In this document: positions 1-64,000 of the stretch, in pieces
Layout: every line of letters starts with the position of its first letter
Position numbering within the stretch: the stretch's first letter is position 1
Source: Acidimicrobiaceae bacterium
Lineage (GTDB): Bacteria > Actinomycetota > Acidimicrobiia > Acidimicrobiales > Poriferisodalaceae
Direction: 5' to 3'
Assembly (NCBI GenBank): GCA_026713105.1
Contig: JAPOPC010000082.1
Span: 1 to 64,000 of the forward strand
Length of the DNA: 64,000 nucleotides
Program-made: the position numbers and the translations under genes
Notes under the pieces: generated by a model
The model's input: only the letters and a program-made list of their open reading frames with translations
What the model was told of the DNA's origin: nothing
Database searches by the model: none

Positions 1-84
1 TCGTAGAGGCGGCAGAGACACATTTGTGACACAACTCGTTCTTACGTTGCACAGCACGACAACACCTCACGAAAGGAGTCAGAC

Positions 85-621
85 ATGAGGTGGCTGAAAC
101 GACGGAACAAGAAGGTCATTGCGGGAGCGGCAGCGGCGCTCTTGCTCGCCGGGGCGGCGCTTGCCAGCTGTGCCTCGGGCGACGATGACGCACACCGAGA
201 GCAGGGCGAGCATGGCAGCGGCCAGAACTCCGAGCGCGGTGGCGAGCACGCGAGCGGCGAGGCGTCCGAGCGAGGCGGCGAGGGCAGCTCGGTGGTGGCG
301 CTCGCACCAGATGAGACCTACGACGAGACCCGCAACGGCGCTCGGCTCATCCTGAGCTACGACGCTGCTGCCAACGCCTTCACCGGCAACGTCGAGAACA
401 CCACCGACCGTGTCCTGACCCGGGTCAGGGTGGAGATCCATCTCTCCAATGGCACCGAGCTCGGCCCGACCACACCCACCGACCTCGCGCCGGGCCAGGT
501 GCTCGAGATACGGCTTCCCTCCACCGCCTCTTCATTCACGAGCTGGACGACCCACGCCGAGATCGGCAGCGGCGAGGGAGGCGACGAGCACGGCTCCGGC
601 AGCGATGGCAGCGGCAGCTAG
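85..621 (+). CDS. Secreted lipoprotein of unknown function
   Basis: A 178-residue protein whose first 28 residues form a lipoprotein signal: a basic start (RWLKRRNKK), a hydrophobic alanine/leucine core and the lipobox LASC with the acceptor Cys at residue 29. Residues 30-70 are low-complexity, rich in Gly, Ser, Glu and His. Residues 75-155 look like one beta-rich domain (ARLILSYDAAANAFTGNVEN, then RVRVEIHLSNG), similar in style to small extracytoplasmic FxLYD/BsuPI-like domains, but I do not recognise a named family. The tail is again Gly/Ser/His-rich. The ATG is supported by AAAGGAG at 72-78. Its stop overlaps the end of the convergent AlaX gene by 4 bp. The role is unknown; it is probably anchored on the outer face of the membrane. 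Confidence 0.75.
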   Translation: MRWLKRRNKKVIAGAAAALLLAGAALASCASGDDDAHREQGEHGSGQNSERGGEHASGEASERGGEGSSVVALAPDETYDETRNGARLILSYDAAANAFTGNVENTTDRVLTRVRVEIHLSNGTELGPTTPTDLAPGQVLEIRLPSTASSFTSWTTHAEIGSGEGGDEHGSGSDGSGS

Positions 622-1373
622 GCGTCGTGCAGCACCATGCGGACTCGTTTGTTGCCCTTGCCTTTTGACTCGGTCTTGGTGATCTCGAAGCGGCCGACTG
701 CCCCGGTGGACGCCACGTGGGTGCCGCCATCGGCCTGCCGGTCCAGCCCCACAATGTCCACCACGCGGATGTTGGTGACCGACTCGGGGATCAGGTTCAC
801 CTTGGTGCGAATCAGTTCAGGATCGGCGAGCGCAGCCCCGCGCTCCAGGAAGCTGACCTCGATCGGCCGGTCGGCCGCAATCTCACCGTTCACCAATTCG
901 GTGACGCGGGATGCGAAGCCCTCTGGCAGGGGGCCGAACTCGAAGTCCATCCGGGCGGACAGCGGCTCCATGTTGCCGCCGGTCACCAGCACCCCCCACT
1001 CGTTCCAGATGACGCCGCACAGGATGTGCAGTGCGGTGTGGGTACGCATGAGCTGCAGGCGCCGCTCCCAGTCGATCGTGCCGGTGACCGCTGTTCCCGC
1101 CGGTGGCGGCGTGCCGTCCACCCAGTGCCAGAGGAGGTCGCCCTCCTTGCGGACATTGAGCACCTGCCACTGGTTGCCCTGCGAGTCAACGAGCGTCCCC
1201 GTGTCATGGGGCTGGCCGCCACCGGTCGCGTAGAAGATCGTCTGGTCGAGCGCTACCGCATCATCGCGCGCAGCGACCACCGTCGCCTCGACGCTCTGCA
1301 GGTACGCGTCGCGCAGGTAGATCTGCTCAGTGATCTGATCGGTTGCCTGTTCGGCCTTCGGTGCGGCAGTCAT
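618..1373 (-). CDS. AlaX-type alanyl-tRNA editing protein
   Basis: A 251-residue free-standing relative of the AlaRS editing domain, which hydrolyses mischarged Ser- or Gly-tRNA(Ala). Recognisable parts are the glycine-rich GGGQPHDTG at 51-59 and the zinc-site pair HTALH (His112, His116). A third ligand region, ADGGTHVAST, lies around residues 214-223 with His219. AlaRS itself has Cys in a CGGTHV motif; here the residue before GGTHV is Asp, which I recall as normal for one AlaX subgroup. The C-terminal basic stretch (SKGKGNKRVR) could contact tRNA. It starts at an ATG at 1373 and is convergent with the upstream lipoprotein gene. The family assignment is firm; the tRNA substrate specificity is not visible. 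Confidence 0.85.
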   Translation of the reverse strand: MTAAPKAEQATDQITEQIYLRDAYLQSVEATVVAARDDAVALDQTIFYATGGGQPHDTGTLVDSQGNQWQVLNVRKEGDLLWHWVDGTPPPAGTAVTGTIDWERRLQLMRTHTALHILCGVIWNEWGVLVTGGNMEPLSARMDFEFGPLPEGFASRVTELVNGEIAADRPIEVSFLERGAALADPELIRTKVNLIPESVTNIRVVDIVGLDRQADGGTHVASTGAVGRFEITKTESKGKGNKRVRMVLHDA

Positions 1374-1465
1374 CGGCGCCGACGATACGGCTGTGACGCT
1401 GTGCGCCGACGTCGTTGAGTGCCGCGGGCAGCTCGCCGCAGCGTGTCGACCGTTACGGTGACGCA

Positions 1466-2251
1466 GTGCGGATCGTGACCTGGAACCTGTGGTGGCGCTT
1501 CGGTGACAACTGGGAGGCTCGCCATAAGGCGATAGCCGTCGCGCTCGCCGAGCTCGAACCCGACATCGTGTGCTGCCAGGAGATTTGGGCAGAGCGCGAT
1601 GGCGCCAACCAGGCCGACCTGCTCGGCGAGGCGCTGGGCATGAACGTCGCTCACCATCCGAGGTTCGGGCGTCGGGGACTGTCGTTCAGCAACGCGATCC
1701 TCGCCAGCGCGCCGATCAACGCATCAAGCTCGCACTCACTCGCGGTGGGCGACCAGGCCGCTCACCGCACGGCCGTGGTGGCCCAGGTGGCTCGCCCCGG
1801 CGGCGACATGACCGTCATCTGCACCCACCTCGAGCACCGATTCCACCTCAGCGCGATACGCCAGGGGCAGGTGGCCACGCTGTGCGAGCTGGCGGCGCCG
1901 CATCACGACCCCGAAGGCTTCCCGGTGATCATGGCCGGCGACTTCAACGCCGTGCCGACCTCCGAGGAAATCCGGCTGCTCACCGGCGAGCGGCCGCCTC
2001 CCGTTCCCGAGCTGGTCTGGAGCGACGCCTGGGCGCAGGCCGGCGACGGCCCGGGCCACACCTGGAACAGCCAGAACCCCTACCTGTCCCAGGCCATGTG
2101 GCCGAACCGGCGCATCGACTACGTGTTCGTGTCGACGCCCCGCCCAGTCCCGCTGGGCAACATCGCATCCATCGAGATGATCGGCGCCGAACCGGTCGAC
2201 GGCGTAGTGCCCTCGGACCACTACGGGCTGGTCGTCGACCTCATCGACTAA
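1466..2251 (+). CDS. Endonuclease/exonuclease/phosphatase (EEP) family protein
   Basis: A metal-dependent phosphodiesterase-fold protein of about 261 residues. It begins with the hallmark strand RIVTWNLWW, followed by CCQEIW (the metal-binding Glu), CTHLEH, AGDFNAVP (catalytic Asp/Asn), NRRIDYVFV and the terminal SDHYGLVVD. These are the DNase I / exonuclease III / sphingomyelinase superfamily motifs in the right order. The GTG at 1466 was chosen because the fold begins immediately after it; a TTG at 1415 would add 17 residues with no conserved features. No signal peptide is visible, so it is probably cytoplasmic. Substrates in this superfamily range from DNA to phospholipids and sugar phosphates, so no specific activity is claimed. 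Confidence 0.8.
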   Translation: MRIVTWNLWWRFGDNWEARHKAIAVALAELEPDIVCCQEIWAERDGANQADLLGEALGMNVAHHPRFGRRGLSFSNAILASAPINASSSHSLAVGDQAAHRTAVVAQVARPGGDMTVICTHLEHRFHLSAIRQGQVATLCELAAPHHDPEGFPVIMAGDFNAVPTSEEIRLLTGERPPPVPELVWSDAWAQAGDGPGHTWNSQNPYLSQAMWPNRRIDYVFVSTPRPVPLGNIASIEMIGAEPVDGVVPSDHYGLVVDLID

Positions 2252-2306
2252 GCCCCGTCGACCGGGCCGAATCGGCCGGTCCGTATCGAGTGGGCATCAT
2301 GCGCCG

Positions 2307-3281
2307 CTAGGTCTCGTAGAGCTCCAGGATGGCGGCGGCGGCTGTCGGGCCGGCTTCCGCCAACTCGGGCGGCAGCTCTGCTGCATTGATGATGCGCGTG
2401 TCAGTGCCGAGGCGCAACAGCATCTGGCTGAGCACCCATGGGCTGCGGATGGCATAGGTCACCGTGCAGCGATCCCCGTCGGGGGTCACCTCACGCGACG
2501 GGTAGGCCTCGACCCGCCACAGGTCACTGCGGGGAATCGACAGCACCACATCGGTGGTCTCGTCGGACTCGGCGGGCGCCACGCTCACTGCCTCTCCCAC
2601 TTCGGTGGTGCGGTGATGCCGTTCTCCGGTATCGGTGCAATCCTCGATGCGGTCGACCCGGAACAAGCGCAGGTCCCGGCGCAGATGGCACCAGGCCCGC
2701 AAGTACCAGTGGCCGTCGTGCAGCGATACCTCGAGCGGATCCACCCGACGCTCGGACACCTCGTCGGTATTGGGCGTGAAGTACTGGATGGCGACGGTGG
2801 TCCGGGTGCGCAGCGCTTCGCGCAGCGTCGGCAGGCTGCGCGGCAGCGGCAGGACGACCGACACCCGGACCCGCTCGCCATAGACCTCTGCCAGCTTGTC
2901 GAGCGCGGTCGCCAGCGCACCTGAACGGTCGGCGCCACGTAGTGCCAACGCGGACTGGCCCGCCACCAGGATCCCGAACGCCTGGGGCACCGACAGGTTC
3001 AACGGGCGGTCCAGCATGGCGCCCGGCTCGACGTGCACCCAGGCATCGCTGGCGTCGCTGTCGTTGCCGTTGTCGCCGAACACGACGATGCCGAGATTCT
3101 CATACGCCCCCGCTCCCACGACCTCGTAGCACATGGCCGCGAGCAGCAGGTCGTACACGGCACCGGGTCGCATCTCGAAGCGCTCGGCGATATCCGCAAC
3201 CGTGGCGCCACCCCGCTCGACGACCCAGGGAACGATCGCAAGCAACCGCTCGATCTTCGACGACGTGCTCGGCCCCCTCAC
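2307..3281 (-). CDS. pafC: PafC-like WYL-domain transcriptional regulator
   Basis: A 324-residue regulator with an N-terminal winged helix (SKIERLLAIVPWVVERGG, then ADIAERFEMRPGAVYDLL) and a WYL domain (VAIQYFTPN, DPLEVSLHDGHWYLRAWCH, LRLFRVDRI). In actinobacteria PafB and PafC form a pair that activates many DNA-damage genes independently of LexA/RecA. The GTG at 3281 is chosen because it forms a GTGA overlap with the stop of the upstream pafB; a longer open frame to 3392 would run far into pafB. Translational coupling fits a heteromeric complex. The proteasome/Pup genes that often flank pafBC are not in this window. Confidence 0.85.
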   Translation of the reverse strand: MRGPSTSSKIERLLAIVPWVVERGGATVADIAERFEMRPGAVYDLLLAAMCYEVVGAGAYENLGIVVFGDNGNDSDASDAWVHVEPGAMLDRPLNLSVPQAFGILVAGQSALALRGADRSGALATALDKLAEVYGERVRVSVVLPLPRSLPTLREALRTRTTVAIQYFTPNTDEVSERRVDPLEVSLHDGHWYLRAWCHLRRDLRLFRVDRIEDCTDTGERHHRTTEVGEAVSVAPAESDETTDVVLSIPRSDLWRVEAYPSREVTPDGDRCTVTYAIRSPWVLSQMLLRLGTDTRIINAAELPPELAEAGPTAAAAILELYET

Positions 3282-4276
3282 TGCTCGGCCCCCCCTGCTC
3301 CGGCGGCCATCGCAGCGAGCCACGAGGTGATGTCGCCCACCAGCTCGGGCGGCGACTCCACCACGGCGTGACGGCCCATGTCCAGCAGCCATGTGCGGAA
3401 CGCGATGCGGTTGCGGACACGGGCCTCCACGGTCACCGATCCATCGTCGTGCCGCTTCACGACCGTGCCGCGCTCGGCGGTGGGCTGGGGGGCCATGGTG
3501 GCGTCGATGCGCACCCGGGCTACGACGTCTTCGCCGAAGTCGATCTCCATCGGCTCAGACGGCAGCAGTGCGGCCACGTCGACATCGGCTCGCCCGAACG
3601 CGCCCCGCTCGCCCACCGCCACGTCACCCTCCATGCGATCCACCCGGAACGTCTTGGCCGTGCCGTCTTCGATGGCAGCGAAGTACCAGAATCCGGCCCG
3701 GCACAGCAGGCCCAACGGCTGCACGGCGCGCGCACGGCCGGCGTAGGTGAACTGGACCGCCGCTCGCTCGGCGGCTGCAGCGGCCAACGCGGGCAGCAAT
3801 AAGCCTGCCGACTGCTGAGCCGCAGCGGCGGTCTCCAGCGCCAACTCGGCCTGCGGCTCGTCGATGTCGGCGGCCGGCTCTGCGGCGACTTCGCTCGTGA
3901 GTTTCGCGACGGCCTCGAGGTCCCACGTCTCGCCGATGTCCACCCTGGCCGCAGCGAAGCGCAGCGCCATCTGCTCGTCGGGCGTGAGCTGCAGGTCTGG
4001 CAGGAAGTAGTCGTGATGCCGGATCGTGTACGACGTGGCGCCGTCGTGCTCCATCGACTCGGTGATGCGCACACCCAGATTGCGAACCAGCGCCTTGTCC
4101 CGCTCGAACGAAGCGCGGGCGCTCTGCAGCAGGAGCCGGTCGCTGGTTCCCTCCGGCGCGTACAGCCCGGTGTCGCGCCAGATCTCCTCGCGGGTCTTGG
4201 GCACGTCGCGAGCCAGCAGGTACATCATCAGTTCCATCACGCGCTCGGTCGCGTCCGGCCGTGATCGCGTCGCCAC
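3278..4276 (-). CDS. pafB: PafB-like WYL-domain transcriptional regulator
   Basis: A 332-residue protein starting at GTG 4276. An N-terminal helix-turn-helix segment (ERVMELMMYLLARDVPKTREEI, YAPEGTSDRLLLQSARASFERDK) is followed by a WYL domain around residues 165-225 (AVQFTYAGR, AVQPLGLLCRAGFWYFAAIED, KTFRVDRMEG) and a C-terminal WCX-like extension. It is the first gene of a two-gene unit with pafC, which overlaps its stop by 4 bp. The known role of the pair is transcriptional activation of the mycobacterial DNA-damage response; the WYL domain is thought to sense a ligand such as single-stranded nucleic acid. Confidence 0.85.
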   Translation of the reverse strand: MATRSRPDATERVMELMMYLLARDVPKTREEIWRDTGLYAPEGTSDRLLLQSARASFERDKALVRNLGVRITESMEHDGATSYTIRHHDYFLPDLQLTPDEQMALRFAAARVDIGETWDLEAVAKLTSEVAAEPAADIDEPQAELALETAAAAQQSAGLLLPALAAAAAERAAVQFTYAGRARAVQPLGLLCRAGFWYFAAIEDGTAKTFRVDRMEGDVAVGERGAFGRADVDVAALLPSEPMEIDFGEDVVARVRIDATMAPQPTAERGTVVKRHDDGSVTVEARVRNRIAFRTWLLDMGRHAVVESPPELVGDITSWLAAMAAGAGGAEQ

Positions 4277-4354
4277 GCTCGGGAGTGTAGGACTGCGCCA
4301 TTGCAGGGCCGGGCGAGTATTGGGGCCGGCCCGCAGGCGGCTGGGGCCGGCTGA

Positions 4355-6730
4355 TCAGGCGGTGACGCCCGCCTTGCGCAAGGCCGCCCAGACCCGCTCG
4401 GGCGTGAGCGGGAAGTCGTCCATCCACACGCCCGTTGCATCCGCCAGCGCCGCTGCGACTGCGGGTGCGTAGGGGATCACGCCCATCTCTGCCATGCCGC
4501 GGGCGCCGAATGGGCCGAGCGGGTCGGCCAGTTCGAGCACGACGCTTTCGGTGGTGACGGGGATGTCGCCGATGCCCGGGATCAGATATGTGCTGAAGCG
4601 GGGGTTCAGCAGGCGACCTTCCCGGCTGCGCAGGTGCTCGCTGAGCACATGGCCGTGCGCCTGCGCCACTGCGCCCTCGACCTGGCCCACGACGAAGCGG
4701 GGGTTGATGGCCCGGCCAACATCGTTCGCGTTGATCACACGGTCGATGCGGATGTGACCGGTGTCGATGTCGACGGTCAGCTCGACGTGCTGTGCGACGT
4801 ACCCGTAGGTGAAGTTCGGGGTTCCCTCGCCGGTCTCGGGGTCGAGCTCGGTGGTCGGCGGGGGCGTGAACCGGAAGTGGCCGATCGCCGGTCGATCTCC
4901 GTCGCGCCACGCCTTCTCGGCCTCCTCCGCGGCGCCCAGGATCGAATTGCCTGCCATCCATGTGAGCCGCGATGCCGACGCCGAGCCCGAGTCGCCCGAC
5001 GTGCCGGTGTCGCTGAAGCGGCCCACCACCCTGGAGGGGTCGACACCGGTCGCCTCTGCGGCCATCTGCAGGAATGCGGTGTGCGCACCTTGACCGACAT
5101 CGGCGCCGGCGTGCGACAGCTCGACCGATGCCGGAAGCTCGTCGCTGGGCTCGCCGTGCAGCACGATCGTCGCCTCGCAGCGCTCGGGGAACCCGAACGA
5201 GAAGCCGACGTTCTTGAATGCGCAGGCGAAGCCGCTGCCGCGCCGCAGCGACGACGGCTTGGCCGGTAGCGAGCCGAACGGGCTGAACAGCGCTGGGTCA
5301 TCGGACGGTGCGACGCCGGGTTCTGAGCTGCCGCCCTCGTTGGACGCAGCGGTGCCGGAGCCGGCAGGCAGGGCGGCGGCGTGAGCACACGCCTCGATCA
5401 CCTCGGGCATCGTCACGCCAGCAGGCATGGGCGTGTGGGCGATGCTCGGCGATCCCTCTCGCAGGGTGTTGACGCGGCGGATGTCGATGGGATCCATGCC
5501 GAGCGCTTCGGCCAGCTTGTTCACCTGGCATTCGGTGGCGAAGGCTGCCTGCGGCGCGCCGAAGCCTCGGAACGCTCCACCCGGCGTGGCGTTGGTGTAG
5601 ACCACATGGGTGTCGATGGCGGCATTGGGCAGCTCGTAGGGCCCGCCGAGGCCGAGGTGCAGGTTCCCCATCACCTTGTTCGACGTGTAGTTGTAGGCGC
5701 CCGCGTCCAGCCACGCTTCGGCCTGTGCGGCGGTGATCTTGCCGTCACGGTCAGCGCCCCAGCGAGCCCAGATGCGCCCGCGGTGGCGCTTGTGGTGCCC
5801 GACAATGGATTCCTCACGCGACCACTGCATGGCCACGGGACGGTTGATGCCCCGCGCGGCCAGCCGGGTGGCGGCCAGCGCCAGGACAATCTGCATCGAG
5901 GTGTCCTCGCGACCGCCGAACGCACCACCGATGGCGGGATAGCGCACCCGGACGCGTTCTTCAGCCAGGTCGAGGGCGTGGGCGATCTGCTCGCGATCCT
6001 CGTGTACCCACTGACCTGCGATCTCGACGTTCACGATGCCCTCGGCATCCACCCACGAAGTGCCCGCTTCGGGCTGCAGGTACGCGTGCTCCTGGTAAGG
6101 CACCTCATAGGTGGTCTCCACCACCACGGCTGCGGCCGCGAAGCCGGCTTCCAGATCGCCCTTGCGGGTACGCATCGACTCGTACAGATTCGAGCCGATG
6201 CCCTCATAGGGGTGCACGAGCGGCGCGCCTTCCGCAAGCGCCGCATCGAGGTCAGCCACGACTGGCAGCGGCACCCACTCGACCTCGATGGCGGCAGCGG
6301 CTGCACGCGCCGCGTCCAGGCTCTCCGCGACGATGAGCGCCAGATGGTCGGCCTCCCAGCGGGACACATCGCAGGGCACCGCACTGCGGCCGCTGTGTTC
6401 GAGTCCGACAAAGACCGGCTGGTCGAACTTGGTCAGCCCGTACTCGTTGCGGGGCACATCGGCCGAGCCGAGCACGGCGACGACGCCAGGCGAGCGCTCG
6501 GCACCGCCGAGATCGAGGCGGCGAAGGCGAGCGTGCGGCTGGTCGGTGAACACCGCGAACGCCCACAAGGCGTCGGCGGGGATGCGGTCGGCGGGATAGC
6601 CGGCGAGGCCGGAAACCTTGGCCGGACCATCGGCGCGCGGCGGCGACTGTCCCAGGCCGCCCGCAGTCGGCCTCGCCATCTCGAGCTCAATGGCTGCGCC
6701 GGGCGTTCCAGGAGCGGCGCCCTCCCTCAC
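4355..6730 (-). CDS. Xanthine dehydrogenase family molybdopterin-binding (large) subunit
   Basis: A 791-residue molybdenum hydroxylase large subunit of the xanthine/aldehyde/CO dehydrogenase family. The N-terminal half carries the Ald_Xan_dh domain (DGPAKVSGLAGYPADRIP, then HPYEGIGSNL). The molybdopterin-binding half shows GGAFGGREDTSMQ, GGAFRGFGAPQ and the VGQGAHTAFLQM segment; the active-site glutamate is expected in GARGMAEMG (Glu748). A low-complexity insert near residues 455-495 is not usual. It overlaps the upstream fused FAD/2Fe-2S subunit gene by ATGA, so the two are one coupled unit and together form a complete electron chain. The substrate (purine, nicotinate-like, aldehyde) cannot be told from motifs; no Mo-cofactor or maturation genes lie nearby. 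Confidence 0.85.
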   Translation of the reverse strand: MREGAAPGTPGAAIELEMARPTAGGLGQSPPRADGPAKVSGLAGYPADRIPADALWAFAVFTDQPHARLRRLDLGGAERSPGVVAVLGSADVPRNEYGLTKFDQPVFVGLEHSGRSAVPCDVSRWEADHLALIVAESLDAARAAAAAIEVEWVPLPVVADLDAALAEGAPLVHPYEGIGSNLYESMRTRKGDLEAGFAAAAVVVETTYEVPYQEHAYLQPEAGTSWVDAEGIVNVEIAGQWVHEDREQIAHALDLAEERVRVRYPAIGGAFGGREDTSMQIVLALAATRLAARGINRPVAMQWSREESIVGHHKRHRGRIWARWGADRDGKITAAQAEAWLDAGAYNYTSNKVMGNLHLGLGGPYELPNAAIDTHVVYTNATPGGAFRGFGAPQAAFATECQVNKLAEALGMDPIDIRRVNTLREGSPSIAHTPMPAGVTMPEVIEACAHAAALPAGSGTAASNEGGSSEPGVAPSDDPALFSPFGSLPAKPSSLRRGSGFACAFKNVGFSFGFPERCEATIVLHGEPSDELPASVELSHAGADVGQGAHTAFLQMAAEATGVDPSRVVGRFSDTGTSGDSGSASASRLTWMAGNSILGAAEEAEKAWRDGDRPAIGHFRFTPPPTTELDPETGEGTPNFTYGYVAQHVELTVDIDTGHIRIDRVINANDVGRAINPRFVVGQVEGAVAQAHGHVLSEHLRSREGRLLNPRFSTYLIPGIGDIPVTTESVVLELADPLGPFGARGMAEMGVIPYAPAVAAALADATGVWMDDFPLTPERVWAALRKAGVTA

Positions 6731-8256
6731 GACGAGCCTCCCGAGCCAGGCGCCTGAGGGACAGTCCCTGCATCAACCGCGGCGGCCTGCACCGCTCCTG
6801 TATCAACCGAGGCGGTTCGGACGGCCTCGATGATCGAGCAGTAGCCGGTGCAGCGGCAGAGGTTGCCCGACAGCCCGACGGTGATCTGCTCAGACGTGGG
6901 CTCCGGTATTTCCTCCAGCAGCGCCGCAGCACTCATGACGAAGCCCGGCGTGCAGAATCCGCATTGCGCCCCGCCGGTGTCCACCATGGCCTGCTGGAAC
7001 GGATGCAGCTCACCTTCTGGCGAGGCAACTCCCTCCACGGTCGTGATCGTGGCCCCCTCCGCACGCCCGGCTGGCACCAGACACGAGAACACAGCTGCCC
7101 CGTCGAGGTGCACCGTGCAGGCGCCGCACTCGCCCTCTGCGCAACCTTCCTTGGTGCCGGTGAGCCCCAGATCGTCCCGCAGCCAGTCCATGAGGGTCTT
7201 GCCCGCGGCGCCTGCAGCTCTGCGAACCGAACCGTTCACAGCCGCCGTGACGACATCGTCGGCGTCGTCCAGCGCTGTCGACGCCCGTGCAGCAACGGGC
7301 TGCTGTGCCGCCGGCGCCAGTCGCGGAGGCTCATGCGGCCACCGATCGGCCTCGGTACCGCCGGCCAGCGCTGCAACGGCGCGTTCCACCACGACGCCGA
7401 CAGCATGCGACCGGTACTCCGCACTGCCGCGGATGTCGTCAATCGGTGTCGCTGCACGCCGGGCTGCGCCGACGATGTCGTCGGCCGCCTCGTCCAGCTC
7501 CCGATCCATCGCCAGCTCGTTGGCTTCAGGCACGGTGATGATCGTGGGGGCGACGCTGCCGAGGGCGACGACGAGATCGACGATGTCGAGCCCCCGCAGT
7601 TCCACCACTACCGCCGCGTGAACCACCGAGATGGCTTGCGCCCGGCGCAGACCCAGCTTGACGAATACACCACGGCGACGATTGGGCCGGTTCGCTCCGT
7701 CGAGTGCATCGAACGCGACGGCGGTGACGATCTCGTCGTCCTCGAGCACCGTCTGGCGAAAGCCCGAGACGAACTCGGTAACAGGGACCGTGCGCTCACC
7801 CCGCACCGACGCCATGGTGACCTCTGCGCCCAGTGCAACGAGTGCTGAGATCGTGTCGTTCGCGGGGCTCGCCGTGACGATGTTGCCCACCACGGTCGCC
7901 CGATTCCGAAGCGGCGGCGACCCCACCTCCAAGCAGGCCTGGGCCAGCGGCAGCCCCGCGGTGAGCATCGGCGCCGAGGCGATCACATCGGCATGGGTGA
8001 CAAGCGGTCCCAGTGTGACCCGACCGCCTTCGTACGAGATCCGGTCGAGACCCGCCACGCCGGAGAGGTCGACCAGTAGCCCGACACCGGTACGAGCCCC
8101 ACGGCTCAGCTCCAGCATCAGATCGGTGCCGCCGGCGATCAGCCGCGCCGCGGCGCCGTGCGATGACAGCAGCTCGACTGCCTCGCTCAGCGAACTGGGT
8201 GCGACGTAGCGGGTCGGCAGCGGGGCCGCCCGCTGCACCTCATGAAGCTGAAACAT
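6727..8256 (-). CDS. Fused FAD-binding / 2Fe-2S subunit of a molybdenum hydroxylase
   Basis: A 509-residue protein combining the medium and small subunits of a CoxL/xanthine-dehydrogenase-type enzyme. Residues 10-300 are the FAD domain (AGGTDL at 41-46, TVVGNIVTASPAND at 121-134). After a linker, residues 343-500 are the ferredoxin-like part with one cluster from Cys372, Cys377, Cys380 and Cys392 (GCAEGECGAC) and the second from Cys432, Cys435, Cys467 and Cys469 (QCGFCTPG, NLCRCTGYC). The order FAD then 2Fe-2S is the reverse of XdhA/XDH, where the Fe-S domain comes first. The ATG at 8256 starts exactly at the domain (FQLHEV); the frame is open 45 nt further. The gene couples to the large subunit by ATGA. 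Confidence 0.85.
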   Translation of the reverse strand: MFQLHEVQRAAPLPTRYVAPSSLSEAVELLSSHGAAARLIAGGTDLMLELSRGARTGVGLLVDLSGVAGLDRISYEGGRVTLGPLVTHADVIASAPMLTAGLPLAQACLEVGSPPLRNRATVVGNIVTASPANDTISALVALGAEVTMASVRGERTVPVTEFVSGFRQTVLEDDEIVTAVAFDALDGANRPNRRRGVFVKLGLRRAQAISVVHAAVVVELRGLDIVDLVVALGSVAPTIITVPEANELAMDRELDEAADDIVGAARRAATPIDDIRGSAEYRSHAVGVVVERAVAALAGGTEADRWPHEPPRLAPAAQQPVAARASTALDDADDVVTAAVNGSVRRAAGAAGKTLMDWLRDDLGLTGTKEGCAEGECGACTVHLDGAAVFSCLVPAGRAEGATITTVEGVASPEGELHPFQQAMVDTGGAQCGFCTPGFVMSAAALLEEIPEPTSEQITVGLSGNLCRCTGYCSIIEAVRTASVDTGAVQAAAVDAGTVPQAPGSGGSS

Positions 8257-8355
8257 GCCGCATACAAGGGTGTCAGATGTGCGACCCGCAGGCGACACCA
8301 ATGCCCGGCAGCAACTTTCGTGCTGTCAGAAAGGCTGGCCTGGGGCGCGGTCTGC

Positions 8356-9999
8356 TCAGGGGCCGCCGTGTGCTGTGAGTTCGTGGCGCAGCAACTTGCC
8401 AAGCGCATTGCGGGGCAGCGCCGCGATGCGGTACGTGCGGCGCGGCCGCTTGTAGTACGCGAGCCGCTCGCCCACGTACTCCTTCAGCTCATCATCATCG
8501 AAGTCCCGCTCGGCGACGACGTAGGCGACAACGACTTCACCCCACTCAGGATCGGGTTCTCCCCCCACGGCGCATTCGATGACATCGGGGTGGGAAGCGA
8601 TGGCTTCTTCGACCTCGCGGGGATACACGTTGAAGCCGCCGCAGATGATGAGCTCCTTGGCCCGTCCCACGATTCGCAGGTAGCCGTCGTCCCACACGCC
8701 GAGATCGCCGGTGCGGAACCAGCCGTCGTCGAAGGACGCTGCGTTGTCGTCAGGCCGTTCCCAGTAGCCCGAGAACACATTTGGCCCCCGCACCAGAATC
8801 TCAGTCGCGCCAGCGCCGGCCATCGGGTCGCGTTCACCGTCGTTGGCGTCGAGTGCATCGAGGCGCACCTCCACGCCTGGAAGGGGGAAACCGACAGTGC
8901 CGGCGCGGCGTGGCTCGTCGTGGGGATTCGACACCAGCATGACGGTTTCCGTCATGCCGTAGCGCTCGATGACATGCTGACCGCTGGCCTCCCGCACGGC
9001 GTCGTGCAGCTCAGCAGGCATCGGCGCCGAACCAGAGACGCACAGCCGCAGCGCCGACAGCTCAGCGGCACGCGGCGAGGCCACCAGCCGGGAGTACATA
9101 GTCGGAACGCCGAAGAACATCGTTGCCCGATGCTCAGCGATCGCATCGAAGACGTCGTCGGGGTCGAAGGTCGGCAGCAACACGGCCCGCGCACCGACGG
9201 TGAGCGTGCCGTGCAGCCCGACGCCGAGACCATGCATGTGGAACAGCGGCAGCGCCAGCACAAGCACGTCATCTGAGGTCCAGCGCCATGCCATTTCCAG
9301 CGCCCGCACCGACGCCAGCAGGTTCGCATGACTCAGCACCGCTCCTTTGGGCAGTCCAGTCGTGCCGGACGTGTAGCCGATGAGCGCCGGCTCGGTGCTC
9401 GTGCGCACGCGGGCCTGCTCCGCGACGTCCAGATTGCCAGCGGCGAGATCGACAGCGGCACTGCCTTCGCCTTCGATGTCACCGAGTCCGGCGGCGTCGA
9501 AGCGATCGGTCAGCACCGTCGGATCCGCCGAGGTGATCCACTGCTCCCACTCGCCCGGACTGCCGACATCTTCGATCAGTGCCGCCGCAGGACGGCAGTC
9601 CGTCACGACATTGCGAACTTCGTCGGCGCGGTAGGCGCCGTTCAGCGGGACCACCACCGCGCCAATCCCCGCCAGCGCAGCGTGGGCAGCAACGAGCCGC
9701 GTCGAACTCGGCCCGCTCATCAGCACCCGGTCGCCGGCGACGATGCCCACGCCCACTAGGCGCTGCGCGACCTCTTGTGCGCGCTCAAGCAGTTGGGCGC
9801 CAGTCACCCAGCCCTCGCTCGCATCCCACACCACTGCGCGCTGCGGATCCGATGACCAGCGGTCCAGCCACACCGCCGGCAGCGTGCCGCCCGCGGCCAG
9901 ATCGACATCGCCAGCGCTCCAGCCAGCCGGCAGGTGTCGGTGCCAGTCCGACGCCCGGTTCGAATCGAGTTCAGGGTTCGAAGCGGGCTCAGGACTCAT
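8356..9999 (-). CDS. Class I adenylate-forming acyl-CoA ligase, MatB (malonyl-CoA synthetase)-like
   Basis: A 547-residue ANL-superfamily enzyme. The P-loop is YTSGTTGLPKG (209-219), followed by LALPLFHMHGLG, ERYGMTETVM, the GWFRTGDLG hinge region and GRAKELIICGGFNVYP; the catalytic lysine of the C-terminal lid is in NALGKLLRHEL (about Lys535). The spacing around ERYGMTET...AGTVGFPLPGVEVRL and LALPLFHMHG resembles malonyl/methylmalonyl-CoA synthetases of the MatB type more than long-chain FadD enzymes, so activation of malonate or a related dicarboxylate is my best guess. The start overlaps the end of the upstream DUF4032 gene by 11 bp. About 100 bp separate its stop from the molybdenum hydroxylase genes, so they may or may not be co-transcribed. 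Confidence 0.7.
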   Translation of the reverse strand: MSPEPASNPELDSNRASDWHRHLPAGWSAGDVDLAAGGTLPAVWLDRWSSDPQRAVVWDASEGWVTGAQLLERAQEVAQRLVGVGIVAGDRVLMSGPSSTRLVAAHAALAGIGAVVVPLNGAYRADEVRNVVTDCRPAAALIEDVGSPGEWEQWITSADPTVLTDRFDAAGLGDIEGEGSAAVDLAAGNLDVAEQARVRTSTEPALIGYTSGTTGLPKGAVLSHANLLASVRALEMAWRWTSDDVLVLALPLFHMHGLGVGLHGTLTVGARAVLLPTFDPDDVFDAIAEHRATMFFGVPTMYSRLVASPRAAELSALRLCVSGSAPMPAELHDAVREASGQHVIERYGMTETVMLVSNPHDEPRRAGTVGFPLPGVEVRLDALDANDGERDPMAGAGATEILVRGPNVFSGYWERPDDNAASFDDGWFRTGDLGVWDDGYLRIVGRAKELIICGGFNVYPREVEEAIASHPDVIECAVGGEPDPEWGEVVVAYVVAERDFDDDELKEYVGERLAYYKRPRRTYRIAALPRNALGKLLRHELTAHGGP

Positions 10000-11275
10000 C
10001 GGGAGCGGTCAGCATTCTCTCGGCGGGAAGCTTGTCGAGCACGTCGGCGACAAAGGTGACGAGCGCCTCCTCATTGTGGACTTGGCGGCCTGCCGCTGTG
10101 GAGCGCTCGTAACGATGCTGGATGAACTCGTAAATCAACTGCGCGTTGTCGAGGCGGTCCCGGTAGTGCTCAGGAATGGCATCGATGACGGGCTCATAGC
10201 GCTCCGACAGCCAGCGGTAGGCCTTGACCGCCTCAGGCAGCGGTGCACCGGCTTCGCGCTCCAGCAGCAGCCCGTACGCATCGAGCGCGTTGAGCAGCGT
10301 CCGGGCCTGGTTTTCCTGCACCTCCAGCCCGGTGAGCCTCCGCAGGCGCAGGTGCGCGTGGCCTTCCTCCACCACGACGGGGCGGATGCGCAACCGGGTC
10401 CCGTCGGCAGACCGCACAATCGAGAGCTCTTCGACATCGAAGCCAAGCTCGTTGAGCCGTTCGATGCGGGCGTTGATGCGCCAGCGCTCCTCCGCCGACA
10501 TGGTCTCTTCGTGGGTGAGCTCCGCCCACAGCCGCCGGTATCTGTCGATGAGCTCCTGCGCGGTCTCATACGGATCGATCGAGTCGTCGAGCAGGCCACC
10601 GCTCTGGGCATCGAGCAGGCCTCCGGCGATGTTCTCGGCGCCGGCCTCCAGATCGTGGCTGCGCATGGCGTCGCTCAACTGCGGATGGCACTCAGCCGTC
10701 TCGGCATCGACGAGATACGCCATCAACGCGCCTGCGTCGCGACGAAACAGCAGGTTGGCAAGCGACATGTCTCCCCAGAAGATGCCGTCGAGATGCAGCC
10801 GTGACAGCAGCACGACCGCCGCATCCAGCAGCCGGTCGCTCAGCATGGCGGCCGAGGTTGTGTGAAACAGGTGCTGGTACGGCAGCGAGAAATCCAGATA
10901 GCGAGTGATCAGCACAGAGTCCAGCTCTGCGCCGTCACAAGCCGTGCGGCCGCCTACGACACCGACCGGCCGCACCGCGGGCAGCCGCTCGTCCTCGAGG
11001 TGGCGTAGCACCCGGTATTCGTGGGCGGCGAGCCGATGCGGCAGCTCCTTCAGCGCGTAGACCCGCTCGTCATAGCGGACCATGCGCACGACATGTCGGC
11101 TCTGCCCTCTGCGGACATCGACCAGGCGATCCGTGACGCGATTCCACCCTGCGAGGGGATGCTCCCACGGCAGATCCAGGAAGTCTGGGTGCCCTTGCCG
11201 GGTCACTACCGACAGGTCCGCGGCAGCAATCTGAGACGCTGGGCCGGTCGCTTCAGCGAAGTGTTCGGGTGTCAC
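9989..11275 (-). CDS. DUF4032 family kinase-like protein
   Basis: A 428-residue protein from a GTG start. The central part has an atypical kinase look: VYALKELP (lysine of the N-lobe), then YLDFSLPYQHLF and GIFWGDMSLANLLF in the catalytic-loop position, with Asp and Asn where a kinase would place them, and YLVDAETAE at the DFG-like position. The C-terminal half (DIDAIP-type helices, RDRLDNAQLIYEFIQHRY) is the region known as DUF4032 in actinobacteria. The first ATG/GTG context is weak, so the exact N-terminus is uncertain. It overlaps the acyl-CoA ligase start and is probably co-transcribed with it. The biological substrate is unknown. Confidence 0.7.
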   Translation of the reverse strand: MTPEHFAEATGPASQIAAADLSVVTRQGHPDFLDLPWEHPLAGWNRVTDRLVDVRRGQSRHVVRMVRYDERVYALKELPHRLAAHEYRVLRHLEDERLPAVRPVGVVGGRTACDGAELDSVLITRYLDFSLPYQHLFHTTSAAMLSDRLLDAAVVLLSRLHLDGIFWGDMSLANLLFRRDAGALMAYLVDAETAECHPQLSDAMRSHDLEAGAENIAGGLLDAQSGGLLDDSIDPYETAQELIDRYRRLWAELTHEETMSAEERWRINARIERLNELGFDVEELSIVRSADGTRLRIRPVVVEEGHAHLRLRRLTGLEVQENQARTLLNALDAYGLLLEREAGAPLPEAVKAYRWLSERYEPVIDAIPEHYRDRLDNAQLIYEFIQHRYERSTAAGRQVHNEEALVTFVADVLDKLPAERMLTAPDES

Positions 11276-11310
11276 CGTGATTGGGGTCCGATGCGCCGAG
11301 CGGCCACGAG

Positions 11311-11383
11311 CACCCCCAACGGGATTCGAACCCGTGCCGCCACCTTGAGAGGGTGGTGTCCTTGGCCGCTAGACGATGGGGGC
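11311..11383 (-). tRNA. tRNA-Glu (anticodon CTC)
   Basis: Read on the minus strand, a 73-nt cloverleaf: acceptor GCCCCCA pairs with TGGGGGT (one G-U at the first pair), the D-arm follows, the anticodon stem CCACC/GGTGG encloses loop CTCTCAA (anticodon CTC), and the T-arm is GGGTTCGAATCCC. CCA is not encoded. It lies between two minus-strand genes, 110 bp upstream of nothing obvious on its own strand, so it probably has its own promoter. Confidence 0.95.
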
Positions 11384-11493
11384 TGGTTGAGATGCGAGGA
11401 GCCAGCATACCCACCGCCCGGCGTGGGCTTGTGGGCTCCGCAGGGGCCGACGGGTCGGCTGCACTGGTGCTTCGGGCGCGCGTTGGGGGGTCG

Positions 11494-13089
11494 CTAGTTC
11501 TGCGCGGCAGGCGGCCAGATTTCGGTGTCGGGATGCAGCCCGTACCAGGCGAACCAGAACGATTGCGACGACACAATGCGCGGCAGCCTGAGATCGACGC
11601 GGTTGCGCCCGTCCACGCCATTGACGCGCAGCTCGTCGTGCAGCACGCCCCCGGGGGCCACCTCGACGAGCGCCCCGTGACGCCACGCCGCAGCCGGCAC
11701 TCCTTCGACGTCGGCCGCGCTGTACACCCTGGCCCCACCCCGGTTCGGCACGATTACCAAGGGTTCACCGCCGAGCACGTAGACGAACGGGCCCATGTCC
11801 TCCAGCTCAGCGAGCCCCAACGCCAGTGCGAGGCCATTGCGGTCGATGGTGACCACTTCCTCCTTGAGCTCGAACACGTCGGGCGTCTCGAAGGTCGGGA
11901 ACCACAGGTCCTCGCTGGAGTAGTACGAGCGGTACGCCGCGTCCGGCGTGTAGTCATAGGCGATCGGCGGGCGCTCGGGCATTTCCGCGAAGTACGTCGG
12001 GGGCGGCGTGTCGAGGGTGAACGTGTCGGGATGATCGGCCAGCCAGTCCGCCCAGCGCACCGTGGCCACCGGATATTGCTCCAGCTTCGTGCCCGTCAGC
12101 GGCCCAGCGAACGCCGTGCCCGAAAGGTGGTTCCACAGGCTCTCGGTCTCGTTGTCGATCATGATCTTGTTCGAGTCCATCAGCAGGCCCGATGTCTGAA
12201 ACGTGATCTCCGAACCGTCGGGCAGCCGCCGGTCGAACATGAGCGCTGTCAGGCACAGCGTGCAGTAGCCGAGCGCCACCGGCACGCCGCCGACGACATC
12301 GTTCGCAAGCTCGTGGCGAGCGAGGAAGCGGACCGGATAGGCACCGGCTTCCCCGCCGATGACAAAGCCCAGCACCAGCTCGTCATCGGTCATGAAGTCG
12401 GCCTCGGCTGGGGTCAGCCGTTCGGGGTTGTTCAGCTCGGGAATCCCGCCTCGGCGCACCCCGCCGAACTGGATTGCCCCCAGCGTGACCCGATCGGTGA
12501 CCTGGGCGAGCATGTCGCCGAACCGGAAATCGAGGTATGCGTACAACTCTTGCTTGAAGACCTCGTAGCCCTCACCCGGATCGACGCCGCGGGAGCGGTA
12601 CCACGAGCCGTATCTGACGTAGTCGGTGTTGAAATCTCCCGAGCTCTCGATGCCCGTGAGCCGTTCCAGAGCCCCCATCGAAGTATCGGACACGTTGCGA
12701 GAACCGCCGGTGCGCATGATGTCCATGACCCACGCAACCCAGCGCGGATCGCCGCTGAGGCCCATCTCGCCGGCGACGTTCGCAGCGAACGCCGTGTTGG
12801 GCAGCTCCAAGAATTCGTCGATCTTCTCCAGCAGGTTGAGCTCGAGGAATGGCCGCCCGTCTTCGGTCCCGGGAAAGAACGGCTCGGTCGTCGTTGTCGT
12901 CGTCGTGCTGGCTGGCGCGGCGCCGGCTGTCTCGTCTGGGACCCGCTCGGCGTCATCGGTCGTCTCGCTGGGCGCGGCGGCCGTCGAACTGGTCTGGGGA
13001 GCCGACGCATCGGCGGCATCATCCGGAGCCGAGGTGCAAGAAGCGACCAGCACGCTCGCGGCCACCGCCGCACAGATCAGCCTCCTCAT
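11494..13089 (-). CDS. DUF3179 domain lipoprotein
   Basis: A 531-residue exported protein. The signal MRRLICAAVAASVLVASC ends in a lipobox with Cys18, followed by a Ser/Thr/Ala-rich spacer (residues 20-75) with a run of threonines. The main domain has the DUF3179 features: GYCTLCLTALMFDR with two cysteines, SGLLMDSNKIMIDNETESLW, and GPLTGTKLEQYP further on. A second part repeats the theme of a beta-rich domain (LVIVPNRGGARVYSA, then DGRNRVDLRLPRIVSSQSFWFAW). It faces the outside of the cell. The function of DUF3179 proteins is not known. Downstream on the same strand is tRNA-Glu; the divergent neighbour is a deacetylase. Confidence 0.8.
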   Translation of the reverse strand: MRRLICAAVAASVLVASCTSAPDDAADASAPQTSSTAAAPSETTDDAERVPDETAGAAPASTTTTTTTEPFFPGTEDGRPFLELNLLEKIDEFLELPNTAFAANVAGEMGLSGDPRWVAWVMDIMRTGGSRNVSDTSMGALERLTGIESSGDFNTDYVRYGSWYRSRGVDPGEGYEVFKQELYAYLDFRFGDMLAQVTDRVTLGAIQFGGVRRGGIPELNNPERLTPAEADFMTDDELVLGFVIGGEAGAYPVRFLARHELANDVVGGVPVALGYCTLCLTALMFDRRLPDGSEITFQTSGLLMDSNKIMIDNETESLWNHLSGTAFAGPLTGTKLEQYPVATVRWADWLADHPDTFTLDTPPPTYFAEMPERPPIAYDYTPDAAYRSYYSSEDLWFPTFETPDVFELKEEVVTIDRNGLALALGLAELEDMGPFVYVLGGEPLVIVPNRGGARVYSAADVEGVPAAAWRHGALVEVAPGGVLHDELRVNGVDGRNRVDLRLPRIVSSQSFWFAWYGLHPDTEIWPPAAQN

Positions 13090-13244
13090 ATCGCCGTCGA
13101 GCCTACGGCAGACCCCCGAAACGTCATGGTCGGGCCAGGTGGACTAGAACGGCGCCAGTGCCAGCGCGAGCCGACCTCACACGACACGCCGGCACGTCGG
13201 CTGTCGATGCCCGGACTGGCGCGGCACACAAGGGGGAATGAGCA

Positions 13245-14132
13245 ATGGCCACCGAGACCAGCACGCTGAGCAGCGATGCGATACCCGACAACACGTCGGG
13301 CTACGTCTGCCTGACCTTCGACTTCGACGGCCCGTCGTTGTGGATTGCCCGTCGCCAGACCACGCCGACGCCCATCTCGCGCGGCGAATTCGGCGCAGTT
13401 GCCGTACCGCGGATCCTGAAGCTGCTCGCGAAGCACGACATTCCGTGCACGTTCTTCATTCCCGGCCATTCCATCGACACCTACCCCGACGCCGCCCGGA
13501 TGGTGGTCGACGCCGGCTGCGAGGTGGGCCTGCACGGCTACGCCCACGAGTACAACCCCCGCCTCAGCGAAGACGAGGAACGGGCGATTCTGGAGCGAAC
13601 GTTCGCGCAGATCGATTCGCTCACCGGCGCCCCGCCCCAGGGCTACCGGGCACCATCGGGCGACATCAACCCATGGACAATCGACCTGCTGATCGAATAC
13701 GGCCTCAGCTACGACTCGTCGCTGATGGGCCACGACTACGCGCCCTACTGGCTGCGCACCGGCGACCAGTTCCCGACCGACGGGCCCATGGAGTTCGGCG
13801 ACCAGGTCGACCTCGTCGAGCTGCCGTTCAGCTGGCACCTCGACGACTATGTCCACCTCGAGTTCGTCACCTTCAAGAACACGATCCTGACCGGGCTCGA
13901 AAATCCCGGCACCATGTTCGACACGTTTCTCTCGGATGTGAAGTGGATGACTGACGAGGTGCAGCACGGCGTGTGCACCGTCACGTTCCACCCCCAGGCC
14001 ATCGGCCGCGGCGGGCGACTGTACGAAATGGAGCGCTGGATCGAACAGATGACCGACCTCGGCGTGAGCTACACCCGCATGTGCGATGTGGCCGAGGCTT
14101 GGCGAGCCGGCCGCCCGCTCGGCATCGAGTAG
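13245..14132 (+). CDS. Polysaccharide deacetylase (NodB) family hydrolase
   Basis: A 295-residue carbohydrate esterase 4 / NodB-fold protein. Motif 1 is LTFDFDGP (Asp26, Asp28), motif 2 GLHGYAHE (His97, His101 as zinc ligands), motif 3 GYRAPSG (Arg135) and the late motif is SWHLDDY. No signal peptide is present, so a cytoplasmic role is likely. Proteins of this size without export signal include PuuE-type allantoinases and other amide hydrolases as well as peptidoglycan or chitin deacetylases, so the substrate is open. The ATG at 13245 follows AAGGGGG at 13230-13236. It ends in a shared hairpin with the convergent acyl-CoA dehydrogenase gene. Confidence 0.8.
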   Translation: MATETSTLSSDAIPDNTSGYVCLTFDFDGPSLWIARRQTTPTPISRGEFGAVAVPRILKLLAKHDIPCTFFIPGHSIDTYPDAARMVVDAGCEVGLHGYAHEYNPRLSEDEERAILERTFAQIDSLTGAPPQGYRAPSGDINPWTIDLLIEYGLSYDSSLMGHDYAPYWLRTGDQFPTDGPMEFGDQVDLVELPFSWHLDDYVHLEFVTFKNTILTGLENPGTMFDTFLSDVKWMTDEVQHGVCTVTFHPQAIGRGGRLYEMERWIEQMTDLGVSYTRMCDVAEAWRAGRPLGIE

Positions 14133-14137
14133 CGGGA

Positions 14138-14167
14138 ACGGCGTCGACTGCTACCAGTCGACGCCGT
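14138..14167. terminator. Hairpin between two convergent genes
   Basis: A perfect 13-bp stem (ACGGCGTCGACTG / CAGTCGACGCCGT) with loop CTAC. It follows the deacetylase stop by 5 nt, and one arm plus the loop contain the last codons and stop of the acyl-CoA dehydrogenase gene. There is no T-run; it probably acts as a bidirectional terminator or an RNA 3' end stabiliser. Confidence 0.6.
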
Positions 14168-15293
14168 CGAGCATCCGGCTGATCAGCATCTTCTGCACCT
14201 CCGAGGTGCCTTCGTAGATCTGGTACACCCGCACGTCGCGGTAGATCTTCTCGACGGGGTAATCGTCGAGGTAGCCGTAGCCGCCGTGGATCTGGATGGC
14301 CTTCGACGCCACCCGCTCGGCCATCTCTGAGGCGAACAGCTTGGCCATCGACGCCTCCCGAGCGCACTCGAGGCCCTGGTCGCGCATCTGGGCAGCGTGC
14401 AGGTAGAGCTGGCGGGCTGCCTCGATCTGGGTGGCCATCTCGGCAAGCGTGAATGAGATCGCTTGGTGTTCGACGATGGGGCGGCCGAAGGTCTCCCGCT
14501 CCTGGGCGTAGGCGTGAGCCGCCTTCAGTGCCGCACGTGCGCCGCCGGTGGCTTGGGCGGCTACGCCGATGCGCCCGAGCGACAGGTTTCCCAACGCGAT
14601 GCCGAGGCCCCGCCCGATCTCGCCGAGCACATCGGTGGACGGCACCCGCATGTCTTCGAACACCACCTGGCAGGTGTCATTCGTGCGGTGACCGAGCTTG
14701 TTCTCCTTGGCGATCACGCGGTAGCCGGGATTGTCGGTAGGCGTGATGAACGTCGTCATCCCCCGCTTGCCAGCGCCCGAGTCCGTCACTGCCACGATCA
14801 TCGCCACGTCTGCGCTGGAACCCGCCGTGATGAAGGCCTTGTGTCCGTTCAGCACGTACTCGTCGCCGTCCCGCTCGGCTCGGGTGCGAATGGCCGCCGC
14901 GTCCGAGCCGGTGTGTGGCTCGGTGAGGTGAATGCAGCCCAGCCACTCGCCGCTGGTGAGCTTGGTGAGATAGTCGCGTCGTTGCTGATCTGTGCCGGAC
15001 TGCTCGATCGCCACCGCAACCGGCGAGTTGTTCGCCGCCATCATGTTGCTGATGCCGCCGTCCGCAGCGGAAATCTCCTCAATGGCCAGTGCGTACGACA
15101 CGAAATCGGCGCCCGAGCCGCCCCAGCAGGGATCGACCATCACCCCCATCAAGCCGACTTCGGCCATCTTGGCGTACAGCTCGCGAGGCGCTCCCCCGGC
15201 GCGGTCCCATTCGGCCGCGAAGGGGGCGATCTCGCGCTGCGCGAAGCTCCGCGCCACGTCGCGAATCTGCTGCTGCTCGTCGGTCAACTGCAC
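14151..15293 (-). CDS. Acyl-CoA dehydrogenase
   Basis: A 380-residue flavoprotein of the acyl-CoA dehydrogenase family, which makes a trans-2,3 double bond in acyl-CoA and passes electrons to ETF. Visible features are the N-terminal helices (LTDEQQQIRDVARSFA), FAD/substrate segments (CIHLTEPHTGSDAA, FITAGSSADVAMIVA), IQIHGGYGYLDDYPVEKIYRD and the catalytic glutamate in IYEGTSEVQ. GTG at 15293 is preferred over an upstream start at 15326 because the family begins at LTDEQ and GGGGAG lies about 10 nt before it. Chain-length preference (short chain, or a branched chain from Leu/Val breakdown) cannot be read off. It is convergent with the deacetylase gene and divergent from the nitroreductase fusion. 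Confidence 0.9.
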   Translation of the reverse strand: MQLTDEQQQIRDVARSFAQREIAPFAAEWDRAGGAPRELYAKMAEVGLMGVMVDPCWGGSGADFVSYALAIEEISAADGGISNMMAANNSPVAVAIEQSGTDQQRRDYLTKLTSGEWLGCIHLTEPHTGSDAAAIRTRAERDGDEYVLNGHKAFITAGSSADVAMIVAVTDSGAGKRGMTTFITPTDNPGYRVIAKENKLGHRTNDTCQVVFEDMRVPSTDVLGEIGRGLGIALGNLSLGRIGVAAQATGGARAALKAAHAYAQERETFGRPIVEHQAISFTLAEMATQIEAARQLYLHAAQMRDQGLECAREASMAKLFASEMAERVASKAIQIHGGYGYLDDYPVEKIYRDVRVYQIYEGTSEVQKMLISRMLDGVDW

Positions 15294-15384
15294 TGCACTC
15301 TCCCCGTAGCGAGCCTTCCGAGGCACCCTGCACCGCGGCGACCCGGGCAGGCATCGCTGGCCCGCAGCGACCTAACGTACCGCC

Positions 15385-16566
15385 ATGTCAAACCGCGAAT
15401 CAGGAAGTCGCATCTCAGAGGCCGGCTTCGACCTTGATCAGGTGGACCGTCTGCTCACCACCACACGAGCCGTGCGCAAGCGGCTCGACTTGGACCGCTG
15501 GGTCAGCGACGAAACCATCTTTGAGTGCATCGACCTCGCCGAGCAGGCGCCCACCGGAGGCAACGATGCGAGCCGTCGCTGGATTGTGATCCGCGACCAG
15601 GAGCTCAAGAACCAGCTCGGGGAGCTGTACGCCGAAGTCGGCACCATCTTCATCAACGCACGCGGGCGCCTCGACGGAACAGGCCACCCCAAGGAACACA
15701 TCGTCAGCTCCAGCGCCTACCTCGTCGAGAACTATGCGAAGGCGCCAGCGCTCGTGATGCTGGCGATCTGGGGCATCCACGACGACAGCGGTCGACCGGG
15801 ATTGTTCGACAGCGCCATCCCCTCCGCGTGGAGCTTCAACCTGGCGCTGCGATCCCGCGGGCTCGGCACTGCCTACGCGACGATGCTCAACAACAAGTCC
15901 GACGAGGTCGCCGAACTGCTCGGCATGCCACCGGGCCTGACCACGCTGGTGTGCTTCCCAGTCGCCTACACCAAGGGCACCGAGTTCTCACCCGCAACCC
16001 GCAGGCCAGCCAGCGAGGTCACCTACTTCGACCAGTGGGGCTTCACGCGCCAGCAGCCGAGCGACGACGGCACCGCCCGCGTCGCCGACGGGCAGGGCGT
16101 CGTGGCCGAGATCGACACCGACGCCCGGCCCCGGGCCGTCTGGGAGGTCATCTCCGACATCAACATGCCCGCCCAGTTCTCCAAGGAATTTCTCGGCGCC
16201 GAATGGACCTCCGACGGCCCCCCAGGCGTCGGCTCGACCTTCAAGGGCCGCAACTCCATCCCCGACGTGTTCGACTGGGAAACCGACTGCATCGTGACGG
16301 CATGGGAGGAACGCACGGCATTCGAGTGGCGGGTCACCGACACCGAGAACCCCGGTGCGGTCTGGCGTTTCGATCTCGCCGAGCAAGGCGGCGGCAGCAG
16401 GCTGCGATTCTCGATGCTGATCGGGCAGGAGAACAACGGCACGGTGCCGATGGCCCTGCGTGATGCTGCCAAGGAGCAGCGGGTGCTGAACCGGCGCCGG
16501 GAGACTCTGCGAGCCAACATGCAACGCGTCGTAGACGGCGTCAAGGCCATCGTCGACGGCAGCTGA
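15385..16566 (+). CDS. Nitroreductase-family domain fused to an SRPBCC (polyketide cyclase/START-like) domain
   Basis: A 393-residue two-domain protein. Residues 20-215 are a nitroreductase fold: TTTRAVRKRLD and DLAEQAPTGGNDASRRWIVI at the flavin site, LRSRGLGTAYATML, and LLGMPPGLTTLVCFPVAY. Residues 232-390 form an SRPBCC domain: VVAEIDTDARPRAVWEVISDI at the start, then VGSTFKGRN, TAFEWRVTD and a long C-terminal helix (LRANMQRVVDGVKAIV). The first half would bind FMN and reduce a substrate with NAD(P)H; the second is a hydrophobic ligand pocket. Joining them suggests a captured hydrophobic substrate presented to a flavin, but this is inference. It is a single uninterrupted frame, so the fusion is real rather than a missed stop. 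Confidence 0.8.
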   Translation: MSNRESGSRISEAGFDLDQVDRLLTTTRAVRKRLDLDRWVSDETIFECIDLAEQAPTGGNDASRRWIVIRDQELKNQLGELYAEVGTIFINARGRLDGTGHPKEHIVSSSAYLVENYAKAPALVMLAIWGIHDDSGRPGLFDSAIPSAWSFNLALRSRGLGTAYATMLNNKSDEVAELLGMPPGLTTLVCFPVAYTKGTEFSPATRRPASEVTYFDQWGFTRQQPSDDGTARVADGQGVVAEIDTDARPRAVWEVISDINMPAQFSKEFLGAEWTSDGPPGVGSTFKGRNSIPDVFDWETDCIVTAWEERTAFEWRVTDTENPGAVWRFDLAEQGGGSRLRFSMLIGQENNGTVPMALRDAAKEQRVLNRRRETLRANMQRVVDGVKAIVDGS

Positions 16567-16631
16567 CGCGCCTGCCGCTGGCGGGCCTGGTGTGGATCTC
16601 GACACCACTGCCCGAGCGCCGGGCGGACGCG

Positions 16632-16665
16632 AGAGGGCCGGCGGGCATGTGCCCGCCGGCCCTCT
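16632..16665. terminator. Strong hairpin terminator, probably bidirectional
   Basis: A perfect 16-bp stem (AGAGGGCCGGCGGGCA / TGCCCGCCGGCCCTCT) with a two-base gap at the centre. It sits between the stop of the nitroreductase fusion (plus strand) and the stop of the binding-protein gene at 16730 (minus strand). A related GGCCGGCGGGC hairpin follows the paralogous gene at 18605-18630. Confidence 0.8.
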
Positions 16666-16729
16666 GCATTGACCGCTTGGTCAGCTAGGGAACTGGACGC
16701 AGCAGCGTCAGGTCCCTAGTGGGGATTGC

Positions 16730-18436
16730 CTATCGGCAACCACCCTCATCCTTGTCCCAGGCGCAGTTCGTCGACTTGCCGTTGACATCCACGACATCGC
16801 CGACCTGGTTCCAGGTCTGCTCGGTGGCGTCGAACTTGCTGAAGTCCGAACCCTCAACGAAGTACGCGTCAGCGTTGCCGTTGAACTGGGTGATGATGCC
16901 GTCGAGGATCATCGGGTGGTAAATGTCAATCGACCGCACCGCCAAGATGAAGTTGGTGCGAGTCAGGCCACCGGGAAGATCCGCAGCAATGCGCAGCGCC
17001 TCACCGTAGGGGTAGCCGTAGGTGTAGCCGATGGCGTACAGCGACACTGCCGGATCCAGACCGGCTGCCTCGAGGTTCGAGTTCGCGAACGCAATGAAGG
17101 GCTCATCGATGAACTTCGGGTCGGTCGAGTCCTTCGACCCGCCGCCGATGATCCACCAGTCGTCGGCGAAGTCGCCGGCCGGCTTCATGTAGGCCTCGAT
17201 GCCCTTGCACACCGACGGTGTGAAGAGCGCGCCGCCCTTGGCATTGATGTCGTCGTAGAGACCGCTCTGGCCGGCTTCCTGGATCGCCAGCAAGCACGGG
17301 TTGCCCGCCGTCATCGAGATGAACACATCAGGCTCGAACGCCAGGATGGTCGTCATCTCGTTGGTCAGCGTCGGAGCCGCCGGGTCGTGACGCACCGGCA
17401 GGTACTCGCTCACCACATCGGAGTTGGCGTGTGCCCACTCCTCGAAGCCGAGCTCGTAGGCCAGACCGAAGTCGTTGTCCATGACCAGACCGGCAACCTT
17501 CACCGGCAGCAGATCAGACAGGTTCTCCTTGATCCAGGCGCCCCACAGAATCGACTCGGTCGAGTACGACATCTGCATGATGCTCGTCCACGGGTGGTTC
17601 ACCGGGTCGCCCCAGGCCGGGTGGCCGGTCATCACGAACGGGTGCGGGATGCACTCCTCGTTGATCTTGTCGTACACCGCCAAGGTGTTCGGCGAGCCCA
17701 GCGTCAGAATCGAGAACACGTTCTCCGCCTCGATCAGCTCATCCACGAACTCGATCGTCTGAGCGGCGACGTAGGCGTCGTCCTTGATGATCAGCGTCAG
17801 GTCACGCGGGGAGCCGCCGACCATGATCGGGTCGTTGTCGTTGATCCAGTTGAAGTAGTTCTCCCAGCCGTAGGCGATGTTGCCGTAGGCGGCGAGGTTG
17901 CCCGACTGGGCAGTGGTGTGACCGATGCGGACCTGCGAGTCGGTGATGCCTGTCGTGTTCGACCAGTCGTCGGGACACGCACTGATATCGATCTCGAAGC
18001 CTGCAGGACCACGCAAGACGCCGTCGTCGCCGACGCCGTACTCGCCGCTCTCCATGGCGGCAGTCAGCTCAGCGACTGTCTTGGCGCGACGAGCAGCGGC
18101 CTCTTCGAAGATGCCTTCGAGGGTGGAGCGATCAAACATCTCCTCCTCTTCCATCTCCTCTTCGGTCATCGGCTCTTCATCGTCTTCGCCTGCTACAGCC
18201 GCCTCGATGTCTTCCTCGGCCGCGGCACCACCGAGAGCACCAGTGGCACCCTCGTCGTCTTCCTCTTCGGCCATGTCCTCGTCCATCGCATCGTCCTCGC
18301 TGGGCGCGGCGGTGGTCTCGGTGTCTGTCTCGCCAGCTCCGTCGTCCGCGTCGTCATCGCCGCCGCCGCACGCAGCGGCAACTAGCGAGAACGCGAAGAG
18401 CAGAGCCAGCAAGCGCCACATTCGACGCTTGATCAT
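16730..18436 (-). CDS. Branched-chain amino acid type ABC transporter substrate-binding lipoprotein (copy A)
   Basis: A 568-residue lipoprotein: signal MIKRRMWRLLALLFAFSLVAAAC with Cys23, then about 110 residues extremely rich in Asp and Glu (DDDADDG, EEDDEG, TEEEMEEEEM), a helical stretch (EEAAARRAKTVAELTAAM) and a type I periplasmic binding domain of about 430 residues (ITDSQVRIGHTTAQSGNLAAYG, VKVAGLVMDNDFGLAYE, DVFISMTAGNPCLLAIQEAG). It is nearly identical to the upstream copy B over the signal, acidic spacer and first two thirds, and differs more in the C-terminal third, where ligand-closing residues lie. Two gene copies in tandem downstream of a Liv permease block suggest alternative receptors for one transporter. 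RBS GGGGAGA precedes the ATG. Confidence 0.85.
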   Translation of the reverse strand: MIKRRMWRLLALLFAFSLVAAACGGGDDDADDGAGETDTETTAAPSEDDAMDEDMAEEEDDEGATGALGGAAAEEDIEAAVAGEDDEEPMTEEEMEEEEMFDRSTLEGIFEEAAARRAKTVAELTAAMESGEYGVGDDGVLRGPAGFEIDISACPDDWSNTTGITDSQVRIGHTTAQSGNLAAYGNIAYGWENYFNWINDNDPIMVGGSPRDLTLIIKDDAYVAAQTIEFVDELIEAENVFSILTLGSPNTLAVYDKINEECIPHPFVMTGHPAWGDPVNHPWTSIMQMSYSTESILWGAWIKENLSDLLPVKVAGLVMDNDFGLAYELGFEEWAHANSDVVSEYLPVRHDPAAPTLTNEMTTILAFEPDVFISMTAGNPCLLAIQEAGQSGLYDDINAKGGALFTPSVCKGIEAYMKPAGDFADDWWIIGGGSKDSTDPKFIDEPFIAFANSNLEAAGLDPAVSLYAIGYTYGYPYGEALRIAADLPGGLTRTNFILAVRSIDIYHPMILDGIITQFNGNADAYFVEGSDFSKFDATEQTWNQVGDVVDVNGKSTNCAWDKDEGGCR

Positions 18437-18550
18437 GTTGTGTCTCCCCTATCGGTTCCAAAAGAACAAACCGGCCACGGAATCACACAGATGCCCCAAC
18501 CGGTCCACCGTGACGCTAGTTCCCGTCTCTGAACTGATCACCGGGCGACC

Positions 18551-18575
18551 TATGTCAATTCCGCAACGATTTCGA
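18551..18575 (-). promoter_or_regulatory. Conserved upstream box of binding-protein gene copy A
   Basis: On the plus strand TGTCAATTCCGCAACGATTTC (18553-18573). The same box, differing at three positions, recurs at 20500-20520. Each copy lies about 115 nt upstream of its binding-protein ATG, although most of the sequence between box and gene differs. It includes TTGACA on the minus strand but no clear -10. It could be a promoter or regulator site kept after the duplication. Confidence 0.4.
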
Positions 18576-18604
18576 AACTGCAATTGGCTCCCAGAGCGCG
18601 CCAA

Positions 18605-18630
18605 GGCCGGCGGGCTGTTGCCCGCCGGCC
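18605..18630 (-). terminator. Hairpin terminator after binding-protein copy B
   Basis: An 11-bp stem GGCCGGCGGGC / GCCCGCCGGCC with loop TGTT, about 50 nt beyond the stop of the gene at 18682. It lies between the two paralogous genes, so copy A probably needs its own promoter. Confidence 0.7.
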
Positions 18631-18681
18631 CTGTTGCGCCGACCCGAGGGTCAGCCAGTTTCCGTCAGCTACGGCGAGTGC

Positions 18682-20388
18682 CTAGCGGCAGCCGCCGTTG
18701 TCCTTGTCCCAGGCACAGTTCGTGGAACGCCCGTTGACGTCCACGATCTCGCCGATGATGTTCCACGTCTGCGCACCAGCGTCGAACTTGCTGAAGTCCG
18801 AACCCTCGATGAAGTACGCATCAGCAGCACCGTTGAGCTGGGCGTTGATGCCGTCCAGCGCCTGCGGGTGGTACATGTCGATCGCACGCACCGCCAAGAT
18901 GAAGTTCGTGCGGTTCAGACCGCCCGGAAGATCCGCAGCAACGCGCAGCGCCTCGCCGTACGGATAGCCGAACATGTAGCCGGTTGCGTACAACGACACC
19001 GCCGGGTCCAATCCGCCAGCCTCCAGGTTGTCGTTGATGAACGCAATGAAGGGCTCACTGGTGTACTTCGGGTCGGTGGAGTCCTTGATGCCGCCGCCGA
19101 CGATCCACCAGTCGTTGGCGAAGTCGCCGGCCGGCTTCATGTAGGCCTCGATGCCCTTGCACACCGACGGCGTGAACAGCGCGCCGCCCTTGGCCCGGAT
19201 GTCATCGATCAGGCCGTTCTGGCCGGCTTCCTGAATAGCCAGCAAGCACGGGTTGCCCGCCGTCATCGAGATGAACACATCAGGCTCGAAAGCCGCAACC
19301 GTGGTCATCTCGTTGGTCAGCGTCGGCGCAGCCGGGTCGTGACGCACCGGCAGGTACTCGCTCACCACATCGGAGTTGGCGTGTGCCCACTCCTCGAAGC
19401 CAAGCTCGTAAGCCAGACCGAAGTCGTTGTCCATGACCAGACCGGCAACCTTCACCGGCAGCAGGTCAGCGAGGTTCTCCTTGATCCAGGCGCCCCACAG
19501 AATCGACTCGGTCGAGTACGACATCTGCAGACCGGTGGTCCACGGGTGGTTCACCGGGTCGCCCCAGGCCGGGTGGCCGGTCATCACGAACGGCTGCGGG
19601 ATGCACTCCTCGTTGAGCTTGTCGTACACCGCCAAGGTGTTCGGCGAGCCCAGCGTCAGAATCGAGAACACGTTCTCCGCCTCGATCAGCTCATCCACGA
19701 ACTCGATCGTCTGGGCAGCAACGTAGGCGTCATCCTTGACGACAAGTACGAGATCGCGAGGCGAGCCGCCGACCATGATCGGGTCGTTGTCGTTCATCCA
19801 GTTGAAGTAGTTCTCCCAGCCGTAGGCGATGTTGCCGTACGCAGCGAGGTTGCCCGACTGAGCCGTGGTGTGACCGATGCGGACCTGCGAGTCGGTGATG
19901 CCCGTTGTGTTCGACCAGTCGTCGGGGCAGGCGCTGACGTCGATCTCGAAGCCTGCAGGACCGCGCAAGACGCCGTCGTCGCCGACGCCGTACTCGCCGC
20001 TCTCCATGGCAGCGGTCAGTTCAGCAACTGTCTTGGCGCGACGAGCAGCGGCCTCTTCGAAGATGCCTTCGAGGGTGGAGCGATCAAACATCTCCTCCTC
20101 TTCCATCTCCTCTTCGGTCATCTCGTCTTCTTCATCTTCGCCGGCTACAGCCGCCTCGATGTCCTCTTCGGCCGCGGCACCGCCGAGAGCACCAGTGGCG
20201 CCCTCGTCGTCTTCCTCTTCGGCCATCTCCTCGTCCATCGCCTCGTCATCACTTGCCGCGGCGGTGGTCTCGGTGTCTGTCTCGCCAGCTCCGTCGTCCG
20301 CGTCGTCATCACCGCCGCCGCACGCAGCGGCGACTAGCGAGAACGCGAAGAGCAGAGCCAGCAAGCGCCACATTCGACGCTTGATCAT
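18682..20388 (-). CDS. Branched-chain amino acid type ABC transporter substrate-binding lipoprotein (copy B)
   Basis: A 568-residue paralogue of copy A with the same lipobox (VAAAC, Cys23), acidic spacer and binding domain. Differences are clustered late in the protein, for example GGGIKDSTDPKYTSEPF versus GGGSKDSTDPKFIDEPF and YATGYMFGYPYGEALR versus YAIGYTYGYPYGEALR. The ATG at 20388 is chosen because it begins the lipoprotein signal and GGGAG lies 7 nt ahead; the frame is open 54 nt further without features. It lies 130 bp after the LivM gene at 20519, with the conserved box between, and ends before a hairpin terminator. Substrate inferred only from family: Leu/Ile/Val, amides or short-chain compounds. 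Confidence 0.85.
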   Translation of the reverse strand: MIKRRMWRLLALLFAFSLVAAACGGGDDDADDGAGETDTETTAAASDDEAMDEEMAEEEDDEGATGALGGAAAEEDIEAAVAGEDEEDEMTEEEMEEEEMFDRSTLEGIFEEAAARRAKTVAELTAAMESGEYGVGDDGVLRGPAGFEIDVSACPDDWSNTTGITDSQVRIGHTTAQSGNLAAYGNIAYGWENYFNWMNDNDPIMVGGSPRDLVLVVKDDAYVAAQTIEFVDELIEAENVFSILTLGSPNTLAVYDKLNEECIPQPFVMTGHPAWGDPVNHPWTTGLQMSYSTESILWGAWIKENLADLLPVKVAGLVMDNDFGLAYELGFEEWAHANSDVVSEYLPVRHDPAAPTLTNEMTTVAAFEPDVFISMTAGNPCLLAIQEAGQNGLIDDIRAKGGALFTPSVCKGIEAYMKPAGDFANDWWIVGGGIKDSTDPKYTSEPFIAFINDNLEAGGLDPAVSLYATGYMFGYPYGEALRVAADLPGGLNRTNFILAVRAIDMYHPQALDGINAQLNGAADAYFIEGSDFSKFDAGAQTWNIIGEIVDVNGRSTNCAWDKDNGGCR

Positions 20389-20497
20389 GTCGTTTCTCCC
20401 TGTAAATGGATGTGATGTGCCGGCTCCCCCCAATTGAGCCATGCGAGCCGGCGCGCTACGAAATTAGTTCTCCCGCTTCCGTCGATGCCGAGCAGGG

Positions 20498-20522
20498 TGT
20501 GTCAGTTTCGCAACAATTTCAA
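20498..20522 (-). promoter_or_regulatory. Conserved upstream box of binding-protein gene copy B
   Basis: On the plus strand TGTCAGTTTCGCAACAATTTC (20500-20520), matching the box before copy A at all but three positions and at a similar distance from the start codon. It overlaps the last codons of the preceding LivM gene (stop at 20519-20521), so it must be partly constrained by that protein. Confidence 0.4.
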
Positions 20523-21823
20523 GCGCGCGTTCGATTTCGACGAAAGCGGGGAGCACGCTCGCCGGTCCGTCGTGTGAACATCCCGATGAGACCCCGCGGG
20601 AAGACAAACGTCAGCGCGATCAGCAGCACGCCGAATACGAACTGTTCCTCATCAAGCAGGCTCAGAAACTGGCTGAGCGGTCCCAGACCGCCAACATTCT
20701 CGAAGAGCGCGCCGAGCCACGAGAAGACTTCCCGGATCGCCACGCCGAGGACTGACCCCCACAGCGACCCCAGTCCTCCGAGCACAGCGGTGGCATAGAG
20801 GACCAACGACTCTGAGAATGGGTACGACTCCTGGGAAGCAAACGGCACCAGCACGATGTGGAGGGCACCGGCAAGTCCGGCCAGAGAAGCGCTCACGGCG
20901 AACGTATTCACCCTTGCGGCGACGAGATTGACCCCGTACACCGCCGCTGCGGTGTCGTTGTCGCGTAGTGCGCGCATCGCCCGTCCGGGCCGGCTGTTGA
21001 TGATGTTGTGCGTCAGCCACATCGCCGTGATCACCACCGCCAAGCAGATCAGGTAGTGATAGAGCCCTTCGGCCCAGCGACTCGTTCCGAACCACTCGGG
21101 CGGCACCAGTTCCGCTCCCACTGCCCGCCCGCTGACGCCGCCGGAGAAAGCGGGGAAGCGTTTCGCGAGCGGTTGGAACACGATGGCCAGACCGAGGGTT
21201 ACGAGCGCGAGATGGATTCCCTTGATGCGCAAGGCCGGCAACCCGACCAGCGCACCGAGCGCGCCTGCAAATGCGGCTCCCGCAATAATCGAAACGGCCC
21301 ACGGCAGCCTGAGGTCGTCGACGGCGTAGGCCGCGGCAAAGGAACCGACGGCAACGAACACGCCGTGACCCAGGCTGATCATGCCGCCATAACCCGTGGC
21401 GATGTTCACACCGAGCACCGCCAAGACCATGACCACGATCTGCGTGTTCTGCCGCAGTTCGGTCACGCTGCTGGTCAACGGCATCGCCACCAGCCAGATG
21501 CCGAGCAGCGCGCCGCCGATCCAACTGAGCGGGCTGATGCGCCGTCGGAGCGGGGGGCGGGGTGCGTGGGGGCCTCCCGTCCCGAAATGCTGTACGGCAG
21601 CACCCGCTGCGGGCGGGTCCGGCGGCTTGAGCGTCACGCCGGTCGTGGTGGTTGCGGGCGGCGGATCGGGCGATTCACTCGTCACACCGGCAACGCTGAA
21701 AGCAGATGGCCCCGTCTCCGGGTCCGAGGATGGTGCGAACACTCCCGGCGCGCCGGCGTCGGAATCTGACGTCTCGTCGTCTGCCGGCCGCGGGAACGGC
21801 TTCGGCCAGTCGTCGCCGCTCAC
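20519..21823 (-). CDS. livM: Branched-chain amino acid ABC transporter permease, LivM type (second pair)
   Basis: A 434-residue inner-membrane permease. Residues 1-85 are a cytoplasmic, Pro/Asp-rich extension (DDETSDSDAGAPG, PPATTTTGVTLKPPDPP) not typical of LivM. From about residue 90 it has the usual eight or so helices with LivM signatures: GVNIATGYGGMISLGHGVFVAVG, LPALRIKGIHLALVTLGLA, SRPGRAMRALRDNDTAAAVYGVN and GGLGSLWGSVLG. The start is the GTG at 21823, which overlaps the stop of the preceding livH as GTGA; a longer open frame would run deep into livH. It ends with a basic tail and is followed by the binding-protein genes. Confidence 0.85.
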   Translation of the reverse strand: MSGDDWPKPFPRPADDETSDSDAGAPGVFAPSSDPETGPSAFSVAGVTSESPDPPPATTTTGVTLKPPDPPAAGAAVQHFGTGGPHAPRPPLRRRISPLSWIGGALLGIWLVAMPLTSSVTELRQNTQIVVMVLAVLGVNIATGYGGMISLGHGVFVAVGSFAAAYAVDDLRLPWAVSIIAGAAFAGALGALVGLPALRIKGIHLALVTLGLAIVFQPLAKRFPAFSGGVSGRAVGAELVPPEWFGTSRWAEGLYHYLICLAVVITAMWLTHNIINSRPGRAMRALRDNDTAAAVYGVNLVAARVNTFAVSASLAGLAGALHIVLVPFASQESYPFSESLVLYATAVLGGLGSLWGSVLGVAIREVFSWLGALFENVGGLGPLSQFLSLLDEEQFVFGVLLIALTFVFPRGLIGMFTRRTGERAPRFRRNRTRA

Positions 21824-22767
21824 ACTCGCTCGATCCGCTCGGTGCCGAACAAGCCAGCGGGCCGCACGATGAGCACGATCACCATCGCCAAGAGTGCAGG
21901 CAACACGCTCAGCTCGAAGCCGATGAAGGGGACATAAGCCGGGATCAGCGTCTGGCTCAGGCCGATGATCACGCCGCCCACCAGCGCACCCTTCGGCGAA
22001 TCCAGCCCTCCGAGGGTTGCCGCCGCGAAGGCGTACACCAGCACCCGGACCATCATCGTGGGTTCGAGCAACACCGAGTTGGCGCTCATGGTCGCTGCGA
22101 TGGCTCCGAGGCCTGCTGCCAGTGCCCAGCCGTACATCAGCGTGGGTCCGACGCGGATCCCGTTCAGCGCAGCCGACTCGGGATCGATGGAGACCGCCCG
22201 GAACGCGAGGCCAGCGCGGGTGTAGCGCAAGAGCAGAGCCAGCAGCGTCAGGAGCGCGAACAGCACCAACCATGCGCCGATGGTCGAGAACCGAAGCCTG
22301 GCCCCGGCAATGCCCAGATGGTCGCCGGGCGCTGACGGGAAGAAGGGCGGGAAAACGCGCGGGCCGGTGCCCCACCACTGCGCCATGAGCGAGTTCAGCG
22401 CGAGCAGGATGCCGATGGTGACGTTGACGAGCGCTAGCTCGGGCGCGTTGCGTAACGGGCGGATGAGCACGCGCTCGGTCGTGGCTCCAGCGGCGATGCC
22501 GATGATGACAGCGCCGGCGATCGCCAACGGCGTCGAGAACGGCGCTCCGAACCACCCCGCCAGTCCGCCGCCGGTGACGCCGGGCGCCGCACCGGCGAGC
22601 AGCACAAAGGCGATATAGGCCGAGAACGTCGCCATCTCGCCCTGGGCAAAGTTCAGAAGCCCGGTAGACCGGAAGATGATGACCAGCGCCAGCGCCAGCG
22701 AGGAGTAGATGGCGCTGTTGAACAGGGCGTCAAAGATTCGCTGCAGCAGCAGAACTTCGTCCATCAC
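21820..22767 (-). CDS. livH: Branched-chain amino acid ABC transporter permease, LivH type (second pair)
   Basis: A 315-residue permease with about eight hydrophobic helices and LivH signatures: IYSSLALALVIIFRSTGLLNFAQGEMA, GATTERVLIRPLRNAPELALVNVTIG, RAGLAFRAVSIDPESAALNGI and FAAATLGGLDSPKGALVGGV. The first codons read GTG ATG, so the start is 22767 or 22764. It is separated from the upstream livM-like gene by about 75 bp and overlaps the following livM by 4 bp. It is the second LivH in this block; the two copies are clearly divergent in sequence, unlike the binding proteins. Confidence 0.85.
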   Translation of the reverse strand: MMDEVLLLQRIFDALFNSAIYSSLALALVIIFRSTGLLNFAQGEMATFSAYIAFVLLAGAAPGVTGGGLAGWFGAPFSTPLAIAGAVIIGIAAGATTERVLIRPLRNAPELALVNVTIGILLALNSLMAQWWGTGPRVFPPFFPSAPGDHLGIAGARLRFSTIGAWLVLFALLTLLALLLRYTRAGLAFRAVSIDPESAALNGIRVGPTLMYGWALAAGLGAIAATMSANSVLLEPTMMVRVLVYAFAAATLGGLDSPKGALVGGVIIGLSQTLIPAYVPFIGFELSVLPALLAMVIVLIVRPAGLFGTERIERV

Positions 22768-22843
22768 AGCTGTTCAGCCTTCTGTTGCGTCCGCCGAGCC
22801 TCAGCGCCCCGGCAGAGGCGGAGGGCTCAGCGTCGCTTTACGA

Positions 22844-24670
22844 CTACGAAGAAGCGTCGACTTCTTCAGGTGCTGGCGCGGGAGCGGTTTCGGTTTTCTC
22901 GTCGGCGAAGACGAAGTACCGCAGGCCGATGACGATCGTCGCAACGATGACGATGATGCTCAGCACCATCGAGAGCACACTCTGAGTCGGCCAGCCAATG
23001 AGCCAGAAGCCCACCGGCGTCTCGGAGGCATCGATCGCATCCGACGCGACGTTGCACAGCTCGGCTACCGACATGTCGCTGATCTCGCCTGACGGCGAGG
23101 TCTCGCAGAATTCGCCTGCCGAGCCCGAGAAGTCTTTCGCTTTCGCGGCCTCGCTGACCATGGGGATGGCGGGGATCGTCTTCCCGTCCGGATTCACCGC
23201 TATCGATTCGCGGGCAAGGTGACCGACATGGTGCGCCCGCAGAGCGAGGTTCAGGGCGAACGCCTGGATGTAGGCGAAGCTGAGCACCCCCAGCACCCCA
23301 GCCGTCTTGGCCTGGGAGCTCACCGCGTCGGCGTTCTCGCCGCGCAACCCGGCTTTGACAGCTCGGAGCTCGTTCATCGCTACGAAAATGATGACGGGCG
23401 CGAGCACCACGATGACGAAGCGAAGTGCAAAAGCCAGCGTGCCGACGAGGAGGCTGTCGATGTTCATCAGCACCCAGCCGATGATCAGCAGCACCGGGCC
23501 CGCGACGGCGAAGCGCAACGCCCAGGTGGCTCGAGTCGATGAAGAACCGGGGTCGAGGTCTGCAAGCGGAGTGATCGGTTCGCCGGCCGGTGTGAGCGGG
23601 ACCACCTGGATGATCTTCTTCTGTATGGAGGTGACCATCGATGAGATGCCGCCTGGGGCGAAGAAGGTGAACAGAATGAGGATGAGCCCGAAGATTGCGG
23701 CGGATAGCGGGCCGTCGCCGTCGAGGGTGTAGAAGCCCAGCGGGATAGAGATTCTCTTCGTGAGATCTCGTACCCACACGACGAACAAGCCGCCGAAGAT
23801 TGATCCTTGGAGGGTGCCGACACCGCCGATCACCAAACCGATGATCAGGTCGACCGCAAGCAAGAAGGTGAAGTCCTGGCCGGCCACGAAACCCTTGTCC
23901 ATGCACCACATGAGGCCCGCCAGCGAACCCAGCGAGGCGCTCAAGGCGAAGTTCACGGTCTTGTACATCGGCAGGTTCACGCCGTACACGGCGGCACCTG
24001 CCTCGCTGTCGCGGATTGCCAGAACCGCCCTGCCGGGCCGGCTTCGCATGATGTTGCGGACCAGTGCGATGACGATCGCTGTCATCACCAGCAGAATCCA
24101 GTAGCGGTACGCATTGGCGCCACGTGCACCATCGACGCCGGGCAGCCACTCAAAGAAGCTGGAGAAGCCGCCTGCCTGTCGATCGACTTCCTCGGTGACG
24201 TCTCGGCCATTCGGGCCGCCGGTGCGACGCGCGATGCCCAGCTCGTCAATATTCACCAGCGTCGGGAACACCGCCGCCTGGGCGATGGTGACCAACGCTA
24301 GGTAGAGGCCTCGCACACGTAGCGCGGGCAGTCCGACGATGATCCCGATGGCGAATCCGACGATCACGACCACCGGAATGACCATCCAGAAGTCCCAGAG
24401 CTCGTCTTGGACCATCGAGGCAGCAACGAATGCGCCGATGCCCATGAACGCCGAGTGCCCGAGCGCGAGCATGCCGTTGAAGCCGACGACCAGGTTGACC
24501 GCGAGCACGGCCACCATCAGCACTAGCGCGCGGTTCATCTTGCCGATCTCAAACGGCTGCAGGACCAATGGCACCAGGACCGCCAGCGCCACGGCATAGC
24601 CCCAGCTCAAGAACTGCCATTGGCGGTGCTGTGTGCTGCCCTTGGAAACAATGAGCAGTGGTGAACTCAT
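22844..24670 (-). CDS. livM: LivM-type ABC permease with an extra C-terminal membrane domain (first pair)
   Basis: A 608-residue protein, far longer than the usual LivM of 300-430. Residues 20-345 are a standard LivM core (LVVGFNGMLALGHSAFMGIGAF, LPALRVRGLYLALVTIAQA, SRPGRAVLAIRDSEAGAAVYGVN, GGVGTLQGSIFGG). Residues 346-608 are additional: a linker, hydrophobic helices near 385-433, 456-476 and 553-586, an extracytoplasmic-looking loop with two cysteines (Cys522, Cys539), and an acidic/Pro tail. The extension shares no motif I know. ATG at 24670 with GGGGAG upstream. It lies 29 bp after the first livH. The frame is continuous, so the extra domain is a real fusion or lineage-specific growth. 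Confidence 0.85.
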   Translation of the reverse strand: MSSPLLIVSKGSTQHRQWQFLSWGYAVALAVLVPLVLQPFEIGKMNRALVLMVAVLAVNLVVGFNGMLALGHSAFMGIGAFVAASMVQDELWDFWMVIPVVVIVGFAIGIIVGLPALRVRGLYLALVTIAQAAVFPTLVNIDELGIARRTGGPNGRDVTEEVDRQAGGFSSFFEWLPGVDGARGANAYRYWILLVMTAIVIALVRNIMRSRPGRAVLAIRDSEAGAAVYGVNLPMYKTVNFALSASLGSLAGLMWCMDKGFVAGQDFTFLLAVDLIIGLVIGGVGTLQGSIFGGLFVVWVRDLTKRISIPLGFYTLDGDGPLSAAIFGLILILFTFFAPGGISSMVTSIQKKIIQVVPLTPAGEPITPLADLDPGSSSTRATWALRFAVAGPVLLIIGWVLMNIDSLLVGTLAFALRFVIVVLAPVIIFVAMNELRAVKAGLRGENADAVSSQAKTAGVLGVLSFAYIQAFALNLALRAHHVGHLARESIAVNPDGKTIPAIPMVSEAAKAKDFSGSAGEFCETSPSGEISDMSVAELCNVASDAIDASETPVGFWLIGWPTQSVLSMVLSIIVIVATIVIGLRYFVFADEKTETAPAPAPEEVDASS

Positions 24671-24699
24671 ACCTCAGCAACTCCCCTTGGGTCGTTGAG

Positions 24700-25758
24700 C
24701 TAGACGCGCTCGATACGGCGGGTTCCGAAGAGACCCGCTGGACGGAACAACAGCACGATCAGGATCAGCAGGAATGCCATTGCCAGCTGCAAGATCGAGA
24801 AATAGGCCTGGCCGAGCACGACCACGCCGAACCATGAGACCAGGACCGACTTGACGAGTCCGACAGCCAGCCCGCCGATGACCGCGCCGCCGAGGCTGTC
24901 AAGGCCACCGAGGGCGGCCCCTGCCAAGGCGTAGATCAGGATGGTCAGCATCATGTTGGGATTGACGCCGCCCAGAGCCGGTGCCACCAAGGCGGCCGAC
25001 AGCGTGCCGAACACAGAGGCCAGCGCCCAGCCGAACCCCAGCGTGCGGCCGGTGTTGACACCGACGAGCCGGGCCGACTCGGTATTGGAGGACACTGCGC
25101 GGAACGCCAGGCCCGCCTTCGTCTTGCCCAGGATGATCGCAAGTGCAATCAGCGCGAGAGCAAGTGCGATCCACGTGCCGATCGTTCGGTAGTGGAGGCG
25201 GGCCCCGATGACCTCAAAGAAGGTCCGTCCCACCATCTCGCACATCTCAGCGCCGGAAGTCCCCGGTGCGACCTCGGCGAGCTGGCCCTCGGAATTCGTC
25301 AAGCAGGCAATCGTGCCTTCGCTGGACGTCTTGAGTTCGCTGCCATTGGGCACCCAGCTCGGGAACTGGCCGAAGGGGTCATTCACCCGCCGGACCTGGT
25401 AGTTCCAGATGTCGCCCGCGACGGCGTTGATGATCAAGAACAAGCCCAAGGTGATGAGCACGACCGGTAGGTGATCCGCCGGATCGAACGGTCTCACAAG
25501 CGCTCGCTCGACTGCCGCACCGATTCCGGCACTGATCAGCATCGCTATCGCGATCGAGAGCCAGAGCCAGAGACCCTGCTCGATGTTGAGCACGTACACA
25601 AAGAACGCACCGAGCATCGCCAACTCGCCAGTGGCGAAGTTGATCAGCGTCGTGGCCTTGAAGATCAGCACCAACGCCAAGGCGGCGGCGGCGTATACGG
25701 CACCGTCGCGTAGGCCGTTGAAAATGAAATCCGGGAGGATCTCGAAGTTCCAGTTCAC
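24700..25758 (-). CDS. livH: Branched-chain amino acid ABC transporter permease, LivH type (first pair)
   Basis: A 352-residue permease starting at a GTG. LivH features are DGAVYAAAALALVLIFKATTLINFATGELAMLG at the N-terminus, AAVERALVRPFDPADHLPVVLITLG, KAGLAFRAVSSNTESARLVGVN and ALAGAALGGLDSLGGAVIGG. Between helices four and five is a longer extracytoplasmic loop (about residues 125-190) containing two cysteines (IACLTN, AEMCEM), absent from the second LivH. It is preceded by livF with a 22-bp gap and followed by the extended LivM. The paired extra loops with cysteines in this LivH and its LivM partner suggest they evolved together. Confidence 0.85.
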   Translation of the reverse strand: MNWNFEILPDFIFNGLRDGAVYAAAALALVLIFKATTLINFATGELAMLGAFFVYVLNIEQGLWLWLSIAIAMLISAGIGAAVERALVRPFDPADHLPVVLITLGLFLIINAVAGDIWNYQVRRVNDPFGQFPSWVPNGSELKTSSEGTIACLTNSEGQLAEVAPGTSGAEMCEMVGRTFFEVIGARLHYRTIGTWIALALALIALAIILGKTKAGLAFRAVSSNTESARLVGVNTGRTLGFGWALASVFGTLSAALVAPALGGVNPNMMLTILIYALAGAALGGLDSLGGAVIGGLAVGLVKSVLVSWFGVVVLGQAYFSILQLAMAFLLILIVLLFRPAGLFGTRRIERV

Positions 25759-25780
25759 GGTCTGCCCCCGTACCTACGAA

Positions 25781-26494
25781 TCAAGCGCCCAAGTACGCTT
25801 CCTGCACTGCAGGATCGTTCTTGAGCTGTTCGGCGGGTCCGTGCAGAGCGATCTCGCCGCTCTCGATCACGTACCCGTAGTCGGCCATGTCCAGCGCCAG
25901 GTTGGCGTTCTGCTCGACGAGCAGCATCGTCAACCCGGTCTCCTTGTTGAGTTGGGCGAAGCGCTCGAAGAGGTCTTCGATGATGAGCGGCGCCAAGCCT
26001 AGGGAGGGCTCGTCGAGCAACAGCAGCCTCGGTCGGCACATCAGTGCCCGGGCGACAGCGAGCATCTGCTGCTCGCCGCCTGAGAGCGAGCCGGCGAGCT
26101 GGCCGCGGCGCTCCTCGAGCCGAGGGAAGATCTCGAACCAGCGGTCGACATCCGCGTTGACCTCATTGTCCTTGCGGGTGTAGGCGCCGATCTTGAGATT
26201 GTCCATGACCGAGAGCTCGGGAAATGTGCCACGGCCCTGGGGCACGTGGGCGACGCCGCGCCGCACGATGTCGGCCGTCTTGGCACGGGAGATGTCGTCG
26301 CCCTCCATCGTGACCGTGCCGGTCGTCGTGCACATGTTGCACAGCGCCCGCAGCGTCGTGGTCTTGCCAGCGCCGTTGGCACCGAGAATCACCACGACGT
26401 TGCCATCGGGTACTTCGAAGTCGAGGCCGCGTAGGACCTCTACCGCGCCGTAACGGGCGTGGAGGTCCTCGGCCTTCAGCATCATCTCCGTCAT
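25781..26494 (-). CDS. livF: Branched-chain amino acid ABC transporter ATP-binding protein LivF
   Basis: A 237-residue ABC ATPase. Walker A is GANGAGKTTT, the Q-loop region CNMCTTTGTVTMEGDDI, the LivF-type HVPQGRGTFPELSVMDNL, the signature SLSGGEQQ and Walker B LLLLDEPSLGLAP, followed by the H-loop EQNANLALDMAD. It energises import together with LivG. The start ATG at 26494 overlaps the livG stop by ATGA, so the two are translationally coupled. As the only LivF in the block it presumably serves both permease pairs. Confidence 0.92.
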   Translation of the reverse strand: MTEMMLKAEDLHARYGAVEVLRGLDFEVPDGNVVVILGANGAGKTTTLRALCNMCTTTGTVTMEGDDISRAKTADIVRRGVAHVPQGRGTFPELSVMDNLKIGAYTRKDNEVNADVDRWFEIFPRLEERRGQLAGSLSGGEQQMLAVARALMCRPRLLLLDEPSLGLAPLIIEDLFERFAQLNKETGLTMLLVEQNANLALDMADYGYVIESGEIALHGPAEQLKNDPAVQEAYLGA

Positions 26495-27252
26495 GAAGAA
26501 CTCCCCAGGTACGCCTCGATGACCTCCGGGTCGTTACGCACGACATCGGGGTGACCGTCAGCGATCTTGCGGCCGAAGTTGAGCACGACAAGGTGCTCGC
26601 TGATGTTGAGCACCATACGCATGTGGTGCTCCACCAGCAGGACCGACAGGTTGTGCCGGTCGCGGATGTCTTTCACGTCTTGAGCGAGCGAGTCGACCTC
26701 TTGGTGCGTCAGGCCCGATGCCGGCTCGTCGAGCATGATGAGGCGCGGGTTGGAGATCAGCGCCCGGGCCAGCTCGATTCGCTTGAGCGTGCCGAAGGGC
26801 AGCCCGGCTGCGGGGTGGTAGGCGTGTTCCTCGAGGCCGAGTTCCTCGAGCGCCTCCCACGCGCGGCGACGAAGGTCGTTTTCTTCGCGGCGGGTGCCGA
26901 TGCGGAACGCGCCGGTGAAGAAGTTCGCCTTGGTGTTGGTGTGGTCGCCCACCATGACGTTCTCGATGACGCTCATGCCGCGCCAGAGCGCCAGGTTCTG
27001 GAATGTCCGGTAGACGCCGACGCGACTGATCCGGTGCGCAGGCATGGAGAGCAGATCGTGGCCGTCGAACGTCACCGAACCGGTGGTCGGGTCGTAGATC
27101 CGGCTGACCACGTTGAACAGGGTGGTCTTGCCCGCGCCGTTCGGTCCGATGAGTCCGAGGATCTGTCCTTCTTCCAGAGAAAAGGACAAATCGTCGAGCG
27201 CGCGGATGCCGCCGAACTGCACGGAGATGTCTTGGACTTCGAGCAACGCCAC
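26491..27252 (-). CDS. livG: Branched-chain amino acid ABC transporter ATP-binding protein LivG
   Basis: A 253-residue ABC ATPase: Walker [13 protein letters not shown], the LivG-specific [16 protein letters not shown], a degenerate signature [15 protein letters not shown] as is usual in LivG, Walker [12 protein letters not shown] and an H-loop LVEHHMRMV. It starts at a GTG and is the first gene of an apparent operon running livG-livF-livH-livM-livH-livM-binding protein-binding protein. Ahead of it a GCCGGTC/GACCGGC hairpin (27276-27293) sits just before the ribosome-binding region GGAGGGGG, which could influence translation. Confidence 0.92.
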
Positions 27253-27275
27253 GCGCTGAACCCCCTCCGGTCCGA

Positions 27276-27293
27276 GCCGGTCGGGAGACCGGC
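27276..27293 (-). promoter_or_regulatory. Hairpin in the livG 5' leader
   Basis: A 7-bp stem GCCGGTC / GACCGGC with a four-base loop, 24 nt upstream of the livG start and next to its GGAGGGGG ribosome-binding site. No clear promoter hexamers were recognised in 27300-27480, which otherwise holds only the leader and the end of tRNA-Gln. Confidence 0.3.
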
Positions 27294-27480
27294 CGCAGGC
27301 AAGTTATCAGGTCGGCTCGTATTCGTGAGGTTCCGTGGGGAGCCCCATGTGGGCCGAGCCAGCGGGTGATGTTAGGTCACAGAAACGCGTTTGGTGCAAA
27401 TCGGTCCAACCACGCCTACAACGTTGATGTTTGATTGCCACGTCGAGCGCGCGACTCATGGCGACGACGCCCCGGCGGCC

Positions 27481-27555
27481 TGGTTCGGGGAGGAGGACTC
27501 GAACCCCCAATGACTGGACCAGAACCAGTTGTGTTGCCTATTACACCATCCCCGA
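27481..27555 (-). tRNA. tRNA-Gln (anticodon CTG)
   Basis: On the minus strand the acceptor TCGGGGA pairs with TCCCCGA, the anticodon stem ACTGG/CCAGT encloses TTCTGGT (anticodon CTG), the T-arm contains GGGTTCGAGTCC, and a discriminator A is followed by an encoded CCA (27481-27483). It lies directly downstream of gltX (same strand, 61 bp), so the two may be co-transcribed. Confidence 0.95.
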
Positions 27556-27616
27556 AAGCGCACACAGGTTAGCGGCGCGGCCAATCGCGCAGCCCCCCGA
27601 TATTGCGTGTTTCGAC

Positions 27617-28939
27617 TCAGGGAGCGAGCCGGGCCTGGGCCGCGACGACACGCGCGAGCGTGGCGTCGCGGCCGAGCAGAACGAGCGATTCGAACAGCGG
27701 GGGACCCACCCGGCGGCCCGTGACCGCAACGCGTACCGGTGCCTGCGCCTTTCCCAGCTTCAGGCCGAATTCCTCGCCGATCTCTCGCAACGAGGCGTGC
27801 AGAGACTCGGCGTTCCATTCCGCCCCGGCGAATTCGGAGCTGGCTCGGTCGAGGATGTCGCGCGCGGGCGGGACCATGGTTGCGTCCCAGTCGTCGGGAT
27901 CGATCTCGGGCTCGGCGAAGAGAAACGCGATGCGATCGGGAGCGTCCGACAGCAGACGTGTGCGTTCTTTGATCAGCGGGGCGACATCGCTCAACGCCGT
28001 CGAGTCGAGATGGGTGCCCCACGGCTGTGCGCTGACCCACGGCTGGATCGCAACCGCGAAGTCGGCATCGTCGAGCGCACGCAGGTAGTCGCCGTTGATC
28101 GCGGTGAGCTTGTCCATGTCGAACATGGCCGGTGCCGCGTTCACATCGGCAAGATCGAACAGCTCCACGATCTCGGCGAGCGGCCGTACCTCCGTGCCGT
28201 CGGGCGGCCCCCAGCCCAGCAAGGCGAGGTAGTTCACCATCGCGGCCGGCAGCACGCCCTGATCGCGGTAGCTGGTGAGCGACACGTCGTCGCGTCGCTT
28301 GGAGAGCTTCTTTCGCTGCTTGTTGACGATGAGCGGCAGGTGGGCGAACGTCGGCGCGTCGGTCGCGCCCAGCGCGGCGCGCAGCAGCAGTACTCGGGGC
28401 GTCGTGTTCAGCAGGTCCTCGCCTCGCACGACATGGGTGATGCCCAAGTCGAGGTCGTCGACGGCATTGGCGACGAAGAACGTCGCGCTGCCGTCGCTGC
28501 GGCGGACGACGAAGTCTTCGATGGATGCATTCGGGAACTCGACGCGGCCACGCACGATGTCGTCGAAGACTGTGACCCCGTCATCGGGAACTGCGAACCG
28601 CACCGCGCCGTCGTCGAGATACGCCAGGTCGTTGTCGAGCCAGCGCTGGACGGCTGCTTCATAGAGCGCGCCGCGCTGGCTCTGGAGGACGGGCTCGCCG
28701 TCAAAATCCAGGCCCAACCATTCGAGCATCTCGAGGATCTGGTTGATATGAGCAGCCGTCGCGAGTTCGGCGTTGGTGTCTTCGATGCGCAGCACGAGCT
28801 CGCCGCCGCAGTGGCGGGCATAGAGCCAGTTGAACAGCGCTGTGCGAGCCGTGCCCAGATGCGGCAACCCGGTGGGTGCGGGTGCGAACCGCAAACGAAT
28901 GTGCGGTGGCGCCGAGACACTCCCGGACGATTCACTCAT
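27617..28939 (-). CDS. gltX: Glutamyl-tRNA synthetase
   Basis: A 440-residue class I synthetase. The HIGH-type motif is HLGT at 27-30 in APTGLPHLGTARTALFNW; GGELVLRIEDTN follows, and the KMSKS-type motif is KLSKRRDD at 211-218. The C-terminal helical anticodon-binding region follows (ERTRLLSDAPDRIAFL). It is shorter than most bacterial GltX (about 470-490 residues). In actinobacteria without GlnRS this enzyme also charges tRNA-Gln with Glu for later amidation; its position directly upstream of tRNA-Gln(CTG) fits that, but discrimination cannot be judged here. ATG at 28939; about 40 bp separate it from the upstream gene. Confidence 0.95.
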   Translation of the reverse strand: MSESSGSVSAPPHIRLRFAPAPTGLPHLGTARTALFNWLYARHCGGELVLRIEDTNAELATAAHINQILEMLEWLGLDFDGEPVLQSQRGALYEAAVQRWLDNDLAYLDDGAVRFAVPDDGVTVFDDIVRGRVEFPNASIEDFVVRRSDGSATFFVANAVDDLDLGITHVVRGEDLLNTTPRVLLLRAALGATDAPTFAHLPLIVNKQRKKLSKRRDDVSLTSYRDQGVLPAAMVNYLALLGWGPPDGTEVRPLAEIVELFDLADVNAAPAMFDMDKLTAINGDYLRALDDADFAVAIQPWVSAQPWGTHLDSTALSDVAPLIKERTRLLSDAPDRIAFLFAEPEIDPDDWDATMVPPARDILDRASSEFAGAEWNAESLHASLREIGEEFGLKLGKAQAPVRVAVTGRRVGPPLFESLVLLGRDATLARVVAAQARLAP

Positions 28940-28981
28940 GAGAATGCTGCGGCGGTACGTCGTCAGCGCTCGAGGCGCCGC

Positions 28982-29740
28982 TCAGCACTGTCCGGTACTG
29001 CAATTCGGATCGCTCGCGTCGACCCAGCGGCCTACGGGCCTGCCGGCCATCGCGAGCAGCCGCTGCAGCGGCGGCGTCGACACGTCGACCTGAAGCGCAT
29101 CGAGACCCGGCCAGACCGGCACTGCGGGGGCCGCCACGAGAATCCGATCCACCAGCAGTTCGTCCAGCCCGGTGCCGGCACTGATGGCCTGCTGCAGGTC
29201 GTATCCCAGAACAGTGAGCTCGGTGACTCGCGTCCAGAGCAGGCCGCGCAGCCGCGGGCTGAACCCGGCGCCGGCATCGAGGCTTGCGGCGACCGCGAGC
29301 ACCGTTCGGACACTCTCGACGATCGGTTGGGTGGGGTCGGGACGTTCGTCTGGACGGGCGCCCAGTCCCAATCCGAACCCGGTCGCGGGAGTCGAGACTT
29401 GGACCGGCGGCGGCACCGGCTGACCGCTCATCTGGGCTGCAGCTGCGAGATTGCCGTCTGCTGCGCGCGCCAGCAGGTCGGCCACGGTGTAGTCACCCAG
29501 CGGCGGTGCCAGCGGCATCGGAATGTGCTCCCATGCCGGCAGCCGCATCCGCGCGGCGAAGTCGGTGCACGCCCTGCGATGCAGTCGCAAGAGCTCACGG
29601 TCGGCGTGGTTCGGCGTCTCCGAACTGGCCGGCGGAGCGGTGGTCTGAGTATCAGTCATCTGGGCCATCTGAATCTCAATCGGTGTTGGGTTCGTCGGCG
29701 TTGCCGGCGTATTGAGTGCTCTCGGAAACCCTGTGCTCAA
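28982..29740 (-). CDS. Hypothetical protein, possibly MDMPI/DinB-like
   Basis: A protein of up to 252 residues. The segment from about residue 75 (GDYTVADLLARAADGN) and ELTVLGYDLQQAISAGTGLDELL resembles the pattern of mycothiol-dependent maleylpyruvate isomerase N-terminal (DinB-like) domains, where helices carry metal-binding His residues, but the typical histidines are largely missing (only RLHRR and NHADRE early on). The C-terminus ends in CSTGQC. Two starts are possible: a TTG at 29740 that overlaps the upstream stop as TTGA, or an ATG at 29668. I do not assign a function. Confidence 0.5.
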   Translation of the reverse strand: MSTGFPRALNTPATPTNPTPIEIQMAQMTDTQTTAPPASSETPNHADRELLRLHRRACTDFAARMRLPAWEHIPMPLAPPLGDYTVADLLARAADGNLAAAAQMSGQPVPPPVQVSTPATGFGLGLGARPDERPDPTQPIVESVRTVLAVAASLDAGAGFSPRLRGLLWTRVTELTVLGYDLQQAISAGTGLDELLVDRILVAAPAVPVWPGLDALQVDVSTPPLQRLLAMAGRPVGRWVDASDPNCSTGQC

Positions 29741-30267
29741 CCCTCGGGATCTCGCGTCAAGCTGAGTGGATCAGTCTCGTAGCGACGCCGTGACTCCAAT
29801 GGCGTCAGCGCAAGCACGTCTGCGGGCACACAAGCGACAAGCTTGCGCACGTGGTTGTAGTGATGTGCATCTGCAACACCCTCGAAGAGCTCTTCACGGC
29901 GCGCTAGCAGCTCCGCGGGAGGTTGCTGGTCGAGGAATCCGAAGGCCAAGTATCCCGCTTCGAGGTCCCACACCACTGGTGCACGGCCGAAGATGGAGGC
30001 GCGCTTGAGCGCCACTGCGACACAGCCGGCGTCGATGTCGCGTCGATTCTCGCCCGAAGCGAGGTACACCCGATCGTCGAAGAGGTGAACCAGGCCGAAC
30101 GCGTATCCCTGGTCGGGACCTTGATGGCCTCGCAACGCCCCCGTGGGCTGGCCACCGGCAAGGTCGCCTGGGCGTGCAGCATTCCAGTGCCGGGGGGTCA
30201 CTTCCGGCGAGCTGTACGAACGGACTTCCGCGAGGGGTCCGACCCGGACGTGGCGTGGCGCAGCCAT
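29737..30267 (-). CDS. Hypothetical conserved-looking protein
   Basis: A 176-residue soluble protein with no signal or membrane segment. Segments such as GPDQGYAFGLVHLFDDRVYLA, VVWDLEAGYLAFGFLD and HHYNHVRKLVACVPADVLALTP are well-ordered alternating hydrophobic patterns, indicating a true fold, but I recognise no family. Its stop overlaps the possible start of the next gene, so the two are probably an operon. Codon use matches its neighbours. Confidence 0.6.
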   Translation of the reverse strand: MAAPRHVRVGPLAEVRSYSSPEVTPRHWNAARPGDLAGGQPTGALRGHQGPDQGYAFGLVHLFDDRVYLASGENRRDIDAGCVAVALKRASIFGRAPVVWDLEAGYLAFGFLDQQPPAELLARREELFEGVADAHHYNHVRKLVACVPADVLALTPLESRRRYETDPLSLTRDPEG

Positions 30268-30329
30268 TGCCGCGCAGTCTAGGAAGTGCCGGCTAGGGCG
30301 ACCGCGTCGGTCACCTGCTGTCGGGTCAC

Positions 30330-32000
30330 TCAGCCGCTCGCCGCCTCATCGAGACGGTGGCGCATGAGGGCGTAGATGATCGAGTCGCGCAGAGCCAGCC
30401 ACGAAGCCTCGATGATGTTCTCCGAGACGCCGATGGTGGTCCACGTCGTCTCACCGTCGGTCGAATCGATGAGCACTCGCGTCACCGCTTCGGTGCCGCG
30501 ATCGGCGTCGAGGACTCGCACCTTGTAGTCGGTCAGGCGCACCGAGTCGAGATCGGGGTAGTCGTCGCGGACCGCTTGGCGGAAGGCGTTGTCGAGCGCG
30601 TTGACCGGGCCGTCGCCCTCGCCGACGGTGACCCGACGCTCGCCGCCCACGATGATGCGCAGCGTTGCCTCGGTGTCGAATTCGGCCTCGCGGCCCCGCT
30701 CGACGAGCACCTTGAACGACTCGACCTTGAAGAAGTCGAACGTCTGGCCCGCGGCGCGACGCAGCAGCATTTCCAGCGAGGCGTCGGCGACCTCGAAGTG
30801 ATAGCCGGCGTGCTCGAGGCGCTTGAGCTCGTCGACGACGTCGGACATTGCAGCCTTGCCGATCTCAATGTCGAGCTCGGCAGCTTTTAGCTCCACCGAC
30901 GCTCTGCCCGACAGGTCCCCGAGCAGGAACCTCGTGCTGTTCCCGACAGCTTCGGGGTCGATGTGCTCGTAGCTGTCGGGGCGCCGAGCGATGGCGCTCG
31001 TGTGCAAACCCGCCTTGTGGGCGAATGCCGATGCCCCGACGTAGGGCTGCTGGTTCTGGGGCGGCATGTTCACCAGTTCGGCCACGTGATGCGCAACCGA
31101 GGTAAAGCGGGTCAGGCACTCGCGCGGCACTGTCTCGATGCCCATCTTGAGCGTGAGATTCGGCACGAGCACGGTGTTGTCACAATTGCCGGTGCGCTCG
31201 CCGTAGCCGTTCACCGTTCCCTGCACGTGCGTGGCGCCGGCGACCACACCCGCCACCGCGTTCGCCACGGCGCAGCCGGTGTCGTTCTGCGTGTGCATGC
31301 CGATCTGGACGCCGTCGAAGTGCGCCACCACGTCGCGCACGATGGCCTCGACCTCGTGGGGCAGCGAGCCCCCGTTGGTGTCGCACAGCACCAGGCAGTC
31401 GGCGCCCTTGACCGCCGCCGCCTCGAGCACCGACAGCGCGAACTCGGGATTGCGCTTGTAGCCGTCGAAGAAATGCTCCGCGTCGAAGAAGACCCGCAGC
31501 CCCTCCCCCTTGAGGAACTCAACCGAGTCGCCAACCATCGCGATGCCCTCGCTGAGCGGCTGCCGGAGCGCTTCGGTGACGTGGTAGTCCCACGACTTGC
31601 CGACGATGCACACCGTTGAGGTGCCAGCGGCCACGAGCGAAGCCAGCGTCTGGTCATCGTCGACACGTCCACGCGGCCGGCGCGTCGAGCCGAACGCAAC
31701 CAGGGTCGCATGCGCCAGCTCGAGTTCGGTGGTCGCCCGGGCGAAGAATGCCTCGTCCTTGGGATTGGAACCCGGCCAACCCCCCTCGATCCAGTGGATG
31801 CCTAATGCGTCGAGTTGGCGTGCCACCTTCAGCTTGTCGTCTGGAGACACCGAGATGCCCTCGAACTGGACACCGTCGCGCAGCGTCGTGTCGAAGATCT
31901 CCACGTGGCTGGGCCAAGAAGAATCGCGTGAGCCCTCGCGCACGAGCGGTGGGGCTGAGCCAAATTCGGGACTTGCAGCCCCGCTGTCTGTGGAACTCAT
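30330..32000 (-). CDS. cimA: (R)-citramalate synthase
   Basis: A 556-residue HMGL-like synthase that condenses pyruvate and acetyl-CoA to citramalate, giving an isoleucine precursor without threonine deaminase. After a 30-residue extension, the catalytic TIM barrel begins with FDTTLRDGVQFEGISVS (36-52); IEGGWPGSNPKDEAFF is the CimA-specific version of this loop. CDTNGGSLPHEV, HTQNDTGCAVANAV (metal His) and GYGERTGNCDN complete the site. The C-terminal LeuA_dimer-type regulatory domain (RIIVGGERRVTVGEGDGPVNALDNAFR) usually binds isoleucine for feedback control. It lies 7 bp after leuB on the same strand, so the two form an operon. 2-isopropylmalate synthase is the alternative, but the GGWPGSNPKD signature favours CimA. 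Confidence 0.9.
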   Translation of the reverse strand: MSSTDSGAASPEFGSAPPLVREGSRDSSWPSHVEIFDTTLRDGVQFEGISVSPDDKLKVARQLDALGIHWIEGGWPGSNPKDEAFFARATTELELAHATLVAFGSTRRPRGRVDDDQTLASLVAAGTSTVCIVGKSWDYHVTEALRQPLSEGIAMVGDSVEFLKGEGLRVFFDAEHFFDGYKRNPEFALSVLEAAAVKGADCLVLCDTNGGSLPHEVEAIVRDVVAHFDGVQIGMHTQNDTGCAVANAVAGVVAGATHVQGTVNGYGERTGNCDNTVLVPNLTLKMGIETVPRECLTRFTSVAHHVAELVNMPPQNQQPYVGASAFAHKAGLHTSAIARRPDSYEHIDPEAVGNSTRFLLGDLSGRASVELKAAELDIEIGKAAMSDVVDELKRLEHAGYHFEVADASLEMLLRRAAGQTFDFFKVESFKVLVERGREAEFDTEATLRIIVGGERRVTVGEGDGPVNALDNAFRQAVRDDYPDLDSVRLTDYKVRVLDADRGTEAVTRVLIDSTDGETTWTTIGVSENIIEASWLALRDSIIYALMRHRLDEAASG

Positions 32001-32007
32001 GACGAGA

Positions 32008-33006
32008 TCACCCCTCAGAAACGCCGTCGAGGATCGCCTTGGCGATCTCGTCGGTGCCTACATCGGGCACGGCCTCGTCGGCGATCACAGCGTCGCACGC
32101 CTGCCGAACTCGCTCAGCACATTCGGTCTCGCCCAGGAACTCCAGCATGAGCACTGCGGAAAGGACCGCAGCGGTCGGGTTGGCGAGACCCTTGCCGGCG
32201 ATGTCGGGCGCCGAACCGTGGACGGGCTCGAACAGCGACGGGCCGGTGCGGGCCGGGTTGAGGTTTGCTGAGGCGGCGAGGCCGATGCCGCCGGCTACGG
32301 CTCCGCCGAGATCGGTGAGAATGTCGCCGAACAGGTTGTCGGTGACGATCACCTCGTAGCGATGCGGATCCTCCACGAAGTGAATGCAGGCTGCGTCGAC
32401 GTGGCTGTAGGCAGTCTCCACGTCGCGATACTCGGCGGCGACCTCGTTGAACGTGCGCTCCCACAGGTCGCCCGAGAACGTCAGCACATTGGTCTTATGG
32501 ACCAGCGTCAGGTGACGGCGCTCCCGCTCTCGCGCCAGTTCGAATCCGTACCGGATGGCTCGCTCGGCACCCATTCGCGTGTTGACCGAGCCTTGGGTCG
32601 CGATCTCGTGCGGCGTGCCCTTGCGCAGGAAGCCGCCCTCGCCCGCATAGGTGCCTTCGGTGTTCTCGCGGATCACCGTGAAGCTGTGGCCGTCAGGAAG
32701 GGTGAATGGGCGCAGGTTCACGTACAGGTCCAGCTCAAAGCGGGCCTTCAGGAGCAGCCCGCGCTCGATGACTCCGGGCGGCACATCAGGCGTGCCCACG
32801 GCGCCGAGCAGGATGGCGTCGAAGGTGCGCAGCTCATCGAGGGTTTCGTCGTCGAGCACGGTGCCATCGCGCAGGTAGCGATGCCCGCCCAACTCGAATT
32901 CGGTCGTCGAGATGCCGGCTCCGGCGGCGGTAATCACATCGAGCGCGACCGAGATGACCTCAGGTCCGATTCCGTCTCCGCCGATGACTGCGATGCGATG
33001 GGTCAC
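32008..33006 (-). CDS. leuB: 3-isopropylmalate dehydrogenase
   Basis: A 332-residue beta-decarboxylating dehydrogenase with the IPMDH order of motifs: [14 protein letters not shown] at the start, [17 protein letters not shown] for substrate binding, VHKTNVL and the metal-binding [20 protein letters not shown], then [20 protein letters not shown] for NAD binding. It oxidises 3-isopropylmalate in leucine synthesis and in many organisms also the methylmalate made from citramalate. Being upstream of cimA fits both branches. It starts at ATG 33006, divergent from greA across about 130 bp that should hold both promoters. Confidence 0.93.
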
Positions 33007-33135
33007 TGTGGTGTCCTTTGCCGGATCGTGCTGGCAGGGATGCGCTCGACGCCACTGCGCTGACGGGTGTTCAGATCAGTGAGACGCGATTGCGTGAGTG
33101 AGTGTGCCAACAGAAGCCCTCGGTAACCTCGCGGG

Positions 33136-33603
33136 GTGCCCGAGATCCAACACATCTCAGCGGAAACCCGTGATCGACTCCAGGCCGAGCTCACCGACCT
33201 GACCGGTCGAGGGCGCATCGACATCGCGGCCCAGATCGAGACAGCGCGGCTGCTTGGAGACCTCTCAGAGAACGGCGACTACCACGCCGCCAAGGAAGAG
33301 CAGGGAAAGATGGAGGGCCGCATCATGCGGCTGAAGTCGATCCTGGAGAACTGCGAGATCGTCGAGGAGTTCGACGACAGCACCGTGTCACCGGGCGTCG
33401 TGGTGTCCATTCGATTCGAGGGGGATGACGAAGTCGAGCAGTACTTGTTCGGCTCGATCGAGGAACGGCGCACGGGTATCGAAATCGTGTCGCCAGGTTC
33501 GCCCATGGGCCGGGCCCTCGAAGGCGGCCGGGCAGGTCAGACGGTCACCTACGAGGCCAACGGCAACGAGTTGAGCATCAAAATCGTCGCCATCGAAGCG
33601 TGA
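33136..33603 (+). CDS. greA: Transcription elongation factor GreA
   Basis: A 155-residue Gre factor that rescues backtracked RNA polymerase by stimulating transcript cleavage. The N-terminal coiled coil carries the tip DLSENGDYHAAKEEQGKMEGR with the acidic residues needed for cleavage, and the C-terminal FKBP-like domain ends in GSPMGRALEGGRAGQTVTYEANG. A GTG start at 33136. It is 66 bp upstream of leuC in the same orientation; co-transcription is possible but the functional link is weak. Confidence 0.92.
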   Translation: MPEIQHISAETRDRLQAELTDLTGRGRIDIAAQIETARLLGDLSENGDYHAAKEEQGKMEGRIMRLKSILENCEIVEEFDDSTVSPGVVVSIRFEGDDEVEQYLFGSIEERRTGIEIVSPGSPMGRALEGGRAGQTVTYEANGNELSIKIVAIEA

Positions 33604-33669
33604 AAGGCCGCGGGCTGCCCGCTGCGATACCTGCAATCACGTTGGAATGACGGGCACACAAGGTCCATA

Positions 33670-35130
33670 GTGAATGCCGTGACAGACAACAAGACGTCGG
33701 CCGACAGGCCGAGCAACGACGCAGCGGCGGGGCCGCGAACCCTCAGCGAGAAGGTCTGGGACCGCCACGTCGTTCGCACCGGCGGCGGCCAGCCCGACCT
33801 TCTCTACATCGACTTGCACCTCATCCACGAGGTGACCTCGCCGCAGGCCTTCGACGGGCTGCGCATGTCTGGGCGCACGGTACGGCGACCCGACCTCACC
33901 GTGGCGACCGAGGACCACAACGTCCCCACCGCCGACCTGCACCTGCCCATTGCCGACCCGATCTCGGCCAAGCAGGTACAGGTGCTGCGAGCCAACTGCG
34001 ACGAGTTCGACATCACGCTGTACCCGATGGGCGATCCCGGCCAGGGCATTGTGCACGTGATCGGCCCCGAGCAGGGTCTCACCCTGCCCGGTATGACGGT
34101 GGTGTGCGGCGACAGTCACACCTCCACGCACGGCGCTTTCGGCGCACTGGCCTTCGGCATCGGCACCTCCGAGGTCGAGCATGTGCTGGCCAGCCAGACG
34201 CTGCCCCAGGCACGGCCGTCCACGATGGAAGTCTCCGTCGAGGGCGAGGCGCCGGCGGGCGTTACTGCGAAGGACATCGTGCTGGCGATCATCGGGCGGA
34301 TCGGCACCGGCGGCGGCATCGGGCACATCATCGAGTACCGAGGGTCTGCGATACGGGCTCTGTCGATGGAAGGGCGGATGACCGTCTGCAATATGTCCAT
34401 CGAGGCGGGGGCAAAGGCAGGCATGGTGGCGCCCGACGAGACCACCTTCGAGTACCTCGCCGGCAGACGGCGCGCGCCGGACGGTGCCGACTGGGACGCA
34501 GCAGTTGCCGACTGGCAGTCGCTCGTCACCGACGAGGGCGCAGCCTTCGACCGTTCGGTCTCCATCGACGCCGCGTCGCTTCGCCCGCATGTGACCTGGG
34601 GCACCAACCCCGCCCACGTCATCCCGATCGACGGCGCCGTGCCGACGCCCAGCGACTACGACGACCCGGTTGAGGCGACCACGGCTCAGCGAGCGCTCGA
34701 CTACATGGGCCTGGCTGCGGGCACACGGCTCGCCGACGTCGCCGTCGACACGGTGTTTATCGGCAGCTGCACCAACTCGCGTATCGAAGACTTGCGTGCG
34801 GCGGCGGCCGTGGCCCGCGGACGCAAGGTTGCGGACGGGGTGCGCACGCTGGTCGTGCCTGGGTCGTTCGCTGTCAAGGTGCAGGCCGAGGCAGAAGGAC
34901 TGGACGCAGTCTTCACCGAAGCCGGCTTCGACTGGCGCGAGCCGGGCTGCTCCATGTGCCTGGCCATGAACCCCGACAAGCTCTCCCCCGGGGAGCGCTC
35001 AGCGTCGACGTCCAACCGCAATTTCGAAGGTCGTCAGGGTCGGGGCGGGCGGACGCACCTCTGCTCGCCAGAGGTGGCAGCAGCGACAGCCATCGCCGGG
35101 CGCTTCGTCACGCCCGACGACCTCGGCTGA
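33670..35130 (+). CDS. leuC: 3-isopropylmalate dehydratase large subunit
   Basis: A 486-residue aconitase-family subunit with a 4Fe-4S cluster. Features are [50 protein letters not shown] and [30 protein letters not shown], giving the three cluster cysteines in GSCTN and GCSMC. It forms a heterodimer with LeuD, whose gene follows after 21 bp with a good ribosome-binding site. Starts at GTG 33670 or GTG 33679; the first 20 residues are a variable extension either way. Acts in leucine synthesis and, with CimA, in the citramalate-to-2-oxobutyrate route. Confidence 0.94.
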
Positions 35131-35151
35131 GCGAGAGAAGGGAAACAGCCG

Positions 35152-35742
35152 ATGGAGCCAGTACGTGTGCACGAGGGGCGTGCAGTGCCCCTCGACCGCT
35201 CCGACGTGGATACCGACCAGATCATCCCCAGCGATTGGCTGAAGCGCGTCGAGCGCACTGGCTTTGGCAAGGGTCTGTTCAGCGAGTGGCGTGACGAGCG
35301 CGACTTCGTGCTGAATGACGAGCGTTTCGCGGGTGCCACAGTCTTGGTTGCGGGATCCAATTTCGGCACCGGGTCCTCACGCGAACACGCCGTCTGGGCG
35401 CTCATGGACTACGGCTTCGTGGCCGTGGTCTCGCCCCGATTCGGGGACATTTTCCGCAACAACTCCACCAAGAACGGCTTGGTGCCGGTGCAGGTGTCCG
35501 AAGAGGCAGCTGCTCGTCTGCGAGCCGCCGTGGATGCCGACCCCGATCTGGTGGTGACCGTCGACGTGGAACGCCGCCTGCTCAGCGCACCGGCTGCTGG
35601 CATCGAAGAGCCCTTTCCGATGGACGACGCCACCCGGGAACGCTTTCTCGAGGGTCTCGACGACATCGGTATCACGATGCGCAGCGCGACCGAGATCGAC
35701 GGCTACGAGACAACTCGCCCCGATTGGATGCCCGCGACCTAG
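35152..35742 (+). CDS. leuD: 3-isopropylmalate dehydratase small subunit
   Basis: A 196-residue swivelling subunit: RSDVDTDQIIPSDWLKRVERTGFG near the N-terminus, then AGSNFGTGSSREHAVWALMDYGF and RFGDIFRNNSTKNGLVPV. AGAGAAGGG-like purine-rich sequence lies 8-17 nt before the ATG. It completes the LeuCD dehydratase. The last quarter (DDIGITMRSATEIDGYE) is the normal C-terminus. It is convergent with the amidotransferase gene at 35785, about 40 bp apart. Confidence 0.94.
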   Translation: MEPVRVHEGRAVPLDRSDVDTDQIIPSDWLKRVERTGFGKGLFSEWRDERDFVLNDERFAGATVLVAGSNFGTGSSREHAVWALMDYGFVAVVSPRFGDIFRNNSTKNGLVPVQVSEEAAARLRAAVDADPDLVVTVDVERRLLSAPAAGIEEPFPMDDATRERFLEGLDDIGITMRSATEIDGYETTRPDWMPAT

Positions 35743-35784
35743 CCCCGATTGAGGGTGGGTCTCAGCCCGCTCGATTCGGCAGCC

Positions 35785-36543
35785 TCAATCTGAGCCGGCG
35801 AAGAAGCGGAGCATCCACGTTGCCGCGAGCTCTTGGTTGCACGGCGTGGCCAGGCTGGCCTTGGCTTGCGCAACAGCTTCTTCGCCGAGAAGCGCCGTGC
35901 GGCTGTCGTACAGCGGACCGACGAAGGAGGGCTGAAATTCTGGGTGGCCCTGCAAGCCGACGAGGTGTTCTCCCACCGCCAGCATGGCGATCGGGCAGCG
36001 ATCCGCTCCGGCCAGGACGACGCCGCCCGGAGGCAACGACAGCACCTGGTCTTGGTGGCTGTGGATGAGACGGATCTCGTCGGACGGCGGATCCATCCAG
36101 GAGCGGCGCTCGTGGAGTTTCCAGACATTTGCACCGACCGTCCATCCGTGCGGTGCCCGCTGCACCGTGCCGCCGAGTGCGTGGGCGATCATCTGGTGCC
36201 CGAAGCAGACGCCGAACATCTTGCGACGCTCGGCGTGCAGCTGCCGCACGAAGTCGGCGAACCGGTTGATCCAGGGCACGTCGTCGTAGACCGAGGCTCG
36301 GGTTCCGGTGGTCATCCAGCCGTCGAAGGCGTCGAGGTCGCTTGGCCATTCGCCGTCGGGGAGGCTGAAGGTGTCCATCTGGACACTTGGGTCGACTCGG
36401 GCGATCACGTCGGCGAACATGTCCGAATAGGTGCCGCAGATGGACTGCAGCTCCGGCACCGGGTCGTCGCAGCGAAGCAGGCCCAGGCGCAGCGGCCGAT
36501 GCCCGTCCGACGCGCTGACTCTGTCTCGCGAGTTCGGCCGCAT
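35785..36543 (-). CDS. Type 1 glutamine amidotransferase family protein
   Basis: A 252-residue class I amidotransferase domain standing alone. The nucleophile is in GVCFGHQMIAHALGG and the His of the triad in LQGHPEFQPS; DGWMTTGTRASVYDD forms the oxyanion-side strand. Such free-standing proteins include gamma-glutamyl-polyamine hydrolases and GuaA-like enzymes of unknown targets. It lies 7 bp downstream of the SsuD-like monooxygenase, in the same operon, so it may release ammonia from, or hydrolyse, an adduct in the same sulfur/nitrogen scavenging route. That link is inference. Confidence 0.8.
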   Translation of the reverse strand: MRPNSRDRVSASDGHRPLRLGLLRCDDPVPELQSICGTYSDMFADVIARVDPSVQMDTFSLPDGEWPSDLDAFDGWMTTGTRASVYDDVPWINRFADFVRQLHAERRKMFGVCFGHQMIAHALGGTVQRAPHGWTVGANVWKLHERRSWMDPPSDEIRLIHSHQDQVLSLPPGGVVLAGADRCPIAMLAVGEHLVGLQGHPEFQPSFVGPLYDSRTALLGEEAVAQAKASLATPCNQELAATWMLRFFAGSD

Positions 36544-36550
36544 TCTCAGC

Positions 36551-37663
36551 TCAGCGGAACGACGAGACCAGGGCGTCGTCCGAGCCGTGTGCGAGCTGTT
36601 CGAGCAGCCCGCGTTCGCGCAGGATCGGCATGACGCCCTCGCCGAACCAGTACGCCTCTTCGAGGTGGGGGTAACCGGACAGGATGAACTCGTCGAATCC
36701 CAGCTCGTGGTACTCCGCTATGCGGTCGGCGATTTCGCTGTAGCTGCCGACCAGCGCTGTGCCGGCGCCACCGCGGACGAGACCGATGCCGGACCACACA
36801 TTGGGATGTATCTCGAGGCGCCCGGTGCCTTCGGCATGCAACTGAGCCATGCGGCGCTGACCCTCCGACATCGTCGTCGCGAAGTCGGCCTGGGCGGCGG
36901 CGATCGCCTCGGGGCTCATGTGCGCCAACATGTCGTCTGCCACGGCCCAAGCGTCGGCCGCCTCGGGCCGGGTGATGACGTGGAAACGGATGCCGAAGCG
37001 CAGTGTGCGGCCGTGATCGGCGGCTCGCGCCCGCATACGTTCCAGCCGCTCGGTCACCATGTCGGGAGGCTCACCCCATGCCAGGTACACATCAACATGC
37101 TCTGCAGCGATGCTCTCGGCGGCCGGCGAGGCGCCGCCGAAGTAGATCGCCGGCTGCGGATCGGGCACATCGCGGGTCGTGGCGGCAGCCACCTTGTAGA
37201 AGTCGCCTTCAAAGTCAAACGGCTCGCCCGACCATGCTTCCCGAACGATGCGCAGGAACTCGCCGGTCCGGGCGTAGCGGGTGTCCTTGTCAAGCCAGTC
37301 GCCGAAGCGGTTGAGCTCGCGGGGCTCGGCACCGGTCACGATGTTGATGAGCAGCCGACCGCCCGACAGCCGCTGGTATGTCGAGGCCATCTGCGCTGCC
37401 AGTGTGGGCGAGAGGAAACCGGGACGAAACGCCACAAGAAACTTGATGCGCTTCGTCACCGGCACGAGCGCGATCGTGGACAGCCAGGCGTCCTCGCACA
37501 TCGTGCCGCAGGGCGTCAGCATTCCCTCATAGCCGAGCTGGTCGCAGGCCGTCGCCACTTGTGACAGGTAGTCCATCGACGGCGGTCGCCAGTGGGCGCC
37601 GGGCTCGTCGGGCAGGACATCGCGCGAGTCGCCGCCGGTTGGCAAGAACCAATGGACTTTCAT
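36551..37663 (-). CDS. LLM-class FMNH2-dependent monooxygenase, SsuD-like
   Basis: A 370-residue luciferase-like TIM barrel resembling alkanesulfonate monooxygenase: KVHWFLPTGGDSRDV at the start, LTPCGTMCEDAWL, FLVAFRPGFLSPTLAAQM, GGRLLINIVTGAEPRELNRFGDWLDKD, and ERLERMRARAADHGRTLRFGIRFHVI. The TGAEPRELNRFGDWL block matches the SsuD pattern (VTGSDP-type) closely. It would cleave an organosulfonate to aldehyde and sulfite using reduced FMN. No SsuE reductase or SsuABC transporter is adjacent. ATG at 37663 chosen, with an alternative GTG six codons upstream. It is divergent from the dpp-type operon. Confidence 0.85.
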   Translation of the reverse strand: MKVHWFLPTGGDSRDVLPDEPGAHWRPPSMDYLSQVATACDQLGYEGMLTPCGTMCEDAWLSTIALVPVTKRIKFLVAFRPGFLSPTLAAQMASTYQRLSGGRLLINIVTGAEPRELNRFGDWLDKDTRYARTGEFLRIVREAWSGEPFDFEGDFYKVAAATTRDVPDPQPAIYFGGASPAAESIAAEHVDVYLAWGEPPDMVTERLERMRARAADHGRTLRFGIRFHVITRPEAADAWAVADDMLAHMSPEAIAAAQADFATTMSEGQRRMAQLHAEGTGRLEIHPNVWSGIGLVRGGAGTALVGSYSEIADRIAEYHELGFDEFILSGYPHLEEAYWFGEGVMPILRERGLLEQLAHGSDDALVSSFR

Positions 37664-37826
37664 CGGCCACGCACCTCGCACGTTTCGCGACGCCCCAAGG
37701 GCTGAGAAAACGGCCGTCCCCCTACATGAGGGGATCGCCCGCGCTACCGTACCGCGACGCTCCGGGTGTGCTGCCCGAATGATGTCCGATCAGATGCGGG
37801 CGGGCGTATGTGAGAAGGAGCAACTG

Positions 37827-39584
37827 ATGAAGAAGTGGCGATTGGTTGTTGCCGTGCTCGCCGTGTTCGCCTTGGTCAGCGCAGCGTGCGGAAGCGACGA
37901 TGACGACGACGCTGGTGCGCCAGCGACGACGGCAGCTGCGGACACGGGCACCGATGCCGGCGACGACATGTCTGATGACGACATGGCCGACGACGACATG
38001 GCCGAAGACGGCGACGACATGTCTGGCGACATGGACGACGACATGTCCGACGAAGACATGTCTGACGAAGACATGGCCATGGCCGCCTGCAATCACGGCG
38101 AGAACGTGGGCGGAACGCTCATCATCGGCAGCACGCAAGTACCGCGCCACCTCAACGGCACCGTGCAGTCGGGCTACGCGACGGCCGTGCCCGGCACCCA
38201 GCTCAATGCGAGCCCGCTGCTCTACGACGACGAGTACAACCCCATGCCGTACCTGGCCGAGAGCTGGGAGATCTCCGATGACGGCATGACGGTGACATTG
38301 CATCTCGTCGCGGACGCCGTCTTCCACGACGGCATGCCGATCACGTCTGCTGACGTGGCGTTCTCGATCCAGACCGTGCAGGCCAACCACCCGTTCAAGC
38401 CGATGTACGCACCGGTCACCAGCGTCGACACGCCCGACGAGCACACCGCGGTCATCAATCTCAGCCAGCCGCACCCGGCAATCCTCCTGGCGATGTCACC
38501 CGGCCTGCTGCCGATCATCCCCAAGCACATCTTCGATGACGGCCAGGACATGAAGACCCACCCGCGCAACACCGAAGACTTCGTGGGCTCGGGGCCATTC
38601 CGCCTGGCCGAATACGAGCCGGGCACCATCATCCGCATGGAACGGTTCGACGACTTCTTCATCGAGGGCACGCCATGCCTCGACGAGATCGTGATGGAGA
38701 TCACACCCGATCCCACCGCCATCGTGCTTGGGCTCGAGAACGGCACAACCCACCTGTCCGCGACGCTCGGCCCGCAGGCGAACGTGCTGCGCCTGATGGA
38801 CAACCCAGACGTCGAGGTCAGCGCAAAGGGCCACGAGGCCATCGGCCAGGTCCAGTGGATGGAGATGAACGTCAACGATCCGGCACTGTCGGACAAGCGC
38901 GTCCGGCAGGCAATCGCATACGCGCTCGACCGGGAATTCTTGGCCGACGTCATCGACCTCGGGCTCACGTTCCCGGCACCTACCGGCATCGTCACCGCTA
39001 GCCCGTTCCACAACACCAATGTGAACCACTACGACAAGGACATCGATCGGGCCGTTGAGTTGCTGGCCGAAGCGGGATATGGCCCCGGAGAGCTGCAGCT
39101 CTCCATCGACTACATCCCGCCGACACAGGTGATCTACGCGGAATATGTCGTGCAGGCGCTGGAGGAAGCAGGCATCGTGACCGAGCTGAGCGTCTCACCG
39201 GACTTCCCAACCTGGGCGCAGCGAGTTGCGGCGGGCGAATTCCAGATGACCATCAACAACGTCTGGAACTGGGGCGATCCCGTCATCGGCGTGCACCGCA
39301 CATATCTGTGCGACAACCGAGTCGGCGTGATCTGGACGAACAACACGGGTTACTGCAATCCCGAAGTCGACGGCCTCCTCGCCGCCGCTGGACAGGAGCT
39401 CGACGCGGCTGAGCGAGCCAGGCTGTACGCCCAATTCCAGGACATCGTGGCCGAGGAGGTTCCGATCTACTTCCTGACCACGCCGCCCTTCTGGCAGGCG
39501 TACAACCCATTGGTGATGAACCCGCCGACCAACAACATCTGGGGACAGATGTCACCCATGCACACGGTCTGGCTCGACCAGTAG
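37827..39584 (+). CDS. ABC transporter substrate-binding lipoprotein, family 5 (peptide/nickel type)
   Basis: A 585-residue lipoprotein: signal MKKWRLVVAVLAVFALVSAAC with Cys21, then about 70 residues dominated by Asp and Met-Asp repeats (DDMSDDDMADDDM and similar). The SBP_bac_5 domain follows: PLLYDDEYNPMPYLAESWEISDDGMTVTLHL, VFHDGMPITSADVAFSIQ, VGSGPFRLAEYEPG and DKRVRQAIAYALDREFLADVI. ATG at 37827 with GAAGGAG 6-12 nt upstream; an earlier in-frame start at 37779 is less likely as it precedes the signal peptide. First gene of a dppBCDF-type operon; the nearest enzymes are amidohydrolases, so the cargo may be a peptide, lactam or other amide. Confidence 0.88.
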   Translation: MKKWRLVVAVLAVFALVSAACGSDDDDDAGAPATTAAADTGTDAGDDMSDDDMADDDMAEDGDDMSGDMDDDMSDEDMSDEDMAMAACNHGENVGGTLIIGSTQVPRHLNGTVQSGYATAVPGTQLNASPLLYDDEYNPMPYLAESWEISDDGMTVTLHLVADAVFHDGMPITSADVAFSIQTVQANHPFKPMYAPVTSVDTPDEHTAVINLSQPHPAILLAMSPGLLPIIPKHIFDDGQDMKTHPRNTEDFVGSGPFRLAEYEPGTIIRMERFDDFFIEGTPCLDEIVMEITPDPTAIVLGLENGTTHLSATLGPQANVLRLMDNPDVEVSAKGHEAIGQVQWMEMNVNDPALSDKRVRQAIAYALDREFLADVIDLGLTFPAPTGIVTASPFHNTNVNHYDKDIDRAVELLAEAGYGPGELQLSIDYIPPTQVIYAEYVVQALEEAGIVTELSVSPDFPTWAQRVAAGEFQMTINNVWNWGDPVIGVHRTYLCDNRVGVIWTNNTGYCNPEVDGLLAAAGQELDAAERARLYAQFQDIVAEEVPIYFLTTPPFWQAYNPLVMNPPTNNIWGQMSPMHTVWLDQ

Positions 39585-39646
39585 CGGCGACGTAGACACG
39601 CTCCGGCGGCGCTGACGCCGTCAGTCAGGGAAGCCAGGTCCCGTCG

Positions 39647-40630
39647 ATGTTGAGGTCCATCGCCGCCAGGATCGCCCAAGCGCTTGGGCTGATCCTGGCG
39701 GTGGTGTGCCTCAACTTTCTGCTCATCCACATCACGCCTGGCGATCCCGCCACGGTCATCGTGGGCGAGAGCGGTGCCGGCGACCCCGAACTGCTCGAGC
39801 AGATCCGCGCCCAGTACGGGCTGGACCGGCCGGTCATCGTCCAGCTCGGTTCGTACATCGGCCAAGTCGCTACCGGAGACTTGGGCGATTCGTATTTCTT
39901 CAATCAGTCGGTGACCTCGCTGATCCTGCAAAGACTGTGGCCAACGGTGCTGCTGGTCGGCACTGCGCTCACGTTCGCCGTGGCAGCCGGGACGATGGTG
40001 GGCGTCGCGACTGCGAGACGCCCTGAGAGTCCCCTCAGCCACGGTGCCACGGTGCTGGCGCTGGTGGGCTTCTCGATGCCGGTGTTCTGGACCGGCATCA
40101 TGCTGGTGATCCTGTTCGCCTCGGCCTGGAAGCTGCTGCCGGTGCAGGGCTGGCACGACGTGAGCTACGCCCCGGGGCTGCTCGGCAATGTTGCCGATGT
40201 GGCCGAACACCTGGTGCTGCCGGCGCTCACGCTCGGGTTGATCTACCTGGCGCAGTACAGCCGGCTGTCGCGGGCATCCATGCTGGAGGTGCTCGAGTCT
40301 GACTACGTGCGCACCGCCCGGGCCAAAGGGCTGGGCGAGCGTCGAGTGGTCTACAAGCACGCATTGCGCAACGCCATCATCCCCGTGGTCACCGTGATCG
40401 GCCTGCAGTTCGGGGCCTTGCTGTCGGGAGCGCTGCTCGTCGAAACGGTGTTCAACTGGCCTGGCCTCGGACGGCTGGCATTCGATTCGATCCTTCGACG
40501 GGACACCTCTGTGTTGTTGGGGGTGCTGCTGGTGTCGTCGGGGATGGTGATCGTGGCCAACCTGCTGACCGACCTGCTGTACACCGTCATCGATCCGCGC
40601 ATCAGGCTGCGGGAGCGCACCAATGTCTGA
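39647..40630 (+). CDS. Dipeptide-type ABC transporter permease, DppB-like
   Basis: A 327-residue inner-membrane permease with about six helices. Typical DppB features are FLLIHITPGDPATVIVGESGAGDPELLEQIRAQYGLDRP in the first periplasmic part and the cytoplasmic EAA loop SMLEVLESDYVRTARAKGLGERRVVYKHALRNAIIP. It precedes the DppC gene with an 8-bp overlap, so they are translationally coupled. ATG at 39647 follows a 62-bp gap after the binding-protein gene. Confidence 0.92.
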   Translation: MLRSIAARIAQALGLILAVVCLNFLLIHITPGDPATVIVGESGAGDPELLEQIRAQYGLDRPVIVQLGSYIGQVATGDLGDSYFFNQSVTSLILQRLWPTVLLVGTALTFAVAAGTMVGVATARRPESPLSHGATVLALVGFSMPVFWTGIMLVILFASAWKLLPVQGWHDVSYAPGLLGNVADVAEHLVLPALTLGLIYLAQYSRLSRASMLEVLESDYVRTARAKGLGERRVVYKHALRNAIIPVVTVIGLQFGALLSGALLVETVFNWPGLGRLAFDSILRRDTSVLLGVLLVSSGMVIVANLLTDLLYTVIDPRIRLRERTNV

Positions 40631-41549
40631 CGTTGCGGGGCTCGGGGACATGGCATCGGCTGACCTGCCGGTGGCGCCTGGGCTCGGGAGCGGCGACGGC
40701 GGGGCAGGACGGCCCGGGCGCGAGACGCTGCGGCTGTTCGTGCGCAACCGGGCCGCGGTTGCCGGCGTCGTGATGCTGCTCGGGATCATCTTCATGACCG
40801 TCGCCGGGCCGCGCATCTACGACCATGATCCGAAGGACATCGTCGCAAGACCCCTGACGCCGCCCGGTGAGATCGCCGAGGCTCGCTTGGGCACGGACTA
40901 CCTGGGGCGTGATGTGCTGGCCGGCGTGATCGGCGGCGGTACGACGAGCTTGACGGTTGCCGCCATGGCCGCTGCGATGGTGCTCGTCATCGGCATCTCC
41001 ATCGGGGCGCTGGCCGGCTACTACGGCGGCTGGCTCGACAGCGCACTCATGCGTTTCACGGAGTTCTTCCAAGTGCTGCCCGCGCTGCTGTTCGCCATGG
41101 TGCTCGTCGCTTTGTTCGAACCATCGATGTGGACGATCGCGTTCGCCATCGGCGTCGTCGCGTGGCCCGGCATCGCCCGCATCACGCGCGCGGAGTTCCT
41201 GAGACTCAAGAATCTGGAGTTCGTGCGTGCTTCACGCGCCGTTGGGGCAACCGACTGGCGCATCATCCGCCGGGTGGTGTTCCCCAACGCGCTGCCGCCG
41301 CTCATCGTGTCGGCCACCCTGATCATGGGCACGGCGATCCTGTTCGAGGCCGGGCTCGCGTTCTTGGGTCTCGGCGATCCCAACAACACGAGCTGGGGTC
41401 TGATGATCGGCCTGAACCGGGGCAACTTCCTGACCGCATGGTGGTCGGTCACGTTTCCGGGGCTGGCGATCTTCTTCACGGTGCTGAGCTTCAGCCTGAT
41501 CGGCGACGGACTGCAGGACGCCTACAACCCCAAGCTGCGGGGGCGTTGA
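40623..41549 (+). CDS. Dipeptide-type ABC transporter permease, DppC-like
   Basis: A 308-residue permease. A 30-residue Gly/Ala-rich cytoplasmic start is followed by LRLFVRNRAAVAGVVMLLG, then HPLGTD-like GTDYLGRDVLAGVIGGG, the EAA loop FLRLKNLEFVRASRAVGATDWRIIRRVVFPNALPP and the late AGLAFLGLGDPNNTSWGLMI, all hallmarks of DppC/OppC. Overlaps dppB by 8 bp and is followed by dppD after 3 bp. Confidence 0.92.
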   Translation: MSDVAGLGDMASADLPVAPGLGSGDGGAGRPGRETLRLFVRNRAAVAGVVMLLGIIFMTVAGPRIYDHDPKDIVARPLTPPGEIAEARLGTDYLGRDVLAGVIGGGTTSLTVAAMAAAMVLVIGISIGALAGYYGGWLDSALMRFTEFFQVLPALLFAMVLVALFEPSMWTIAFAIGVVAWPGIARITRAEFLRLKNLEFVRASRAVGATDWRIIRRVVFPNALPPLIVSATLIMGTAILFEAGLAFLGLGDPNNTSWGLMIGLNRGNFLTAWWSVTFPGLAIFFTVLSFSLIGDGLQDAYNPKLRGR

Positions 41550-41552
41550 GCC

Positions 41553-42488
41553 ATGAGCGCACCATCCGCCGCCACGCCGGACACCGCGGGCCCAAGGCTT
41601 CAGGTGCAGGGTCTGACGGTCGCATTCGACGACTTCGTCGCCGTCAGCGACGTCTCGTTCGACCTCTACGACGGCGGGACGCTGGCGGTCGTGGGCGAGT
41701 CGGGTTCGGGGAAGTCGGTCACCGCGCTGTCCATCATGCGGCTCATCGAGATCGGCACCCGGGCAGAGATCCGCAGCGGCGAGGTCATGTTCCGCCACGA
41801 CGACGGGAACGTCGAAGACCTGCTGCAGTTGTCTGAACCCCAGATGCGCTCGATCCGCGGTGATCGCATCTCGATGATCTTCCAGGAACCCTTGACCAGC
41901 CTGAACCCTGTCTACACCGTGGGCAGCCAGATCGGCGAGGCGCTGCGCCTGCACCGCGGACTCAGCCGGAAGGAGGCTCGGAACCGCACGCTGGAGATGC
42001 TGAACCGTGTCCGGATTCCCGATGCGGCTCGCCGGATCGACCAGTACCCGCACGAGATGTCGGGCGGCATGCGCCAGCGGGTGATGATCGCCATGGCACT
42101 CGCATGCGACCCGGCAATCTTGATCGCGGACGAGCCCACCACGGCCCTCGACGTCACGATCCAAGCGCAGATCCTGGCGCTGATTGCCGAGATGCAGCGG
42201 GAAACCGGCGCTGCAGTGCTGATCATTACCCACGACATGGGCGTCGTGGCCGAGATTGCCGACGAGGTGGTGGTGATGCAGCAGTCGCGACTGGTCGAAC
42301 GCGGCGATGTCTCGGACATCTTCGAACGGCCGCACGAGCCCTACACGCGATCACTGCTGGCGGCGGTGCCCAAGCTCGGCTCCATGGCGGGACGCGACGA
42401 ACCGCAGCGTTTCGAGCTCATCGATCCCGACTCGCTCGAATCTCCAGCCGCCGCTGGCTCGGCCAGCGACGGAGGCTCCGCGCTATGA
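41553..42488 (+). CDS. Dipeptide-type ABC transporter ATP-binding protein, DppD-like
   Basis: A 311-residue ABC ATPase: Walker [17 protein letters not shown]-loop [12 protein letters not shown], signature [16 protein letters not shown], Walker [13 protein letters not shown] and an H-loop [13 protein letters not shown]. The C-terminal oligopeptide-transporter extension ([16 protein letters not shown]) is present, though the cysteine motif that binds an Fe-S cluster in some members is absent. Its stop overlaps the next start as ATGA. Confidence 0.92.
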
Positions 42489-43411
42489 CCGAGCAGGTCT
42501 CGGGGACACCGATTGTGGAAGTGAGTTCGCTGACCAAGCACTTCCCCGCTTCTGGGGGTGCGCGCGTGCACGCGGTCGAGCAGGTGAGCCTGCACATCGA
42601 CCGGGGCGAGACCCTGGCGGTTGTCGGCGAGAGCGGCTGCGGCAAGTCGACGCTCGCGTACCTCATCATTCGCCTGCTCAATCCCACGAGCGGCACGATC
42701 CAGCTTGACGGCACCGACATCACCAACCTCGGGCCGAAGGCTCTGCGCCCGCATCGGCGCAAGGCCCAGATCGTCTTCCAAGATCCCTTCGCCAGCCTCG
42801 ATCCCCGCCGCACCATCGGCAAGGCGATCGCTGAGCCGCTGGAGATTCACCGTGCAGTGCCGCGGCGCGAGATCAACGACGTCGTCGCCGACTTGTTGCG
42901 TCGCGTCGGCATGTCGCCTGACGACATGGCCCAGTACCCGCATCAGTTCTCCGGCGGGCAGCGTCAGCGGATCTGCATCGCCCGGGCACTGGCGCTGCGG
43001 CCCGAGCTGGTCATCGCTGACGAGGCCGTCTCGGCCCTCGATGTCTCCATCCAGGCGCAAGTCATCAATCTGATGATGGATCTGCAGTCGGAATTGGGGC
43101 TGTCCTACCTGTTCATCAGCCATGACCTGGCCGTCGTAGAGCGGATTGCCCACCGCGTCGGCGTGATGTATCTGGGCCAGATCGTCGAGCTCGGGTCGCG
43201 CCGGGCCATCTTCGAGAACCCCACGCACCCGTACACGCAACGACTGCTCGACGCCGTGCCGATCGCCGATCCGCAGCAACGGCGCACGGACCGCTCCGTC
43301 CAGACCGACGAGGTGCCCAGTCCCGTCTTCGAGGCCGGCACCGAACCCGAGCCAGTGACCCTGCTCGAAGTCGAACCGGGTCACTACGTGGCACAGGAGG
43401 CACACGACTGA
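42485..43411 (+). CDS. Dipeptide-type ABC transporter ATP-binding protein, DppF-like
   Basis: A 308-residue ABC ATPase with Walker [15 protein letters not shown]-loop [15 protein letters not shown], signature [15 protein letters not shown], Walker [14 protein letters not shown] (Glu-Ala in place of the usual Glu-Pro) and H-loop [13 protein letters not shown]. It ends in the dipeptide/oligopeptide C-terminal region ([15 protein letters not shown]). ATG at 42485 overlaps the dppD stop by 4 bp, and its own stop overlaps the amidohydrolase start by 1 bp (TGATG). A longer in-frame reading upstream overlaps dppD and is not used. Confidence 0.92.
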
Positions 43412-45114
43412 TGACGACAGCCCACACCGGCCACACCAAGCCGGACGAGCCGTTCGTGATCTACCCGGCACGCCGGGTCATCACCATCAATCCCGCCTTC
43501 CCATTTGGCGATGCCGTGGCGGTGAGGGGCGATCGCATCCTGGGGGTCGGCAGCGCCGATGAACTGGCGTCATGGGGCACGCACCGAGTCGATGATCGCT
43601 TCGCAGAACACGTGCTGATGCCCGGATTCGTCGAGGCCCATTGCCATGTGATGTCCGGAGGCCTGTGGAACTCCACCTACGTCGGATTTTTCGACCGACG
43701 CGATCCGCAAGGACGTCTGTGGCCAGGCTGCACGTCGATCGACGACGTACTCGAGCGGCTCGGCAAGGCTGCCGCGGAGCTGTCCGACGAGTCCCAGACG
43801 CTGCTGGCGTGGGGCCTCGACCCGATCTACTTCCCTGGCGAGCGGCTGGTGGCACGCCATCTCGACACCGTGACCGGCGCCAGGCCGACTCTCATCTTGC
43901 ATGCCAGCGGACACCTGGCCACGATCAACTCTGCGCTCATGGAGCGATGCGGCATCGACGAATCGGCGACCAGCCCCGGCGTCGCCAGGGGAGGCGACGG
44001 GCTTCCCAACGGCGAGCTGCACGAGCCCGCCGGCATGATGCTGGCCGGCGAGGCGTTCGTCGACATGATGAACGCCAACCGCACCGAGCAGGCCCGCTGG
44101 CGCTACGCCAACGAGGCTCGTAACGCCGGGCACACGCTGCTGACCGACTTGGGCACCACGCAGCTGTTCGACCCCGAGCAGCTCGCCAATTGGAAGAAAG
44201 TCACCAGCGATCCCGAGTACCCGGCTCGCATCATGGTGGCGCTGTCCAACTTCTTCGGAGCGCCGGCCGACACCGATGAGCTGGCAGCGCTGGGAGCACG
44301 ACTGAAGAACGAGCAGTCGTCGAAACTGCGCTTCGGCATCGTCAAGCTGATCCTGGACGGTTCGATCCAGGGCTTCACGGCCCGGATCAGCTGGCCGCAC
44401 TACTACAAGCCGCCGCCGGGACACGTCGGCAACGGCCTGTGGCTGACGGCGCCCGACCAGATGGCCGATCTGCTGGAGCCGTACCACCGGGCGGGCCTGA
44501 CGGTGCACTGCCATTGCAACGGCGACGAGGCGTCGGAAGTGTTCATCGACGCGGTCGAGCAGGTGCTCGAGCGCTACCCCCGATGGGATCACCGCCACAC
44601 CGTGCAGCACTGCCAGCTCACCACCCCCGACCAGTACCGCCGCATGGCGGCGCTGGGCATGTGCGCCAACATCTTCTCGAACCACATCTACTACTGGGGC
44701 GATCAGCACCGGGACGCAACCGTGGGGCCCGAGCGCGCCGCCCGCATGGATGCCTGCGCGACCGCCTTGGCGAGTGGCGTCAGCTTCTCGATCCATTCCG
44801 ACTCGCCCATCACGCCGCTCGGTCACCTGCACACGGCGTGGTGTGCCGTCAACCGGGTGACCGCATCGGGCCAAGTGCTGGGCCCTGACGAACGCATCGG
44901 GGTGCCCGACGCCTTGCGTGCCATCACGATCGAGGCAGCCCGGCAGATCAAGCTCGACTCCGAGATCGGCAGCATCGAAGCAGGCAAGTTGGCTGACTTC
45001 GCGGTGCTGGAAGACGACCCGCTGAGCGTTGACCCGATGGCACTGCGTGACATCGGCGTGTGGGGCACGGTGCTCGGCGGGGTGCCCCAACCGGCCCAGA
45101 TCGGCGAGACATAG
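43411..45114 (+). CDS. Amidohydrolase family protein (amidohydrolase 3 / YtcJ-like)
   Basis: A 567-residue metal-dependent hydrolase. The first metal site is MPGFVEAHCHVMSGG (HxH); HASGHLATINSALMERCGI follows, a YtcJ-type feature, then KLILDGSIQGFTA, TVHCHCNGDEASEVFIDA, the RHTVQHCQLTTPDQYRRM strand and the late SIHSDSPITPLGHLHTAWCAVNR with the catalytic Asp. It is translationally coupled to dppF, which strongly suggests that its substrate is what the transporter brings in. YtcJ-like enzymes act on amides, lactams and N-formyl or ring compounds; the specific substrate cannot be told. No signal peptide. Confidence 0.87.
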   Translation: MTTAHTGHTKPDEPFVIYPARRVITINPAFPFGDAVAVRGDRILGVGSADELASWGTHRVDDRFAEHVLMPGFVEAHCHVMSGGLWNSTYVGFFDRRDPQGRLWPGCTSIDDVLERLGKAAAELSDESQTLLAWGLDPIYFPGERLVARHLDTVTGARPTLILHASGHLATINSALMERCGIDESATSPGVARGGDGLPNGELHEPAGMMLAGEAFVDMMNANRTEQARWRYANEARNAGHTLLTDLGTTQLFDPEQLANWKKVTSDPEYPARIMVALSNFFGAPADTDELAALGARLKNEQSSKLRFGIVKLILDGSIQGFTARISWPHYYKPPPGHVGNGLWLTAPDQMADLLEPYHRAGLTVHCHCNGDEASEVFIDAVEQVLERYPRWDHRHTVQHCQLTTPDQYRRMAALGMCANIFSNHIYYWGDQHRDATVGPERAARMDACATALASGVSFSIHSDSPITPLGHLHTAWCAVNRVTASGQVLGPDERIGVPDALRAITIEAARQIKLDSEIGSIEAGKLADFAVLEDDPLSVDPMALRDIGVWGTVLGGVPQPAQIGET

Positions 45115-45162
45115 CCCCCGACGCCCAAACCGCGTACTGCGGCGTGAACAACTGAGAAGAGC

Positions 45163-46152
45163 ATGGTGAGCGAGCAACGGATCCCGGTGACCGTGATCGG
45201 CGGCTATCTCGGCGCCGGCAAGACCACGCTGGTGAACCACGTGCTGCGGAATTCGGGCGAGCGCGTGGCGGTAATCGTCAACGACTTCGGCGAGATCTCG
45301 ATCGATGAAGATCTCATCGTCGCGGCCGACGGCGACAAGCTGACGCTCGCCAACGGCTGCATCTGCTGCACCTTGGCCGATGGATTTGCCGCGGCACTGA
45401 TGCAGGTTCGCTCGGCTGGCACTCCGCCGGCGAGGCTGCTCATCGAGGCCAGCGGCGTCGCGGATCCCGCGCAGGTCGCCGCCTACGGCCACACGCCTGG
45501 GCTGCAACTCGATGCAGTCGTGGTGCTGGCGGACGCTGAGCAAGTACGGCGGCAGGCCAATGACCGCTGGGTGGCTGACACCGTGCGCCAGCAGCTAGCT
45601 GCCGCCGATCTGCTCGTGGTCAACAAGGTCGACCTGCTCGGCGACACCGACGACGTCACGGCGCTGTGCAGCTGGCTCGCAGGACTTGCAGGACGGGCCG
45701 CCATCGTGCGTACCAGTCGGGCCGCAGTGCCCATCGATGTGCTGTTCGGGCCACAGGCGGAACGTGATCGGTCGGCTGGGGCCGGAGACCCCGCCGTCGC
45801 GCCACCCTCTGAAGCCCCCGGACCAGCTGCCGAGGATCTCTTCGAGTCCCAGACGGTCGAGCTTGACGGGCCCGTGCCCCTGCGGATCATCGAACAGTTG
45901 CTGGCCGACCTGCCCGCTGGAGTCGCACGGCTGAAGGGCCTCGTGAGTGTGACTCGGCCCGACGGTTCGGGCGGTGATGCGGGAGACAGCGCCGCCGACT
46001 ACTTGATCGAAGCTGTCGGCACCCGAACTTCCATGATTCCCCACATGGTCGACTCAGGAGACTCGCTTCGTCGTTGGGTGGTCAGCCTCATCGCCCGCAA
46101 GGGCTCCCTGTCCCCAGACTGGCTCGGCGAGCGACTAGCGAAGCGAGGCTGA
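45163..46152 (+). CDS. CobW/COG0523-family GTP-binding protein (metal chaperone)
   Basis: A 329-residue G3E GTPase: Walker A IGGYLGAGKTTLVNHVL, NDFGEISIDEDL, the metal-binding NGCICCTLADGF (CxCC), the switch-like IEASGVADPAQVAAYG and the base-recognition LVVNKVDLLGD. Members load zinc, cobalt or other metals into enzymes. Located 48 bp after one amidohydrolase and upstream of another, it is a good candidate for delivering their metal cofactor, but this is contextual inference. The C-terminal CobW_C part is short with low-complexity loops around residue 200. Confidence 0.88.
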   Translation: MVSEQRIPVTVIGGYLGAGKTTLVNHVLRNSGERVAVIVNDFGEISIDEDLIVAADGDKLTLANGCICCTLADGFAAALMQVRSAGTPPARLLIEASGVADPAQVAAYGHTPGLQLDAVVVLADAEQVRRQANDRWVADTVRQQLAAADLLVVNKVDLLGDTDDVTALCSWLAGLAGRAAIVRTSRAAVPIDVLFGPQAERDRSAGAGDPAVAPPSEAPGPAAEDLFESQTVELDGPVPLRIIEQLLADLPAGVARLKGLVSVTRPDGSGGDAGDSAADYLIEAVGTRTSMIPHMVDSGDSLRRWVVSLIARKGSLSPDWLGERLAKRG

Positions 46153-46278
46153 CGGCCGCGTCACCGGGTCTGTGGGAGCAGTTGCGTGCCAGACTCATGG
46201 GGCATTTGCGTCATGGTCCCGGCACCGCAGCTGCGCCTGTGGCGACCACTCCCCCTGACCCGTCCTGGAGTCACTGAC

Positions 46279-47601
46279 ATGGCAATCACGATCCCCGAAC
46301 CTGATGTCAACAACGTGTGGCGGCTCGAGACGCCGGGCAATGACGGCTGGGTGCGCTCGGCTCGGCCCGACGCCGACGACAAGTTCTTCATGTGCTCTGC
46401 AGACGGCCACGTGCAGGAGCCGAGCACGTTCCTCTATGACCGCATCGATCCCGACTACCACGACCGGTTGCCGACCATCGCGGTGACCAAGGCCATGGAC
46501 GTCCATGGCAAGGGCGCCAAGACGGCTGACACTGGCTCGGACAACGCCGGGGCGGCCGGCGATGCGGCGCAGGACCCGCAGTTCTTCCAGAAGGCCGAAG
46601 GCTTCCGCCCCGCCAAGCTGAATTGGACGAAGCCGTTCGAGGGGCACGAGAAGCTGCGCAACCAGTCGGGGCGCGATCCCGAGTCACGGGTGCGCGACCT
46701 AGCACTGGACGGCTGTGACGCTGAGGTCCTGTTCCCGAACAAGGGCCTGACCGTGTGGGCCACGCCCGATGCCGACTTCAGCCACGCGATGTGCCAGGCC
46801 TACAACGAATGGGCCTGGGAGGAGTTCGCCGACTACAACGATCGCCTGGCGCCGATGGCCTGCATTGCGCCTGCCGCGCTGGACAAGGCGATCGCTGAGA
46901 TCCAGCGTTGCGCGGCGCTGGGATTCAAGGGCCTGAGCCTGCCCGCCAAGCCGGTCTTCGGCCCGCCCGACGTCGACGACCTCAACTACAACCTGCGCGA
47001 GATGGAGCCCCTGTGGGACTGCATCGACGAGGTGGGCCTGCCGGTCACCTTCCATGTCTCGACGGGCCGCGACCCGCGCACTTCGCGCAGCCAGGGCGGG
47101 GCCGTCATCAACTACGCCGTGCATTCGCTTGCACCCACCATGGAGCCCTTGGTCAACATCTGCGCGTCAGGCGTTGCCGAGCGGCACCCAGAGCTGCGCT
47201 TCGGGTCCATCGAGGCGGGGATCGGCTGGGTGCCCTGGATGCTGGGCGCCATGGACGAGGCGTACCTCAAGCACCACATGTGGGTGCGGCCCAAGCTCCA
47301 AATGCTGCCCAGCGACTACTTCAAGCGCCAGGGGTTCGCGAGCTTCCAGGAGGACCCCGCCGGCCTCGATCTCGCCCGCGAGCACGGTCTCGTCGACAAC
47401 TTCCTGTGGGCGAACGACTTTCCCCACCACGAGGGCTCGTGGCCGTATTCGGCCCAGGCCATCGAGCGCACCATGAGCCACCTCGACGACGGCGAGCGCG
47501 CCAAGATCTTGGGCCTCAACTCGGCCCGAATCTTCGGCTTCGAGATCCCCAATCGCTACCTGCATCACCCAGATGCTGCCGCCGTCGCCGCCCAGCGCTG
47601 A
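46279..47601 (+). CDS. Amidohydrolase family 2 (ACMSD-like) protein
   Basis: A 440-residue TIM-barrel hydrolase/decarboxylase of the amidohydrolase-2 family. KFFMCSADGHVQEPSTFLYDRI near the N-terminus holds the first metal motif in its modified DGH form; AEVLFPNKGLTVWATPD, CIAPAALDKAIAEIQRCAALGFKGL, the VTFHVSTGRDPRTSR segment (metal His) and FLWANDFPHHEGSWPYS (late Asp-His) follow. Such proteins often act on ring-cleavage products or are of unknown activity in actinobacteria. ATG at 46279 has GGAG about 9 nt before it; an upstream in-frame start lacks this. It is 126 bp beyond the CobW gene. Confidence 0.83.
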   Translation: MAITIPEPDVNNVWRLETPGNDGWVRSARPDADDKFFMCSADGHVQEPSTFLYDRIDPDYHDRLPTIAVTKAMDVHGKGAKTADTGSDNAGAAGDAAQDPQFFQKAEGFRPAKLNWTKPFEGHEKLRNQSGRDPESRVRDLALDGCDAEVLFPNKGLTVWATPDADFSHAMCQAYNEWAWEEFADYNDRLAPMACIAPAALDKAIAEIQRCAALGFKGLSLPAKPVFGPPDVDDLNYNLREMEPLWDCIDEVGLPVTFHVSTGRDPRTSRSQGGAVINYAVHSLAPTMEPLVNICASGVAERHPELRFGSIEAGIGWVPWMLGAMDEAYLKHHMWVRPKLQMLPSDYFKRQGFASFQEDPAGLDLAREHGLVDNFLWANDFPHHEGSWPYSAQAIERTMSHLDDGERAKILGLNSARIFGFEIPNRYLHHPDAAAVAAQR

Positions 47602-47622
47602 ACGCCCAGTGCGCTAGGCGTT
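47601..47622. terminator. Possible terminator between convergent genes
   Basis: AACGCC (47601-47606) pairs with GGCGTT (47617-47622) across a 10-nt loop. It overlaps the last codons of the serA-like gene. The stem is short and there is no T-run, so it is only a candidate. Confidence 0.35.
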
Positions 47623-48555
47623 GACGGCGTAGGGCACGGGGTCGCCGGCTAAAGCCAGATTCACTTGCTCGGCAATGTGAACGCCTGCCCGATCTTGCGC
47701 TTCGGTCGTGCTGGCACCCAAGTGCGGCGTCGCCACGACATCGGACCTGCCAAACAAGGGCGACTCGGTCATCGGTTCGGTTTCGTAGACATCAAGCGCT
47801 ATACCGCCCAGACGACCCGCGTCGAGAGCGGCTGCGGCTGCGGCCTCGTCGAGAATTCCACCCCGTGCGGTATTGATGATCAACGCGTGCGGGCGGCACT
47901 TGGCCAGGCCTTCGGCACCCAGCAGGCCGGCCGTTTCGGGCGTCCGCGGCATGTGCAAGGTGATGATGTCGGAACGTTCGAGCAGCTCATCGAACGAGAC
48001 CATGTGGACACCTGCCGCCCGGGCGGATTCGGAACTCACATAGGGGTCGTAGGCAATGAGTGCGACATCGAACGGCGCGATCCGCTGCGCCACCAAGCGG
48101 CCAACTCGACCGAGGCCGAGAATCCCCACTGTCTTGCGGTACAGCTCCATGCCGCCCCAGCGGCTGCGCTCCCATCGACCGTCGGCGAGCGCTTCGTGCG
48201 CCTGCGGTATGTGGCGAGCTAGCGCCAGCATGAGCGCCACCGTCATCTCGGCCGCCGACACGACGTTGCTGGACGGCGCGTTGCACACCAGCACGTCGCG
48301 CTCGGTCGCAGCAGCGACATCGACGTTGTCGAGGCCGACGCCGGCGCGCCCGACGACGATCAGCGAATCACCTGCGGCGAGGAGGTCGGCATCGACCTGT
48401 GTCGCGGAGCGGACAACCAGCGCTTGCGCGCCGGCAACGGCGTCGCGCAGCTCGTCGGGGCTGAGTCCTGTACGGACGTCGACGTCGTGGCCGGCTGCGC
48501 GCAACAGATCCAATCCTGCATTTGCCAGCGTCTCAGCCACCAGGACTCGCGCCAT
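47614..48555 (-). CDS. serA: D-3-phosphoglycerate dehydrogenase-like protein, short form
   Basis: A 313-residue D-2-hydroxyacid dehydrogenase, first enzyme of serine synthesis or a close relative. GRAGVGLDNVDVAAATERDVLVCNAP and the NAD-binding GILGLGRVGRLVAQRIAPF precede the catalytic IINTARGGILDE (Arg) and a late VVATPHLGASTTEAQDRAG (His). It stops at DPVPYAVNA, exactly where the ASB and ACT regulatory domains begin in the roughly 530-residue actinobacterial SerA, so feedback inhibition by serine would be missing. ATG at 48555, 1 nt after the upstream aminotransferase stop (TGACATG). Whether this is the main SerA or a paralogue is not known. Confidence 0.8.
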   Translation of the reverse strand: MARVLVAETLANAGLDLLRAAGHDVDVRTGLSPDELRDAVAGAQALVVRSATQVDADLLAAGDSLIVVGRAGVGLDNVDVAAATERDVLVCNAPSSNVVSAAEMTVALMLALARHIPQAHEALADGRWERSRWGGMELYRKTVGILGLGRVGRLVAQRIAPFDVALIAYDPYVSSESARAAGVHMVSFDELLERSDIITLHMPRTPETAGLLGAEGLAKCRPHALIINTARGGILDEAAAAAALDAGRLGGIALDVYETEPMTESPLFGRSDVVATPHLGASTTEAQDRAGVHIAEQVNLALAGDPVPYAVNA

Positions 48556-48556
48556 G

Positions 48557-49750
48557 TCAGGCGACCAGATCTGCAATACGGCTGATGCCTTCGCCCAGAT
48601 CGTCGAGCCCCAAGGCGAACGAAAACCGTGCGTAGCCCGGCGCGCCGAACGCCTCGCCGGGCACGAAGGCCACCTTGGCCTGCTCGAGTACCGCCGCAGC
48701 CAACTCCAGCGTCGTGGTGACTTCCGTATCGCCGTAGCGGCGCCCCAGCAGCCCTTCCATGTTGGGAAATGCGTAGAAGGCGCCTTCGGGCTCGGGACAT
48801 TCCACGCCCTCGATGGCGTTGAGCATCTCGGTGATGCGCTGGCGCCGAATGTCGAATGCAGCGCGCATCATGGCGACCGCCTCAAGGTCTCCGGACACCG
48901 CGGCAAGAGCCGCTGCTTGGGCCACGTTGCAGACGTTGGACGTGGCATGGCTCTGCAAGTTGGTGGCCGCCGCGATCACGTCGGACGGTCCGGCCATCCA
49001 GCCGACCCGCCAACCCGTCATGGCGTAGGTCTTGGCTACACCATTCAGCACGACGCACCGGTCGGCGATCTCGGGCACCAGCACCGGGAGCGAATGGTGC
49101 TCCGCGTTGGCGTAGGTCAGGTGCTCATAGATTTCGTCAGTGATCACCCACAAACCGTGTTCGAGCACCCATTGGCCGATCGCCACGATCTCGTCGCGGG
49201 GGTAGATGGCACCTGTCGGGTTCGACGGCGACACGAACAGCAGCGCCTTTGTGCGGTCGGTCCGCGCCGCTTCGAGCTGTTCGACGCTGACCCGGAAGCC
49301 GGACTCGATACCGGCGAAAACCTCCACCGGCACGCCGCCGAAGACCTGGATTGCCTCGGGATAGGTCGTCCAGTACGGCGCCGGCAGCAGCACCTCGTCA
49401 CCCGGGTCCACCAGCGCCGCCATGGTGTTGTACACGGCCTGCTTGCCGCCGTTGGTGACCAGGAATTGGCTCGCGTCCAACTCGAGGCCGCTGTCTCGCT
49501 GCGTCTTCGCGGCCAAAGCAGCCTTCAGGGCCGGCTGGCCCCCCGCGGGCGAATAACGGTGGTTCGCAGCATCGCGGCACGCAGCAACGGCCGCCTCGAC
49601 GATGTGTTCGGGCGTCGGAAAATCTGGCTCGCCGGCCCCGAAACCGATCACGTTCTCCCCCGCCGCCCGCAGCGCCTTGGCCTTGGCGTCGACCGCCAGG
49701 GTCGCAGACGGAGCGATGCCCGCCAGCGCCGCAGATACTCGATTGCTCAT
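48557..49750 (-). CDS. Class I aminotransferase, aspartate aminotransferase-like
   Basis: A 397-residue PLP enzyme of fold type [35 protein letters not shown], the substrate-side [25 protein letters not shown] (Asn), [13 protein letters not shown] (Asp/Tyr) and the Schiff-base lysine in [18 protein letters not shown] late RFSFALG carries the carboxylate-binding Arg. This is the subgroup Ib aspartate (and often prephenate) aminotransferase pattern. ATG at 49750 with CGGGAG upstream; an 81-nt in-frame extension is not needed. It is the first gene of a pair with the serA-like gene. Confidence 0.88.
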
Positions 49751-49914
49751 TGGGCGTCTCCCGTCTGCTCGGCGCGCTGAGGCACCCGCCGCCTGCGGTC
49801 GACAGTCTCGCCGCGACGGCGGGCATTCCAACCAGCACGGTCATCAGGCAATTCCCAGAATTGTCAGACAAATGTGGTTGTCGGCAGCAGCGTCGGGCGC
49901 AATAGTGGCAGCCG

Positions 49915-51063
49915 ATGGCTGTGTCTCCCGCATCAATTTCGATTCCCGCCGAGCTGCGACCCGCCGACGGGCGCTTCGGCTCGGGCCCGTCCAAGGTTCG
50001 ACCCGAGGCCGTCAAGGCGCTCGAATCTCGTGCGATCGACTACATGGGCACCTCGCACCGCCGCACCGGCGTGCGCTCCGTGGTGGGCCGACTGCGGGCG
50101 GCGATGGCCGAGCTGTTCGGACTCGGTGACGGATGGGAGGTGATACTGGGCAATGGCGGCAGCACCGGCTTCTGGGACGCTGCGGCGTTCTCGCTCATCG
50201 AGCGCCGCGCCCAGCACCTGACGTTCGGCGAGTTTTCGGAGAAGTTCTCCGCCGTGACTGCTGCCGCACCGCACTTGCGCGACCCGATGGTGATCACGGC
50301 GCCCTACGGCACGCACCCCGTGCCTGAGCCCGCCGATCCAGCCGACATCGACGTGTACGCGCTGACGCACAACGAGACTTCGACCGGCGTGTGTATGCCG
50401 CTGATGCAGCCGCAGCTGAGCCCGTCCCGTCAGGGCGACGCCCCGAGCCTCGTCATGGTCGACGCCACCTCGGCCGCCGGAGCGATGACGTGGGATCCCG
50501 CCGATGTCGACTGTTACTACTTCGCACCTCAAAAGGCCTTCGCCGCCGACGGCGGACTTTTCATCGCTCTGTGCTCCCCGGCGGCCATTGAGCGCATCGA
50601 ACGCATCGATGCGGGGGGCCGCTACAAGCCCGCCACGCTCGACTTGGCGATCGCAGCCCGCAACTCCCGCCAGGACCAGACCTACAACACGCCGGCGCTC
50701 GCGACCATTCTCCTGACGCTCGAGACCGCCGAATGGATGCTCGATGGTGGCGGGCTCGGCTGGGCCGCATCCCGGTCGGCAGCTTCCAGCGGCACCGTGT
50801 ACGGCTGGGCGGCGACGCGTGAGTTCGCCTCGCCCTTCGTGACAGATTCGCAGATGCGCTCCCCCGTCGTGTGCACCATCGACTTCGACGGGGTCAGCGC
50901 CGACGACATTGCGGCGGCACTCCGAGCCAACGACATCGTCGACACCGAGGGCTACCGCAAGCTGGGCCGCAACCAGCTGCGCATCGCCGCATTCCCCGCG
51001 ATCGATCCCGCCGACGCCGAGGCCCTCACCGCCTGCATCGACTACATCGTCGAGCGGCTCTAG
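49915..51063 (+). CDS. serC: Phosphoserine aminotransferase
   Basis: A 382-residue fold-type I PLP enzyme of the mycobacterial SerC type: DGRFGSGPSKVRPEAVKALES, YMGTSHRRTGVRSVVGRLRAAM, GNGGSTGFWDAAAFSL, THNETSTGVCMPL and the PLP lysine in YYFAPQKAFAADGGLF. It transfers an amino group from Glu to 3-phosphohydroxypyruvate. The gene is divergent from the aminotransferase/serA-like pair with about 165 bp between, a plausible shared regulatory region for serine synthesis. The stop lies in a palindrome shared with the convergent RDD gene. Confidence 0.92.
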   Translation: MAVSPASISIPAELRPADGRFGSGPSKVRPEAVKALESRAIDYMGTSHRRTGVRSVVGRLRAAMAELFGLGDGWEVILGNGGSTGFWDAAAFSLIERRAQHLTFGEFSEKFSAVTAAAPHLRDPMVITAPYGTHPVPEPADPADIDVYALTHNETSTGVCMPLMQPQLSPSRQGDAPSLVMVDATSAAGAMTWDPADVDCYYFAPQKAFAADGGLFIALCSPAAIERIERIDAGGRYKPATLDLAIAARNSRQDQTYNTPALATILLTLETAEWMLDGGGLGWAASRSAASSGTVYGWAATREFASPFVTDSQMRSPVVCTIDFDGVSADDIAAALRANDIVDTEGYRKLGRNQLRIAAFPAIDPADAEALTACIDYIVERL

Positions 51064-51070
51064 AGCCGCT
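51053..51070. terminator. 18-bp perfect palindrome at the serC stop
   Basis: AGCGGCTCTAGAGCCGCT contains the serC stop codon TAG in its centre. It lies in a 30-bp gap between convergent genes and may act as a weak bidirectional terminator. Confidence 0.4.
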
Positions 51071-51093
51071 GCCAGCAACCCAAGCGCGCGGCA

Positions 51094-51705
51094 CTAACGC
51101 CGCCGCCCGTACCTCGGTGGAGCGGGTCGAGGTCGTCCGCTGCGCCTGTTGTCGCGATATGACGTGACAACCAAGGTCCGCGCGGCCTTGTCGTGCCAGC
51201 CCCGGTAGCACGGTTCATGGCCAATCGTCAGAACGCACAGCAGGTAGAAAACCACGCCGGGGATCTGGACATAGGGAATAGAGATCGGCAGCGTCAGCAC
51301 GGCCCAACGGCCGAGCGACTTGCCCAAACCGGGCGCTGTGCCGGTCGAGGCATTCACCACCTTGATCCCCACGATTCGTTTGCCCACTGTCTGACCCCAT
51401 CTCGCCGTCGGCGCGACTTCGTAGACGAAGGCCATGAGCACCCCCAACAGCAGTGCTCCGAACTCGGTCAACAAGATCCCTCCGAGATTCGTGAGGGTCT
51501 CGCCTCCATTGGGGACAAAGGCATCACGACCTCGGACAATGGCCCAGATGACAGTCGGCGGGATCGCGACAATCAAGAAGTCGAGAATGCGAGCGCCGAG
51601 GCGCTCCACTGGCCGGGCCAACTCAACGGTCTGGCCCGAAGCGAGCAGAGCCCAGCCGGTTTGGGGTTGCTCGCTCAGCCCCGACGGCCCGTGGACATCG
51701 CTCAC
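51094..51705 (-). CDS. RDD family membrane protein
   Basis: A 203-residue small membrane protein. The RDD name-giving region is ELARPVERLGARILDFLIVAIPP (Arg and Asp in the first helix), with a second helix around VLMAFVYEV, then RWGQTVGKRIVGIKVVNA and a last pair of helices ending with GWHDKAARTLVV. The C-terminus is Arg/Pro-rich. Its role is unknown; RDD proteins have been linked to transport. A paralogue follows upstream at 51750. Confidence 0.82.
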   Translation of the reverse strand: MSDVHGPSGLSEQPQTGWALLASGQTVELARPVERLGARILDFLIVAIPPTVIWAIVRGRDAFVPNGGETLTNLGGILLTEFGALLLGVLMAFVYEVAPTARWGQTVGKRIVGIKVVNASTGTAPGLGKSLGRWAVLTLPISIPYVQIPGVVFYLLCVLTIGHEPCYRGWHDKAARTLVVTSYRDNRRSGRPRPAPPRYGRRR

Positions 51706-51749
51706 CGGCGGACTCCGCGAGATTTCGCTGCCATGAGCTCAGGCTCGGT

Positions 51750-52235
51750 TCAGGTCTTGATGACCAGCGTGCCCGCGACCTTGTCGTGCCAGCCTTGGTA
51801 CACGCGGTCCCACGTCAGGCTCACGTAGCACAGCAACGACAGGAGCGGGCCGAGAATCGGGATGAGGGCGACCAGGCCAGGGATCGCCCAGCGGCCGAAC
51901 GCCTTGCCCCATCCCGGTACTCCACCGTGCACGGCATTGATCACCCTGATGCCCGTCATGCGCTTGCCGATGGTCTGGCCCCAGACCGCAACTTGGGAAA
52001 CCTCGTAGCCGATGCCGACGACCAGCCCAAGCCGCATCGATCCGACGGTGGAGACGCCCGTACCCGACACGCGCAACAGCATCACGAGGAGAATTCCGGC
52101 CACGATGGCGTCGAGTATTCGAGCGCCAAGACGGCGTAATGGCCGGGCCAACTCGACGGTCTCACCGGACCCCAATTCAGCCCAACCGGTCCGCCGGCTT
52201 CCGTCGTATGACGCGGACTCGGCGTGGTCGCTCAT
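51750..52235 (-). CDS. RDD family membrane protein (paralogue)
   Basis: A 161-residue protein sharing the same plan as its neighbour: an N-terminal GWAELGSGETVELARPLRRLGARILDAIVAG, then WGQTIGKRMTGIRVINAVHGG and the ending GWHDKVAGTLVI. The middle is shorter. The pair probably arose by tandem duplication; they are about 45 bp apart on the same strand, so both may be expressed together. No function is assigned. Confidence 0.82.
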   Translation of the reverse strand: MSDHAESASYDGSRRTGWAELGSGETVELARPLRRLGARILDAIVAGILLVMLLRVSGTGVSTVGSMRLGLVVGIGYEVSQVAVWGQTIGKRMTGIRVINAVHGGVPGWGKAFGRWAIPGLVALIPILGPLLSLLCYVSLTWDRVYQGWHDKVAGTLVIKT

Positions 52236-52396
52236 GGAAGGCCTCCGAAGTGGTCGTTTCCAGCCGATCCGTTGGCGAGCCTAGAGCGCCGTCGATCGGA
52301 CTGTGTCGAGCGGGACATCGCAGCCCGCACCACGCGGTCTGGAGCCTACGTTGACTATTCGCCACCACGACGTCCATCGCCCGCGGGCCCGATGCA

Positions 52397-53020
52397 CTAG
52401 TTCAGAGCAGGATCGTCCGGGTAGCGAGCAAGCAGTCGTGCCGGCGGGGACTGCCGCGCCAGCATGTCGTACCAGAGAGTCGTGGCGTCTGCGGTCAGGT
52501 CCTCAGGCGTCGAGTCGAACACCCACCAGCATCCGGCTTGCAGTTCACCTCGCAGCTGGCCCGGTCCCCATCCGGCGTGGCCGCCGTAGATCCTGACGGC
52601 GACGACAGCGGCATCGAGTTCGGACGGATCGGCGGTGAGATCGACCAGCCCGACCTCGCCGTTCACAGTGCGCCAGACGCCGCCGGCCTCGGACGACTCG
52701 GCGCGGGAACCTCCAGGTGACTGCAATTTGCCTGCCGACCGGCCGGCGGTCGCCCCGAGCGCCAGCAATCCCTGAGGCTCGACAGGCCCGCCGAGCCCGA
52801 CGGCGGCTTCGGGGGTGAAGCGCGATGCCCAGCGAGGAACCGCTGACGCGCACGAGATGTCCGAGACACGATTGATGACGACCCCCAGCGTGCCGGCCTC
52901 TTGGTGCTCGATCACGAACACGACGCTTCGGTCGAAGTTGGGATCGACCAGGCGCGGCGTTGCCACGAGCAGGTCACCCGCAGCAGGCACCCGCACCGGA
53001 GTCACGACGACCTCGACCAC
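52397..53020 (-). CDS. YqgE/AlgH family protein
   Basis: A 207-residue protein of the UPF0301 (YqgE/AlgH) family: AGDLLVATPRLVDPNFDRSVVFVIEHQEAGTLGVVINR, then GLGGPVEPQGLLALG and the characteristic RIYGGHAGWGPGQLRGELQAGCWWV. It carries a low-complexity Ser/Gly insertion around residues 90-110. The function of the family is poorly known. The start codon is not strictly determined: a GTG at 53020 gives MVEVVVTPVRV before the conserved part. Confidence 0.85.
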   Translation of the reverse strand: MVEVVVTPVRVPAAGDLLVATPRLVDPNFDRSVVFVIEHQEAGTLGVVINRVSDISCASAVPRWASRFTPEAAVGLGGPVEPQGLLALGATAGRSAGKLQSPGGSRAESSEAGGVWRTVNGEVGLVDLTADPSELDAAVVAVRIYGGHAGWGPGQLRGELQAGCWWVFDSTPEDLTADATTLWYDMLARQSPPARLLARYPDDPALN

Positions 53021-53089
53021 GCCCCGATTCTGCCAACGTGTCGCGCAAGCTCAGGAGCCCCGAGTCCGGCGATGCCTGATCGGAAGCGA

Positions 53090-54127
53090 TCAGGAGACGG
53101 CGCCGCCGGATGCAGCTGTGACGTCCTGGCGGCCTGCGGTGATCCACGGCATCATCGCCCGCAGCTCCGCGCCGACCTGCTCGATGGGGTGCTGGTGGCC
53201 TTCTTCGACCATACGCCGGTAGTTCGGCAGCCCGTTGCGGTTCTCATCGATCCATTCGCGAGCGAAGCTGCCGTCCTGGATCTCGGCCAGGATGCGCTTC
53301 ATCTCAGCGCGGGTCTCGTCGGTGATGATGCGGGCACCGCGGGTCATGTCGCCGTACTCGGCGGTGGTCGAGATCGAGTAGCGCATGCCCGAGATGCCGG
53401 CCTCATAAATGAAGTCGACGATCAGCTTGACCTCATGCAGCGTCTCGAAGTACGCCGACTCGGGTTGGTAGCCGGCTTCCACCAAGGTCTCGTAACCGGC
53501 CCGGATCAACTCGGTCAAGCCGCCGCAGAGCACCACCTGCTCGCCGAACAGATCGGTCTCGGTCTCCTCTGCGAACGTGGTCGTCAGCACGCCACCCCGA
53601 GTGCCGCCGATGCCCTTCGCGTAGGCCAGCGCGTCCGCGAGCGCGTTCCCGCTGGCGTCCTGGTGAATCGCCACGAGCGCCGGCACGCCGCCCCCCTCGA
53701 CATAGGTTCGCCGGACGTTGTGGCCGGGACCCTTGGGGGCGATCATCCACACGTCCACGTCGTCGGGCGGGCTGATCTGGCTGAAATGGATGTTGAAGCC
53801 GTGCGAGAACGCAATGGCGTTGCCGGGCTGCAGGTTCGGTGCAATCGACGCGTCGTAGATGGCGGCCTGGTCGGTGTCAGGCAGCGCCATCATGATGATG
53901 TCGGCTTCGGCGGCCGCGCCTGCCACGTCGCTGACCCGCAAGCCCTCAGACTCGGCCTTGGAACGGGACGACGAGCCTGCTCGCAGCCCGACCACGACGT
54001 CCACGCCGCTGTCGCGCAGGTTCAGGGCGTGGGCGTGGCCCTGGGAGCCGTAGCCCATGACCGCCACGGTGCGGTCGGCGAGTTGGCCGATGTCGGCGTC
54101 TTGGTCGTAGTAGATGGTGGCGGGCAT
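53090..54127 (-). CDS. ilvC: Ketol-acid reductoisomerase, class I
   Basis: A 345-residue enzyme converting acetolactate and acetohydroxybutyrate to dihydroxy acids. Rossmann part: [19 protein letters not shown], with [16 protein letters not shown] in the beta2-alphaB loop, whose Ser residues favour [26 protein letters not shown], then the knotted C-terminal domain with [17 protein letters not shown] and [14 protein letters not shown] complete it. ATG at 54127 with AGGAG 9 nt upstream; a 204-nt in-frame extension lacks family sequence. It lies 95 bp downstream of ilvN, and is probably part of an ilvBNC operon. Confidence 0.94.
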
Positions 54128-54222
54128 CGATTTCGCTCCTCGAAGTTGTTCAGATCGCCGGAGTTTGCCGGAACTTGATGGACTTGACTCTGGGCGTGAC
54201 GCTCGGAGCGTCGCGCTCGTGA

Positions 54223-54774
54223 CTAGCTCGTGATGCCAACAGCGGGCTCGTCGGCATCGAGTGCCCGAAGCGCTATGCGACCGGTGCGCTGCAGCACATG
54301 CAGGCCGAACGGGCGCAACTGGCGCTCGCACCGGTCGAGTCGGTCCGGATGGGCGCTGACGCTGACGATGGCCTCGTCGTCGGTGTGATCGAGCACCTCA
54401 CCGCCGTACTCGGAGATGACATCGACAACTGCAGCCAGATCGACCGCCCCGACGCGGGCGAGCATCAGCTCGCGTTCCATCGAGTCGGACGGGTGCAGCT
54501 CGCTGATGTGGATCACGTTGATGAGCTTGTCGAGCTGCTTCGCGATCTGGGTGACGTCGGTGTTATGGACGTCGACGACAATGGTGATGCGGCTGTATTC
54601 CGGGTCGTCGGTGGGTGCCACGGCGAGGGAGAAAATGTTGAAGCCGCGACGGCTGAACAGCCCCGCAATGCGAGCCAGCACGCCGAATTTGTTCTCCACG
54701 ATGGCCGCGAATATGTGCAGATCCGGTTCCTGGGGGCTGCCCGCGCCGGCGCCGTTGCTCTGTGGGCTGCTCAT
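54223..54774 (-). CDS. ilvN: Acetolactate synthase small (regulatory) subunit
   Basis: A 183-residue ACT-domain protein: [38 protein letters not shown] is the valine-binding ACT domain, followed by [25 protein letters not shown] and RELMLARV. The final helix and strand ([25 protein letters not shown]) are as in IlvN. It activates IlvB and confers valine inhibition. The ATG overlaps the ilvB stop by 4 bp. Confidence 0.94.
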
Positions 54775-56525
54775 GACGGCGCGCTTCCCTTCAAGGCGGC
54801 GTCGGCATCGCCCTCGGGACCCAGGATGATGTCGTCGTTCGAACCGCCGGCGGGCACCATCGGGTACACCTTCTCCTCGGTGTCGACACGGAAGTCGATC
54901 ACCACGGGGCGGTCGTTGATCGAGTTCGCCTTCGTGATAGCAGGCACCACCTCCTCGGCCGACTCCACCCGGATGCCCGTACAGCCCATGGCCTCGGCCC
55001 AGCCCACGTAGTCGGGATGATCAGCGCTGAGGTACACCTCGCTGTAGCGCTCTGCGTAGAAAAGCTCCTGCCACTGGCGCACCATGCCCAAGTACGCGTT
55101 GTTGAGAATGGCGATCTTCACCGGAATGTTCTCGGCGCTCGCCGAGATCAGCTCCTGCGCCGTCATCTGGAAGCAGCCGTCGCCGTCCACGGCCCACACG
55201 GTTCGGTCGGGCTGGCCCACCTTGGCGCCGATGGCCGCAGGCACCGCGAAGCCCATCGTGCCGAGACCGCCCGAGTTGACCCAGGTGTAGGGGTAGTCGA
55301 ACTTCCAGAACTGGCTCGCCCACATCTGGTGCTGCCCCACGCCGGCCACCACGATCGTGTCGTCCGGGGTGTGGTCACGCAGCTGCTCCACCACGTATTG
55401 CGGCTTCAGCGGATGGCCGCTCGACGGTTGATCGTATTGCAGCGGGTACTGCTCCTGCCAGCCCGAGATCGTCGACTTCCACGCCGATCGATCGGCCATG
55501 GCGTCAGTGGCGTCGCCGCCGCCGGCAGGCCGCAGCGCCGCGATGAGCGCCTCGACGGCCAAGCGGGCATCGCCGGCGATGGCCACCTCTGGCACCCGCA
55601 CCTTGCCGTGCTCGGCCGGGTCGATGTCGACATGGATGACCTTGGCCCCTGGGGCGAAGTGCGCCGGATTGCCGGTGACCCTGTCGTCGAAGCGCGCGCC
55701 GAGGTTGATAAGCAGATCAGCCTGCTGCATGGCCGTCACCGCCGAGTAGTTGCCGTGCATGCCGGGCATCCCGAGGCACAGGCGGTGACGGTCGGGGAAC
55801 ACGCCGCGGGCCATCAGCGTCGTCACCACATGGATGTCGCACATCTCGGCCAGCTCCCGCAGCGCCTCCGCTGCGCGGGCCTTCAGCAGGCCGCCGCCTG
55901 CGTAGATCACCGGTCGCTGGGCCGTCCGAATCAGTTCCGCCGCCTCGGCAATCGCGGCTGGATCGACCCCGCTGCGCGGCCGGTAACCGGGCAGCTCCAC
56001 GCTGTCGGGCCAGTACCAGGTCATCATCTCGTTGCTGACGTCCTTGGGCAGGTCGATCAGCACGGGGCCGGGACGACCAGTGGTGGCGATGTGAAACGCC
56101 TCGGCCACGATGCGCGGGATGTCGGCAGCTTCGGTGACCAAGTAGTTGTGCTTGGTGACCGCCATGGTGATGCCCGTGGTGTCGCACTCCTGGAACGCAT
56201 CCGAGCCGATCGCCGACATGGCCACCTGGCCGGTCACGACGACCATCGGGATCGAGTCCATGAAGGCGTCACACAGCGGCGTCACGATGTTCGTGGCCGC
56301 TGGTCCGCTCGTGACCATGGCAACCCCCGGCTTGCCGGTGACATGCGCGTATCCCTGCGCCATGTGGCCGGCGCCCTGCTCGTGACGAACAAGAACATGG
56401 CGGATCGGCGAGTCCAGCACCGGGTCGTACACCGGCAGGATCGCCCCGCCGGGCAGGCCGAACATGACCTCGACGCCGCTCATCTCCAAGCTTCGCATCA
56501 ACGCCTGAGCGCCGGTGAGCTCCAT
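54771..56525 (-). CDS. ilvB: Acetolactate synthase large (catalytic) subunit
   Basis: A 584-residue thiamine-diphosphate enzyme. [13 protein letters not shown] and [22 protein letters not shown] (catalytic Glu) are at the N-terminus; [17 protein letters not shown], the FAD-binding middle domain and the C-terminal ThDP motif [41 protein letters not shown] follow. It makes acetolactate for Val/Leu and acetohydroxybutyrate for Ile. Upstream lie a short Val/Leu-coding leader and a hairpin that suggest attenuation control of ilvBN(C). RBS AGGAGAAA precedes the ATG. Confidence 0.95.
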
Positions 56526-56591
56526 GAAGTTTCTCCTGCCCTGCTACTTGGAATGGTCGGTTCGTGAATTGACTGTGCCCATAAATGACTG

Positions 56592-56611
56592 TGCCTCCCG
56601 AGCGGGAGGCA
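56592..56611 (-). promoter_or_regulatory. Hairpin in the ilvB leader
   Basis: A 9-bp stem TGCCTCCCG / CGGGAGGCA with a two-base centre, about 65 nt before the ilvB ATG and 27 nt after the end of the candidate leader peptide. The following sequence (CAGTCATTTATG) has no full U-run. It could be the terminator or its alternative in an attenuator. Confidence 0.45.
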
Positions 56612-56637
56612 GGGCGAGCGCGTCAAGACGGGCCCGC

Positions 56638-56673
56638 CTAGGTGAGTACCCCTACAACCTCGTTACCGCTCAC
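56638..56673 (-). CDS. Candidate ilvBN leader peptide
   Basis: An 11-codon frame (GTG start, TAG stop) reading M-S-G-N-E-V-V-G-V-L-T. Three Val and one Leu codon cluster at its end, next to the stop, as expected when a ribosome must stall for lack of branched-chain aminoacyl-tRNA. GAGG sits just before the start, spaced rather tightly. A stable hairpin follows before ilvB. Known analogy: leader-peptide attenuation of ilvBNC in other actinobacteria such as Corynebacterium. No antiterminator was proven by folding. Confidence 0.45.
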   Translation of the reverse strand: MSGNEVVGVLT

Positions 56674-56817
56674 GGCCTCGGCCGGGCAGCCAAGCGTGTT
56701 TGCTGGCGCGCGCATCGGTTCATTCTGTCGTGCCGTCCCCGCAGCCACAACTTGACACGCGTTCACACACTGCCGAAATCAGACTGCCATGCCGCCGAGC
56801 AGGCGTACATTGGCCGG

Positions 56818-58227
56818 GTGCAGGGCGGACGGCTGTTCACCATCGCGGCCTGCACGGTGGCCATTGCTGCCGGCGCGATGACCGCCGGGTGCTCGGACAT
56901 TGCGATCGACGACGGCACCGGTCCCGCCGTCGGAGATCCCGACGATGGCACCGGCCGAGTGACCACTGTGCCCGCCACGACCCTTCCGCTCACGCAGACC
57001 CCGCAGTACGTGGCATCCAATACGCCCTGCCCCGGCGATCTGCCCGAACTCTCCGCTGCACCGCTCAGCGAGGCGGCTCCCGGGCGTGCCGTCACGCTCG
57101 TGCCGTACATCGATCTCGTCGAAGCGACCGTGATGGTCTTCGACAGCGCGGCGGAGGATGCCGGTGATTCCAGCGCCGACGAATCAGGTGCCGGCGACCC
57201 GGACGGCGATGGCTCAGGCGGCGGCTTCGTGGGCGATAGGAGGGGTCGGATCTGGCGATTTGCGCTCAACCTGGCTGGCCAAGTGGGCAGCGACTTCGGT
57301 GCTGCCATCGGCGAAGAGCCGGTTGCCGACTTCTCCTCGAACACGGCCGCCGAGCACGATCAGGGCTTGGTGGGCATGACGCTGGGGCCCAACGGACGGC
57401 TGTGGATCAACCGCACTGACCGGCACGGTTCCAGCATCCTCACGGTGCTCACACCGACCGCTGATCGCGCAGTGCTGGAAGGCAGCTACGCCGATGTGCT
57501 GGAGGTGTCCCAAACCAATGCGCAGCACAACGGCGGCGATCTGCTGTTCGACGAGAGCGGGCTGCTCTACGTGTCGTTCGGCGACGGCGGGGGCCTCGGC
57601 GATCCCCACCATCACGGTCAGAATCTCGCCACTCCGTTGGGCGCCGTGCTGCGGTTCGCCGTTGACACCGCCGACAGCGACGATCCCGGCGACTGGCGGC
57701 TCACTCCGGCACCGGGCAACCCCGACCTTGGACCCCGCAGCGACCCTCACATCTGGGTGTACGGCGCACGCAACCCGTTTCGCATGTCGTTCGACGAGCC
57801 GACCGGCACCTTGTGGGTTTCCGACGTCGGCCAGCAGTGCATCGAAGAGGTCAATGTGCTCGACCTCGACGAACGCGGCGCCAACCTGGGCTGGAACGCC
57901 TATGAGGGAAGCCGGCGATTCGTCGGTGACGAGCTCGCCGACCACCGGCCGCCCGATTTCGAGTACCGGCACGGGCGCGGACTGTGCGCCGTCATCGGCG
58001 GCCACGTCTACCGGGGCAGCGAATTGGAATGGCTGGCGGGCCGCTACGTATTCGCTGACCTCTGCGGCGGCGACATCTACGCGGCAGCAGTCGAGCCTGG
58101 CGCGCAGCCCGATGAGGTCTGGCACCTGGGCGTGAGTACGCCGAGGCCGGTTGGGTTTGCGGTCGACGGGGCCGGCGAGCTCTACGTGATCGACATGGAA
58201 ACCGGCGTGTGGCGCCTGAGCGGATAG
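56818..58227 (+). CDS. PQQ-type aldose/sorbosone dehydrogenase-like lipoprotein
   Basis: A 469-residue exported protein. From the GTG at 56818, a signal RLFTIAACTVAIAAGAMTAGC ends in a lipobox. The beta-propeller domain belongs to the glucose/sorbosone dehydrogenase (GSDH/YliI) family: EHDQGLVGMTLGPNGRLWIN, NGGDLLFDESGLLYVSFGDGG, HIWVYGARNPFRMSFD, LWVSDVGQQCIEEVNVL and a late YVFADLCGGDIY. These would bind PQQ and calcium and oxidise a sugar. The GTG start fits the signal peptide; the frame is open 300 nt further but crosses the ilvB leader. A TTGACA at 56752 lacks a good -10 partner. Confidence 0.82.
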   Translation: MQGGRLFTIAACTVAIAAGAMTAGCSDIAIDDGTGPAVGDPDDGTGRVTTVPATTLPLTQTPQYVASNTPCPGDLPELSAAPLSEAAPGRAVTLVPYIDLVEATVMVFDSAAEDAGDSSADESGAGDPDGDGSGGGFVGDRRGRIWRFALNLAGQVGSDFGAAIGEEPVADFSSNTAAEHDQGLVGMTLGPNGRLWINRTDRHGSSILTVLTPTADRAVLEGSYADVLEVSQTNAQHNGGDLLFDESGLLYVSFGDGGGLGDPHHHGQNLATPLGAVLRFAVDTADSDDPGDWRLTPAPGNPDLGPRSDPHIWVYGARNPFRMSFDEPTGTLWVSDVGQQCIEEVNVLDLDERGANLGWNAYEGSRRFVGDELADHRPPDFEYRHGRGLCAVIGGHVYRGSELEWLAGRYVFADLCGGDIYAAAVEPGAQPDEVWHLGVSTPRPVGFAVDGAGELYVIDMETGVWRLSG

Positions 58228-58276
58228 GGCGCGACCAGATGATCGCTGCCTCCTTGATCGCGGTCGGGCCCTAGCC

Positions 58277-59587
58277 GTGCTGCGCCGCACGGTCTATGAC
58301 CGCGAGATCCTGCTGCTCGCTGTTCCGGCGTTCGGCGCACTGATCGCCGAACCGCTGTACGTCGTCACCGACACGGCGATCGTGGGCAGGCTCGGCACGC
58401 CCGAGCTGGCAGGGCTTGCGATCGCTTCGGCCATCCTGCTCAGCGCTCATGCGGCGTTGATCTTCCTGGCCTACGGCACGACCGGGCTGGTGGGTCGGCT
58501 CGTGGGTGCTGGTGCTCCGCAGAGAGCCGCTGAACAAGGCATCGCCGGCATGTGGCTTTCGGTCGGCTTCGGCATCGCTGTCAGCTTGGGCATGTGGGCC
58601 GGCTCGGGATGGCTCGTGGGCCTGTTCGACCCGACTCCCGAAGTCGCCGATCTGGCACTCACGTACTTGCGGATCAGCCTCATCGGCTTCACTGCGCTGC
58701 TGGCGGCAATGGCCGCTACCGGCTACCTGCGGGGCGCGCAGGACACGATCACACCCCTCATCGTGGCGGTGGCGTCCGCTATCGCAAATCTCCTCATCGA
58801 GCTGGTCCTGGTGTTCGAGCTCGACATGGGCATCGCCGGCTCGGCATGGTCGACCGTCATTGCCCAATGGGCGGCGGCAATCGCCTTCGCCTTCGCCGTT
58901 CGCCGCCGCACGCGGGCCGTCGGCGCCTCGTTGCGGCTCGTCGCAGCCGCAGCCCGCCGCTATGCCCGCGTCGGGCTGCAGATGTTCGCGCGCACGAGCG
59001 CACTGCGAGGCTCGTTCGTGCTGGCGGCCGTGTTTGCCTCGCGCATCGGCACCACCGAGGTGGCCTCGCACCAGATCGGCGCCGAGATCTGGGCGCTGCT
59101 GGCCCTGGCGCTCGATGCGGTCGCCATAGCGGGCCAAGCCATGGTGGCCAAGGAACTGGGCGCCGGCCGGCCCGGTGTGGCGCGCGCTGCCAGCGTCCGG
59201 ATGATCGGCATGAGCCTCCAGCTCAGCTTCGTGTTCGGCCTGGTGCTCGTCGTGCTGCGCGGGCCGCTGGCATCGATCTTCAGCACTGATCCCGACGTGG
59301 TCTCCCTCGGCGGATTCATCCTGCTGTTCGTGGCCGCCATGCAACCGGTCAATGCCGCCGCATTCGCCTTCGACGGCATCTTCATCGGCGCCAGCGACCT
59401 GGGCTTTCTGGCATGGGCGATGGTCGGTGCCGCAGCGGGCTTTGCAATCGTCGGCTGGACCGTGCGTCTGCTGGATCTGGGAATCGGCTGGCTGTGGGCT
59501 GCGCTCATCGTGTTCATGTGTTTTCGCGTCGCGCCGCAGTGGATCCGCTTCCGGGGCGACGCGTGGCTTCGCACCGGCGAGGGCTGA
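58277..59587 (+). CDS. MATE family efflux transporter (DinF-like)
   Basis: A 436-residue protein with twelve predicted membrane segments in two similar halves. LAVPAFGALIAEPLYVVTDTAIVGRLG at the N-terminus is the MATE/DinF signature, and ATGYLRGAQDTITPLIVAV and a counterpart RTSALRGSFVLAAVFASRIG follow. It would export drugs or metabolites using an ion gradient. GTG start at 58277, 50 bp after the dehydrogenase gene, probably co-transcribed with it. It is convergent with the methyltransferase gene at 59638. Confidence 0.9.
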   Translation: MLRRTVYDREILLLAVPAFGALIAEPLYVVTDTAIVGRLGTPELAGLAIASAILLSAHAALIFLAYGTTGLVGRLVGAGAPQRAAEQGIAGMWLSVGFGIAVSLGMWAGSGWLVGLFDPTPEVADLALTYLRISLIGFTALLAAMAATGYLRGAQDTITPLIVAVASAIANLLIELVLVFELDMGIAGSAWSTVIAQWAAAIAFAFAVRRRTRAVGASLRLVAAAARRYARVGLQMFARTSALRGSFVLAAVFASRIGTTEVASHQIGAEIWALLALALDAVAIAGQAMVAKELGAGRPGVARAASVRMIGMSLQLSFVFGLVLVVLRGPLASIFSTDPDVVSLGGFILLFVAAMQPVNAAAFAFDGIFIGASDLGFLAWAMVGAAAGFAIVGWTVRLLDLGIGWLWAALIVFMCFRVAPQWIRFRGDAWLRTGEG

Positions 59588-59637
59588 ACACGCGTGTATC
59601 GGACTATCTGGAGTTCAAGCAGTTCCTTGCGAATCCG

Positions 59638-60846
59638 TCAAGCCGCGTCTTCACGACCTACGGCATATCCGACGTCGACGCCGAACATCTGCTGCACAGA
59701 CTCCGCAATTGCCCGCCCGAGCAGCGGTGGAACCGCGTTGCCGATCTGTTTTGCGATCTTGGTTCTGTTGCCTGCGAACTTGAAGTCGTCGTCAAATGAC
59801 TGAAGCCTCGCGCCTTCACGAATCGTTAATGCACGATCCTGATATGGATGAATGCACTTATTTGATGCAGGATGAACAAAATTCACAGTAATTGTGACAG
59901 AGGGCTCATGCGGTTCAAGTCGTGAATAACATGACGAGAATCCAGAAGTAATCAGATGTTCCGGCACAGAACTGATATTGGAGCCAGAATGTTTGATGAT
60001 CTCTAGCATCCGGCTGGAGTGAGCAGTAGCCACATGCCATTCGAGCTGTGTAGAGCGCGATCGTCGCTGCTCCTGATACATAGTTTGAGGCTGGCAAGAA
60101 TACGTATCGACTTGCTCGCCCGCTGACAAGCGAGGAAGGTCACCAATTGCCTCCATCACCGTCACGGCCCGCGGAAGATCTGTGATGTGATCTTCGAAGA
60201 GCGACACTATGCCGCCGTTCTCAGCTGGCGCCAGTATTCGATGCCGCTCGCGTAATCCAATGGTCCGAAAAATGCCTGCGTGGGTGGGCTGCGGGAATCT
60301 GACAGCCACACCTTCCTGAGCCCCAATTAAGATGAGACGTTCGCGCTTCTGAGGCACTCCGAAATGAGCAGCGTTAAGCACTCTCCAGTCCACATCGTAA
60401 CCAAGATCGGAGAAGCAATTCTCAATCTGCTCTATGGTTGTACCATTCTTATAGGTAGCGAGGCCTACAACATTCTCCATGACAAATACAGCCGGTCGAA
60501 AATAGTTGACGTACGCTGCGAACTCTTCGAACAAGCTGTTGCGAGGATCGTCCTCGGTCATTGAGCGAAATGGCCTGATCGACGAGAAGCCTTGGCATGG
60601 TGGGCCTCCGACGATGACATCAATCTCGCCTCGCGCCAGACCAGTCCGCTCGGCAACGACACCGAGTCGCACCTGCCGGATGTCGTCAGTGAACGTTACG
60701 GCTCGAGGATGATTCAAGCGGAAGGTTTCGATGGCCTCGGGGAGCATGTCGATGCCGCACACGACCTCGAAGGCGCCCGCATCCTCGAAGCCCTTCGAGA
60801 ATCCTCCGGTGCCAGAGAACAGATCCATGATCTTGAGCGGGGCCAT
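59638..60846 (-). CDS. DNA (cytosine-5) methyltransferase
   Basis: A 402-residue C5-methyltransferase with the canonical order: motif I MDLFSGTGGFSKGFEDAG (SAM), motif IV GGPPCQGFSSI with nucleophile Cys84, motif VI VFVMENVVGL, motif VIII QKRERLILIG and motif X GNAVPPLLGRAIAESV. The stretch between about residues 180 and 340 is the target-recognition region. It is complete, so active methylation is expected. Base composition is visibly lower in GC (long AT-rich stretches at 59820-60560) than neighbouring core genes, a sign of transfer. It is divergent from the HTH-endonuclease gene, with a palindromic operator between. Confidence 0.92.
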   Translation of the reverse strand: MAPLKIMDLFSGTGGFSKGFEDAGAFEVVCGIDMLPEAIETFRLNHPRAVTFTDDIRQVRLGVVAERTGLARGEIDVIVGGPPCQGFSSIRPFRSMTEDDPRNSLFEEFAAYVNYFRPAVFVMENVVGLATYKNGTTIEQIENCFSDLGYDVDWRVLNAAHFGVPQKRERLILIGAQEGVAVRFPQPTHAGIFRTIGLRERHRILAPAENGGIVSLFEDHITDLPRAVTVMEAIGDLPRLSAGEQVDTYSCQPQTMYQEQRRSRSTQLEWHVATAHSSRMLEIIKHSGSNISSVPEHLITSGFSSCYSRLEPHEPSVTITVNFVHPASNKCIHPYQDRALTIREGARLQSFDDDFKFAGNRTKIAKQIGNAVPPLLGRAIAESVQQMFGVDVGYAVGREDAA

Positions 60847-60882
60847 TGCGCCTACCTTGCCACCGAGTCGTCGCGGGTGTGC

Positions 60883-60919
60883 GAGACTATAGTCTCACCG
60901 AGTCCGGTGTGGGTGGACT
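60883..60919. promoter_or_regulatory. Candidate controller operator and divergent promoter of the restriction-modification locus
   Basis: GAGACTATAGTCTC (60883-60896) is a perfect 14-bp palindrome. Because it contains TATAGT on both strands it can serve as a -10 element in both directions. Further half-sites follow: AGTCC (60901-60905) and GGACT (60915-60919) in inverted arrangement. GACT/AGTC dyads are the type of site bound by controller (C) proteins of restriction-modification systems. It lies 37 nt from the methyltransferase start. Confidence 0.55.
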
Positions 60920-60933
60920 TAGGCTTGACCTTT

Positions 60934-61836
60934 GTGACACTCGGTGCTGACGACGAGGAGGCCGAGACCGCCCGCGCCGTTGCGCGCGCAGTCGGCACTG
61001 TGGTGGGCAGCCTGCGCGATCAGCGAGGCTGGTCGCTGGCCGAACTTGCTGACGAGACCGGAAAGCACCGCACCCACCTCGGTCTCGTCGAGCGCGGTGA
61101 GCGCCATGTGAGTGTCGAGTCGGCGTATCGGCTCGCCAGGGCGCTGGGATTGTCACTGACTGAACTCGTCAACATGGCCGAAACGAACGCGGCGGGTGGT
61201 GACCTGCCCGTTCGCCTTCCAGCACGAACGCCGCCGCCGCACGCAGCGCGAAATGCCGACAGTGTCAGTACCACGACCGGACTCGGCGAAACATGGATTG
61301 TGGGCGCGATCACGAACACCTACCGACGGTTGGATCTGATCGACGAGCAGTTGATCAACGCCGGCACCCAACCGCTCGCAGAGATCATCGAGCTCGCAAA
61401 CCTCTCCGCCATGATCGGCAATCTCCTGCGCTCAGCGCTCGCGGATGCGTCGGAGGGGGCATACAGAAGCAACGATCCGCACAAGTATCCCGATCTCGTA
61501 TCCGAGTCAGATCGAGCGTCAGACCTGGGGATCAAGGTCGCGCTTGAAACAAACATGCCCAAGGGTCATCTGCCAAAGCCGGGCCAGCACCTCATTTTCC
61601 GCTACGTGCTCGGCGGCCGCCGAGGGGAGTATGTCCGCGGCAGGCGAGGCAACGTCGTATGGATCTGGGAAGCGCGCCTCGGAAACCTCAGTGCCATCGA
61701 CTTCGCTGAATCGAACACTGCGGGGGATTCCGGCAAGACCGCCGTCATCAGAGCACGCGTTCTTGACGAGATAGCGTGCGTCTACTACGACCATCGCTTC
61801 TTGCCATACGCGAGACCTCGCACCGGACACGAGTGA
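60934..61836 (+). CDS. XRE helix-turn-helix fused to a putative ApaLI-like restriction endonuclease domain
   Basis: A 300-residue protein from a GTG at 60934 (other GTGs at 60877 and 60913). Residues 15-82 are an XRE-type DNA-binding domain (VVGSLRDQRGWSLAELADETG, then HLGLVERGERHVSVESAYRLARALG). Residues 118-300 look like a restriction endonuclease: ITNTYRRLDLIDEQLINAG, ELANLSAMIGNLLRSALA, PHKYPDLVSES (Pro186, Asp187), GIKVALETNMPKGHL with Lys201, then RYVLGG and NTAGDSGKTAV. From memory this resembles the ApaLI-like family. The catalytic PD-(D/E)xK would have Gly199 where Glu or Asp is usual. The divergent C5-methyltransferase is the natural partner. A regulator-endonuclease fusion is inferred, not proven. 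Confidence 0.65.
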   Translation: MTLGADDEEAETARAVARAVGTVVGSLRDQRGWSLAELADETGKHRTHLGLVERGERHVSVESAYRLARALGLSLTELVNMAETNAAGGDLPVRLPARTPPPHAARNADSVSTTTGLGETWIVGAITNTYRRLDLIDEQLINAGTQPLAEIIELANLSAMIGNLLRSALADASEGAYRSNDPHKYPDLVSESDRASDLGIKVALETNMPKGHLPKPGQHLIFRYVLGGRRGEYVRGRRGNVVWIWEARLGNLSAIDFAESNTAGDSGKTAVIRARVLDEIACVYYDHRFLPYARPRTGHE

Positions 61837-61839
61837 GGT

Positions 61840-62009
61840 TCGCGACTGCCGTGTTCGGCGCCGACCGCAGGCCATCTCGGGCTCCACGCATCTTGCCCGA
61901 AAAAGGGACTGACAGGTCCATCGCTGCCCAGCGCACCTGTCGCCGCCACCCGATGTGCGCCCCTGGATCTAGCGTGTGGTGCCTCGGGCGCGGCGACCGG
62001 TGGCAATGT
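61840..62009 (-). pseudogene. Inverted, decayed fragment of an ISL3 transposase
   Basis: Read on the minus strand, this stretch matches the interior of the intact transposase at about 62700-62890: CACACGCT(A/G)GATCCAGGGGCGCAC and ATGGACCTGTCAG are shared. The translated motif RWA(A)MDLSVPF corresponds to RWAVMDLSGPY. A tryptophan codon has become TAG. It lacks both ends of an element. The match runs up to the left end of the intact IS. Confidence 0.75.
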
Positions 62010-62034
62010 GGCGCTTCGCGTTTGCGCGTGGGGT
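62010..62034. repeat. Left terminal inverted repeat of the ISL3 element
   Basis: 25 bp matching the inverse of 63398-63422 at 23 positions. Confidence 0.85.
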
Positions 62035-62116
62035 AGCGCTGTGAGGGTCCGGGCCGGGTAGGGAGGGATCCCCCAGAATCGGAGGTGCTTTGTTGCCCCG
62101 ATTCGGGAGGATCCCT

Positions 62117-63409
62117 GTGGCTGTTGACCTTACGCGTGCGTTGTTGTTGATCGTGGGTCTGGGTCCGGGCGTCGCGGTGCTCGATGTGCGGGGCCGCCGC
62201 GGCGGCCCGCTCGAGATCGAGGTGGCGCTGAGCGGGCGGCCGTGCTGTGGGGGCTGCGGCGGGCCGGTGTGGGCTCACGGGGCGAGCGGGGTGGGTCTGG
62301 CTGATCTGCCGGCGTTCGGGCGACCGGTGCGGCTGGTGTGGCGAAAGCGCCGCTGGCTGTGCCCCCATCAGGGCTGCTCGGTGCGCACGTTCACCGACCA
62401 GGAGCCCGCCATCGCGCCGCCCAGAGGGCGCATGACGTCCAGGGCGGCGAGGCACGCGACCCGCCGGGCGGGTGCGGGGCGGGCGATCAAAGAGATCGCT
62501 GCCGAGCTGGGATGCAACTGGCACACCGCGATGGCCGCAGTGCAACGGTGGGGCCGGGCGCTGCTCGAAGCGGACCCCGGCCGTGTCGACGGCGTCACCG
62601 CGCTCGGCTTGGACGAGATCTTGATGTTCCGCCGCGGCCCGTTCCGCGACAAGCAGTGGGGCACCACGATCGTGGACGCCCGCCGAGGCGTCTTGCTGGA
62701 CATAGTCGCTGGTCGCAGCGCCGAGGGCGCCACACGCTGGATCCAGGGGCGCACCTCGAGATGGCGAGCTCGGGTGCGGTGGGCGGTCATGGACCTGTCA
62801 GGCCCCTACCGCAAGGCGTTCAGCGACGCCTTGCCCAAAGCGATCCAGGTCGCCGATCCGTTCCATGTCGTCAAGCTCGCCAACAGCACCATCGACGAGG
62901 TGCGCAGACGCGTCCAGAACGAGACCACCGGCGGGCGCGGCACCAAAGAGGACCCGCTGTATCGGATACGGCGGCTGCTGCTCAGAGCACACGAACGCGT
63001 CACCGAGCGCGGCGAGGCGAAGCTGCGCGGACTGCTCGCCGCCGGCGACCCCCACGGCGAGGTCCGCGACGCCTGGCACGCCAAGGAGACCCTGCGCATG
63101 ACCTACCGCATCGGCGACCACGAACTCGCCCTCGAAGCCATCGACGAGCTGTCCCGCGACCTGCGCGACGACACCTACTCGCCGGAGCTGAACAAGCTCG
63201 GCCGAACCCTGCGTTCCTGGCGCACCCAGATCACCAACTGGCACCGGTCGCGGGTGACCAACGGACCGACCGAGGCAGCGAACAACCTCGCCAAGCTGAT
63301 CAAGCGAGTGTCGTTCGGGATCACCAACTTCGACCACTACCGCACCCGAGTGCTCCTGTATGCAGGAAAACCCGACTGGACGCTGCTCGACACCCTCACC
63401 CCACGCTAA
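62117..63409 (+). CDS. ISL3-family transposase
   Basis: A 430-residue DDE transposase. The N-terminus has a zinc-finger-like region (RPCCGGCGGPVWAHG, WLCPHQGCSVRTF) and a helix-turn-helix (AIKEIAAELGCNWHTAMAAV). Catalytic residues are expected in ALGLDEILMFR (Asp), WAVMDLSGPYRKAF (Asp) and TNGPTEAANNLAKLIKR (Glu), the typical ISL3 order. GTG at 62117 is chosen because GGGAGG lies 6 nt before it. The stop codon TAA lies inside the right inverted repeat. The frame is intact, so the element may still be active. Confidence 0.92.
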   Translation: MAVDLTRALLLIVGLGPGVAVLDVRGRRGGPLEIEVALSGRPCCGGCGGPVWAHGASGVGLADLPAFGRPVRLVWRKRRWLCPHQGCSVRTFTDQEPAIAPPRGRMTSRAARHATRRAGAGRAIKEIAAELGCNWHTAMAAVQRWGRALLEADPGRVDGVTALGLDEILMFRRGPFRDKQWGTTIVDARRGVLLDIVAGRSAEGATRWIQGRTSRWRARVRWAVMDLSGPYRKAFSDALPKAIQVADPFHVVKLANSTIDEVRRRVQNETTGGRGTKEDPLYRIRRLLLRAHERVTERGEAKLRGLLAAGDPHGEVRDAWHAKETLRMTYRIGDHELALEAIDELSRDLRDDTYSPELNKLGRTLRSWRTQITNWHRSRVTNGPTEAANNLAKLIKRVSFGITNFDHYRTRVLLYAGKPDWTLLDTLTPR

Positions 63410-63422
63410 AACGCGAAGCGCC
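63398..63422. repeat. Right terminal inverted repeat of the ISL3 element
   Basis: 25 bp, inverse of 62010-62034 with two mismatches; it contains the stop codon of the transposase gene. Confidence 0.85.
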
Positions 63423-63743
63423 TCATAACGATCCTGACCCGCGAACTCACGCACCATGTCCGTCTTCGCGTTGTCATCATGATCGATCAGCACTTCGCTG
63501 GCCGTGTTTGCAGCGTGAGCTGCGGACCCTCAGACCACGCCCGATACACAAAATTCTGGACAGTCCCCTGACCGTCGATGACACGATTGGTGCCCATCTC
63601 ACGCCGTGCTGTCGATGTCGGTAATGGCTGCACGAGGCAGGCGGCAGCAGTTGCGTCGTGAACGAGCACCGCACCGACGGTGAGTTGCTGCTGGACACCT
63701 TCAGCTCACAAGACCCGCCGTCGCGGGCGTGAAGTTTGCGATT
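63423..63743. other. About 320 bp without a supportable gene
   Basis: Only short overlapping frames without start context or recognisable domains. On the minus strand a frame reading EVLIDHDDNAKTDMVREF runs into the IS right end and is probably the severed piece of an older gene. No repeats or structured RNA were recognised. Confidence 0.5.
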
Positions 63744-64000
63744 TCAAGCAGGCGGGATGATCCGCAGCTCCACACCTTCTCTGTCGCAGAGCGCTTGCCA
63801 GTTCTTGCCGACGTTGCCTTCAATTACGTGGAGCGGGGTTTCATAGTGGATTGCTGCGGCGAGAAAATCGGCAGCGAGCTTGTTGATGTTGGGACTCTGG
63901 CGGCGGTACACGTCAACCGCCCGCGCCATGTACGGCCGCGGGTCGGCCACCTGCAGAACATCCGGCGGAGGGGCTGACGCGCACTCGATCACCTCGTCTG
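63744..64000 (-). CDS. PIN-domain-like protein, 5' part beyond the window
   Basis: The visible 85 or so C-terminal residues (ending VELRIIPPA) contain NKLAADFLAAAIHYETPLHVIEGNVGKNW, which matches the second half of PIN-type endoribonucleases, where an Asp in the DxxxAA helix binds metal. The frame is open to the window end (DEVIECASAPPPDVLQ), so the true start and N-terminal metal residues lie outside. PIN proteins are often VapC toxins; the partner antitoxin is not seen. A GTG at 63992 exists but would give a protein too short for the fold. Confidence 0.4.
   Translation of the reverse strand, partial: DEVIECASAPPPDVLQVADPRPYMARAVDVYRRQSPNINKLAADFLAAAIHYETPLHVIEGNVGKNWQALCDREGVELRIIPPA

Follow-up and report, generated by a model that had tools for sequence, protein, structure and literature searches.

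Does a locus in the window (the whole 64,000-nucleotide stretch of DNA analysed here) encode a restriction-modification (R-M) system whose controller and endonuclease are one molecule, and how would such a molecule act on its own promoter? The question arose from an earlier note on positions 59638-61836, in which a C5-methyltransferase was described as divergent from a 300-residue protein carrying an XRE helix-turn-helix (HTH) and an ApaLI-like nuclease domain, and in which the fused protein was proposed to repress its own synthesis until methylation is established. The locus proved to be real and the observation was confirmed in part, its interpretation being likewise partly supported; beyond it, a conserved operator palindrome and the loss of a catalytic glutamate came to light. 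The best explanation, to which we assign a probability of roughly three in four, is a type II R-M system of the controller-endonuclease (C-REase) fusion type, in which the fusion would activate its own promoter and repress that of the methyltransferase.

Results

Gene arrangement and domains

The locus consists of two divergent genes, with the following products and domains:

59638-60846, minus strand: C5-cytosine DNA methyltransferase (M), 402 aa, assigned by Pfam and PADLOC profiles
60934-61836, plus strand: fused controller-endonuclease (CR) protein, 300 aa, GTG start
61012-61167, plus strand: XRE/C-protein-like HTH domain, residues 27-78, Pfam HTH_3 1.3e-13
61285-61833, plus strand: PD-(D/E)XK-type restriction nuclease domain, residues 118-300, by AF2 model, Foldseek and a SnaBI-like profile

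The methyltransferase is complete, as had been claimed, with strong matches to Pfam DNA_methylase (2.6e-69) and PADLOC MTase_II (3.5e-107) and with the motifs DLFSGTGG, GGPPCQGFS, ENV, QKRER and GNAVPP all intact; its dN/dS against the closest relative, locus L006, is 0.067, and the enzyme is active-looking. The stretch 54802-61837 of the window is syntenic with L006 at 79%. Directly downstream of the fusion gene lies an ISL3-family transposase (62090-63409), of which L006 possesses a related copy in reverse orientation, 79% identical at the DNA level.

The HTH of the fusion scored best against Control_protein (2.5e-10) among the R-M and defence profiles of PADLOC. If designed repeats are set aside, its best PDB matches were C.BclI (9e-9) and C.AhdI (8e-5), C.Esp1396I reaching an E-value of only 0.05. 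A C-protein-type HTH and a restriction nuclease domain thus share a single reading frame, which bears out the earlier claim of regulator and endonuclease in one chain, and open fusion frames of 300-310 aa are also present in L023-L027. The AF2 model of the full-length fusion was too poor for use (pLDDT 56).

Kinship of the nuclease domain

A Pfam scan of the C-terminal domain gave no meaningful family match. The intact domain of the closest relative, the L006 orthologue, was modelled on its own with AF2 from 12 sequences. This model (pLDDT 89.9) retrieved EcoRV, DpnI and HincII as its top 16 PDB matches in Foldseek, the best of them weak (E 0.0098, probability 0.93, TM about 0.4), and it places D69, E81 and K83 as the PD and (D/E)xK elements on adjoining strands of a mixed core. 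Fold and motif jointly support a PD-(D/E)XK restriction nuclease, so that the nuclease nature of the domain, as first supposed, is upheld by the model; membership applies to the family, the Glu being absent from the window copy.

Its kinship was sought with sequence profiles. PADLOC PDLC03564, which by sequence is the SnaBI-like family, since a phage protein named R.SnaBI by its depositors scores 1.7e-96 as a true member, weakly matched eight of ten members of the present family, in part of its length only (1.9e-4 at best, to 4e-3); none qualifies as a full-length member. In hhalign the nuclease domain gave 91% over 73 columns with three SnaBI-like proteins, and 97% with a second, uncharacterised PD-ExK group (L022, L028, L029), distant kin that adjoins a DPPY-type methyltransferase. 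On these comparisons the SnaBI-like family is the nearest sequence kin. A search of 198 genomes with PDLC03564 yielded no match, the nuclease profile run against PDB sequences returned just one chance match, and among these searches no characterised relative was found from which a recognition sequence could be read.

The earlier assignment to an ApaLI-type enzyme cutting GTGCAC did not hold. It had come from the earlier note's impression; RE_ApaLI (PF09499) was unmatched in all ten family members at E<=10, and the strongest links lead to the SnaBI-like family instead, which makes this reading highly improbable. A search of 60 genomes for members of PF09499 came up empty, in the controls too. 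With the ApaLI kinship the proposed site GTGCAC loses its support as well.

On the Peribacillus plasmid pSHB26 (L030:2395-6457), two homologous SnaBI-like nucleases occur together with two different C5-methyltransferases, one of them 55% identical to the M of the window. This set of genes hints at an enzyme that is a heterodimer and whose site is asymmetric.

Apparent loss of the catalytic glutamate

Within the nuclease domain of the window two positions deserve attention:

61489-61494, plus strand: P186-D187 of the PD...ExK motif, intact and invariant in all relatives
61528-61530, plus strand: codon 199, GGG (Gly) in the alignment, catalytic Glu lost; L006 has GAG

Every relative retains PD...EIK, and the window alone reads GIK (E199G), a change explained by one transition from GAG to GGG. 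By sequence, E199G removes an acidic metal ligand, the loss of which generally abolishes cleavage in PD-(D/E)XK enzymes. The window copy thus falls short of a type II system in the strict sense, its adjacent endonuclease having no intact active site, and it is probably nuclease-dead unless the base is wrong; such a fusion would still bind and regulate without cutting.

A decay of the nuclease following E199G was considered and rejected: dN/dS across the domain is 0.094, indicating purifying selection, and no significant acceleration was detected on the branch of the window copy. Given both results, the Glu was probably lost recently, or the base is an error. We consider it less likely than not that G199 stems from faulty sequencing or assembly and that the window copy is an intact, working R-M system; the single transition, the lack of further decay and the origin of the sequence from a 117-contig metagenome-like draft all speak for it. 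It appears quite unlikely that the former endonuclease is now a pure regulator, which binds the C-box and sets M expression, its nuclease domain being kept only as a platform for dimerisation or folding. If true, this would show a defence on its way to becoming a stand-alone methylation system, still governed by its former controller.

Operator and promoters

Two elements between the genes bear on regulation:

60883-60896, palindromic and without strand: operator, perfect 14-bp palindrome GAGACTATAGTCTC, identical across 15 fusion loci
60920-60925, plus strand: TAGGCT, predicted to be the -10 element of the fusion promoter; it lies 23 nt from the operator, and the start codon follows at 14 nt

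The loci that share the intergenic palindrome range from Acidimicrobiia to a Psychrobacter plasmid. It is present once in the source genome of the window, and a scan of 395 genomes of the class located the exact 14-mer in all six that bear a fusion, always at the fusion locus, and in none of the 389 others, whereas the reversed pattern, counted as a control, was seen in three other genomes of the class. Near-copies occur in L021 (GAGACCATAGTCTC) and L018 (GGGACAATAGTCTC); the HTH-less loci L005, L015 and L019 are devoid of the exact 14-mer, nor was it met in the literature searched. Its core, GAC-TATA-GTC, corresponds to the optimal C-box of C.Esp1396I, in which GAC and GTC enclose TATA (PMC3758141), so that a predicted C-box lies upstream of the CR gene. 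No second, OR-like operator was conserved within 45 nt, and the tandem arrangement of OL and OR, which occurs in C.Esp1396I and is not known to be required in all C systems, is therefore missing. With a single site here as against OL and OR in classical C systems, repression at high fusion level may be absent. A role of the palindrome as an RNA hairpin was considered unlikely, since transcription is predicted to start downstream of it in both directions.

A further observation concerns the flanks of the 14-mer. In seven of ten loci (L006, L007, L009-L012 and L026, not the window at 60875-60904) the arms are palindromic over 4-8 further bp, with letters that differ by lineage and covary. At 36 of 50 flanking positions the bases are paired, compared with 18 +/- 4 when partners are shuffled, and in L007 and L010, which differ at 15 of 300 residues, the arms differ symmetrically (GGC...GCC against GGA...TCC). 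None of these outer arms falls in a predicted transcript. Their covariation has no obvious explanation in a dimer that reads sequence; it could arise if imperfect palindromes were corrected by template switching, or if a cruciform were selected for.

On the fusion side of the operator a -10-like hexamer was found at a distance of 23-25 nt in all ten loci, with a mean score that none of 500 shuffles reached. The first in-frame RTG follows exactly 14 nt past the start of this hexamer in 12 of 12 Acidimicrobiia loci scanned, a constant gap from which a GTG start at 60934 and a leaderless fusion mRNA are predicted. A -35 consensus sought downstream of the operator was not recognisable in any of the ten loci. 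From the predicted transcription start, the operator is centred near -43. Lambda CI at OR2 occupies about -42, the position of a class-II activator, and the placement of the operator, in combination with the missing -35, resembles it. On the opposite side a weaker -10 (TATAAT in Psychrobacter) lies 9-11 nt from the operator, which thereby would cover the -35 region of M; in several loci, the window among them, this M -10 is weak.

By position, then, the sequence suggests a circuit of fusion self-activation and M repression, the location near -43 being suggestive only of activation at the own promoter. A bifunctional fusion would dimerise on the lone symmetric C-box of the intergenic region, where it would block the -35 region of M and activate its own promoter. 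In a new cell M would appear ahead of the endonuclease, whose level would climb only once the fusion has accumulated. As in C-protein systems, the operator by its position speaks for this circuit rather than for the self-repression until methylation that was first proposed.

Two other modes of action were weighed. XRE proteins on a single dyad are commonly repressors, and with only one operator found, the bound fusion might simply shut both promoters and keep the nuclease level low. We regard this as unlikely, because in ten of ten loci the operator lies upstream of the fusion -10, near -43 and with no -35, which fits activation and not polymerase exclusion, and because C proteins on this type of box activate the endonuclease gene. 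Activation might alternatively be indirect, the fusion merely keeping RNA polymerase off the M promoter and thereby freeing the overlapping divergent one. The single operator over the predicted M -35 region agrees with such a mode, and there is a precedent in one C protein that, according to a 2025 review, activates by promoter competition (PMC12707154). The fixed 23-25 nt to the fusion -10 and the missing -35 suggest direct contact with RNA polymerase instead, so that indirect activation is rather unlikely, and direct self-activation remains the preferred reading.

Distribution among relatives

The family comprises about 18 related loci, some fusion loci being near-identical to one another. 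Besides Acidimicrobiia genomes, they come from one Bacteroidetes genome, the Psychrobacter plasmid pA15BP4 (WP_181716916, intact like the L006 protein), two IMG/VR contigs and a Streptococcus suis phage. The earlier note had made its reading depend on the domain not being widespread away from methyltransferases, and in fact each of these relatives adjoins a C5-methyltransferase, that of the S. suis phage being more distant and SinI-like. In this phage (L005:4932-6281) a frameshifted HTH-less nuclease lies by a SnaBI-like nuclease and the SinI-like methyltransferase.

The HTH is carried by the nuclease throughout the fused clade and is absent from the nucleases of L015, L019 and the phage. On the viral contig L019 (5911-8039) it is fused to the methyltransferase and not to the nuclease, and the two genes converge; upstream (5311-5811) there appears to be an ORF resembling Vsr (very short patch repair). 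In L021 (1474-2455) HTH and nuclease occupy two overlapping frames, shifted by one base, whose junction falls on the same residue; this was not accepted as an ancestral separate C gene, a frameshifted fusion being as likely as a genuinely split C and R pair. In L014 (1-889) codon 74 of the methyltransferase stands head to head with codon 163 of the nuclease, operator and both starts being gone, either by deletion or by an assembly join.

The tree has the HTH-less proteins as its earliest branches and unites the fused proteins in a single, moderately supported group (80/84), which is consistent with a fusion that arose once. Depending on the relative, the nuclease, the methyltransferase or neither carries the HTH, and this offers a natural comparison of regulatory wiring.

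Discussion

A regulator fused to a restriction enzyme is rare but has precedents: C-REase fusions of the PvuII family have been on record since 2013 (Liang & Blumenthal 2013, PMC3850674), and for CR.NsoJS138I cutting as well as activation of its own promoter were demonstrated (PMC3850674). As in the window, the XRE controller of these proteins is N-terminal to the endonuclease, several members have a divergent methyltransferase, the C-box is intergenic, and HTH-less relatives occur in other lineages including Streptococcus. The window locus differs from them in its other, uncharacterised endonuclease family, its C5-methyltransferase partner, its single perfectly symmetric operator, the predicted leaderless mRNA and, in this copy, the lost catalytic Glu. 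The family described here adds a separate case of C-REase fusion, in a nuclease family unrelated to PvuII.

Compared with C.Esp1396I, C.BclI and C.AhdI, the fusion has a similar HTH (most strongly to C.BclI) and the GAC-TATA-GTC box in common; these controllers are separate small proteins, whereas that of the window is fused, and Esp1396I has three operators (OM, OL, OR) where the window has one. The SnaBI-like endonucleases (PDLC03564) share the helix plus PD region with the window domain, but at about 20% identity, with partial coverage and without an HTH. In Ecl18kI and SsoII a regulator is also fused to an R-M enzyme and acts on overlapping divergent promoters (PMC12707154); there the HTH is N-terminal on the methyltransferase, as in L019, and in the window on the nuclease.

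Since regulator and nuclease are one, the same molecule would set the delay of restriction and the amount of nuclease, and the single symmetric site renders this control of delay and dose testable without the complication of OL and OR. The operator is unusually clean: a single perfect dyad, set in a near-invariant promoter frame, has the same sequence in Actinomycetota and on a gammaproteobacterial plasmid. The locus shows that the fusion of a C regulator to an endonuclease has arisen in a second endonuclease family besides PvuII.
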